Made by a program: the position numbers and the translations under genes. Below the pieces are notes generated by a model. The model did not search any database. It saw nothing but the letters and a program-made list of their open reading frames with translations, and was not told the origin of the DNA. Positions 1-64,000 of a stretch of DNA of 64,000 nucleotides are shown here, piece after piece. Source of the stretch: Yponomeuta sedellus (taxonomy: Eukaryota; Arthropoda; Insecta; Lepidoptera; Yponomeutidae); NCBI GenBank assembly GCA_934045075.1, contig OW203732.1:12688201-12752200 (forward strand), given 5' to 3'. Numbering within the stretch: the first letter of the stretch is position 1; every line of letters begins with the position of its first letter.

Positions 1-425
1 GTTCACACCAATAGCACAGCCAAGAGTCACATTATGAGTGTTGGGCAGGGAATGAATTCTTACTTAATAAAACAATTAATGACATAAGTAAAACTGCTAA
101 AAAATATCGTAATTTATGCGAAAGGCGAGTTTCATTAGCGAAACCAAAGACAGCAACACTCAAGATGTTTGGCAGGCGATCTTGCAGGACTTGGGTACAT
201 TGAAGACAGAAAAATTCCACATATTATTCTGTCTCTCTATCTAGGAGTGCGGAATTATCTAAAGGGTCCACCATACTGCTTGCGAAAGAGACAGTGTTCA
301 TTTTGCCGTTTTCGACTTTCCGAATATCGCTAGATAGATAGAAATGATCGTTTTCAAGAGCGAAATAAATACTGTGTCTAGGCCTGCGTTGATCAACTTC
401 GCGAGTAATCAATTGGTCGCCTTAC
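1..425. other. Region downstream of the minus-strand ZAD gene exon, unassigned
   Basis: The next exon of the minus-strand zinc-finger gene should start here or beyond the window edge, because the exon at 426-604 ends at a GTAAGG donor in phase 2. Two 62-codon open stretches are seen on the minus strand (224-412 and 32-220), but neither has a zinc-finger motif, a recognisable family signature or a clear splice acceptor in the required phase. I cannot assign them and treat them as probably non-coding. Confidence 0.3.
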
Positions 426-3400
426 ATGTGAGTCTTGAGTCTCGCAACGATGGGAAACTCCTTGCCGCACACAGGACACTTGTGCGGCGTGGACTGCTTG
501 TGGATGTGGCGGCGGTGGTGCGTGATACTCAGCACGAGTTGGCCGCAGATCTCACAGGCCCGCCGCATGCACTGCCGCTCGAGTCGGTGCTCCGCTAGCT
601 TTTCCTGCAGTGTGCGTACATTTTAGAGAAGCACAAAATTATCCAACATCAGGGTTTCTTATTTTTTGTTTTTTTGTACTACTCAGTCTGCCAGTGACCA
701 TGGGAACCACAAAGTTATTTAGGAAACTTGGTCAAACATTTAGTTTAGATACCTGATAAAATTGTAGTTAGACCAGCTATGTGAAAATGTATTAGGAATA
801 TTTAGGTCTCAAAGGACGAGTTGTAGACAAGTTCAGGATTAATTAAGTTGGTTTTATCATTTAACAGGAAGGAAAAAACTACAAATACTGGTAGTCATCA
901 TAATGTTAATACCAGAAATAAATTTTGTTACCACGATTTAGCCTTACGAAAGTTAATACATCCTACATGGGGCACTCTACACTGGGGTTGTAGACCCTAC
1001 AACAAGATTCCTCAAAATATATTAATTTCCTCCGGAGCGGTTTAATGAGCAGAAAAGCTTACTATAGCATCAAGGATTATTTAGAAGACTACTATGTCTG
1101 GTATTAAATAGTAGATTGATATTAAAAGTTATTTAGAGGACCATTGTGCTAGTGTTCAGCAAATTAATGAGTAATAATTATTAAGTAGAAAACTCTATTG
1201 AGTTACACTTCAATGAAAACAATGTGGAGTTTCTTTGCGAGCTTTTTGTCCACAAAATATTGATTGTGAAACTAACAACTATGTTCATGAAGTAAACATT
1301 TTCATTTTACAATAAATAAAAATATTTTAATTGAATACACTAAGGTGTGAACCAAAATATATTAAGTCTTCAATAACAATTTATAGCCTTGGATAGACTT
1401 GAAAACATAGTTATGAGAATTTAGATTCTCTACTGCACCTTATCTGGGAAAGTCATCTCACATGAAGAACATTTGATTTTCTTCTCTTTAGGTCCAGTGG
1501 TCTTTTCGATTTTTTGTCTCTCTTTTTCCTTCTGCTCTTCTATCTTCATCCTTTTCAGCTTCATTTGGTGCAAAATTAAATGGAAGTCTCGCTTTGAATA
1601 TGGATATGAATGCAGTAAGGGATCACCTATAAAATAAAAAGTATTTCTAAACTAACAATACTGAAGTCTACTCGGCTCCACACATGGGTAAGAAACAAGA
1701 TCCCATTTAAGTCTGCCTACAGGACTTTGACCCTTCTAGCGCCCGACGTTTCGGACAAAAGAAAGTTCAAAGGTACCGCATAGTGCAGGGTCATTTCGCA
1801 CGGCTATTTTTTTGCAAATTTTTTGTGGACACAGTTCCGCATTTCTCAAATTATAGAAACTACTACGTAATTATTCAATAAGTGTTATATATCACTACAA
1901 TCTGCATAAAATTCCCTATCCGATTATTATACTTGTAATGCTAATAAAATTATCAATAAACTTACATGATTTTCAAATGATGAGATGAATTTCACTATGC
2001 ACGCCTGTTTGACACTACTTTGAACTTTGTCTCACTATTTTCACTAATTACTCATTCACTAGCACTGAACTAACACATATAATATGATCTGCATATTATC
2101 TATAACTGTTTACACAATTTTCATACTGTAATTCACCAAAATAAAGCTATAAATGAATAATTAACAGGAAGAGGTAAAATGACACTGGCCGCCCATACAA
2201 ACGGCACGATCCGGGCTAAAAGTTCGAGGCTTTTTTCACTTTATTTTTCATCAAATACAACAAAACTATTATTTGAAACATAATCTACACACTTTTCCCA
2301 GTAATTTGATATATAACACATAAACAAATACGCAGCGTTTCCTTCTCTAAATAACTTATAAAACTTTAAAAACCTATTTAGAGGCTAAAAATTTCACCCA
2401 TGCCGGGATTCGAACCCGCAACCTCTGGCTATCCGTACCAGCGCTCTACCAATTGAGCCAATGGGCTACTCACGGCATTAAAAATAAAAATAGTGTAATT
2501 ATAAAACTTTAGCGAGCGGAGCAACTCACGATGAAAACGCAAAATGGCGTCTGACCTAGCAAGCTTGATAGTTATTAGCAAGCGTGATTTCAATGATAAT
2601 TCAATTTTTTTCCACGTCACGTCATTTGATTGGTTGGCAAAAGTAATCCTTACTAACCATTGGCCAATAAAACAACAGATATTGTCCATAGAGAATGCAC
2701 AGCATAGATAAAAAGAGTCAAATCTGAGCGTTGCATAGTGTACATACGTCTGTACACTAAGCGCTTGGGGGATTGCGCGCGGCCGGGCTATTTAGTGTAC
2801 AAACGTATGTACACTAAACGCAAGAAGGGTTAATGGTTCACAAGAGATTATGAAGTGTTTGGAAAGTTTGACCTCTGATTGGGGACTCTATTATGAGTCG
2901 AGCACATCTGCTCTCTCACCTTTTATCAAACTGGTTGTGTCCAACAAGCTGGAGCAATAAAATAAAGTGTATATACCCTCTATTTGTCCTTATATGAGGC
3001 TATATTTTGTAGTTGATAGTTTCCTAAGATATTTTTTTTAATTGTTGCTGAAAGTGTCAACATAGTTTACTTACCCATAGGATATAGTATCTTCCTAAAT
3101 TTTCTATCTGAGCTTTCACAGGTTTTCTTTAATGCAAGTGACAGACCAAGTACCTCCAGACATTCAGTACATATATATTTTGGAAGGGAGTCATCTATAG
3201 ATATCTGTAAAAATGTAAATGGCAGCATGAAACCATGAACACGAAAACTAATAATAGGTAATTATACTATTTTTATTTTTAATGCACTAACCTGTGCTAA
3301 GGACAATTTTAAAAACCTATTTAGAGGCCAAAAATTCTACCCAAATAGAATAGTGTAGAGGTTCGAAATTTCACTGATGCCGGTGAGTCGCCCATTGGCT

Positions 3401-3667
3401 CAGTTGGAAAGAGCGCTGGCACGGATAGCCAGAGGTCGCGGGTTCGAATCCCGGCATGGGTGGAATTTTTGGCCTCTAAATTGGTTTTTAAAACTAATAA
3501 TAAATTATAATTATAAAATCCTAGTTTTACTTACAGAAATATTAGCGATACTTCGAATTGCACTTATGATATCATAGTCACCCGATAGTTTATCAGTCAA
3601 TGGAGTGCAGCCAGTTTTAGCACATATCCTGCAGATCATATCCTTAGACAGTTGGACTTTATTATCA
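426..3667 (-). CDS. ZAD-type zinc-finger protein, partial gene (four exons seen)
   Basis: Probable DNA-binding nuclear protein of the arthropod ZAD-C2H2 family, in which the N-terminal ZAD mediates dimerisation. Exons on the minus strand are 3667-3535, 3204-3075, 1626-1439 and 604-426, all with GT/AG borders and agreeing phases (0, 1, 0 between them). The third donor is GTGCAG, which is weak. Exons 1 and 2 encode the ZAD: a CRIC cysteine pair, then YICTEC about 40 residues later. Exon 3 is rich in Lys and Glu and ends in a C-x2-C pair. Joining exons 3 and 4 completes a C-x2-C-x12-H-x4-C finger, followed by CEICG...HHRRHIH and CPVCG...RLKTHM C2H2 fingers. The 5' coding exon is uncertain: the ZAD exon begins in phase 2, although an internal ATG precedes CRIC. 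The 3' end lies outside the resolved part. Two family A repeats sit in its introns. Confidence 0.75.
2366..2496 (-). repeat. Family A tRNA-derived SINE-like repeat, copy 1
   Basis: On the minus strand the core has a pol III A box (TGGCTCAATTGG), a B box (GGTTCGAATCC) and a clover-leaf-like anticodon stem CTGG-7-nt-CCAG. The 3' tail is GAAATTTTTAGCCTCTAAATAGG. The loop lacks U33 and the acceptor stem is imperfect, so this is a tRNA-derived repeat rather than a working tRNA. The 5' flank TTATTTTTAATGC is a piece of the family's own 3' end in reverse orientation. Confidence 0.7.
3268..3500 (+). repeat. Family A tRNA-derived repeat, copy 2, with inverted ends
   Basis: The tRNA-like core is at about 3389-3464, with a B box GGTTCGAATCC. 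It is followed by the tail GGAATTTTTGGCCTCTAAA. The 5' part (3268-3345) holds the reverse complement of that tail, including TTTTTAATGCACTAAC and ACCTATTTAGAGGCC, so the copy is flanked by inverted ends. It lies in the intron between the two ZAD exons of the minus-strand gene. Confidence 0.7.
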
Positions 3668-4025
3668 CTGTAACAAGATTTCATACAAGTTTATGCCATA
3701 TGCAGAGCGGACACACGTAAATTGAGATTGAAAATAGAGCTGTTATTCCGTGTGCAACACAAACCTCTGAAGGAATATTCTCTGCCAATGTTCACCGCTA
3801 ATGCTTCCCTCATCATCGTTGATAGATGAAGGATATCTGACCCTATTAAACCTAGATAACATAGAATTTGTTAGGTAAACCGTCATGATTGTAGAAAATT
3901 GGCAAAATGTGGCCTACAATTGAATAAAAATAAGAGAATATTCATAGAAACACCAAACGAAAGAGACCACAAAAAATTAACGAGACCAACAAATCACAGA
4001 CTATAAAGACATTAATATACCAATG
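3668..4025. other. Presumed 5' region of the minus-strand ZAD gene
   Basis: This should hold the first exon and promoter of the minus-strand ZAD gene. Two short minus-strand ATG stretches ending near GTTT-type donors are visible (around 3771-3822 and 3844-3880). Neither has a strong donor, so the start is left open. Confidence 0.3.
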
Positions 4026-4194
4026 TCATGTTTTTTATTTTTTTTTTTTTTTTTAATAAAGGGTTTTACGGCCCTGGATCCGTGTCCTTTTGAGCCTTGA
4101 GTATTGTATTAGTTTTTTATAGTATTAGTTTTCAGATAAGAGCACTTATCACTTCCGTATCACTTCACTATAATGTTCAGTTTTTCCAGTCACT

Positions 4195-7100
4195 TTAAAT
4201 TTTTATTCCACTGTTCATAATGAATTTATATAAGGGGGCGAAAAAGGTAGGATTGCTAAGTAGATTTGGAAGAAGAGTTGGTGTAGGGACACCCGTTTCG
4301 CAGCTGATTGTGTCAAGTTCCGTGATAAGTATTAATCTGTGCAATTTAAATTCTTGACAGTTGAGCACGAGATGGTTTAGGTCGGCGTTTTCAGTTCCAC
4401 AGTAAATGCAGTTCGAATCTTGGGCTAGGCTGAGTCTATAAAGGTGAGCTTGGGTTTGGCAGTGGCCGAATCTCATTCTGTTTAGGGTGGTTATGTATTT
4501 CCGGCAGTTTATGTCTTTTTTCCGATGGTACCAAGGTTGGGCGGGCGGGCTTCCTTGGATGTCTCTATACCAGCTTCCTTTCTCTTTACTGATCTCATTC
4601 CAGTAGTTGCACCATATTGCTTTCAGATTCTCATTCAGATGAACATGGAGATCAGTAAATGGCAATTTGAGGTCTGTAGAGTGATCCTCGTCAGGGTCCA
4701 GATTTGCAGCTCGATCGACGACTTCATTTCCAGTGATACCCCGGTGAGCAGGTACCCACATTAACTTAACTACCTTACCACTAACTAACAAACTATTTAA
4801 CAAATTCTTTATATTATAGATGAGATAATTTACATTATAACGAAGGCAGTTACCTTCTAAAGCTAATAATACACTGAGTGAGTCAGTAAATATAATTATA
4901 TTACAAGTATCAATATTTTGAACGTAAATTAAAGCTTGATGGATAGCATAAGCTTCGGCGGTAAAAATGCTACATCTAGTGTCAATTTTAAAACATTTAG
5001 TTTTCTTTAACTGAGGGTCAAAAAATGCTGAGTTTACCCTATCAACTGTTTTAGAGCCATCAGTATAGATGGAATACAGATGATTATTTTCCAGGAAAGC
5101 AAGTAAATCTTGTTGGTTCGTAATGCATGGTTTATGTACAAAATTATTTTTCAATAGAATATCGAGATCCATCCTATAGAGGGGCCACAAATTATCCTGA
5201 TGCAAATTTTTTGTTAAATCATTCAAATGTAAAACTATTCTTAATAAGGTTGGTATGTTACCATTTAATATCTGATTAAAATTTGCATAAGGAGCCACTG
5301 AATTGCCCAATTCAGTGGCATGCATTGGTAAAATGTGATCTAAGACAACTCTATTATTTTTAGTTAACATTTTCAAACAGAACCTTTCAGCTAGCTGTAG
5401 ACGTCTAAGATGTAAAGGGGGAATGCAAGCCTCACATTGCATTGCATTAATTGGAGTAGAGCACATAGCCCCTGTAATAATTCTCAAAGCTTTATTCTGA
5501 ATAACTTCTAATTTCTTCAGCAAAGCAAGGCTTGCCCCCATATAAGCAATTGAGCTATAATCGAAATGGCTGCGCATAATGCTCTTATATAACATAGATA
5601 ATATTTTTGGGTCAGACCCCCAATGTACTCCTGCCAGAGACCGAAGTATATTAAGGGCTTTGGAGGCGTTTTTGATGATATAATTTATGTGAGATTCAAA
5701 TGTTAGCCTATGATCCAGCAATATACCAAGAAACTTCTTTTCTTTCAACCAAGGTATAGGGAGATTATTGTATTCTACCAAACTATTACAAGGAGAAAGC
5801 CTTTTGGAGAAAAGCATAGCTCCACTCTTTAATGGGTTTATAACCAATTTGAGCTTATTAAAATAATAATTATGCACTTGAGAAAGGGCTAAATTTAAAT
5901 TATTTACAGCTATATTTACATCCTTATGTACAGAGTATATTAACAAATCATCTGCATACTGCAGGAATTGAACTCCAGTCTGGGTCAGATATTTATTTAT
6001 CTGAGATGTATAAATATTGTACAATAAAGGGGATATGGTTGCTCCTTGCATAGTACCTTTAAAAACTTGTCCTGGTCCGTGTAGTATGTTGTTAAATTTA
6101 ACATACATAGTCCTATCATAAAGAAAATGAAATATCCATTTACAGACATGTCCTGGCATATCAATCTCTGATAAAATTCCTGCCAATACAGATGGATCAA
6201 CATTATCAAAAGCTCCCTGTACATCAAGAAATGCACATACGGTGGCTGATTGGCTGTGAAAGGAATTCCTGATGTCAGAGATGAGTGAAGTAAAGCTCTC
6301 TGTAGCACTACGACCCTTCCTGAAGCCGAATTGCTGCTCTGGTAAGATTTTATTCTGCTCTACGTAATGGTCTAATCTGGTTTTAAGCATAAACTCAAAC
6401 AATTTACCTACACATGAGGATAAAGAAATTGGTCTATATGAATTAAAGTCATCACTAGACTTGTCTGGTTTCAATATAGGAATAACGCATTGTGTTTTCC
6501 AAGCTTCAGGAATGGACTGAGTCATCCACAATACATTGTACATTTCCAATAACGATTTTTGGGCATCAACATGCATGTTCCTAATAAGCTTGTAAGGAAT
6601 GTCATCTAATCCTGGGGTTGTATCTTTTCTATATTTGATAGCAAATGTGAATTCTGCAAAGGAAAATGGTTCTGAAAGATGAGCACAATTACTATTCCCT
6701 GTGTTATTAAAGATTTCATTTAATGAGTTTATGTCTATGTTTTTTTCAGGAGGAGACGGTGGAGCATATTTATCAATGAAGGCTGGAATCCATTCGTCGT
6801 TTTTGGGCATTTTGGGTAATGTTACACGTTTGAATCTTTTGATGTAATTCCAAATAGTGCTTATAGGTGTATACCTGTTAAAAGATTCAACTAATTTAGT
6901 CCATCCGTATTTCTTCTTTTCTTTTAATAATCTTTTTTTAAAAGCATTTAATTTTTTATATTCAATGTAACTCGACATATTACCATTACTTCTATACATA
7001 TTTAGAGCTTCTTTACTTTTATTAACAGCATCTGAGCATTCATTGTCCCACCAAGGAACAGGCTTTTTAATGACAATGCTATTAGTTTTCCTTAGCTTTG

Positions 7101-7956
7101 GAATAGTGACATCTTTAATCTGATTAAGTTCTTCGCAAAAATCATTGTAAGTTTTGACTGGGTTACTACTGTCTATATTAAATTGCCCTAATATTCTCTC
7201 TGTTTCAGATGCATAAGCCTGCCAATCTGCTTTATTATAAAGATATCGATCAGCGGAATTACCAATATCGTATTTATGAATTGTGGTGTGAATTGTTATA
7301 ACTGTTGGAAAATGATAGCTGCCCATCGCATCATCATGAACTGTCCACTCGCAAAGAGGAGCAACAGAAGGACTGACAGAAGAAATATCAATTGCAGAAG
7401 GCATTTTAGAAGGACTACCTACAGTGGTAGGAAAACCAGTGTTTAATATACATAGATCATACTCATCGAGTGTGTTATAGATCTCATTACCGCGAGAGTT
7501 AGACCTCAAACACCCAAAAGCGACGTGATGGGCGTTGAGATCGCCCGAAAAAAGCATTGGTTTCGGTAACATATTCAAAATCTGTTTGAGTCTTCTGCAC
7601 TGAAATCTACGGTTATCATTAGGAGGCGGTATATAACTACAGAGAATTGATAAATTACCAGCATTGGTTTGTAAGATTATTGCAGCAGAATGCATAAAAT
7701 TGTAAAAAGGAACAGAGACAGTAGAGAATTTCAAATTGGATTTAACTAAAATTGCTACACCTCCTCGTCCATCTTTCCCGTCTTGTCGAATTATATTGTA
7801 ATTAGGAATATTAAAAGTGCTATTGTTCCTAAGCCAAGTCTCATTTAAAAGACAAACGTCTACATCATTATTTAATAAAAATGAAATTAATAATGGCTTC
7901 TTGTTAATAACTCCTTCTACATTAAACTGTACTATTGTAATAAATGATTTATCCAT
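4195..7956 (-). CDS. LINE ORF2: APE endonuclease, reverse transcriptase, RNase H
   Basis: The 1,253-aa open frame starts at an ATG inside the ORF1 stop region. The N-terminal third is an APE-like endonuclease that nicks target DNA: NETW with Glu39 as catalytic candidate, SGDLNAHH near 137-144, and the late SYHFP block near 213-217. The central reverse transcriptase has the YADD active site near residue 666. The C-terminal RNase H runs from YTDGSK (about 964) through FTAEAYA and FTDSLS to GNEVVDRAA, giving all acidic residues of the D-E-D-D set. A terminal CIYCG...HLVLNC zinc-knuckle-like motif follows, as in many LINEs. No frameshift or stop is seen. Confidence 0.96.
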   Translation of the reverse strand: MDKSFITIVQFNVEGVINKKPLLISFLLNNDVDVCLLNETWLRNNSTFNIPNYNIIRQDGKDGRGGVAILVKSNLKFSTVSVPFYNFMHSAAIILQTNAGNLSILCSYIPPPNDNRRFQCRRLKQILNMLPKPMLFSGDLNAHHVAFGCLRSNSRGNEIYNTLDEYDLCILNTGFPTTVGSPSKMPSAIDISSVSPSVAPLCEWTVHDDAMGSYHFPTVITIHTTIHKYDIGNSADRYLYNKADWQAYASETERILGQFNIDSSNPVKTYNDFCEELNQIKDVTIPKLRKTNSIVIKKPVPWWDNECSDAVNKSKEALNMYRSNGNMSSYIEYKKLNAFKKRLLKEKKKYGWTKLVESFNRYTPISTIWNYIKRFKRVTLPKMPKNDEWIPAFIDKYAPPSPPEKNIDINSLNEIFNNTGNSNCAHLSEPFSFAEFTFAIKYRKDTTPGLDDIPYKLIRNMHVDAQKSLLEMYNVLWMTQSIPEAWKTQCVIPILKPDKSSDDFNSYRPISLSSCVGKLFEFMLKTRLDHYVEQNKILPEQQFGFRKGRSATESFTSLISDIRNSFHSQSATVCAFLDVQGAFDNVDPSVLAGILSEIDMPGHVCKWIFHFLYDRTMYVKFNNILHGPGQVFKGTMQGATISPLLYNIYTSQINKYLTQTGVQFLQYADDLLIYSVHKDVNIAVNNLNLALSQVHNYYFNKLKLVINPLKSGAMLFSKRLSPCNSLVEYNNLPIPWLKEKKFLGILLDHRLTFESHINYIIKNASKALNILRSLAGVHWGSDPKILSMLYKSIMRSHFDYSSIAYMGASLALLKKLEVIQNKALRIITGAMCSTPINAMQCEACIPPLHLRRLQLAERFCLKMLTKNNRVVLDHILPMHATELGNSVAPYANFNQILNGNIPTLLRIVLHLNDLTKNLHQDNLWPLYRMDLDILLKNNFVHKPCITNQQDLLAFLENNHLYSIYTDGSKTVDRVNSAFFDPQLKKTKCFKIDTRCSIFTAEAYAIHQALIYVQNIDTCNIIIFTDSLSVLLALEGNCLRYNVNYLIYNIKNLLNSLLVSGKVVKLMWVPAHRGITGNEVVDRAANLDPDEDHSTDLKLPFTDLHVHLNENLKAIWCNYWNEISKEKGSWYRDIQGSPPAQPWYHRKKDINCRKYITTLNRMRFGHCQTQAHLYRLSLAQDSNCIYCGTENADLNHLVLNCQEFKLHRLILITELDTISCETGVPTPTLLPNLLSNPTFFAPLYKFIMNSGIKI

Positions 7957-9115
7957 TATTCTGTAGTGATTTAATCAACACTTCCTGCACAATGGAAGCA
8001 TTGATTTTGGGCAAATTACCATTCGCCAATGTTACCAAAGCTCCTACCAAACCATTTAAGATGAAGTCGCTCTTGACTATTTCTTTGACTAAATTTGAAT
8101 TTGAGATCACAAGTTGTGGAGGTTCTGTTACTATGGGTTTTGTGGGAGCCCTAGCAATCATTGGCGAAGGCTTGGCTTTCAGTGGAGGGAAGTTCGAGTT
8201 GTAGTTTTTGACAATATTGTCTTGTTTTTTGGCTGAAGCAGCAATTTTTGCATAGTTAGTCCTATTAACATGTTCTTCTAACTTGTTTTTTTTAACTGGA
8301 CAGTCTCTGGAAATTGCCAAGTGAGGCCCTTGGCAGTTGATACATTTCAATTCATCCTCTTTGTCGCATTTTGTGAAGTGGTGCTCACCAGAGCAGATAG
8401 AGCACTTCTGCAGTCCCTTACAGAACTTCGCTCCATGGTTAAATCTGAAGCACTTAAAGCACTGCAGAAGTGGTGCTCTGTACTCATTGACCTTAAATCT
8501 ATACAGATCTAGGTATACATACTCCGGTAGTGTCTGTGACAAGAAAGTCACAGACACTGAACTGTACGGAACAATTTCTCCGTCGACCTTGCGGGTAAAG
8601 CGCCTTACGCCTACAATTTCAAATTCTGCTGCAAGTTTCTTAAACAGTTCTTCATTCGTGATACTTGTTGGAACGAAGCGAAGGACCCCAATAGTCTCTA
8701 CAGACCTCGCGGGAATATAGGCTCTAAAGCCCTGTTTCTTCAGCAGTTCGTCATTCGTCAGGAAGTTGTTCGCATTGGAAGCTTGTCCAAAGCACACACC
8801 AATTTTATTAGCATTGATGCGCTTGATGCCCACCACGCCCTTGACGTCATTTTTGAAGATCGTGTTTAGCTGGTCAGGGTTTTTATTACCAATTCTGCCA
8901 TTTTCGGATTCAACAAAGACAATGAATTCATCGCTCACCAAATTTTCCGCGTACAGCCGCCTGTAACCTGGTTTCAGATATGGCTTAAATCCATCATCCT
9001 GCTGCTGCTCGCCGTGATGTTCGCGTCCATGGTCCTCAGTTCGCCCCCTCTTTAATTTGGGAGGAGGTTCATCCTCGGAAAGCCCAGGGGGCTTTGCCCC
9101 CGGGCGATCTTTCAT
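7949..9115 (-). CDS. LINE ORF1: gag-like nucleic-acid-binding protein with three CCHC knuckles
   Basis: The 388-aa protein probably binds element RNA to form the retrotransposition particle. The N-terminus is charged; residues about 60-200 look like one or two RRM-type folds. Residues 219-272 hold three zinc knuckles: CFKCFRFNHGAKFC, CSICSGEHHFTKC and CINCQGPHLAISRDC. The stop codon overlaps the ORF2 start within ATGGATAA (minus strand, 7956-7949), which suggests coupled termination and reinitiation. The ATG at 9115 was chosen because it follows a short 5' UTR that begins right after the target duplication. Confidence 0.95.
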   Translation of the reverse strand: MKDRPGAKPPGLSEDEPPPKLKRGRTEDHGREHHGEQQQDDGFKPYLKPGYRRLYAENLVSDEFIVFVESENGRIGNKNPDQLNTIFKNDVKGVVGIKRINANKIGVCFGQASNANNFLTNDELLKKQGFRAYIPARSVETIGVLRFVPTSITNEELFKKLAAEFEIVGVRRFTRKVDGEIVPYSSVSVTFLSQTLPEYVYLDLYRFKVNEYRAPLLQCFKCFRFNHGAKFCKGLQKCSICSGEHHFTKCDKEDELKCINCQGPHLAISRDCPVKKNKLEEHVNRTNYAKIAASAKKQDNIVKNYNSNFPPLKAKPSPMIARAPTKPIVTEPPQLVISNSNLVKEIVKSDFILNGLVGALVTLANGNLPKINASIVQEVLIKSLQNNG

Positions 9116-9260
9116 CTCGCCGAACCTAACGACGATGTTTTAAATACTTTTAGCGTAAGTTTATCGAGTTTTAACAATTTTCAGAAATATTTTTGAAAAA
9201 TTTTCAAAAAACGCGCCTATCCTCTTCAAAAGCCCGCCAAAATTTTCATGTTTTTTATTT

Positions 9261-10247
9261 CTTGATCTCCACAGATTAGTACAGACAAACAGATTCTGCG
9301 TCGGGTTCCGCACAAAACAGGATTTGTTCCGCTTTATTATTATAGACATGGAAGAACGAATGTAAACAGTTCTAATTCTAATATGTTTATTTTACTATTC
9401 AAACTAGATACTCTTACTAGATAAGAACAAATAAAGAATATACGAATTTCTTTTTTCCGATGTACCCCGTATTTTTATAAACATCTATTTGTAACTACTT
9501 ATTGGTAACTGTTTCGTAGTTGTATAGATAATATTATTTGATACGTTTGGGGTACATATATTCAAGATGATAAATCTTTTTACAGAACTAAAACCAGACG
9601 TAAATTACGAAAGTTATAGGAGTGTTTAGTAGTTGGGGTAGGTGCCGCGGCCAAAACCAGTTTGTACGTCGGTATTTAGTGCTTGTGTTGTGAGTAAACG
9701 AATTTTAGTGCTTGTAAGTAAACGAATAAAGTGACTTTTTGACTTTGGTCCTGTAACTTTGGACGTGCGGGCTCTGGCTACACTGGTTCTCTCAGTCTGG
9801 CTGGCCTGTGTGCTTGTGTTGACAGTTCTCCCCCCGTTAAACCTAATTTAAAAAAAAGACAGTTGTCACGTTGCTCTGTGACGTAGTGTTTAAGCAGTAG
9901 ATAAAGTCCCTCTACGGTTTAAGCTGTGTCCCAATCTTTTTGGGCACCTTCTCTTTACGAATTAGCAAGTGGAATTAGCATCAAATCTGATTTGTCTGTA
10001 TTTGTCCACTAGTGTGTGTGAAATTCTGTATTTGTCCACTAGTGTGTTTCTCACTTTTCTTCTTTTACTTACCATTTACAAGTTTGTGTTTTTTTTAATT
10101 CCAGATTTCCTTTTCACAAAATACAGTTTTTCGCAGTCGTACTATAGGTAACAAACAGTAGGACTAAACTCAAAACCAACTATTGAACCGTAATGTGTCG
10201 TTAGAGTAACAGTATAGAGCTTATAAAAAGTATTTATTTGCTGATCA
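9261..10247 (+). promoter_or_regulatory. Upstream region of the first plus-strand ZAD gene
   Basis: No coding sequence is seen. The stretch lies between the LINE and the ATG at 10248 and should contain the promoter and 5' UTR. A 30-bp-period direct duplication of CTGTATTTGTCCACTAGTGT lies at about 9990-10050, and a short duplicated TTTTAGTGCTTGT/GTAAACGAA motif lies at 9690-9730. No confident TATA box or initiator can be assigned. Confidence 0.35.
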
Positions 10248-13200
10248 ATGGCTTCTCTTATAATTCTGAGAAATACTGTAGAAACACTGCAAAAAAATAG
10301 ATCTAAAAAAGAGACCACAGTGAGGTGAGTGCATGCTTACATCACAGATTGTTCTGGGCCCGTCTCCAAATGTTTGGTTGTTGAATACAGTTATTGGGAT
10401 TTAGTCTGGCAGGCTTTGCTTTTCAGGGCCAGGGACTCTCAAATCTAGAAATACTTTGGATATGCCAATGCGTGCATGGTCCTAACCACAGATAAATAAA
10501 CAATAATCTTTGCACATCATCATCAAATAATATCATAATAAATCAACTGTTTCAGAAAGTGTCGTACTTGTAATCTAAATCAAGGGAGTATCCCAATATT
10601 CAATAAAAGCAAGGATTCCAACTTGGCAAAAGACATTCAAATTGTTACTGGTGTTCTTGTAAGTTTATATTCTTATTTATAGTTTCTGATATGAGTGAAA
10701 TAGTTAAGGTAAGGTAATATTTAATTATACTGTTACTTTTAATTTCTCATAAAGAAGACTGTTAGGTTATTGTGTAATTACTCAGTGAATTCTCAATACT
10801 GAAACTGATGATTAGCCAATTAAGAGTTATTGGAAAGCAATCTGAATCATAAATAATTTTCAGATAACACAAGCTGATAAATTTTCCAAGTTTCTGTGCA
10901 AACAGTGCAGAGACTTGCTAAACAAATGCCTCTTGTTTAGAGATTTGTGTAACAAAACCAACAAATTACTTAATAAAACATCCAAAATTGTTGATAACAC
11001 TGGTAAGACGATGTTATGCAAAAAAAAACAAACACATTTCTAAATGTTCTGCCTCACAGTCTAATATGTTTTCAGCACTCGGTAACAAAAACAAGCATCA
11101 CAAGCGAATTTACAACTGGCGATGTTCTTACTGTCCTGACCTGTTTACAGATTTGGTAAATTGTTTATCATATTATATTAACTACATAATAAGTGTAGAT
11201 GAAAAACATTCCTCGCTTATTACGTAACATTTTAATTTCAGACATCATACTACCAACATTTACCAGAGTGTGACAAAAAACATGAAGCTTCTGAACAATT
11301 AAGACAAAAAAGAAATAGCCACAGCCAAATAAAGGATCAATTTGATCTTCAGGAACTTGTAGATAATGATCTAAATAGCTGCTCTGAACACTTACAAGAT
11401 GACTTAAATGAGCCTGGAGACTTTAGTGATGATTCCTACAGTGTTCCTTCACCCGCATTTTCTGACGATAATGGTGTCAGCTGTACTTCCTGCCAGAGAT
11501 ACTTTTGTGATTCAGTTAGTATTTACTGAGTTTTCCCTGGCATTTTTATGTTATTGTGTATAAATATAAATTTACATAAAATTCACTTCGGCCTTCTGTA
11601 ACCATTTGTGACCATTATGAATAATCCAAACTGGACCTTGTTTCTTCTAGGAATCATACAACAGACATTTATGGTATAGTAAAACATGCAAGGGATATTC
11701 AAAACCATCTAAAGAAGAAAACAAGTTGAGTAGTAAACCTAAAGCTCTGTGTGAAATATGTGGAAAAACTGTTAGCAGACCTACAATATTGAGTCACAAG
11801 TAAGTTTTATAAAGGATAATGGACTTTAGATGACATTAGACTATGTCAACTGTAGCTCCACAGCCAATTGTTGAATATGTAAAATATGCTAAAATAAATT
11901 AGTGCAAAAAGTAGTGTAATAAATGTAATCATGAATTTATTTCCGTAGGAGACTTCACCAAAATATATTTCCGTACGCGTGTGATTCGTGTCCGTATAGA
12001 GGAAGGTCTAAAAATCTTCTGATAGTACATTTGAGGTCCCACATGACTGTGAAACCTTATAAATGTACCATTTGCTCCAAGACCATGACATCAACAAGTA
12101 ATCTGGCAAAACATATGGAGTCAATGCATTGTGATAATAAAACATTTACTTGTGAGGTGAGTAAACAAAGTAATTGATTTTACGTTTTGAAACTGACTGT
12201 ACTTATAAATTTATAGAACATCGGGATTCCTGTCATGCTCATTCAGTTCTTGATATTTCAGGTGTAGTGGGAACTCAAATCGTGATAAGAATGCTATTCT
12301 TTTACAGTTACAAGATAACGTTTTCCTCAGCCCATCTCTATTCTTCACGCTAATTCAGCCAACGTGATTTACACTTGAGCGCATTTAATTGAGCCGCATT
12401 TAATCGCGTTAAATGTTCCATACAATTTCTAATGCGATTAATTAAGTTTAATGCTATTTCTAAAACATTTATTTAAAAAAACTGAAAATACCTACAAACA
12501 ACTAATTTGAGTTGTTCCTGAAAATAGGATAAGTAGCACAATTTTAAAACTTCTCTTGATGTATTTTAAGTGATTACATGTTTTCAGTGTCCAGAATGTG
12601 GCAAAGCATTTCGATATCTACAAAGTATGAAGGAGCACATTGCAAATGTTCATAGAAATCAAACAAGAGTAGAATGCGATATCTGCTTCAAAAGCTTCAG
12701 GCCGTAAGTAATAACGTTCGACCATACTAAGGCTACCTACTATACGGCAGTACGCGACGACTGCATGGCAAATTACTTTAGCATCCGGACTTCTTATTAA
12801 GCCCGTTTATACAAAAAAAAAAAGCATAATACTCATGGCAGTACCTAGTTAAGCTATGTCAGAGGCCTAATGGGCTGCTTGATAACCTCTGACAAATAAG
12901 GCCCACCACTGTCTTACACTCCTCCAACCGGGACTTGGCCCCCGGCCCCTTGGAGTATGGCCTAACCTTGCTGCGATGCAGGAATCGACCCGGGTCCCAG
13001 CAGTGGGGTCACACAAGGGTTGACATCGATAGCAAAGTGTCGCGCGACGCGCCGCCATGCGTGCACTCCATCGAGATTGTGACGGAAGGAGCACGGTTAT
13101 GAGGTGCGTCGTGCACTCATCTGGTCTGGGGAATTACGTAAGCATCCACTGAGTTGCGTGACGTTGATTTTTACTTTTTTTAAGCTACTCCGGCTGTCAA

Positions 13201-14117
13201 ATGCAAACAATTTTTGACATTCAGGAGTCGTCTAAATGCTTCACTCGATAGAGTGGATTGCTACGTAATAGCAGGGCTAGACAGGCCTAAAGTTTATTGG
13301 TTGGTGTGCTGTGCCATGGAGGGCAGAGGTAGGCCCGTTAGATAGAATGAACAATATTAGTGTACAGACTCCCTATTATGTAACGGACGTAAAAACGGTC
13401 CACAGACGACCTCTGTGGCGTAACGGTAGTGCATCTACCTTCCATGCAGGAGGTCCCGGGTTCGAATCCCGGCTGGGAACAAAAAAAAACCCCAGGTCTT
13501 GGATGTTTACATGTTTGTGATGTCGTTGTTTCTGGTTCCCATGACACAGGGTATCCTAGTGTGGGGCCAGAAGCAATGTATGTGCCTGTATGTAAATGTT
13601 ATGTTATGTCACTGTGTTGGTTTGTCCATCTTTACGTCCGAAGTGTAAAAATAAATATTTACGCATTTGACAGCTGGAGTAGTTTAAAAAAAGTAAAAAT
13701 CGATTTCACTCAACCCAACATACGTACATAATAGATCCCTGGAACATTTAAATGAAGGTTAGGCCGCTCTAGACCATAATATAGTTATTGTTAAGTTAAA
13801 TATTAGTTAAGATATTGTACAAGATATAAAACTCACTCACTACGCAGGGCACTACAGTATGGCAGCGGCACTAAATTATTTGTGCGTAGTGCGGTCCCCA
13901 GTCAAGTGTTCAAAGTAAAATTAATATTTACAGGCGAAATTTAAACGACCATCGGCGAAACGTACATAAAATAGACACTCCAAAGAGCGGCCGGCCATCC
14001 AACAGGCTGCCCTCGTACATCAAATGTATGATGGAGGAGAACTTCATCAACGAACATGAGGAGCTTAGCCCAGACATCACATTTGAAAATCTTGAAATTG
14101 ATTATCAACACATTTGA
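10248..14117 (+). CDS. ZAD-C2H2 zinc-finger protein, paralogue 1 (9 exons, 442 aa)
   Basis: Predicted nuclear DNA-binding regulator. Exons: 10248-10324, 10556-10658, 10864-11002, 11076-11155, 11242-11514, 11651-11799, 11949-12156, 12588-12703, 13934-14117. All junctions are GT-AG and in phase; total 1,329 nt including TGA. The ZAD spans exons 2-3: CRTC, then FLCKQC, then LFRDLC. Next come a finger split between exons 4 and 5 (CSYC...HLPEC), a second split finger (CTSC...RHLWYSKTC), an acidic Ser/Asp linker, and CEICG, CDSCP, CTICS, CPECG and CDICF C2H2 fingers. The tail ends DYQHI. The start MASLIIL matches the MASLVLL start of the next gene. Intron 8 is filled with repeats. Target DNA is unknown. 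Confidence 0.88.
12846..13035 (-). repeat. Family D interspersed repeat, copy 1 (intron 8 of ZAD paralogue 1)
   Basis: Recognised by the ordered blocks TGTCAGAGGCC, CACCACTGTCTTACA, GGGACTTGGCCCCC and CTGCGATGCAGGAA followed by CAGCAGTGGGG. These recur at 26.8, 38.5, 50.1, 56.0 and 58.7 kb in this window. The class is not certain: it is short and non-coding, like a SINE. Confidence 0.7.
13151..13714. mobile_element. Foldback (MITE-like) element with ~54-bp inverted ends in intron 8 of ZAD paralogue 1
   Basis: The left arm (13151-13205) contains GATTTTTACTTTTTTTAAGC and TACTCCGGCTGTCAAATGC. The right arm (13661-13714) is its imperfect reverse complement (GCATTTGACAGCTGGAGTAG, then AAAAAAAGTAAAAATCGATTT). 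A family C repeat sits between the arms. Target duplications were not defined, so the outer limits are approximate. Confidence 0.55.
13403..13600 (+). repeat. Family C tRNA-derived SINE-like repeat, copy 1
   Basis: The head has an A-box-like GTGGCGTAACGG and a B box GGTTCGAATCC. It is followed by CATGTTTGTGATGTC, a GGT(T)CCCATGACACAGG block and GTATCCTAGT. The same body recurs at 20.1, 59.2 and 60.6 kb. Confidence 0.7.
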
Positions 14118-15100
14118 AGAGTGAATTAAATTATTAAGACTTTCTTATGTAGATTTAATTTCATGGCAAAAAATTCTAGCACATGTCTGTTCATTACGGG
14201 GGATCTAAGAAGTAGCAGAAATTAAAGAGTACCAAATTGCTCAGACTTTTGGTCTTATTAATTACTGTTATACTTTCAAAAACATTTTTTATTGGAGAGC
14301 AAAAAAGCAGAGAAAGTTTTTCGGTTTTCGGAAAAAAAATTAAAGCTACTTGTACAGTTTGTTTCTTTTGTGTTTTTCGGTTACTGTGCATGGATGTAGT
14401 TACTGTATGAATCTTTATCTCAAGCAGTATGCAGCAACGTGCTAGCTTTGGACGGCCAACGTCGTAATTTTTAAAAATATCACTCAGCATAAATCAGGTT
14501 CCCTACGCCAAATCGAATAACAAAACATCAATAGCCAAATTGATCGACAACTTTAGATCAACCTTTCATCTGCTATCGACTGTACCTACACATTCTTTAA
14601 TAATCGAACCCATGTAGGACGCCATAAATCCAAAACACAATGCAAATCGGTAATGACACGAATGGTTACGCAATCAAACAAATATTGATGGAGCCCAAAA
14701 GCGCTGAAAACGGTCACCGAGTACAATTTTGTTCTTCATTTCACTTTAGCTCAAATGGCGATAAATCGCCCTAGCTGGCAACATAATTATTAATTAGATC
14801 TGTCAGTGTCAAAGTAGTCTGGCGAACGTTTGCTCCAACGGTGCATTTTGAACCTTTAATCGTTTGCAGCAATGCCAACAGTTTACAATATTTTTAATGT
14901 CGATTTACCAGACAAATCCCATTCGGCGGAAATGTATAAGGTTTGGTATTATTGGTGTAAGTATCTGTCGGTGTAATTTTATTATGTTTAAAACTAAACT
15001 CCGCTGTTTATATTGGATTGATTGAATTATTGGATTGGATGGAGATGTGCAATAGTGATTTTACAAACCAGTAAACATTAGTCTGATCACAATTTAAACC
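14118..15100 (+). promoter_or_regulatory. Intergenic and presumed promoter region of ZAD paralogue 2
   Basis: No clear gene. A short open stretch begins with ATG at 14872 and could be spliced at TTGGT|GTAAGT near 14957, which is a strong donor. It may be a 5' exon (coding or untranslated) of the next gene, but nothing proves it. Confidence 0.3.
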
Positions 15101-23187
<8,087 letters not shown>

Positions 23188-23610
23188 TAGATCTTGAAAT
23201 CTAAGTTTAAAGTATAGGTATACATTTAAGAGTGTAATCGAGGACTTTAGTACTATAGTACATAACTGTTATTATTTCCATGAAGAATTATTTAAAACAT
23301 AACCCTTATCAGTAAGCTATAAGCTTGTGATTACGTTTTAATTTATTGCAATCAATAGAGATTATTAATGTAAATTTATTTTATAATGTAGACAATGCCA
23401 TTAATTATACTGTTAATTTATAGTACTTCAACCGGTTGTTTATTATTACTGCAACATTAAAAAATCTTAATTACCTTATTCAGCACTCAATGATAAAAGT
23501 TGGTATTGGAACTCAAGAAATAATATTTGTATTTATTAGTAATACAAATACCGCTGAGAGCACACTACATACTAATATCACTATTTTATATTAATATTTG
23601 TCTGGTAGAA

Positions 23611-26136
23611 ATGAAGTACTTCCTTGCTCTATTTTTTGTACCAGTTTGTCTCTCCTTTAATGTGCCAAATATAGGATGCAATTCACAAGTGCAGATAGAC
23701 AATGACCACTATAATTTGACTCATACTTATGCTATCGGCGATAAAAACGCCTATGCAGTGGAAACGAACTACGACGTATACGGCAACCTCTTCTTTGTTA
23801 AATCCGAAAAGACGAAAGAACAAATTATTACTTTTGATGTCTATGTTCTTGAACACAACGCGCAGGATCCAGTGAAAGTTGGAGGTAACAATATCACCAT
23901 GTTTAAGGCCTGCGCAGACGAGGGACTTTTGTCCCTAAAAATGTCCTCCGAGTACTTGTCGCGGACTCAACGTCTACGGTGTGCGGTCATTTTGTTCCCC
24001 GGAAATTGAGTGAAGCGTACGCTATGGAAGCAAATATTCTGAGATTACATTGTGTTGTAATTTACATGAAGTTGAAAAAGAAAAAGCATTTTATAAGAGA
24101 ACACCGAACTTTTGTCCACTCCGGTCTCTTGATGTCCTCGGTAACTTGAGGGACTTTTTGTACTGGGTACTTATAGTCCTTCGTGTGCGTTACTCGATAC
24201 AATTTATAAGAGATCTATATCGACGGACAAAAAAGTACCCGGGGTATAGTCCCTTGTCTGCGCAGGCAGGCCTTTAATAAGCTATTTGACAGGTTTCTGA
24301 AAAACTCAGATTTTTGTTCATGTTATTAATAAGTGCTCAGAAAGTGATATTTTTTTTTAACTTTCGTGTTATTTTTGTAAAAAAAGCAAATATAAATTCG
24401 TTTTTAAAATATTCCGCCAAAACGCTTTTGAGCAATATGGCGGCGCACAGGAATTAGTGACGTCACTGGTCAGTATACAAACAAACGTAAACTCTCGGGT
24501 TCTATTTTTATTTTTCATATTATATCAGGCCTATTTTCTACAATGGCACTCAGGACTCGAGTACGAAGCTGTCTAATACGTAACCATAATTAATTTAATT
24601 ACCTATTTCTTTTTGAAGTGATTAAACTATTATATTATTTTTAATGCACTAACCCGTGCTAAGGACAATTTTAAAAAACCTATTTTAGAGGCTAAAAATT
24701 CCACCCTTGCCGGGATTCCTACCCGTGACCTCTGGCTATCCGTGCCAGCGCTCTTTCCAACTGAACTAATGGGCGACTCACCGGCATCAGTGAAATTTCG
24801 AACCTCTACAATATTCTCTGTATTACGTACAGGCAGCGACATCTGGCTGAAGTAATTTGCATCACTTGCAGCCCCGAGTACCTACTTTGCAGTTAGGTTT
24901 TACCTCGGAATGATATCGCTGTACCCACATGATTATTATATTATTTTTAATGCACTAACCCGTGCTAAGGGCAGTTTTAAAAAACCTATTTTAGATGAAC
25001 CTATGTCGGCTGCCTGCCGTAATACAGAGAATATTGTAGAGGTTCGAAATTTCACTGATGCCGATGAGTCGCCCATTAACTCGGTTGGAAAGAGCGCTGG
25101 CACGGATAGCCAGAGGTCGTGGGTTCGAATCCCGGCATGGGTGACTTTTTTTTGCCCCTAAAATAGGTTTTTAAAAATTGTGATTAAACTAAATATTCTG
25201 TAAATATGCCTAGTGTCCACCTTTTTCAGTTGTTATTATCGTGCAAAAAATACGACTAAAAACGTTGTATATGCCGTCCGATAACCATTTTTAATTAATT
25301 ATTTTTATAATGAATAGTTATGTTCTATGGATATTTCTAGCGTCTACCTGTTGACATTTTAAAAATCTAGAAAAAAATCCCGTTAATTGTACGGGAGGCC
25401 CACTTAAATATAAATTCTTTTAAAGAGTTCTTTGAAGACTACGGAATCCTAAAATGGGAGTTTGCCCCTTACAGTACAAAGTACTTTGGTTTGCCCCAAC
25501 TTTTTTTCGATCCTAAGTAACAACTTTCCTACAGGTCTGCCAGACGGTCAAAGTTACTCTATCGCGATCGACAAGACTTACGGAGACGTTTACTTTGGTA
25601 CCAAAACCGGAATTTTTAAATACGATTATGAAACAGCCCGCGCCGAGCTAGACTCCAGCGAGAAGCTGAAATTAGACATGCTGTTCATAGACAGAGATGG
25701 TAACAAGTACATCACGGAGAGCAACAACGGCGTAGAGGAACTGTATCTTTTGGACGGAGAGAAAAAGATACGCTTCAACGCATTAGAGGCAATAAACGAG
25801 ATGGCAATCGATGATAAGAACAACTTCATATTCCTAAAACAGGAGAAAGTGTTTATATTGACCAAGGACGCTCTAAAACCCAAGTACATAGGCGACGTAC
25901 ATTACAATGGGATCGCCCAAATTACATTTTACAACGAAAAGGTATTCGTCGCCAGTCAGACCTTGGCCTATTACCACGAACTCTACGTAAAGAAACTAGA
26001 GCTGATAAATATTTCCGAAAAAGTGACCGCGATATCTTTCGATCAAGACGGTAACTTTGTTCTTGGCACTTATGGGAAGCTGTTGAAGTATAACAAAAAT
26101 ACAGACTGCTATATTCGGTCTATAACTACGGAATAA
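23611..26136 (+). CDS. Ommochrome-binding-protein-like secreted protein (2 exons, 291 aa)
   Basis: Exon 1 is 23611-23884 (phase 1 donor GGAG|GTAACA); exon 2 is 25535-26136 (acceptor CCTACAG). The start ATG gives a clean signal peptide, MKYFLALFFVPVCLS. The body (DGQSYSIAIDKTYGDVYFGT, GIFKYDY, LFIDRDGNKYI, MAIDDKNNFIFL, ISFDQDGNFVLG) is a run of beta-propeller-like blades with D-x-x-G/N turns, characteristic of the lepidopteran ommochrome-binding protein family. These are haemolymph or pigment-cell proteins that bind ommochrome pigments. An N-glycosylation site (NISE) is present near residue 255. An AATAAA signal lies at 26169. The intron carries two family A repeats in opposite orientation. 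Identity comes from family recognition; ligand binding is inferred. Confidence 0.85.
24638..24842 (-). repeat. Family A tRNA-derived repeat, copy 3
   Basis: Minus-strand copy with head GTAATACAGAGAATATTGTA, tRNA-like core (B box mutated to GGGTAGGAATCCC) and tail ATTTTTAGCCTCTAAAATAGG, ending GTTAGTGCATTAAAAATAAT. It lacks the inverted 5' tail seen in other copies. It lies in the ommochrome-binding-like gene intron. Confidence 0.7.
24935..25180 (+). repeat. Family A tRNA-derived repeat, copy 4, with inverted 5' end
   Basis: Plus-strand copy with core at about 25068-25142 (B box GGTTCGAATCC). Its 5' flank starts TATTTTTAATGCACTAACCC, the reverse complement of the family's 3' end. It pairs with copy 3 in inverted orientation about 95 bp away. 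Confidence 0.7.
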
Positions 26137-27855
26137 ATATAGTGATTCTTTTGCAGTCACAAGACTAAAATAAAACTACTTACAAATAGACTTTTAATAT
26201 TTTGTATTAAAAATAAATTACCTAGTTGAACAGCAAAATCCTAAGTGTCAAAGAACTTCGAACAGCTTAGCAATGATTTAGAACTAAATACATTGTCAAC
26301 TCATAAATCTAGAACTACAATTTAATTACAAATATTGATTATTAACTGTTACAAACTTCGTTGCATTTTTGGTAATGCTTCTCAGGAACAAAATTATGCC
26401 TGTGTGAGGACACAGTAAGTTGACATAAGTACTCTTAAGTATGACGAAATCGTTCCTAAACAGTCCAATTCATAAAATCACGAATCCTCAAAACATTCCT
26501 CAGAGACAGTTTCAATAATCTGTATTAAAGGGCAAAACGTAACACATTTTTAAAACTGCACTCTGAGAATGGATTTAAAGGAATATGTAGTATTTTTGTA
26601 ACTAAATAAAACCGAGAATTCTTCTTGATAAGAACTTAATTCTTTTCTATTAAACCCTACTATAGTATTACAAAAGAATTAAATTGCTTGCAAAACAGTT
26701 ATAGCATTGTCATGCTTGAGTTAACTGTATAAAATTACTAATTTTACGTCACAATACTGCATGATGTCGATGGCTGTCGTTAAACAAAGTCAGATGCCTT
26801 AGGACGGCTTGGAAACTTCTGACAGTAAGACCTCCACCAATTCGGACTTAAGTAGTGAGTATGGCCTATACCTTCCTCAGGGAAGAGACCCGACATAATG
26901 GGTTGATGATGAATACTGCATCGGATAACAACATAAAATTGACCAAATTTCAATCAAAATTGACAATAAAAAAAACTGACCAAGTGCAAGTTGGAGTTGC
27001 ATGCTGAGGGTTTCATATCATCATAAAATATAATTATCTTCTATATTTAGCAAAAATGTGTTTTCCTTCATTCAGTTTGTCCAGTTCAGAATTGGCCAGT
27101 TTGTTTTTTCTTGTTATGTTAGTAAGTCTGCAGTATACTTATATATGGGTAACACATGTAAGTTATATTTTACGATATAATAATATAAAAAACAAAAAAA
27201 AAAAACATGTTTCTTATACCTTCAAAATGGCTTATTGACACCTTTCAAATTCAAATCATTTTATTTCAACGTAAAGAATTTACATATAAGATTTCATGAT
27301 TGCCATTATTCTGGTATGACACTCTAAAAACTAACAGTCTTATTTATAAAACCGCGATTCCTCGACAGGCAGTAAATATAATGTGATTATATTTTTCCTT
27401 TTACCATAGACTATTTAATCTGCCTATGAATAGATAGATAGATAGATAGATAGATAGATTTAATCTGCCTCTGAGGACTGTTTTAATTTTAAGGAATTGT
27501 GTTGTTTTAAATAAGACTAAATATTGGGATACGTATGTAGTTGTTACATCACTTCAGACTAAAAATGTATTTATAATTGTATCATTTCAATCGCATTAGT
27601 TCACTTGCCTCAAACCATGATCACAAAATACTTAAGGACATATTGCATCTCCTTAAATTTTAGTCACTTTAGTTACATATTGCCTATAGTCCTGGTGATA
27701 TCAAGTAATACTAATCATCAATTTATTTATAAACCACTTTAACACATATCTTATACACTTGCTAATTAACTTCATATTCATACAATTCAATTCAATAAAA
27801 AGTAAAGTTTATAATTGTAAATCTTAGGTTAGTTTAGGCTTAGTTGCAACTTCAA
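26137..27855. other. Intergenic region and ZC3H10-like 3' UTR
   Basis: No coding gene is seen. It holds a degenerate family D repeat at about 26783-26915 and a (GATA)n microsatellite at about 27429-27461. A probable LINE or SINE tail lies near 27240-27300 (TCAAATTCAAATCATTTTAT). The right part is presumably the 3' UTR of the minus-strand CCCH gene. Confidence 0.5.
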
Positions 27856-29403
27856 TTAATGTGGCAATATGCTTTGAGATATAATTGGGAAACTCATGGG
27901 TTGAGCTTGGGAGTTGGACATGCCCATGGGCTGACTGGTGCTAGAGATGGTAATTTGTTGAGTGGAGGTCTGGTGAACTAGTTGCTGGGCAGACTGCTGT
28001 GCCGCAAGTTGCTGGGCAGAATGTTGGGCAGCCACCATTTGTTGGGACTGTAGGTGTTGAGATTGTTGTGCTGCCAAATGCTGAGCATTTTGCTGTGCCA
28101 TGTGCTGTGCATGTTGAGCAGACTGTTGAGCAAGATGCTGGGCATTTTGTTGAGCTGCTAGGTGCTGTGCCTGTGCAGACTGTTGAGCTGCCAAGTGCTG
28201 GGCAGACTGCTGCGCCAAATGCTGTACAGTCTGTTGAGTGGCATACTGTGATGCTTGGTGCTGTGTAGTGAGCTGCGGCTGCACCAGTTGCTGTGCAGAC
28301 TGTTGGACTAGTTGTTGTTGAACCACCGCTGTTTGTGGGGCACTGCTCATGAGCTGCTGCGCTGCAGGCCCCAGAGTCAACTGTGCAGGAGTCACTGCCA
28401 CTACAGTCTGACCACCTCCCATCAGAGTTCCAGAGTCACTTACTTGCATCAACTGCTGGGCTCCAGCACTTGTCACTATCAAAGTTCCAGAGTTTCCCAT
28501 TAGTTGCTGTGTGGTGCTCACTGTCAGTATTTGAGGAGCAGGTGTCAATAGCTGTGCTCGGGATGCAGCAGGTGCTAAAGCCAAATTTGGTGTGGCTGCA
28601 GCAGGCACAAGGGCCGGTATTGCCCCAGCCAGACTCACTACAGGTGTAACACTAACTGTAGCCAGGGACACAGGTGCAGATGTGCCGTGACGTGAAGTTA
28701 TCACACATGACTGTTCACTTCTTAATGAGGCTGTCTGTTCCAACAAAAACTCATTCATAGAAGTCAGCTGGGCATTCTTCTCAGTCAAGTCTGCAACCTT
28801 CTTCAACAGCATAGTTATATTGTCATGTAACAGTCTTACTTTGTGGTCTAAAGAATCACAGTTAGAGCATTGGATGGGTAAAGGTAGACATTGTTTTTCC
28901 AATGGGTTCTCTTCATAAACAAATCTTCTCAGCTTAGATTCTGGTGGGGCATCATCTTCTCTACTCGGCGGTAGGTGTCGCTGGAATGGTGGTGGCGGTA
29001 TGCTCATATTAGGTGGAGGCTCATTGGCAATAACATCAGGCGGATGGATGAACTTGCAATCCTGATTGTTGCAAGCATTGTGCAAATAGGCCTGGCAAAC
29101 TGTGTTGTTACGAGGGTCGCGCGGAAACTGTCCCGTTTTATAAAATTGCTCCTCGTCCTCGACTGTACTATGGATAAACTTGCAGTTGTTTCTGAAGCAC
29201 CCTTTGTTTTGGTAGTCGTGGCAGAAACGGAAGAGTTCTTTCAAACTGGTCTTTGAGGGTATCTCGTGGATGAACCTACAGTTTTCGCGAGTGCAGCAAC
29301 CGCGGATGTAATCCCTACAGTAGTTGTTCGCGGGTAAAGATTTCTCCGCGTCGTCGGTCCCGCTCGTCGAAGCGTCCATGGACGTCATCCCGTTGCCGAT
29401 CAT
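27856..29403 (-). CDS. Zc3h10: ZC3H10-like CCCH zinc-finger protein (515 aa, single exon)
   Basis: Three C-x7-C-x4-C-x3-H fingers lie at residues 29-46, 61-78 and 103-120 (CRDYIRGCC..CRFIH, CHDYQNKGC..CKFIH, CQAYLHNAC..CKFIH). This spacing and order match ZC3H10, an RNA-binding protein. A proline-rich linker (about 130-150) is followed by a coiled coil (about 184-230, heptads of Leu and Val). The C-terminal half is a low-complexity Val/Ala/Thr stretch followed by a Gln-Ala-His-rich tract (QQSAQHLAAQQ type repeats). It is longer than the ~430-aa mammalian protein mainly because of that tract. No intron is needed. The start at 29403 is the first ATG; a second Met is at residue 6. A hAT-type element sits about 310 bp upstream. 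Confidence 0.9.
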   Translation of the reverse strand: MIGNGMTSMDASTSGTDDAEKSLPANNYCRDYIRGCCTRENCRFIHEIPSKTSLKELFRFCHDYQNKGCFRNNCKFIHSTVEDEEQFYKTGQFPRDPRNNTVCQAYLHNACNNQDCKFIHPPDVIANEPPPNMSIPPPPFQRHLPPSREDDAPPESKLRRFVYEENPLEKQCLPLPIQCSNCDSLDHKVRLLHDNITMLLKKVADLTEKNAQLTSMNEFLLEQTASLRSEQSCVITSRHGTSAPVSLATVSVTPVVSLAGAIPALVPAAATPNLALAPAASRAQLLTPAPQILTVSTTQQLMGNSGTLIVTSAGAQQLMQVSDSGTLMGGGQTVVAVTPAQLTLGPAAQQLMSSAPQTAVVQQQLVQQSAQQLVQPQLTTQHQASQYATQQTVQHLAQQSAQHLAAQQSAQAQHLAAQQNAQHLAQQSAQHAQHMAQQNAQHLAAQQSQHLQSQQMVAAQHSAQQLAAQQSAQQLVHQTSTQQITISSTSQPMGMSNSQAQPMSFPIISQSILPH

Positions 29404-29714
29404 GTCTATATCACAGGAACGGGCTATCGCTCCTTCCTAGATGTTTACTTCATGGCCGGTTGGACCCAAAACACAAGATTTACCTTGAAAGCTTAGGAGC
29501 GTCGTCTTTATCGATGATACTTTTGTTTGTTGGTACTGATGACTGAATCAACCGTGCAATTGACAGTTATATTCCTAGGCTCAAAGTTCACAACAGTTAT
29601 ATATAATTCTACAAATCCACGCAGCGGCAGACAGAATTTAATAATTAAATTGTGAGACTAAAAAATTCCACCTTACCCTATTACTTTTATTGTTTAATCT
29701 GTGTCCCACTGCAC

Positions 29715-30257
29715 CAGGGATGTAGATGCCAACCCTTGAATTATGGCACCAGACGCTCAAAATTATGGTATTTTTGAAAAAAATAAGGTACGGGTGGGAA
29801 AACTCTTACGCATTTAATAAATTTGGTAGGTACTATTAATGTATTAAAATTTCTGCGAATTTTCATAAATTCTTCAACTGAACACTACTCGCTTTTTTCT
29901 TTTCAATCTGTGCTATTCGCTACTTCTGACTAAGTTCAACTTTTTGAAGAAATCACCTGTGAAGTTCACTTACAATCCACAGACTACAAAAACTGTCACA
30001 GATATGAACGTTCTTATCAACTTACTGAACGAAATGATTTAATGATTTTTTACTGTTGCTAGATATTGGTACATAAAAAAACTCGTCAGCAGCAAAAGCG
30101 AAAGATAAGAAAATACGTGAAGCAAAAGTGCTTGTGATGAAAAAAGTGGCAAAATAAAAAGTACTTTCGCGTACCATAATGGATGTATCATGGTACATGG
30201 TACGAATAACTGAATTATGGTACATGTACCATAATTATGACACGTATAACATCCCTG
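29715..30257. mobile_element. Non-autonomous hAT-type element with 8-bp target duplication
   Basis: The element starts CAGGGATGT and ends ACATCCCTG. It is flanked on both sides by the exact 8-mer CACTGCAC (29707-29714 and 30258-30265). The 8-bp duplication and short CAG-type ends fit hAT transposons. It is 543 bp long with no transposase. The interior has repeated ATGGTAC/GTACCAT motifs near the right end (30170-30235). Confidence 0.85.
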
Positions 30258-30633
30258 CACTGCACTAAAGCATAGAAGGAGCGTTATAAAACGAACACCT
30301 GACACATGTCTGTATCGTTAGTTTGAAACGTCGCCAACCACGTGTTAGACAGAGAAAAATATAGTAGTGTGATGTTTTTTTATTCAAAACGTACCACCCT
30401 CAATTGTCAAATTGGTTACCTTTGGTTACCATTATGCTACCGAATTAGAGATGTTTAGAAAATCACAGCTTGTAGTAGGCTGCCAAGTACCTTCGATTTG
30501 GCAGTGTGTTAGACAACAGATGTTGGAGTGCGTCGTCTCCAAAAACCTTGTGTTTTTTGGGTTGTTTTAAGACAATCTGAAGTGAATTTCAGTGGATATT
30601 CGTGTATGGAGTACTTATACGTAATACATCGGA

Positions 30634-31633
30634 ATGGCGTGTGTGATATTGGGATGTAAAACCCATTCGGAAGAAGACAAAACAAAACCACCTTCATCAG
30701 CTTCCATCGGTAAGACTCAATTTTGTGTACTTTATAGTGGTTTTTTCCCTTGAATTTTAACTATGACCTACTGGAATTGTAACATGGCTTTAATATCATT
30801 TGAGAATATTGTTTCAAAGTTAATAAATCATGAGTATAATCAATTTAATCACAGTAACAAGTTTGTTGTTGTTTATTTTAGGGCGATAGGGATGGGCATT
30901 TCCACTACCTCAGTGAAAAAGTTATCGATACTTAGTAAAGAAGTTTTTTTTATTTCTTGTGTTTATTCCATTATATATGTTAATTAACTTTTGAAAGCTC
31001 GATTCAGTAACGTTCTATGAAGTTACCAATTCGATTGTTGATGATTATTGATTAATATTTTTCCTGTTTGAATCTATTCATTGCATTGATATATTTATAG
31101 ATTCAGCATGATAAATTAAAAAAGTACCAAAAGGGGTTTTGATGAAATGAAATGAAAATGAAATGAATATACTTTATTGCACACCAGGAATTACAATTAT
31201 TATTCTTTTTATTTACAATAATTCCACCTACTTTCATAAAATTTAGAACTTGTAATAAAATAGGTTCATATATCAAATAGAAAATGAACTTGAATAGTTT
31301 TCACTGCATTATTTACGTGTAGCAATATAATAATAATTTAGCGAACAAATCGCATCACTATTGTGAAAAAGGTGTCCAGTACTGGATTTTATATCTACGG
31401 TTTGCTGTCAAATTAAGAACTTCGACGGTGTAGATCTGTCATAAATAAAATTAACGTTTGGACTGATTATGGCGATTTTTAATTAATAATTATTTATTTC
31501 AGGTTACCCGAAGATAGCACAATGCAACAAATGTGGATAGACGGCATGGCTTCACGGTCAAATTGGTATTGAACAAAATCACGTACGTTTGTAGCAGACA
31601 TTTTGAAAAAGATAGCTTCTTTTACAAGATTAG
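30634..31633 (+). pseudogene. THAP-domain gene remnant (two exons, frame broken)
   Basis: Exon-like block 30634-30709 reads MACVILGCKTHSEEDKTKPP and ends at a GTAAGA donor. A second block from 31503 (acceptor TTATTTCAG) reads LPEDSTMQQMWIDGMASRSN, then, after a frame change near 31570, YVCSRHFEKDSFFYKIR. The C-x4-C start, the LPxx...W segment and CSRHF correspond to the THAP zinc-coordinating DNA-binding domain. The junction phase does not match, and exon 2 has an internal frame break, so it is probably a pseudogene or an incorrectly resolved locus. Confidence 0.55.
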
Positions 31634-33584
31634 GGTAGGACTTTATTTTTTAACAAAGACTGTTATTTAACGAGCAATAATTGTATATAAACAAATTAAT
31701 TTGTGTAAGTTCTTTACTGATTTATAAGTATTTTTATAAATAGCCAGAATTGTAATGTTTATATTTCCATACCCCTTCCTAGTAGTACTAACCAAGACTA
31801 TCGCTGGATTAGAAGGACAAACATTAAACGTTTTTAAATTTTTCCTATTATTTTATTTTACGTGTTGTTCTTGCTTTTTGTAATTCCCTGTGTAATTTAA
31901 AGGCACTGCTCTGGTTCCTGATACACAGGTTACCCTTCTTCAGGAACTAGGAATTTTAAACAATGTGAGTGTGACGCTGGTTGTGCAATAAATTATTTAA
32001 TTAATTTCCGTAAAAACGTCTTCTAAATTTTGTCAAAAAAAAACAATCTATCACAAGTTATTGTTTCTATGACTTCTTTTTCTATGAGCTGCACTCTGAA
32101 ATTTTGAATGCACAAAGCTCGCTATCTAGGTATCGTTAGATCGAGGAAAATTTCTTTATTGGATGCAAATTGAACTTTTACAAATAGATAGTTTTCTGTA
32201 GTTTTTTTCAGCTAATCTGGGCTCAATGTCATGTTGTACATACATACAAACTTGCATTACATACCATATTAGCAATTACAAGTTACGACCTTGGTAAATC
32301 AAATATATAACAATCTCACTGTGCATGTTATCGAACTCTTCCTTAGTGGGTTCACCGATTTTGATGAGTTTGTATATTTGCAACATATAGGTAAGTGAGA
32401 ACAAGAATTCGGAGAGCTGAGAATTTATCGTAGGGTTAACAGATATGGCACACCAACGTTTGCGGCGCCAGCTAATACCATATAATATTAATATGGACTG
32501 CTATATTTACAGAATGTTTAGTTAAGGAATAAATAATATCGACGTTTTCGTGTTGAATGTCCCATCCTTATGAATCCTTATTAGACGGTGGTGGATGGAG
32601 ATAAGGCGGAAGGCTGGTGAGTTGCTTTTCATGTTTTCTTTATTGTGTCAAGAGATGAAGTAGTTTAAAGTGCAATCTTATACGTATATTTCACGGGTAA
32701 TATCCGTTTAGTATGACTTAGTAAGATAACTCTACCACCTAACTACGCCCAGTGAGCTAGTTTGGGACGTTGCCTTGTGGAGCACGCTATTATTACACTT
32801 AAAACAAGGAAGATAAATAGACCTTCAATTTTATTGATTTATTTCAATCTGAGCCCGTAATTTTGCCCGTAACTTTGTTGTTGTACATACTTCTATAATA
32901 CTTGTAAATAAATAAAATAAATATTAAATAAATAGCTGCGGCCGCAATCACTTCCACGTCCATCGCAAGTGGTTATGAGCCATGCGCCATTGTGTAAACG
33001 CCAAGTGATCGTGGCCTACAGTTGTGAATGTCTATCTATTGAATAAATGAAACTCTTAGTGAGATCGTTCACTTAATCGAATCGTTAATCTAGCGCATGG
33101 AGCCCATCACTAGCGTTTGTTTATTAAAAAATATCTCCTCATGGTGTCACTCACAGTTCACAGTTCAGTAGGAGTGGGTCGTTGTCCGATTTTTCGACGA
33201 CGAAACGCAACCGTTTTTTCTGGAACGAAAACAGGTCCTCGAAACGGTCCTCGTTCGCAACTGGTTTCATTGTATGCGAACGAGCAAGGCGCAGAGGACC
33301 ACAGAACAATTAAATCAATAGAAGAAACGATGGTCACGTGACAGCGTACATGCCTAATTGTCAAAACGATACCTTGATGCCCTGAGTAAGAGTCCAAATT
33401 AAGATGGTATTGTAACTTACAATAGTGGCAACACTCTGAATGTTTTCAAATTTAGTCGGGTTATCGCAAGTGTAAAATCTGTGAAGACGTCGTCGGATTC
33501 TTTTAGAAAATTGAAATAACTAAAACATTTTGGTGCAAACAACTTACCCTGGGATATTGTACGATAAATGCACAATGAGGTGAA

Positions 33585-34056
33585 AAGTGCGTGGTTGCGG
33601 CAGGTCATATAAGAAACAAAGAAAACGCAGTTTATAATATGAACTTCCAAAGGTGAGTACCTAAAACCTATATTTTCTCGCGTAAAAGGACCGAGGAATG
33701 AAATATCACTTTGAAAATAAACTTCCTAACGACTCGGTAACCAAAATTACCGTAATTGTAGCTTCTAGAACCCTTCTACGCCCTAAAATTAGGAAAATAA
33801 ACCAATCCATTTGTAGGTTGTACTAGTGATGACAAAAGCATGGTCGATGAAAATTCGCCATAGTAGTAGTATAGTCGATACTTGTTCATTACTCCTTCTT
33901 AGTACTTAATCCATTGTTTATTCTTGTTCAAGTTTTCCCAAATTGATATATGGACGCAATAGCATGCTAAAACGCAGAAATAAAAAGCAGGACAGAAACG
34001 ACTGTAAACTGCGCACAAGGCACTTTAGACCCGAGTGATTTGAACGAAGAAACTTA
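33585..34056 (+). pseudogene. Second THAP-like remnant
   Basis: 33585-33652 reads KCVVAAGHIRNKENAVYN with a GTGAGT donor, resembling a THAP first exon with the second Cys lost. About 350 bp on, 34001-34056 reads KLRTRHFRPE, a stop, then FERRNLL, matching a THAP CSxHFxPExF motif with Cys replaced by Arg. Too decayed for function. Confidence 0.4.
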
Positions 34057-36361
34057 TTGTGAACACGCCTGAAGGAAGATGTGGTGCCCACCTTACTCTA
34101 GTAAAAATTGAAGTAATGGTAAGAAAGTTAAACATTTGTTACATAATATTTATCGCTACCTTTTCATATACACTTATGACATGTTTTTACAAATTAGGAT
34201 GCTCCCAGGAGTTTATTTTGATTTCAAGCATAACGAGAATAACTATGAAAGTTTACAAAATATTTTTTTCACCATACTTCCTTAGTAGTCTTCTACATCC
34301 AGACAGTGTACCAGGCACCACAGCGTCCGAGTGGTGCCTTTATCCATTTAATAATTTATCTTTATTTCAGTATTTCTAAATCATATTAAATAAACAGTGT
34401 GATGTGAGAATTGATAATATAAAAAAACAGGCCCTAAATTCCCACATCACGATGTTGCTTATATTAAGACTTCTACGAGTAAAAAATTGGTTTTCTAAAC
34501 CCCATCAGCTGTTTTATGTTTGTCCTGAATTTAAATCGTACCCAACAATAATACAAACTACCATAAACTTTCCCACAAAAAAACCATCTCTCCAACAGTG
34601 TAAATCATAGATAGATGGATTAAGAAAGGTTGAAAGGTAAAAATAAAATGTTAAATGAATGAACATCAAAGCTGTTAGTTTCACAATTAATAAATTGTGT
34701 GGTGATCACCTTATTGGAAAAAATATCTGACACATAGATGCAAATTGTACCTTACTTCAAAGTATGTAATTACTTATCAGGATCAGTCAATAATGGAATA
34801 TTTTATTATTTAAGTAGCTCTCTTTTGTAGGTATGCCTTTATTAAGTTTCTTTTTGTTTTCAGGTCAGTACTGAACATGAAAACTGAGCAAAAATGTCTG
34901 TTATCTGCCAATGCCACGGTCATATTCTTCTTTCTTGATCAAATTTACTGAAGACTGACGTAGTATAGTCATCCGTTCGAAAATTCCTTCGTTGATGACC
35001 AGCCCTATCTATTGTCTAAAATCTGTCAACGAAACTTATTTAAATATCAGCATTCCTCACATGACACATTAAATTACTGCGTGCATCGAATTACTGAATT
35101 ATTACTTGCAATATAATATTGTGATTATTAAATAAGGTTTGCTGGCAACTTTTAGCGACAGATTGCGGCCGAAGATGGATTTACCTAATCAATATTAGCA
35201 ATAGTATTTTCCTTTTCGAATTTTATTGCAAGATAAACATGAGTATTAAGTTTTGATAACTTTTTCAATTAACTTATATATAATACAAGGTCCTAGCTCG
35301 ATCTGTATGTTAACTAAATGTGAGGAAGAAACGTAACGTCAATCTAATACGTCGTCACGGATTTTTTTCTGAAGCATAGGCCTTCAGCAAGAAATTCGAG
35401 ACAGAGTATTATGTTGAAGTTGACGAATATAATTATAAATAAGCAATTTTGTGTGAAAAAGTGTCGCTTTTTAAATTATTGTTACTTTTTTTGATAAAAC
35501 ATGATTGAAAACTTGTATACAATACAATTTATTTTAATTTATTACATTGTTTAAGATAAGAACATTATTTATTGTACACCAGGAAAAAAACAAACAAAAC
35601 ATAATTACAAAGCTACATTACAATTAATTCAAGAGTCTTCATTTTTCAACGTTTTTATCGACATCGATGGAGAGTTAGGCCCATCCCTAGTCGGTAGCGT
35701 TTGACAGTAGGGCATGTACGCACCTTGAAATCGGTGCATTGATAAACGTAGTGCCATCTCTTTTTTTCTTATGGAAGGTTGGTTAGCGAAAGCAGGACAG
35801 CATTACTGTCAAAGGTTTCTGCTAAGTTACTGCTACCCCTTGCAGAGGACGGTCAAACGAGTGCGAGCGAGACGAAATCACGAAACATCGGAAAAAAATA
35901 GTTGTTTTACACGATATTCGACTGTATTCTCATAGACATAAAGATTACTTTATTGTATCACAGACCAAAACGAACGGAACGAGCAAGGAGCCGACGACGA
36001 CGTCGCAATGATCCCATTACGTTCTAGGCTCTATTAATATAGCACTAAAGGTCATATCCGCGTCAAACAATCTAAGGACTGGTCTCGCGACGAACAAACG
36101 CTGGCACTGCTTTAGAGTTGCTGGCACTGCTTTAGAATGAAACGTAAAACGGTCCTATCGTCGCGGAACACAAAACGGTCTTATAAAACGGTTCGTCTTT
36201 GCAACGATCACGCCTACAGTTCAGTCAGTTTGTTTAGTTAAGTTAGTCTGTGAAAACATGGCGGCGTTGTTGATTACTTTGTGATTTTTGCAAATTTATT
36301 TTATGTTTTCTAATAGAATGCTACTTGTTAGAATATTGTGATACTAATGTGGATATAAATA

Positions 36362-39300
36362 ATGATAGAGGTATTATCTACTGAGATAGTGTTGGTTTTG
36401 TTAGAAAACAATAATGTAAGTTTGTAAGTTCCTGTTCACATTGTTTATTTTTCAAGTGATTGATGTTTCCACTGTTCATGACATAAAATGCTCTCATTTA
36501 TAGGTGCCTGTAGTTGCAGAAGATGTTTAAACAACAGCTCTCTCCACGGAGCGTACATCCCTATCAAACCACTGTGGTTTCGAGGAGCGAACAACAGTTC
36601 GAATCGGCGTCTCAACAACGGGCCAAGTTTCCGTGGGCTGAGGATATAAACGCTCCTGTCTATCAAGTTACTGGAACCGACAGTTCCACCTCCGAAAATG
36701 CTTATAATGTACGACCAGATAACTGTAATATTCATTCAATGTCTCATGTCATTGTTCTGCTAATGAAACCCTTTATTGCAGGTTCCACAATATTTTACAG
36801 GAACTATGAGGGAGTATGGAGCTCACTCGCCAGTTTACCAGGCGCCTTATGGCACTGGAACATGGCATAACTATAAGAAAGTTAAAAAAATACCCCCTCA
36901 CATGGCCCCGGAGGTGATGTCGTTCCCTCAATGTGCTTCAGCATTCTCTCTACCACTGTGCGATCTGGATCCTCGCTTGGAAACACCTGGCCGTTCACCA
37001 GTGCCTCCCATGTCCTCTGTTAGCCCTGAAGTGCCTATTATTGGTGCCTGTGGAGGCCATTGTCCTGGCTTTGAATATGTGTGCTATTATATTTTACAGG
37101 TAATTATAAGGTACATAATATAACCTAAAGAATTTTATCAGTAACATAAGAGCCTATTCTTAATTTTCGAGGTGAAAACAGGTAAAAATTATTGTGCTTT
37201 TTATTTCAGGTGATATTTGTGGTTGGTATACTGACTGGGATATCCCTGTGCATAGCTGGCATTGTATTAAGGCGTACCAATCGAAATGGTGACCTTGGTG
37301 TTTTAGTTTATATTGGTAAGAAACTCAAAGTTAATCTACGAGGGTAGATCGAAATATTGGCGGCCTAACACATAAATACATGAACTATTTTATTGTAACT
37401 GACCTCCTTCGATTTGTTTACTCTCTGGTTGTCACATTGTAAAATTCTATCGCAATAGCACTATCTGTTTTTAAATTAGACTGAATTTTGTGAGCCTAAG
37501 TGCACCGTTTTTAACCTCCCAACTCGCAGCGGAGACAGATCTGTCTCAGCGCATAGAGTAACGTCAAACGCGCAGCTGAGACAGATCTGTCCCAAAAGCC
37601 AACAGACCAAAAAAATGTTTAAAAGTGCGTTATTGTTCTATGGTATCGATTGAGCGTGTAAGGGCTCGTACAGAGCATAAAATTACCTTTAATCTGTGGT
37701 ATAATACTCTATGGCACTTCTAACAAAAAAAGCAGTCAATTTTATTGTCAATTTTTTTGCCGTGAAGTGGTGAGAGCGCTCGAGAAATTATTGAAGAAAA
37801 AGTGTTTTTTTGTTAGAAAGGTAAGTGTAAAGTGTATTTACGTGTTACTTTATGCATTTATTTCAATCAATACACATCGTTTTACCTAAATAATGCAATA
37901 AATACTTTAAATTTGGCTCAAGAAAATGTTCGATAAAGCCATTTTGTAAAAAAGTTGTACTTTCTTTCGACATTTTTGATGATTGTTTGAGTAATTTGGA
38001 TAAAACCCACTATATTTGGCCAGTAAAACTATCGTACTTTGTTATTTTCATCGTTTTTATGTAGAATCACTAAGTATTGGTGAAATAATTACAAAAACAA
38101 AATATTTTCCGTCGCTTTCCGAGTCGTTGGTATACCGGAAATTGGTTCGTATATAGGAAATTTCCGTCACGACTTCCGGTCGTGTCTTCCAGTTCTGTAG
38201 TGATGTTCTATGACTATTTCAATTGATTATCGGCATTTCCTATAAGTTTCTAGTGAGAATACGCAAATTTCTAATTAGATTCTAATATTTATCTGATAGT
38301 TTATACAAAAAATATTATTTATTTATTTTATAGATGTGGAGACCTGGACACCCAATTCCTCAGGAATTTGTAGACCTCCTACAGGATGAGGAGGAAGAGG
38401 ATGAGAGCGAGGGGGAGTTGGTGTTTGGGCTGGAGGAGGAGGAGGAGGAAACTGGGGTGGCAAACCTGATGGTATGTTATTATATATTACCTATATGAAT
38501 CGTTATCAACCCTTATATGTCCCCACTGCTGGGGCACGAGTCTCTTCCTGCATCGCAGGAAGGTTAGGCCTTACTCCACCACGGGGGCCAAGTCCGGGTT
38601 GGTGGAGGATTGTGAGACAGTGGCGGGCCTCACTGTCAGAAGTTATCAAGCCGCCCATAAGGCCTCTGACATGGCTTAACGACTGTCACGGGACGCTCAC
38701 CCATCCTGTACCTGACCGCGCCTGTTGTTGCTTAACCAAGTGATTGATTCCAATCACTCGGTTCTCCTAGGCCACGAGCGCTTCATTATATGAATATTTT
38801 ATTATATGAATACTAATTTTGTATTATTTGTTGTTCGTTCCGTTAATTTAGGTTTATACTTCTTACAGGCAATGGACATCATGCTGGAGAAGGAGGACGG
38901 GGAGCTAGTGCCACTGGAGGCACTAAGCGTGCCACCTTCTACCTCTAGGTATAATACTTGATGTTTTTTCTACCTAGTTTTTTTTTTGCAAGTGGATAAA
39001 TAACAAATATGTTATTGTTTACAGAGAATCTCACGGAGATTCGCCCTCCCGGGACGAGAGGTAATTATTATCTTAGTAAAATATTTTGTTACTCTCCTAT
39101 ATGTATGGAGAAAATAAATGGTACTACTTTTTTAACGTTTATTTTTCGAACAGGCTCTCCAGCAGCAGCAGCAGTGACGATGATGAAGTCCGTAGGGAGA
39201 TGTTGCGAAACATCAGCCCGTTGTAAGTTTGAATAAATATTTATATTGCTCAAATCACATGGTGTGTTTTTGTATCTATAGAACCATTTTCAATTTAATT

Positions 39301-42300
39301 TTACTTTACAGGTCTGTTCACGACGAAGAGGTGCCGAGGTTTGGTGTCGTGGAGCTGCTGGACGCGCCGGGACCCGCCGCTGCTGCTACTCGTGGACGTG
39401 GTGCCACTCGGGGAGGGCGAATAGGGCGTGGACGCGGCGGACGAGGTATGAGGAGTGGCAGAGGAGGTAGTGGATGGGTGCGCGGGCAGCCTCTAGTTGA
39501 GCGCTTTGTTGCTGACGACGAGTTGCCCGCACAGATGCGGCAGGATATCGGCCGCTTATTGGCCGATCGTAACAGACGAGAACGCGTTGTGCGTGAACGC
39601 AGAGTAGTCGAAAATATGAATGAGCAGGAGGAAGCTTTCTTTGACTGTGAAGATTTTCAGTGGGAGCCGATGGATGGATGGCAAGGAAGGAAAGAAAGAT
39701 TCCTCCCCGAAAATCCTGGGCCAACCAGCGTTTTCGATAACGCTTATAGTGCATTCCGTGCTTATTGGGATGATACTATATTATCCCACGTAGCCACGGA
39801 AAGCAATAGGTACGCCCAGGGCATTCGGAGCATGAGATTCCGTCATGATTGGGAGCCGACCAATTTAGACGAAATCCTTGTGCTGTTCGCATTCTGGATG
39901 ATGTTAGGCATTATTAGAATGCCTACCATCAAATCTTGCTTTAGCAAGTTACCTATAATGCGGACAGACATATTCCGATGCCTGTTCACGGAGAAAAGGT
40001 ACTGGAATTTAAATAGAGCCTTTCACCTTGCTGACGGTTCACGCGATCCAAACGATCCCGAAAACGTATTGTATCCAATGGGCCCAATACTGGACCATTT
40101 GAACAGTAAGTTTAAGGAACATTATACAATGGACCAGGATATTTGCATCGATGAATCGTTGACACTGTGGAAAGGGCCTCTTTCATTTAAGCAGTATATT
40201 AAAATGAAAGCGGCAAGGTTCGGCATAAAGACCTTTCAATTGTGCGAAAGCGCAACTGGGTATTTATGGTCGTTCTTTGTTTACGTTGGCCGTAGGACGA
40301 CTCCCGACGCTGCTCTTCCCTCGAGCGTTTCAACTGTAATGAAACTGGTTCAACCAATTCTGAATTTGGGTCATGTCTTGTTCATGGATAATTGGTTTAA
40401 CTCCCCTCAACTGGCACGGTTTCTGAAACGACACCGCACCGACTGTGTTGGAACCCTGCGTTCCAATAGGAAAAATGTTCCTGTCGTCGTTCAGAAGGCC
40501 GTTCTAGCTGAGGGTGAGTTTGTTGCTCGACAATCTGGTGATGTTGCGGTGGTGGCATTACAAGATAGAAAGCGATTACACCTTATTACCACATGCCACG
40601 ACACTACTCAGATTCAGAAAGAAGGTAGGCCAGGTCGTCCGGCCCAATTCAAATTGGAACTCGTTGACGACTACAATCGGGGAATGGGTGGGGTTGATCG
40701 CTTAGATCAAATGCTGGAACCTTACTTAGTCGAACGGAAACAGTGCCGAAAATGGACAAAGAAGTTCTTCAAAAGGCTCTTGAACATTTCTATTCAAAAT
40801 GCACGCATTTTGTTAGAAAAAAGTAGTGGAACGAAATTGGATTCTCTGGCGTTTCGGCTGACGCTAGTTCAATCCATTATTGACAAACACCTTCCTCGTG
40901 TTCCTCGGGCCACTGAGCGACAGGCTGTACCGTCACAGTTCCCACTACCAGTTCGGCGATTGACAGAGCGACATTTTATTCGTCGGAAACTCGTTACTGA
41001 AGCGATGTTGGCCAACACGGCCCATCGTTCGAACTTGGGTCGCGGCTATTGTACTTGGTGCAAAAAATGCGAACGAAGGACGAAAACAGTATACGAGTGC
41101 CCGGAGTGTAACGTGCCGCTTTGTCTCGAAAAATGTTTTCGCCTTTTTCACTCTTACGCCGAACCGTTACCGGAGCACATGGCACGTGAGTGAATAAGAG
41201 CGCATTTTTTTTAAATCGCCTGTTACATTTCGGTTCTGTTTTCCCTTGGCTTTGTTTGGCTACAGTTTTCGGTTGTCGCCTATTCATTTATTATACTGTA
41301 TATTTGAGAGAGGTTGACGCATGTCAGAGTTGTGTAAGTGATTTTGATTTGTGATTTTTATGTAAGATTTGTGTATGTAGATAATAAAAGTAGACATACT
41401 TCGTCCGCTCCTTTACGTTCTGTTTTCTTGTTTGTCTAGACAAACTTTTTTTCTAGATTGGTGAAAAACTTATTTGCCTATCGAACTAATGGAACAGGTG
41501 GAGTTTAACATTTTTCATTAATTTGATGGGCAGGTAAAATCCAACGGCGTACCCTTTTGTAAGTAAACAAATAATGTACTCCTGCAGCTTTTTCTTTTGT
41601 CTTTTGCTATGTCATGTTTGTGTACTAATAGCGAGATTGTTTTGATGGAAATTCGATAAAAGTATTGTTAAAACATTTAATTATGAAAGCTCCATACTCC
41701 TACAATTTAAAAGTTATAAGAATTCATAATTATATCACTCAGTATAACTCACGATTGCACTACTGTTTAAATTTGAACGAAATAATAATATGTAATAATA
41801 AAATATAGTTGGGATATTTCCACACACGGTAACTAAGCAAAACTTGTGGTATGGGTACTAACTGATATACATACTTACATAATTCTAAATGCTCGTACTT
41901 TAATACCATTCAAACACCTAGAATGCAAAAACCAATAAAATTAGGGATCAAACCCACGACCTATTGCTCAATAAACTGTATTTGACATGTTTGATCTCTA
42001 TTTTAGCACAAATACGCAGAAATGCTAAAACCGAAAGAAAACATAGAATTCACGAAAAATAAACTTAACGATGGCGAAAATCTTTTGCCGTTCTATGTTT
42101 GTTTTAACCATTTTCCTTACTACGTTAGGTTAGATAAAGATGTTGGCACGTAGAAAGAACTACGACCGCCATACTTTTACAGGGCACGCGCAGCTCTTCT
42201 TAAGTGCCGGCATCTATACTACATGACATTTATTATATAAACAAATAAACTAACAGTGTGGTGTTGGATTATTGTATTTTTTGTTTGCATGATCAGCTGC

Positions 42301-45300
42301 ATCACGCTATCTGTGGAACGGGTTTTGTTTTCTTAATTTTGTGTTCTTTTGCATTGTATTCCTAAGTTGCAAAAACATTTTTAAAAACCTATTTAGAGGC
42401 TAAAAATTTTACCCATGCCCGGATTCGAACCCACAACCTCTGGCTATCCGTGCCAGAGGTTGCGGGTTCGAATCCCGGCATGGGTGAAATTTTTAGCCTC
42501 TAAATAGGTTTTTAAATTTGTCCTTAGCACGTGTTAGTGCATTAAAAATAAAAATATTGCAAAAACATACGAAGGACATTCTAAAGCTACGTATATACGT
42601 ATTAGGTCATAATTCAGCTCATGCACGAATGTTTTCAACTCAACTAGTTAATTTAACATGTTTGTATCTTTTATTAATTTTACTTATTTAAAAAAAAAGA
42701 CAACCAGTTTACAACTTTGTAATATTTTAGACTTGCTACATGAAAGTAAACAACGAGAGAAAATTCGCTGTTGATGTAGTGAAAGTGAAAAATACTAGAA
42801 GAATACTAGTAGAAGCAATACTAGACATAATTGTTAAGTCAATCACCACTACAATCACCACTAACAATGTATAATAGGCTATTTATGGTGAGATACTTAC
42901 ATAATGGCGGTTAGTATAAACAAACTACTTGACGCCGAACTTGATACCCAATGCGCGGCACGCGCCACCACTTGAGCTCAGACAGCTTTATTTATGGACT
43001 TTGTTTTTGCTGCCTAGCGACACAACGTTTATTTTTACTAATAACATGGTGGTAGTAAAATTAATATTCATTTTGCATGAATTTTATCGACAATAATTGT
43101 TTTTCCCTATTTTATCGACTTTTGCCCAATGAATACTCTCCCTTACCCCATCCCTACTAAACAAGACAAGACAATGGAAATACTATTTTATTGTTTTATT
43201 CTTTATTTTTGTCTGAATATTTACTGTAAATAGCGTAAAAAAAGAAAATAAATATTTCGTTATGAATGTACTGTTTCATTTCTCATTTACCCTTTTGTTC
43301 GTGACCTTGGTACAAAAATATAATGCAGTCGATATATTTAATTTTTACTAGATTTTGCAGAATATTTCTATAAAAGAGCATAGATTTCAATAAGATAAGA
43401 GTATTTTCATTCAATAAAAGTGGTTTTCACTTCGTAAGGACCCACATTTACAGTGCATTTTCGAATTCAAATTGTCACTCTCATACTGTTCAACAGGAAA
43501 TGTTAGCTTTCTTGCAAAAAGTTTGATTCTGTTTTGGTAATAAATTTTGTACGGGATAGAAAAAACAAACTTGATAGAATGAATAGGTATATATTCAGAA
43601 CCCTGTTACATAAATTTATCTTTTCCTAAACTTACGTAATAGTTCGTAAGCACACAAAAGTTTAGGGCACTACGCAAAAATTGCTAGTAATTACGTTTTC
43701 GTACTCTGAATGTGAGGATTGGCGTGTCTGAATTTTGATAAAGTTGTTATTGTTTAGTAAAGTGGTTATTCTAGAGTGTAATTATTCCTGTCTCAACCAA
43801 ATCCGTACATTGGTAAATCTCAATAATTTGAGATTTAGGCAACCTGGTAATTTTTTTTTTGCGCCACCATGACACCCCTGTCAGTTTAATGTCATGTGAT
43901 GTACTGGGGGGTCGTTAGTGGGGAGGTTAAATTTAAACAAAAGTAATTTTATTTTTCCACGTAATCTCCACTTAACTCAATGCACTTCTTCCATCTGGTT
44001 TCCAACGCCTGTATGCCGGTCATAAAAAAAGTTTCTTCAAGGCCTACAAAAAAGTCCCCCACCGCAGCTTCGACCTGCTCATTTGATGAAAATTTTTGAC
44101 CTCCAAGGCGTTTTTTCAGGTTTGGGAATAAATGAAAGTCTGAAGGTGCCAAATCAGGGGAATAGGCGGGCTGGGGCAGTAATTCAAAGCCACAATCACG
44201 AATTTGAGCCATAGATTCAACAGACGTGTGAACGCGTGCATTATCCTGATGGAACAACACTTTCTTGCTGAGTAATCCTGGCCTTTTCTCTTTGATTGTT
44301 TCACGCAAACGACGTAAAAGGGTGCAGTAATAAGCGTTTATAGTTTCACCTTTTGCAGGGTAGTCCACCATGATGACACCCTTAGCATCCCAAAAAACTG
44401 ACGCCATCACCTTGCCAGCTGACAAAATTGTTTTGGCTTTTTTTGGAGTCGGTTCATCAGGTTTTTTCCATTGCTTGGATTGCTGTTTTGACTCTGGGGT
44501 ATAGTGGTGTACCCAGGTTTCATCCATTGTCACAAATCTGGCCAAAAATTCTTGTGGATCAGCCTCAAACATTTCCAAACAGTCACGAGAAATCGTGAGC
44601 CGTATTCGTTTTTGTTCAACTGAAAGCAATCTGGGTACCCACCGCGCAGAAACCTTAGAAAATCCAAGTTCATTTACTATGATGTTTTGTGTTCTGCCAA
44701 TATCAGATCACAGATTTTCCCGATGTTTTCTTCAGTCATAGACCGGCCGGAGCGAGGGTCATCTTCAATACTCTCTCATCCACGTTTAAAGTCTGCAACC
44801 CACTTTTTCAGTCGTATACGACGGAGCAGATTCCCCCAATGTTGTTGAATCTTCGTGAATCTCTTTTGGACTTAGTTTTTTTTTAACAGGTATTTGATGA
44901 CCGCACGTCGCTCAATTTTCTCCATTCTTTAACCTCCCCACTAACGACCCCCCAGTACATCACATGACATTAAACTGACAGGGGTGTCATGGTGGCGCAA
45001 AAAAAAAATTACCAGGTTGCCTAAATCTCAAATTATTGAGATTTACCAATGTACGGATTTGGTTGAGACAGGAATAATTACACTCTAGAATAACCACTTT
45101 ACTAAACAATAACAACTTTATCAAAATTCAGACACGCCAATCCTCACATTCAGAGTACGAAAACGTAATTACTAGCAATTTTTGCGTAGTGCCCTAAACT
45201 TTTGTGTGCTTACGAACTATTACGTAAGTTTAGGAAAAGATAAATTTATGTAACAGGGTTCTGAATATATACCTATTCATTCTATCAAGTTTGTTTTTTC

Positions 45301-48300
45301 TATCCCGTACAAAATTTATTACCAAAACAGAATCAAACTTTTTGCAAGAAAGCTAACATTTCCTGTTGAACAGTATGAGAGTGACAATTTGAATTCGAAA
45401 ATGCACTGTAAATGTGGGTCCTTACGAAGTGAAAACCACTTTTATTGAATGAAAATACTCTTATCTTATTGAAATCTATGCTCTTTTATAGAAATATTCT
45501 GCAAAATCTAGTAAAAATTAAATATATCGACTGCATTATATTTTTGTACCAAGGTCACGAACAAAAGGGTAAATGAGAAATGAAACAGTACATTCATAAC
45601 GAAATATTTATTTTCTTTTTTTACGCTATTTACAGTAAATATTCAGACAAAAATAAAGAATAAAACAATAAAATAGTATTTCCATTGTCTTGTCTTGTTT
45701 AGTAGGGATGGGGTAAGGGAGAGTATTCATTGGGCAAAAGTCGATAAAATAGGGAAAAACAATTATTGTCGATAAAATTCATGCAAAATGAATATTAATT
45801 TTACTACCACCATGTTATTAGTAAAAATAAACGTTGTGTCGCTAGGCAGCAAAAACAAAGTCCATAAATAAAGCTGTCTGAGCTCAAGTGGTGGCGCGTG
45901 CCGCGCATTGGGTATCAAGTTCGGCGTCAAGTAGTTTGTTTATACTAACCGCCATTATGTAAGTATCTCACCATAAATAGCCTATTATACATTGTTAGTG
46001 GTGATTGTAGTGGTGATTGACTTAACAATTATGTCTAGTATTGCTTCTACTAGTATTCTTCTAGTATTTTTCACTTTCACTACATCAACAGCGAATTTTC
46101 TCTCGTTGTTTACTTTCATGTAGCAAGTCTAAAATATTACAAAGTTGTAAACTGGTTGTCTTTTTTTTTAAATAAGTAAAATTAATAAAAGATACAAACA
46201 TGTTAAATTAACTAGTTGAGTTGAAAACATTCGTGCATGAGCTGAATTATGACCTAATACGTATATACGTAGCTTTAGAATGTCCTTCGTATGTTTTTGC
46301 AATATTTTTATTTTTAATGCACTAACACGTGCTAAGGACAAATTTAAAAACCTATTTAGAGGCTAAAAATTTCACCCATGCCGGGATTCGAACCCGCAAC
46401 CTCTGGCACGGATAGCCAGAGGTTGTGGGTTCGAATCCGGGCATGGGTAAAATTTTTAGCCTCTAAATAGGTTTTTAAAAATGTTTTTGCAACTTAGGAA
46501 TACAATGCAAAAGAACACAAAATTAAGAAAACAAAACCCGTTCCACAGATAGCGTGATGCAGCTGATCATGCAAACAAAAAATACAATAATCCAACACCA
46601 CACTGTTAGTTTATTTGTTTATATAATAAATGTCATGTAGTATAGATGCCGGCACTTAAGAAGAGCTGCGCGTGCCCTGTAAAAGTATGGCGGTCGTAGT
46701 TCTTTCTACGTGCCAACATCTTTATCTAACCTAACGTAGTAAGGAAAATGGTTAAAACAAACATAGAACGGCAAAAGATTTTCGCCATCGTTAAGTTTAT
46801 TTTTCGTGAATTCTATGTTTTCTTTCGGTTTTAGCATTTCTGCGTATTTGTGCTAAAATAGAGATCAAACATGTCAAATACAGTTTATTGAGCAATAGGT
46901 CGTGGGTTTGATCCCTAATTTTATTGGTTTTTGCATTCTAGGTGTTTGAATGGTATTAAAGTACGAGCATTTAGAATTATGTAAGTATGTATATCAGTTA
47001 GTACCCATACCACAAGTTTTGCTTAGTTACCGTGTGTGGAAATATCCCAACTATATTTTATTATTACATATTATTATTTCGTTCAAATTTAAACAGTAGT
47101 GCAATCGTGAGTTATACTGAGTGATATAATTATGAATTCTTATAACTTTTAAATTGTAGGAGTATGGAGCTTTCATAATTAAATGTTTTAACAATACTTT
47201 TATCGAATTTCCATCAAAACAATCTCGCTATTAGTACACAAACATGACATAGCAAAAGACAAAAGAAAAAGCTGCAGGAGTACATTATTTGTTTACTTAC
47301 AAAAGGGTACGCCGTTGGATTTTACCTGCCCATCAAATTAATGAAAAATGTTAAACTCCACCTGTTCCATTAGTTCGATAGGCAAATAAGTTTTTCACCA
47401 ATCTAGAAAAAAAGTTTGTCTAGACAAACAAGAAAACAGAACGTAAAGGAGCGGACGAAGTATGTCTACTTTTATTATCTACATACACAAATCTTACATA
47501 AAAATCACAAATCAAAATCACTTACACAACTCTGACATGCGTCAACCTCTCTCAAATATACAGTATAATAAATGAATAGGCGACAACCGAAAACTGTAGC
47601 CAAACAAAGCCAAGGGAAAACAGAACCGAAATGTAACAGGCGATTTAAAAAAAATGCGCTCTTATTCACTCACGTGCCATGTGCTCCGGTAACGGTTCGG
47701 CGTAAGAGTGAAAAAGGCGAAAACATTTTTCGAGACAAAGCGGCACGTTACACTCCGGGCACTCGTATACTGTTTTCGTCCTTCGTTCGCATTTTTTGCA
47801 CCAAGTACAATAGCCGCGACCCAAGTTCGAACGATGGGCCGTGTTGGCCAACATCGCTTCAGTAACGAGTTTCCGACGAATAAAATGTCGCTCTGTCAAT
47901 CGCCGAACTGGTAGTGGGAACTGTGACGGTACAGCCTGTCGCTCAGTGGCCCGAGGAACACGAGGAAGGTGTTTGTCAATAATGGATTGAACTAGCGTCA
48001 GCCGAAACGCCAGAGAATCCAATTTCGTTCCACTACTTTTTTCTAACAAAATGCGTGCATTTTGAATAGAAATGTTCAAGAGCCTTTTGAAGAACTTCTT
48101 TGTCCATTTTCGGCACTGTTTCCGTTCGACTAAGTAAGGTTCCAGCATTTGATCTAAGCGATCAACCCCACCCATTCCCCGATTGTAGTCGTCAACGAGT
48201 TCCAATTTGAATTGGGCCGGACGACCTGGCCTACCTTCTTTCTGAATCTGAGTAGTGTCGTGGCATGTGGTAATAAGGTGTAATCGCTTTCTATCTTGTA

Positions 48301-51300
48301 ATGCCACCACCGCAACATCACCAGATTGTCGAGCAACAAACTCACCCTCAGCTAGAACGGCCTTCTGAACGACGACAGGAACATTTTTCCTATTGGAACG
48401 CAGGGTTCCAACACAGTCGGTGCGGTGTCGTTTCAGAAACCGTGCCAGTTGAGGGGAGTTAAACCAATTATCCATGAACAAGACATGACCCAAATTCAGA
48501 ATTGGTTGAACCAGTTTCATTACAGTTGAAACGCTCGAGGGAAGAGCAGCGTCGGGAGTCGTCCTACGGCCAACGTAAACAAAGAACGACCATAAATACC
48601 CAGTTGCGCTTTCGCACAATTGAAAGGTCTTTATGCCGAACCTTGCCGCTTTCATTTTAATATACTGCTTAAATGAAAGAGGCCCTTTCCACAGTGTCAA
48701 CGATTCATCGATGCAAATATCCTGGTCCATTGTATAATGTTCCTTAAACTTACTGTTCAAATGGTCCAGTATTGGGCCCATTGGATACAATACGTTTTCG
48801 GGATCGTTTGGATCGCGTGAACCGTCAGCAAGGTGAAAGGCTCTATTTAAATTCCAGTACCTTTTCTCCGTGAACAGGCATCGGAATATGTCTGTCCGCA
48901 TTATAGGTAACTTGCTAAAGCAAGATTTGATGGTAGGCATTCTAATAATGCCTAACATCATCCAGAATGCGAACAGCACAAGGATTTCGTCTAAATTGGT
49001 CGGCTCCCAATCATGACGGAATCTCATGCTCCGAATGCCCTGGGCGTACCTATTGCTTTCCGTGGCTACGTGGGATAATATAGTATCATCCCAATAAGCA
49101 CGGAATGCACTATAAGCGTTATCGAAAACGCTGGTTGGCCCAGGATTTTCGGGGAGGAATCTTTCTTTCCTTCCTTGCCATCCATCCATCGGCTCCCACT
49201 GAAAATCTTCACAGTCAAAGAAAGCTTCCTCCTGCTCATTCATATTTTCGACTACTCTGCGTTCACGCACAACGCGTTCTCGTCTGTTACGATCGGCCAA
49301 TAAGCGGCCGATATCCTGCCGCATCTGTGCGGGCAACTCGTCGTCAGCAACAAAGCGCTCAACTAGAGGCTGCCCGCGCACCCATCCACTACCTCCTCTG
49401 CCACTCCTCATACCTCGTCCGCCGCGTCCACGCCCTATTCGCCCTCCCCGAGTGGCACCACGTCCACGAGTAGCAGCAGCGGCGGGTCCCGGCGCGTCCA
49501 GCAGCTCCACGACACCAAACCTCGGCACCTCTTCGTCGTGAACAGACCTGTAAAGTAAAATTAAATTGAAAATGGTTCTATAGATACAAAAACACACCAT
49601 GTGATTTGAGCAATATAAATATTTATTCAAACTTACAACGGGCTGATGTTTCGCAACATCTCCCTACGGACTTCATCATCGTCACTGCTGCTGCTGCTGG
49701 AGAGCCTGTTCGAAAAATAAACGTTAAAAAAGTAGTACCATTTATTTTCTCCATACATATAGGAGAGTAACAAAATATTTTACTAAGATAATAATTACCT
49801 CTCGTCCCGGGAGGGCGAATCTCCGTGAGATTCTCTGTAAACAATAACATATTTGTTATTTATCCACTTGCAAAAAAAAAACTAGGTAGAAAAAACATCA
49901 AGTATTATACCTAGAGGTAGAAGGTGGCACGCTTAGTGCCTCCAGTGGCACTAGCTCCCCGTCCTCCTTCTCCAGCATGATGTCCATTGCCTGTAAGAAG
50001 TATAAACCTAAATTAACGGAACGAACAACAAATAATACAAAATTAGTATTCATATAATAAAATATTCATATAATGAAGCGCTCGTGGCCTAGGAGAACCG
50101 AGTGATTGGAATCAATCACTTGGTTAAGCAACAACAGGCGCGGTCAGGTACAGGATGGGTGAGCGTCCCGTGACAGTCGTTAAGCCATGTCAGAGGCCTT
50201 ATGGGCGGCTTGATAACTTCTGACAGTGAGGCCCGCCACTGTCTCACAATCCTCCACCAACCCGGACTTGGCCCCCGTGGTGGAGTAAGGCCTAACCTTC
50301 CTGCGATGCAGGAAGAGACTCGTGCCCCAGCAGTGGGGACATATAAGGGTTGATAACGATTCATATAGGTAATATATAATAACATACCATCAGGTTTGCC
50401 ACCCCAGTTTCCTCCTCCTCCTCCTCCAGCCCAAACACCAACTCCCCCTCGCTCTCATCCTCTTCCTCCTCATCCTGTAGGAGGTCTACAAATTCCTGAG
50501 GAATTGGGTGTCCAGGTCTCCACATCTATAAAATAAATAAATAATATTTTTTGTATAAACTATCAGATAAATATTAGAATCTAATTAGAAATTTGCGTAT
50601 TCTCACTAGAAACTTATAGGAAATGCCGATAATCAATTGAAATAGTCATAGAACATCACTACAGAACTGGAAGACACGACCGGAAGTCGTGACGGAAATT
50701 TCCTATATACGAACCAATTTCCGGTATACCAACGACTCGGAAAGCGACGGAAAATATTTTGTTTTTGTAATTATTTCACCAATACTTAGTGATTCTACAT
50801 AAAAACGATGAAAATAACAAAGTACGATAGTTTTACTGGCCAAATATAGTGGGTTTTATCCAAATTACTCAAACAATCATCAAAAATGTCGAAAGAAAGT
50901 ACAACTTTTTTACAAAATGGCTTTATCGAACATTTTCTTGAGCCAAATTTAAAGTATTTATTGCATTATTTAGGTAAAACGATGTGTATTGATTGAAATA
51001 AATGCATAAAGTAACACGTAAATACACTTTACACTTACCTTTCTAACAAAAAAACACTTTTTCTTCAATAATTTCTCGAGCGCTCTCACCACTTCACGGC
51101 AAAAAAATTGACAATAAAATTGACTGCTTTTTTTGTTAGAAGTGCCATAGAGTATTATACCACAGATTAAAGGTAATTTTATGCTCTGTACGAGCCCTTA
51201 CACGCTCAATCGATACCATAGAACAATAACGCACTTTTAAACATTTTTTTGGTCTGTTGGCTTTTGGGACAGATCTGTCTCAGCTGCGCGTTTGACGTTA

Positions 51301-51646
51301 CTCTATGCGCTGAGACAGATCTGTCTCCGCTGCGAGTTGGGAGGTTAATATTGTTTTCTTGCTGAGGCCGCGAACTTTTCAATCCATCCTCGTATATTTA
51401 GTACCTACCAAATAGAAACTGTAAGATATGACAACATAATATTTATCTTATACACAATTTTTTCGCAGGATGTTTATCCTCATGTGTCTGTGGCGTGCTA
51501 CTCGGCGTCCAGTGCTGCGTCCGACGTGAAATTCGCCAGCGCAAAATGCGTGCCAACGTCCATATTCCTTTACAACCTATGATGGTAAGTTTCGATGTTT
51601 GCTCCTTTGTTATTTTCCAGCATGCTTTTTATTGATGGTCACTATA

Positions 51647-51725
<79 letters not shown>

Positions 51726-52566
51726 ATATTCATGGACATATTACACAGATCTCGTTAGCCCTATACTTAGTACAACTGAATGACTTGTGTTATAGGTGCT
51801 AACTCGACGATAGATTTAATACAATAAATACATAGTTACCATCCAAGACCCGAGACAAACTAGAAAAGTTCGTTTCCTAGTTTGACCCGGCCGGGGATCG
51901 AACCCGAGACCTTCGGTTTTACAGTCAGCGTGCCAAACCGCTGCGCCACCGAGGCCGTTATATTTCTTTACTATCTAAGGCAGATTCCTGGCAGTAGCTG
52001 AATGAAAGAAGAGACGTCATAACCAGGAGTGTATGAGTAAGGGCTATTAACTATAATTCTTTTAATTTTGCTTACAGGAAGCTCCTGCCCCTGCTTGCCC
52101 TCTCCTGACAACGACATTACCTCGTGGCCAAATATATAGGTAGAGGAAGAATGAAAAATTATTTATTTAATTGCAATAGAACATAGAAGACATGACCCAA
52201 GACATCTCAGAGACGAGTGAAAATTATAACTATACTCAGATCTACAGACCCTTGAAGTTGCAAAAAACAAACTGTAAAAATTTACGCAAAAAAAACTTAT
52301 GGCTGTTTATGCCGCAAAAAAAACATTTCCGACACTTTATTTTACACAAAGAAAGCAATACGCGCTGGGCACGCGTGGATATATTTACACAAACCATACT
52401 TAAGCGTATTATAAACTACTACATTGGAGAGCTTATTTCTGTAAAAAAAACCACCGGTTTTTTGTCTCTTATGATGACTTTTCCATGTCTCAGGCCAACT
52501 ACCATGCTGTGTGTGGACGAAGACGTAACCGGAGTGCCATGGTGGCGCCGCACCTCAACAGACTGA
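36362..52566 (+). CDS. Unnamed two-segment membrane protein, split by the giant palindrome (7 exons, ~305 aa)
   Basis: Exons: 36362-36415, 36520-36708, 36782-37099, 37210-37315, 51469-51584, 52078-52139, 52494-52566. All are GT-AG and phases agree, giving 918 nt including TGA. The first exon is tentative; translation could begin at 36523 instead (286 aa). The N-terminal half is polar and Tyr/Pro-rich. Two hydrophobic segments follow: VIFVVGILTGISLCIAGIVL, then LGVLVYIGCLSSCVCGVLLG. A Cys/Arg-rich juxtamembrane stretch (CCVRREIRQRK) and a short tail ending RRTSTD come next. Intron 4 holds the 13.8-kb transposon palindrome; without it the intron would be about 319 bp. The protein resembles the convergent gene at 55017-62499. 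I do not recognise a named family. Confidence 0.75.
37515..37593 (+). repeat. piggyBac terminal region with two subterminal palindromes (left arm)
   Basis: Right after TTAA come CCTCCCAACTCGCAGCG, the perfect 16-bp palindrome GAGACAGATCTGTCTC (37532-37547) and a near copy GAGACAGATCTGTCCC (37578-37593). These are plausible transposase-binding repeats. The mirror lies at 51266-51344. Confidence 0.75.
38334..41193 (+). CDS. piggyBac transposase, left-arm copy (5 exons, 734 aa)
   Basis: Cut-and-paste transposase acting at TTAA. Exons: 38334-38471, 38869-38948, 39025-39060, 39154-39222, 39312-41193; all GT-AG and in phase (2,205 nt). The N-terminus is acidic (DEEEEDESEGE). Next come a Gly/Arg-rich RGRGATRGGRIGRGRGG stretch and the DDE_Tnp_1_7 domain. 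The catalytic aspartates are Asp388 (CIDESL), Asp467 (FMDNWF) and Asp570 (GGVDRLD), with spacing 79 and 103, close to the classical piggyBac triad. The C-terminal Cys-rich domain (688-721: CTWCKKC, CPEC, CLEKC, H) is the usual end-binding zinc domain. An AATAAA lies at about 41382. Intron 1 contains a family D repeat. The gene appears fully intact. Confidence 0.95.
38500..38790 (+). repeat. Family D repeat, copy 3, inside transposase intron 1
   Basis: Plus-strand order CCCACTGCTGGGGC, CTGCATCGCAGGAAGG, GGGGGCCAAGTCC, GACAGTGGCGGGCC, AAGGCCTCTGACATGGC, then CCTGACCGCGCCTGTTGTTG and TAGGCCACGAGCGCTTCA. This is the most complete copy of the family in the window. It predates the palindrome because the mirror copy is at 50069-50359. 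Confidence 0.75.
41194..43903. other. Distal part of the left palindrome arm, no gene
   Basis: This lies between the transposase stop and the mariner. It holds the transposase 3' UTR, AT-rich unassigned DNA, a family A mini-palindrome (42375-42556) and a flank CACCATGACACCCCTGTCAG adjoining the mariner. No second piggyBac terminus (TTAA-adjacent CCTCCC motif) was seen here, so the original opposite end is missing. The right-arm mirror is 44956-47665. Confidence 0.55.
42375..42556. repeat. Family A head-to-head mini-palindrome (left arm)
   Basis: A reversed 3' half (AACCTATTTAGAGGC, ACCCATGCCCGGATTCGAAC) runs into CTCTGGCTATCCGTGCCAGA. It then returns as the forward 3' half (GGGTTCGAATCCCGGCATGG, GCCTCTAAATAGG). 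The loop is exactly the family's anticodon stem-loop. The 5' half with the A box is absent. The mirror is at 46303-46484. Confidence 0.8.
43904..44955 (-). mobile_element. mariner element with 28-bp inverted repeats, at the palindrome centre
   Basis: Perfect 28-bp terminal repeats at 43904-43931 and 44928-44955 begin CTGGGGGGTCGTTAGTG, and TA dinucleotides flank both ends. Length is 1,052 bp. The encoded transposase (minus strand) is broken in its N-terminal third. Only the terminal repeats are symmetric; the body is single-copy, so the palindrome has a real asymmetric spacer. Confidence 0.92.
43949..44925 (-). pseudogene. mariner transposase, N-terminal third broken
   Basis: From the ATG at 44925 the frame reads MEKIERRAVIKYLLKK and then breaks at an A-run. 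Later pieces read KKWVADFKRG, stop, ESIEDDPRSGRSMTEENIGK and further stops, so the DNA-binding half is disrupted. The catalytic part is open from about 44629 to 43949 (226 codons): TMDETWVHHYTPE, LFHQDNARVH and YSPDLAPSDFHLFP give the D,D34D triad (34 residues between the last two). Without the N-terminal helix-turn-helix region it should not transpose itself, although the ends could be moved in trans. Confidence 0.9.
46303..46484. repeat. Family A head-to-head mini-palindrome (right arm mirror)
   Basis: Inverted copy of 42375-42556, with the same GGATTCGAACC / GGTTCGAATCC pair around the anticodon-like stem-loop. It shows that the mini-palindrome existed before the large duplication. Confidence 0.8.
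47666..50525 (-). CDS. piggyBac transposase, right-arm copy (5 exons, 734 aa)
   Basis: Mirror of the gene at 38334-41193. Exons on the minus strand: 50525-50388, 49990-49911, 49834-49799, 49705-49637, 49547-47666. The large exon translates to the identical protein, and the splice borders are the same. Catalytic Asp388, Asp467 and Asp570 and the C-terminal zinc domain are all kept. The two genes are convergent toward the mariner, so read-through from either gives antisense to the other. Confidence 0.95.
50069..50359 (-). repeat. Family D repeat, mirror of copy 3
   Basis: Inverted copy of 38500-38790 within intron 1 of the right-arm transposase gene (CAGCAGTGGGG, CTGCGATGCAGGAAGA, GGACTTGGCCCCCG). 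Confidence 0.75.
51266..51344 (-). repeat. piggyBac terminal region (right arm mirror)
   Basis: Exact inverted copy of 37515-37593, carrying the same two GACAGATCTGTC palindromes and ending next to TTAA at 51345-51348. Both ends of the block are therefore the same transposon end, not a left/right pair. Confidence 0.75.
51649..51959 (-). repeat. Family B tRNA-derived SINE-like repeat, copy 1, with (TTTA)n tail
   Basis: On the minus strand the head is GGCCTCGGTGGCGCAGCGG (A box), with a B box GGTTCGATCCC, then GGCCGGGTCAAACTAGG. The body reaches about 51728 and then a (TTTA)n run of ~80 bp (51649-51727), which reads as its 3' tail. It lies in intron 5 of the membrane-protein gene. Confidence 0.75.
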
Positions 52567-55016
52567 TTAGCTCTAAGTTCCTACCCTCCTGAAGTATATT
52601 GGTATTGCATAATTTTTAATTTAAGTAATTTAAATAAATTTTGTACCAGACTTGCGTTTTTTTTTAAATCTAAACAGATTATACTTTAATAACTACGTAT
52701 TCGTAAAGATCTTAAGGAGCGTCCTTTACGTAAAACTTAAATAGGCGGAGGCGGGTCCGGTAAAATCTGAACATTACGTACGTCAACTTTTTAATTTATT
52801 GAATGTAGGTATCTAATATTTTGTGTTTTCGTCATTATTTTACCGAACAGTCGTGGATTTTTTATGCGAGAGGGGAAGAGGAACCTCTCGTACCAACGGT
52901 GGGGTCAAAAACACGTACCTAATTATGAGATAGACAGTTCGTAATCCAGGAGACAATAAAAACTAGTACATTGAGAGTTTCATCGCTTTATTCTCCTTAT
53001 TTTTCGAATTGACAAAAACAATATTCAAAGTAAGAAATATATTTTGTAATAAAAATTAAAATACGACACAAAGGTATATAAATTAAAATATCTCTCGATA
53101 ATGTAATATTCACAAAATGTAATACGTACTTTTCATTCGCCCATGTAACAGTTGAAATGTATTACATAGGTGGATCAATATAGTAAAAATGCGTAACTGT
53201 GACATGGTCACTGCATTAACTCCGCAAGAACTGCTAGAAACAAAATAAAGCATATTCATAACATAATTATGTTACCTTATTATTAAGATAGATTCAAAAA
53301 GGTCCAGTAGATATTTACAATATTCATAAATATGCTAAGGTAGATAGGACGCCTATGTTATAAACTACTAAGTGATGATAAAATAGATTTCGAAAGTGTT
53401 ATGAGAACTAATACAGAGAGCAATGACATACATTCAATATAGTTCAGAAACAATTAAGTCTAAGGGACGGGTACTATTTATTACATTTAACATGCAACTC
53501 TCGTAAGAAACGGAATTTTTAATACAAACAACATACTTGGGCACTGAACAAACTAATACCTCTACTAGGTAGATATTATCGAGAAATACAATATTCTAAG
53601 ATTATGGACGATAGTTTGGCCACTTGTCATTTATTTTAAAAAACATCAGAATCTCTAGTGTTGCCTCAAATAAGAATTGAGTTAAGTTCATTGCAAAAAA
53701 ATAAGAGATTGAAATTGTTTTTGTTGCCAAGATAAAAAGTACATTCTTGTATTTTGGATTTTGGGGTATTTGAACAAATAAGAATTGCTCAAACAAAATA
53801 ATCCTCTAAAATATTTTATTGTGCTTATATTGAATACAAAATATTATTATGTTGCAATAGCACTTGTATTAAGACCACAATTATGCTTAACTAATACACA
53901 AAATTAAAATAGTACGTACACAAAACTAAAATGTATACTTGTTTCATTCAGTCTGGTCTACAAACCGTTCAAATTATTAAAATACGGAAAGATAATGTCT
54001 CAAGCTGTCTGCTCCTCCTAGGCCGTCCTCGTCCATTTAAGAAATATCAACCCTTAAAGTAATATCTTTGACAATATGAAAAAAAATGCTTACACCTAGA
54101 CCAAAGCAAAATGAAACGAAATAATGTATTTCGAATTTAAAAGATATTACGATATTACAATGCAAACACGTATGAGTCATTCACTTCACTAACTTTGTAC
54201 CACAAAATGCAATATCTTTATCATTAATAGACAGAGAAATACGTACAACCAGCCATCAGAGGTACCATAATGCATCATTCATTTTCAGAAACTGGCATAG
54301 TGAAATCCTCTGGTAAATAAATAACCTCGGCTATGCATGAATTAAGATTCATACTCCATCAGCAGATATTTGTTTTGCTTACTACTGAATCCTGAATTGA
54401 GAATTTCACAAAGTCGAGTATTGTTCTGTCTCTTCACATTTCTCAAAATAGGACGAGATAAACAGATTTTAAGTAGGTATGTACTAAATTAAGAAATCAC
54501 GGCGGTTCATTACATAACTTTGTTTTACAAATATCTTAGAGCTCAATGCCTTTTACAGTACCATATAATATGTTACTGGAAAAATATTGAAGTATGGTGG
54601 GCCAGACTTTAGCTTAGCATCTAAATCTAAGCAATGCATTGAAGTAGGTATCAAAACACGCACGTTATAGTATTTTTTAAAGAATCACAAACAGATTTAG
54701 GGGCCGAACAATTCTGCCAAAGCTAAGGATACCATTAAAATATTTATAAATCCACCTACGTTTTCAGCATACCTAGTCGTCAAAATTGTCCGACCCGTAA
54801 CAATCCTAAAATACGAACCTACTTATTTCTCTAAGTTATTCATTCAAAATATGTATTGGATACATTTTATTACCGTTTAGAGGTGAACTAGGTCATATAT
54901 CGCCGCCAAATAAAAAAGCACCGGTCGAGGCGTCGTGGAGCACTGATAATGTGTACCTACTTCCATATTTGGCTGTGACATATAAACCTCGTCCACTTCT
55001 GCACTCGCTAACCAGC
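52567..55016. other. Converging 3' UTRs of the two membrane-protein genes
   Basis: No coding sequence is supported. The plus-strand gene likely ends after an AATAAA near 52633. The minus-strand gene could use the AATAAA (minus) near 52987, giving a ~2-kb 3' UTR. The rest is AT-rich and unassigned. Confidence 0.45.
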
Positions 55017-58000
55017 TTACGCGACAGATGGTCTGCCGTCCAGCATCTTATCACTCTCCTCCGCACTGCTGAGGCTGGAACAAAAGATCGACCATTTCAA
55101 TACCTGTACGCGTTAATTTCGTAGCTGCTCTATTCATACTTTATTGCCTACCATACGTCAATCGTTTTTAAAATCAGTTGGTCACGACCAGTCGCGCGTT
55201 TCTTTATCAAGCTATTTTACGGCCATGAGGTGAATAGCAGTTATGTAACGCAAATGACTCCAAGTCCGTCGACTCGCGGTCCAACTGAGGACAGGTAAAC
55301 ATGAACTTTAACTAACTCACAGCAGCTGCTGCGCCTTTACTTTGGAACAATAGACAGTAATAAGAACACACGGCCACTGTACAATTCATGCAACGTATTA
55401 CGAAATAACAATGTAAACATATTAGAGGCTAAAAATTACACCCATGCCGTAATACAGAGAATAGTGTAAAGAGGTTCGAAATTTCACTGATGCCGTGAGT
55501 CGCCAATTGGCTCAATTGGTAGAGCGCTGGCACGGATAGCCAGAGGTTGCGGGTTCGAATCCCGGCATGGGTGAAAATTTTTGCCTCTAAATAGGTTTCG
55601 AACCTCTTTACACTATTCTCTGTATTACGTAAGTACAACTAAATGACTTGTGTTATAGGTGCTAACTCGACAATAGATTTAATACGATAAGTACATAGAT
55701 AACATTCAAGACCCGAGAAAAACTAGAAAAGTTCGTTTCCTAGTTTGACCCGGCCGGGGATCGAACCCGGGACCTTCGGTTTTACAGTCAGCGTGCCAAA
55801 CCGCTGCGCCACCGCGGCCGTCAACGATTAGAGTTGCGATTAGACCCGTTTAACACGAGTATATACTCGTAACTAATATGTATGATAATCAGGAGTCATT
55901 ATGAAATACTATCGTGGAAGAGGTGACTTGCTATCAACCCTTGTATGCTTCCACTGGTGGGGCATGGGTCTCTTCCTGCATAGCAGGAAGGTAAGGCTAT
56001 ACTCACCACGGGGGGCAAGTCCAGGTTAGTGGAAGATTGTAAGACAGTGGCGGGCCTTACTGTCAGAAGTCATCAAGCCCATAAGGCCTCTGACATGGCT
56101 TAACGACATTACATGACAGCCGGCATACCCATTCGATTTTATGCTTATTTCTATAAAAATGTTTTTAATCCAATAATAATTATTGTATGTATCCGTCTAT
56201 TTTTTTCTATTTATAGTCAAATTTTGTTCATAGTTCAGCGAATTAGGTGCAGCAGAAAACCAGCGCTAGTCGCCTCTGACTAGCATTTTGCTGAGCTGCA
56301 GCCTTTTTCTGTTGGTGCACTTTTCGTTCGGCATAATTGACAACATTTCATTTTTTTAGCATACGGATTTTATTGTCCTAAAGGAAACTAGATACAAAAT
56401 AAAACGAACCTAATTTTTTTATTTTCTGAAACACGCACGTTTTCTTATATTTTTTACATTTTAAAGTTTAAAATATTTTTACCGGAAGTGACGAAACAAC
56501 GAGGCTCACAATATGTTTTCTTTTGCCTAATATCCTAAAAAAAAAATATAGTTACAAATGTCATTTTAGTATTGCCAGGGCCATGTTAAAAAACAGTTTC
56601 TGAATTTTTTTAACATATGCAAATATGTTTTTCTTTTATACAATTAAATCAGCTTAGTTCAATTCATCATCCCTTATATGTAGTTGTTCCTTTTTTGTCA
56701 AATGTACTTTGTGTTGGCAAAGCCTTTATCTGCGTTCGGAGTGTTTTTGCTGCCAGTTTATGGTATGGTAAGTATAAAGTATGGTAACCCTGATATTATG
56801 TTGTGTGGTTTACCTAACGAAAACAAACTTTGTGTAGTGTTAAATTTATTTCTCTCTACTCAAACTCTATCCTATACAAGAACAAGAAAGTCATTGGTAG
56901 GTATACAATGGACTTTTCAGATTTAGACGGATTCGTACGCGCTGACAGCCGAAATCTACCCAAGGTAGATCTTTCAATGCTTTTGGAGTTCATGCATCAT
57001 GACGATGCAGCGAAAATAAGAGGTGCAACCGTGATGATGAAAACCATGATTTGAGTTTTATGAAATAGGCCTCGGAGACCATCAGCAACCAAAAATAAAG
57101 GGGGGGTGGCACGTGAATAACAACGTACTACTTAAGAAATACGATAATTAATAATTAAAAATTATTCTAAGCCATCACTACATAAATTAAACACTTCTTC
57201 GTCCTCATTCTCATATGGCTCAGTTGAAGTAGACGTTTGAGTAAGTAAAAAATAGTGTTGGGCATATTTTTTTATCTTGTAATTAACGAAATCTTCAGGT
57301 TTAAACGTCGTCAGCAGTGTTATTATTGATACGGCAATTGCCGTAATATACGGTAATTCATGGATGTTTTTTGTAATGTACGGTATACGGCAGGATTTCG
57401 ACTGCCGTATCATATAATACGGCAATTCAAGTCCAACATGCTCGTAACCTTAAAACAAAAAAATACTACAAACGAAACGTAATAAATGTGTCCGATTTTC
57501 GGGATATCCCAAAGAAAATTTTCCTGCAGACATAAATTGAACTAGATGTCTCATGCAATCTCTTTTATATGTCCTACTCTTAGCTAAACAAGCTATTCGA
57601 AATCAAGGCGGTTGCACAAAATTTCAGGTGTCAGGAGATAATTACGAGTATGCTTATCAAAATGAAAAGCAAAGAAAAATATTCATTGCACAAGCAGTGT
57701 ATTAGAAACATATAGGATGAAGAAATGATAGAAAGTTGAAAATATAATTATTATTTTTGTGTTTCAATCACTAATTATTCAATTAAAAGATAATACGGCA
57801 GATCTGCGATTTTTTTTTATAAATACGGCAATTTGAAGGTTTAGATTTTGACGATAATAACACTGGTCGTCAGCTAAGTCGCTAAATTATTTTTGTCCTC
57901 AAAACTTTTTTCTTGTCGCTAAGGCTCTCGCAAAAGTCGTCATTTCTAGCGACTAAGTCGCTAAATTGGCAACACTGATTTTTTAGGTTAGATCTTGAAA

Positions 58001-61000
58001 TTGACTTTTTTTTTCATCGTGGCACAGGCATGTTCACTGGGAGCCATGGTGTGACGTCATCAGCGTATTTTTGTGTTTTTACCATTTTCTCGGAAATGAA
58101 ACCACAGAAAAAACTGAAATAAATTTTTACGTGCTTTACAAAGCCAAATCTCGAAATGGTTTTCGAATTAGAGCTCCATACAATTTTGAAATGTTGTCAA
58201 TTGTATACCTCATACAATACACACATAATTGTATACCTTTATTTTTATGTTTTTGTTTTGCTACAAATATTGTTTATCATTTGTGTTATGGTGTTACAAT
58301 CGAAATAAATGCTTTTCACTTTCATACTGCACCTGACCGCGTCTGTTGTTGCTCAACTCAAGTTATTGATTCCAATCACTCGACTAGGCCACGAGCGCTT
58401 CACTAGGCCACGAACGCTTCACGAGGCCAAGAGGTGACTTACCATTCCTTATTGTCCATGAGATTGCGCATCTCGTCGTCGGGCGCGGGCGGAGCGTCTC
58501 TCACTGGTGCGTACTGCGCCGCCACCAGGGGGTCCGTGGAGGGGTTCAGCGCCGTTAGGGCCGCCGCGCCGCCCGACTGGGCGTCCTTGCCGCCGCCCCA
58601 GCGCGCCGACCACGCCCAGAAGCCGATTCCTGGGGAGAGACGCGCCTGATTAACCTGGGTTTACAAAAAAACTTTTCATGATAATATCGACTCTTTGTTT
58701 GTCCCCACTGTTGGGGACGGGTCTCTTCCAGCATCACCAGAAGGTTAGGCCATAGGTTCGCCACGACGGGGGCCACGTCCGGGTTGGTGGAGGATTGTAA
58801 GACGGAGGCGGGCAAAAAACTTTATTGTCACAAAAGTGTAGTGTACAAAGGTAATGCCAGGTTCCCAAACTAGAATACTCTGAAGTACATACATATTGCA
58901 TGTTGTAGCATAGAATAGTAAAAAACTATACAACTAGTGCTACAAACTGATCCTATGCAAATCGTAAGTATAAAAGATTTTTATCATCAACAGAATCGGG
59001 TTTAGCCAAGGAACTTCCTTGGACTTAGCACATAAGTTACAAAATTAAAATATTTAAATTAACAGCTCTAACAAGTTGTTACACTAGGATTCCTTGCGTC
59101 GTGCATGCGAGTCTCTTCTAAGAAAATTGTGCTAGGGAGACTGAGCTTGCTATTGGTGTCCGCGAATTAAAGGGAATTTAGTACCAACCACGACTCACGC
59201 TGTTGCTGTAACATAGTGCCTCGTGCGTGACTACCAAAGCAGAGGTGGTGGGTTCAATTCCCACTGGAGGTCGCCGTATTTAATTTTTACAAACGCACTT
59301 AATGCGGGTGCATTTCTATGTTTGTGATGTCTTTACCTGGTCACCATTACACAAGGTATCCTAGTTTGGGACTAAACTAATGGTCGTGTTGTGTGGAAGT
59401 AACGCATAGAGTTTAACCAATCAGAGATTGAATCTTTTCGCCATAAGTCCCACAAACATAGGTAGACTAATCGTCAGGTCAGTTTACATTACAGATTGGT
59501 TCAGCAAAGCGTGTATATTTCTATGGATTTTGATTCGTAGCTTGGGAGAGGCTGCGCACTGCATGTCAACTCTATCCAATTCCTCCGTTCGGGATCCTCG
59601 CTACTAAAAATCCGGGTCCCCTTATGGGTATAACAAAACAACTTTCCCCGTATGTTACGCCGCTAGTTGCTTTTCTTGACGCAGAGTACAATAACCTATT
59701 ATATTTCATCGAACTACAATTTATGGTTTACTATGACAATTCCATGTGAATTACTAGTCGATTAACATACAGATTGTAAAGCAGGAAGACTAGTACGCAA
59801 TTTATAATCATGACTGGCTTAATTAGCTGTTCTGATTATTTAAGATATACTTACATAAAATATAAGTATGTATAAGAACCTGTGCATAAGCGCTATACTA
59901 ATAGTCATTTCACAATTGTGTTGATTGTCAATTGAACATGTTGCGTTATAATTATTGTGTTATTTTGAATTGTAATTCTTGAATCCGAATTATTAATAAA
60001 TTAACGTGTAAGTTATAATTACGAATAAAGATGTCTATGTCTATGTGTATCGAATTGTGACGACAAACTATGGATTGCAATTTTCTGAATCGCGGGTCAG
60101 GTCATCGTGCATGGTGCAGTCGAGCGCAGTGCGGAACTGGTCAGCCCAGTGAGACTAACTCCTTTCTCTTCGGTGCTTCCATGAAATTTTACCAGTGTAA
60201 GTACTGAGTACATGCCCAATAACGGAGATTTTAGCAGCCTGTAGTAACAGCGTAAAACTCACATCACACCTCACTCGTATCCTTTAAATTCAGAATGGCA
60301 AATATCCTTGCATCCGATGTAATTTTATTTTAAAAAAAATGTAATCATAATGTAATTTATCATGCTGTATGCACCACATGTCTAGATGTTGTGGATTGAA
60401 TTGAGCATGTTTGTGTTATTTAATGTTTGTAAAGTATGTCCGTAACACAGATTGTGTATGTAATAAATAGAAAAATGAAGCATCTAGGCTGGCTTTCTGG
60501 ACTAAACGTGCATATACATTCTATATATAAAGAATACTGTATTGGACGGTGTTTCGATTAGACCCTACTGTGCTTTGCTACCTTTCCATGTATTCCATGT
60601 TTGTGATGTCCGGTCACCATAACACAGAGAAATCTAGTTAGAGATAAGGACTAGTGATTGTGTTGTGTGGAAACTGTTACTATTATTACCTTTTCTAATT
60701 GGTGATAACCGTAAATAAAAGTAAAACAGTACAAGATCCGAGATGCTCAATTTCGCTCGGCGTAAATTACGGTGGAAGTATACTATCTAACATGTTATTG
60801 CGATACAATATATGTTTTATCGAGCTAGATGGTTTCACTCCGTATTTTTTTTTCCTTTTGTATCCTGAAGGTCGCTACTAAACATGGGCGTCGTCGGTGG
60901 CAGATTGCATTTGCATGAGCGGTTACCTATTCGATTTGCATACAAGTAAATAGACATGTGATTAGAAGCTTAGTTAAGGCACCAACCGTTATCGGGCGAA

Positions 61001-62499
61001 AAATCGGCAAGATTACGGTCAGGTACGTTATTGCTTTTGTGGCGAAAATGCTCATTTTAAGCAATGCTGAATGTTAAATAAAAATTGATAACGGGCTGTG
61101 TTTACCTCCAGGGTTGTCTGGCTATTGTGCATCTTTGCAAATTTTTAAGCCATAGGCTCTGGTGTACAATAAATAATGATCTCATATTGGTAAGGAGTAC
61201 ATCAAGAAGTGGAACGGTGTTAAAATCGCGAAATAGTTCAGAGTTGCACGGAACAGAGTTGTAAAGAGAAGAGCTGACTGCCAACCTCCAGTGATAGAGG
61301 CATTTTATGAAGAAAGTCTTCTTGACTATTAGAATGGAATATTCCACACATCCATCTCACAAAGTTCCATTACTGTACTGCACAGCACTTCGAAAGGGCA
61401 CGAATCATAGCACTTCGAAAGGGCATGAATCATAGCACTATGTTACCGCACGGTCAATTGAAGAAAGTAACTGAACCGTTTAAGTAATTGTGTTGCACAT
61501 TATTATTATAGTTATATATGGTACGATTTTATTTACTGTCTTTTTCTAATATACAAAAATCTCGTGTCGATGTTGGCTATCGAACTCCTCCGAAACGGCT
61601 TCGACGATTTTTGTGAATATTTGGAAGTTCTTAGAATAGGTCGAAGGTTAATTAATATGACAAAATAAGCTTGCAGGGTCAGCGAGTAGTAAATAAAATG
61701 TGTCACACACGAAACTACTCGACTGAACCAATGCGTCATCAGATTCAGCAGACAATCACAGCCGAAATGTAGACAGCGCGGTAGTGTGTGAATGAAACAC
61801 GACACTGCATGGCGTCATTGCAGCCGTATCGAATGAGCTGGTATTTATTTGTAAGTTTGCGGTATGCAATTACGAAACAGAGGCAAACCTATCAAATTAG
61901 TGAACAGGAATCACTGGTAGTAGTATTACTTTACCTACGACTAATGTGTATCAATGATCATTAATATACTCTTACTGACACGAAAAAACACTTCTGAATA
62001 AATACGCCTGGCGTGTGTTTTTTTGTAATGTAATCCTACTTACAGGTAGAGGCTACCAATAGGACCCATCATACTACTTTCGAAAGTAGGGTTTAGTTTG
62101 CTCTACCCAGGTGAATCTTATAAAAATAATCAAACTTAAACGACCGAAACCAGCTTTCTTGCAGATCCTACCAATATTATACATTTTAAATTGTCACGTA
62201 GTCACGCTAAACGGAATTGGATAGATAGGCCTTGTAGGCTATCTAGATCTTAGATAGATCATGTCGTTGAGGGCCATTATTCTGCAACTTTCCTCAGGGT
62301 TGCATGATTTTATTATTTTTTGCCAACTCCCAACTGTCGAATATGTGTATTACAAATACAAACAATTATGCCTTAATGAATTTACCTGCAAACAGCAATC
62401 CAAGGCACAACAGCACTCCGCCAGGAATCAGCATAGCAAGCCCGACATCTCCTGTCGAATCAGAGTACTGAACGCCGCCCGCGATAACCAGCCCCAGAC
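55017..62499 (-). CDS. Membrane protein paralogous to the gene at 36362, 5' incomplete (three exons seen)
   Basis: Exons on the minus strand: 62499-62386, 58629-58443, 55074-55017, with GT-AG borders and consistent phases (1, then 2); the stop is TAA. The first exon encodes GLGLVIAGGVQYSDS, then GDVGLAMLIPGGVLLCLGLL: two hydrophobic segments joined by a short GD loop. The second continues FAGIGFWAWSARWGGG and an Ala/Pro-rich, acidic tail (APPAPDDEMRNLMDNKEC). The last encodes LSSAEESDKMLDGRPSVA. Compared with GISLCIAGIVL...GDLGVLVYIG of the plus-strand gene, the IAG..., GD-[LV]-G and L-C-x-G blocks align, so the two are probably ancient paralogues arranged tail to tail. GC-rich codon use in the middle exon contrasts with AT-rich flanks. 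Upstream exons lie beyond 62499, perhaps outside the window. Confidence 0.65.
55424..55630 (+). repeat. Family A repeat, copy 6, with inverted pieces at both ends
   Basis: Core at about 55505-55573 with A box TGGCTCAATTGG and B box GGTTCGAATCC. The 5' end starts with the reversed tail AGAGGCTAAAAATTACACCC. The 3' end, after GCCTCTAAATAGG, turns into the reversed head TTCGAACCTC...ACTATTCTCTGTATTACG. Both ends are therefore folded back. Confidence 0.72.
55636..55822 (-). repeat. Family B tRNA-derived SINE-like repeat, copy 2
   Basis: Same head and body as the copy at 51.7-51.96 kb (GGCGCAGCGGTTTGGCACGC, B box GGTTCGATCCC, GGCCGGGTCAAACTAGG), including the distal CACCTATAACACAAGTCATT. It abuts the family A copy directly. 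Confidence 0.75.
55925..56135 (+). repeat. Family D repeat, copy 4
   Basis: CCACTGGTGGGGCATGGG, CTGCATAGCAGGAAGG, GGGGCAAGTCCAGG, GACAGTGGCGGGCC, TAAGGCCTCTGACATGGC. Partial; the 3' TAGGCCACGAGCG end is missing. Confidence 0.7.
56907..57052 (+). pseudogene. Fragment of a repeated lepidopteran ORF (unidentified)
   Basis: Reads MDFSDLDGFVRADSRNLPKV then DLSMLLEFMHHDDAAKIRGA, then stops. The wording DFxxFVRADxRxLPKxD resembles the N-terminus of a protein often repeated in moth genomes, but I cannot name the family with confidence. It is short and isolated, probably an element remnant. Confidence 0.35.
57315..57865. mobile_element. Non-autonomous hAT-type element with 8-bp target duplication
   Basis: Starts CAGTGTTATTAT and ends ATAATAACACTG. 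The exact 8-mer GTCGTCAG flanks both ends (57307-57314, 57866-57873). It is 551 bp with no transposase. The interior is rich in ACGGCAATT / AATTGCCGT motifs near both ends. A further hAT-like terminus, GGCAACACTG, lies just outside at 57968-57977, suggesting nesting in an older element. Confidence 0.85.
58320..58436 (+). repeat. Family D repeat 3' part
   Basis: ACCTGACCGCGTCTGTTGTT, GATTCCAATCACTCG and two or three tandem TAGGCCACGAGCGCTTCAC units match the 3' end of the copy at 38.7-38.79 kb. It abuts the donor of the membrane-protein exon at 58443. Confidence 0.65.
58694..58812 (+). repeat. Family D repeat 5' part
   Basis: TTTGTCCCCACTGTTGGGG, TTCCAGCATCACCAGAAGG, GGGGGCCACGTCCGGGTTGG and GAGGATTGTAAGAC correspond to the 5' half of the family. 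An interspersed-repeat-like tail (ACTTTATTGTCACAAAAG) follows. Confidence 0.6.
59195..59420 (+). repeat. Family C repeat, copy 3
   Basis: tRNA-like head (B box GGGTTCAATTCCC at about 59250), then TTTCTATGTTTGTGATGTC, ACCTGGTCACCATTACAC, AAGGTATCCTAGTTTGGGAC and a GTGTTGTGTGGAAG end. It lies in the intron between 58629 and 62386, which otherwise shows only AT-rich DNA. Confidence 0.65.
60590..60690 (+). repeat. Family C repeat, truncated copy 4
   Basis: Only the body remains: CCATGTTTGTGATGTCCGGT, CACCATAACACAG, CTAGTTAGAGATAAGGACTA, GTGTTGTGTGGAAAC. Confidence 0.55.
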
Positions 62500-64000
62500 C
62501 TGATGAAAAAAAATTCATAAATTTCGAAATCAAGACACTGCGGGTCAGCTGGAAAGAAAAAATTGGTTACAGTAGTCTCTTAGCCTTAACTGCAACGTAC
62601 AACGGCTTAACTATAAGGAAATCTTATAGCCTACATTTGGGTAACTTGGGAGAGAGTTAGGACATAACACACATAGCAGGCAACCGAATTATATAGCAGA
62701 GATATCTCCCTCCTAAGAACTCCCTATGAATGAGTGATACGCGCGACGCGGCATCGTGGAAGCAGTCTCGTAGTTTATTTGGCTAACATCTGATGCATTA
62801 ACTTAACTTTTAAACTTTCCAATTCGCCAACTTTAGTTCGATACTCAGACGTGGGCATTCGTAAAATAAAACGATTACTGTGTTACACAGAGTGAAAAGT
62901 TTAAAAATGATGGACTAGACGCTACGGAAAACAAGCTTCATTAATATCCGTAGTAAAATGTATGTACACTGGTCAGTAAGGCGAACGCAATTTTAGTCTT
63001 CAATCAACCGTGTGCCGAATGCATTCAGCGAGAGCATTAGTAGAGGCTAGCATAGATTGCAACTTTGAAATTGCAGCAATAATCTCCTAATTAGAATAAA
63101 TGTTTAATATGAAAGAAGACTGCGCAGTTAGAAGTTAAGCGCGTATGAATCTCGTTAAGAAGAAGAAGAAGAAAAACATTTATTATAGCCACAGTACACA
63201 CGCCACAGTAACAAAACAAACTAAAAACACTTTACTAAATAACATTAAAAAAAAGAAAAGAACACTAAAGGTCACGGCGTGTCACTGCAGCTATAAACGG
63301 CAACTGACTCAGCATATGCTGATGGGCAAGCCTTCAGCGCTGATTTTCAGTCAGTGCCAGGAGGTGTTCCGCGAGCGTTACAGACTGCGGTGTGGTGCAA
63401 TCTTGGGAAATACCATACTGAATAGAATACTTATATGTAATAAAGAGTAATAGTTGTATAGAATAGAATACGTAATATGCATACAGAATGAAACAGATAC
63501 TTAAATAGTTTTAACTAACTGACAAAATAAACTAAACTTACACAAACAAAAAACTTACACAAATGAATATAGGTATACCTACGATCAGTTCAAAATTGTA
63601 CTGAAACAAATTTATGAATAGAGTTAAATACATTAATGATTTAAAATATGTATATATATATTTATTTATATATAAACAATACTCACATATATTAACTTAA
63701 ATAAGCGAGAAAAAAATATATAATAAAAATAATAGGATATGCATATATACAAATACAGTGTTGTCATGTTGCATATCCCTACCATGCGATTGCAAACTCG
63801 TGTCAGTTTTTGCGGCGAGGTTGGAAGGGAGGGGAGTAGCGGTCTCTGAAGCTCCAGCAAATATGCCCTGAGCTTACGCCCAAAAACATATGAACTGGAC
63901 GCTTCACGGCCAACGGCCAACACGGTTAAGGCCAACTGTACAAAGAACAGTAACACGTCTGTATCTATAGAATACTTTACAGGATACTCTGGTGGTGGTC
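62500..64000. other. 5' side of the minus-strand membrane-protein gene, unresolved
   Basis: No exon is certain. A probable repeat tail lies at about 63160-63370 (AAGAAGAAGAAG run, CAGCGCTGATTTTCAGTC). On the minus strand the last bases read GACCACCACCAGAGTATCCT followed by GTAAAG, which could be the end of an upstream exon cut by the window edge, but its frame cannot be checked. Confidence 0.3.

Follow-up and report, generated by a model that had tools for sequence, protein, structure and literature searches.

The analysed window is a 64,000-nt stretch of contig OW203732.1 from the moth Yponomeuta sedellus, and its sequence contains no N. Comparison of the window with itself revealed two inverted repeats, 37511-43931 and 44928-51348, which matched without gaps and with 100% identity over 6,421 bp and were separated by a 996-nt spacer. 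The initial annotation had described two arms that are reverse complements of equal length, with paired landmarks summing to 88859; the self-comparison and the mirror coordinates agreed with both statements. The identity of the arms over 6.4 kb is far beyond what could be attributed to chance. The units running from TTAA to TTAA (37511-43930 and 44929-51348) matched in 6,420 of 6,420 bases, and the 6,421st pair of the arms is an A/T match inside mariner DNA that is possibly meaningless. Transposon DNA accounted for all of 37511-51348, as had been proposed, with piggyBac in the arms and mariner in the spacer (Table 1).

The gene model placed the mariner and piggyBac nest within a predicted intron of a gene conserved in Lepidoptera. 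The sequence VYIG/CL was unbroken across the exon junction in all eight aligned homologues. A search of the 113-aa piece of the host protein found no Pfam domain, and the homologue search did give matches.

Table 1. Features of the nest and of the surrounding host gene (window positions).
Feature	Position	Strand	Remarks
Host-gene exon upstream of nest	37210..37315	+	Ends ...VLVYI-G, phase 1; joined protein aligns across the junction with lepidopteran homologues
Host-gene intron	37316..51468	+	GT...AG, 14,153 bp; splice sites read; encloses the whole nest
Mariner 3' non-coding end with TIR (TACGAGG...)	37337..37514	-	TIR alignment; stops at left TTAA
piggyBac copy 1 (arm 1)	37511..43930	+	6,412 bp plus flanking TTAA at 37511-37514 and 43927-43930
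Copy 1 transposase gene	38334..41193	+	Gene model, 5 exons, 734 aa
Mariner coding part	43931..44928	-	44925-43952 corresponds to residues 1-349 of intact relatives
piggyBac copy 2 (arm 2)	44929..51348	-	6,412 bp plus flanking TTAA at 44929-44932 and 51345-51348
Copy 2 transposase gene	47666..50525	-	Gene model, 5 exons, 734 aa; mirror of copy 1
Mariner 5' end with other TIR	51345..51395	-	TIR alignment; starts at right TTAA
Host-gene exon downstream of nest	51469..51584	+	Homologue alignment

The piggyBac element and its transposase

The borders of the arms were exact (TTAA/CCTCCC...GGGAGG/TTAA). A TTAA at both element ends, as in the piggyBac superfamily, was found in both arms and also in L011, L013 and L019, which are single copies elsewhere in the genome with the same termini and, as judged by eye, different flanks. 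The earlier reading of the locus as one palindromic unit was therefore abandoned: each arm is a separate, complete, TTAA-bounded element that also occurs singly in the genome, and the mariner is a target whose ends lie outside the arms.

Identical 654-codon frames had been reported previously and are present in both arms, at 39229-41193 and 47666-49630; however, they do not represent the full protein, as their first codon is a TTG within an intron. We replaced this frame by a five-exon model of the transposase. The predicted exons of copy 1 are 38334-38471, 38869-38948, 39025-39060, 39154-39222 and 39312-41193, and their mirror exons in copy 2 are 50388-50525, 49911-49990, 49799-49834, 49637-49705 and 47666-49547. 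The predicted protein contains the DDE_Tnp_1_7 domain (PF13843; 277.8 bits, cut-off 22.4) and a C-terminal cysteine-rich domain (PF13842; 28.7 bits, cut-off 24). When it was aligned to piggyBac (PDB 6x67), all four catalytic aspartates, whose positions were taken from PMC2533014, were found to be kept. These features support the earlier view that each arm carries an apparently intact transposase gene. The six nearest proteins were 58-65% identical across 71-79% of the protein, and the nearest named relative, from Tuta absoluta, showed 56% identity over 79%.

The element resembles the solved members of the superfamily, piggyBac (PDB 6x67) and piggyBat (PDB 9c0f), in its DDE_Tnp_1_7 core and C-terminal zinc finger, in aspartates matching D268, D346, D447 and D450, in the TTAA at both ends and in a short terminal inverted repeat. 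Both solved members are distant (E-values of 9.6e-46 for 6x67 and 4.5e-32 for 9c0f), and the arm element differs from them in its length of 6.4 kb, its five-exon gene and about 2.7 kb of sequence downstream of the gene.

The mariner target and the relationship of the arms

The spacer between the arms holds the entire mariner frame, and the two matching mariner TIRs sit in the outer flanks. These TIRs, with TA, enclose a single transposase frame that is disrupted by an internal deletion as well as by frameshifts and stops. The position of the frame in the spacer and of the TIRs in the flanks indicated that one mariner of about 1.23 kb was split by two piggyBac insertions. Joining the three mariner pieces gave an empty-site mariner of 1,227 bp, which we take to be about the size of one mariner. 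Known mariners (Mos1, PDB 3hos and 4mda; SETMAR, PDB 3f2k) are similar in their transposase core, in having relatives of 349 aa and in their TIRs with TA; unlike them, the copy in the nest is broken and acts solely as an insertion target. A BLAST search of 40 fetched loci (237,644 bases) found no mariner copy outside the nest: the two loci with matches both overlap it, so the empty-site reconstruction rests on the mariner's own anatomy.

Besides the arms, the piggyBac element has at least 10 near-complete copies (L011-L020), which showed 99-100% identity from arm position 1175 onward; compared pairwise, L016-L019 showed just 0-2 substitutions. Both arms carry a T at position 916 and a C at position 4375, and neither base was found in any of the 10 other aligned copies. 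Because of these two private bases, the alignment showed the arms to be each other's closest relatives among the 12 copies compared. One further copy, L021, was aligned but does not figure in the pairwise counts, since its initial 1.2 kb consists of DNA other than the element; like the others, it has a T at 4375. Copies that were partial or more diverged (L022-L034) and pieces of copies already aligned (L035-L038) were left out of the alignment.

Origin of the palindrome

The palindrome probably arose by nested insertion: one recently active piggyBac element would have entered one mariner twice, with a local hop between the two events. An old mariner would first have resided in the intron of the host gene. 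Of two TTAA sites 998 bp apart that bounded the mariner coding part, one would then have received a complete piggyBac and the other, later, a copy of it in the opposite orientation. The second insertion may have been a local hop, for example from sister chromatid to sister chromatid after replication, which would leave two copies on one chromatid without any copying by the transposase; both copies would be in cis. A local hop fits best as the origin of the second copy. Cut-and-paste by itself adds no copy, and the duplication step is an assumption. For mammalian cells, PMC3650578 puts local hopping of piggyBac at about 10% or nil, over a range of about 100 kb, and PMC3952818 describes piggyBac as far less prone to local hops than Sleeping Beauty. 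If 10% of hops were local and spread over 100 kb on either side, a landing less than 1 kb away would occur in no more than about 1 in 1,000 hops.

The arms might instead come from different homologues, with the left insertion on one chromosome and the right insertion on the other, so that no chromosome carries the palindrome. We regard this merging of haplotypes as unlikely, and the same holds for its proposed route, in which the element was cut and pasted between the two TTAAs of the mariner with seamless repair and a pseudohaploid assembly retained the longer branch at both of two neighbouring bubbles, placing the two insertions one after the other. Seamless excision at TTAA, known for piggyBac (PMC7351741), favours such a route. 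A merge would also require no gain of a copy, and it would account for both the identity of the arms and their two shared private bases. The assembler, however, would have had to make a particular choice at both bubbles. Long accurate reads usually phase two 6.4-kb insertions that lie 1 kb apart, and if such reads were used for the assembly, both insertions would normally have been phased.

It is also rather improbable that the two elements reached the same mariner independently from a distant donor, without local hopping. The multicopy nature of the element, with near-identical copies such as L016-L019, would favour this explanation, and one unsampled donor could have given both arms. However, the private bases at 916 and 4375 demand that the same unsampled donor was used twice or that one arm was the donor of the other, and 13 copies placed at random would give an expectation of just 2.4e-4 pairs at a spacing of 998 bp or less.

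A chimeric fold-back read or an amplification hairpin might be suspected from 6.4 kb of perfect identity, and long inverted repeats assemble poorly. A fold-back would, however, mirror any flank that it included, whereas the outer flanks here differ, each continuing one half of the same mariner, and the four junctions coincide exactly with element ends. We therefore rejected this artefact as very improbable. A mobile composite or foldback element, in which the 13.8-kb palindrome moves as a unit, was rejected as scarcely credible: its outer ends are identical piggyBac left ends, both with TTAA, so that the outermost duplication by itself would be indistinguishable, but the outer flanks are two places at opposite ends of one mariner, whose whole coding part forms the spacer, rather than two sides of one target site, and no second pair of adjacent long opposite-strand copies was present among the 112 matches listed elsewhere (38 of 6,125 candidates scored, hence a lower bound).

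A possible hairpin RNA and its meaning

According to the gene model, the inverted transposase copies lie inside the predicted host transcription unit. If the two copies are in cis, the host intron contains the complete transposon as a perfect hairpin of 6.4 kb. The host pre-mRNA would then include the whole element in both sense and antisense, and the two could pair as a 6.4-kb hairpin closed by a 1-kb mariner loop.

A comparable arrangement is Mu killer of maize (PMC3440606), in which a transposase gene duplicated in inverted orientation lies beside a host transcription unit and a hairpin RNA formed by read-through has been proposed. In Mu killer the inverted duplication is partial and silencing was observed, whereas the moth nest consists of two complete elements; the newer model in the Mu killer paper is based on short antisense RNAs, to which the long hairpin may contribute. 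By analogy, a local hop in a host intron might have made the perfect inverted copy of the element, and long dsRNA produced when the host gene is transcribed might be diced into siRNAs (or enter the piRNA pathway) and silence the whole piggyBac family in trans, a sequence of events that we consider speculative and doubtful. On that reading, self-inverted local insertions would represent a point at which piggyBac invasions limit themselves.

A nested insertion as such is ordinary. Among the titles and abstract openings covered by our literature search, which dealt with palindromes, nested or inverted insertions and insect hairpins, the same arrangement was not found; this is not proof of its absence. 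The locus provides a clean record of a recently active lepidopteran piggyBac that inserted twice, 998 bp apart, with the two insertions tied together by shared private bases. As the local-hopping figure that we found comes from mammalian cells (PMC3650578), a native case is useful. If the copies are in cis, the nest would lend itself directly, as a natural experiment, to asking whether inverted insertions that arise by chance trigger the silencing of DNA transposons in insects.

The inverted repeat and its mariner target

A repeat finder run on the window returned two arms of 6,421 bp (37511-43931 and 44928-51348), which were 100% complementary and separated by a gap of 996 nt, and self-BLAST of the window was concordant. 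Direct comparison indicated that the reverse complement of 44929-51348 equals 37511-43930 at 6,420 of 6,420 bases, bearing out the palindrome with two reverse-complement arms of ~6.4 kb described in the initial annotation. Both arms start with TTAA CCTCCC and finish with GGGAGG TTAA; base pair 6,421 of the repeat is an A/T match within mariner DNA. The palindrome is probably a pair of nested, inverted piggyBac insertions, ordinary in kind, with a possible consequence of interest.

The spacer between the arms contains a 226-aa frame matching Transposase_1 and DDE_3 (Pfam) and Mos1 and SETMAR (PDB); an intact 349-aa relative (P0121) showed 96% identity across this frame. In alignments with intact relatives, of which six were tried, residue 1 mapped to 44925 and residue 349 to 43952, the coding part being split over two frames, with an internal deletion and stops. 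The mariner frame thus lies between both TTAA sites, one 3 bp ahead of the ATG and the other 18 bp past the stop codon. The mariner terminal inverted repeats, in opposite orientation, lie outside the spacer, align over 49 columns including mismatches, and each contain TACGAGG. Segments 37337-37510, 43927-44928 and 51345-51395, when joined, make 1,227 bp, about the size of one mariner. The frame in the spacer, the terminal repeats outside the arms and this joined length together indicated that a single mariner was interrupted twice by piggyBac.

Positions of features in the window
Feature	Position	Strand	Remark
Non-LTR retrotransposon	4195-9115	-	1,253-aa frame with endonuclease, reverse transcriptase and RNase H domains
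Long four-base microsatellite	18394-19151		IYLF repeats in two open frames
Host-gene upstream exon	37210-37315	+	junction with downstream exon in phase 1
Mariner terminal inverted repeat	37333-37380
piggyBac arm 1	37511-43930	+
70-bp inverted pair, arm 1	42375-42521		loop 7 nt
Mariner 226-aa frame	43949-44629
piggyBac arm 2	44929-51348	-
70-bp inverted pair, arm 2	46338-46484		loop 7 nt
Mariner terminal inverted repeat	51398-51352
Host-gene downstream exon	51469-51584	+	junction with upstream exon in phase 1
Long four-base microsatellite	51643-51728		same kind as 18394-19151; ~300 bp from right arm

Elsewhere in the window, the non-LTR retrotransposon looks intact; a 388-aa frame upstream of its 1,253-aa frame had no Pfam match.

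The piggyBac element and its other copies

Without TTAA, the element measures 6,412 bp, with a perfect 6-bp terminal repeat; the motif AGACAGATCTGTC occurs sub-terminally, at positions 19 and 65. In each arm, spliced gene modelling with GT/AG introns predicted a 734-aa transposase encoded by five exons, with DDE_Tnp_1_7 (277.8 bits) and a zf-Tnp_2 zinc finger (28.7 bits) above the Pfam cut-offs. Solved-structure relatives recovered for it were piggyBat (9c0f, E 9.6e-46) and piggyBac (6x67, E 4.5e-32), and aspartate occupies all positions aligned to 6x67 D268, D346, D447 and D450, residues whose role in piggyBac was probed by mutation (PMC2533014). A protein search gave 71 matches, the top six at 58-65% identity; the best-matching named species was Tuta absoluta (56%), and further Lepidoptera, Colias and Mythimna among them, came next. 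The 70-bp inverted pair, which we take to resemble a tRNA-derived SINE pair, showed its self-inverted match in 11 of 11 further copies as well (L011-L021).

A single-arm query gave at least 112 matches in the genome assembly (57 contigs, 657.5 Mb). Among those listed, three were full-length at 6,420 bp, namely the two arms themselves and L011 (C36:10355782-10362201). Nine near-complete copies (L012-L020) carry ~81 additional bases at arm position 1174, and the match of L021 starts only at position 1234. When both arms, L011 and L012-L020 were aligned, substitutions numbered 0 between the arms, 2 to L011 and 15 to 23 to L012-L020. Since the arm bases at 916 and 4375 (both differences from L011) were absent from all 10 other copies and the arms did not differ, the closest relative of each arm, judged by sequence, is the other arm.

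TTAA and the element tip were kept at both ends in only L013 and L019 of L012-L020; in the other seven, 1-11 of the terminal bases (counting TTAA) were missing or different at one end or at both, with the L020 left end covered by one of two readings. Such damage, perhaps left by failed excisions, could strand piggyBac copies. Among 118 piggyBac-family matches listed, 24 fell on contig C16, where 17 cluster between 1.6 and 4.9 Mb, a transposon-rich region.

Age and origin of the two insertions

Zero differences place the arm divergence below ~4.7e-4 (95%); at a butterfly mutation rate of 2.9e-9, the pair would be at most ~80,000 generations old. The strongest rival, which we consider unlikely, is that piggyBac moved from TTAA to TTAA and that its positions on two haplotypes were printed in series by a pseudohaploid assembly. 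Two diverged piggyBac copies lie on the same strand of contig C9, 61 kb apart (4737690-4740767 and 4798744-4801821); they score identically, and the pieces next to them match. They are likely a segmental duplication or a retained haplotig; haplotig retention, if real, bears on this rival.

The chance expectation of pairs within 998 bp is 2.4e-4, given 13 copies (L009-L021). Local hopping of piggyBac in mammalian cells is put at ~10% or none, over ~100 kb, in one report (PMC3650578); even at 10% local hops, landing within 1 kb would occur in ~1 in 1,000. Another describes local hopping as much commoner for Sleeping Beauty than for piggyBac (PMC3952818); this and the 1-in-1,000 figure count against a local reading. 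A presumed post-replication hop from sister chromatid to sister chromatid would leave two copies on one chromatid.

The host intron and a possible hairpin RNA

The joined host protein (246 aa) had 49 protein matches, with 79% identity to Helicoverpa armigera; the named matches were Lepidoptera, bar one caddisfly, Arctopsyche, which marks the host as lepidopteran. Across the exon junction, VYIG-CL was uninterrupted in 8 of 8 aligned homologues (picked out of the 49), with variable residues beyond CL. The gene model therefore places the nest inside a predicted host intron of 14,153 bp, and the transposase gene is sense to the host gene in arm 1 and antisense in arm 2.

The closest precedent for a hairpin from the nest is the Mu killer locus, in which mudrA is partially duplicated in inverted orientation and for which a ~4-kb hairpin was proposed via flanking-gene read-through; a newer model in the same source invokes short antisense transcripts, although the long hairpin may still contribute (PMC3440606). 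We hypothesize that the host pre-mRNA, provided both arms lie in cis, would carry a perfect 6.4-kb inverted repeat with a 1-kb loop.
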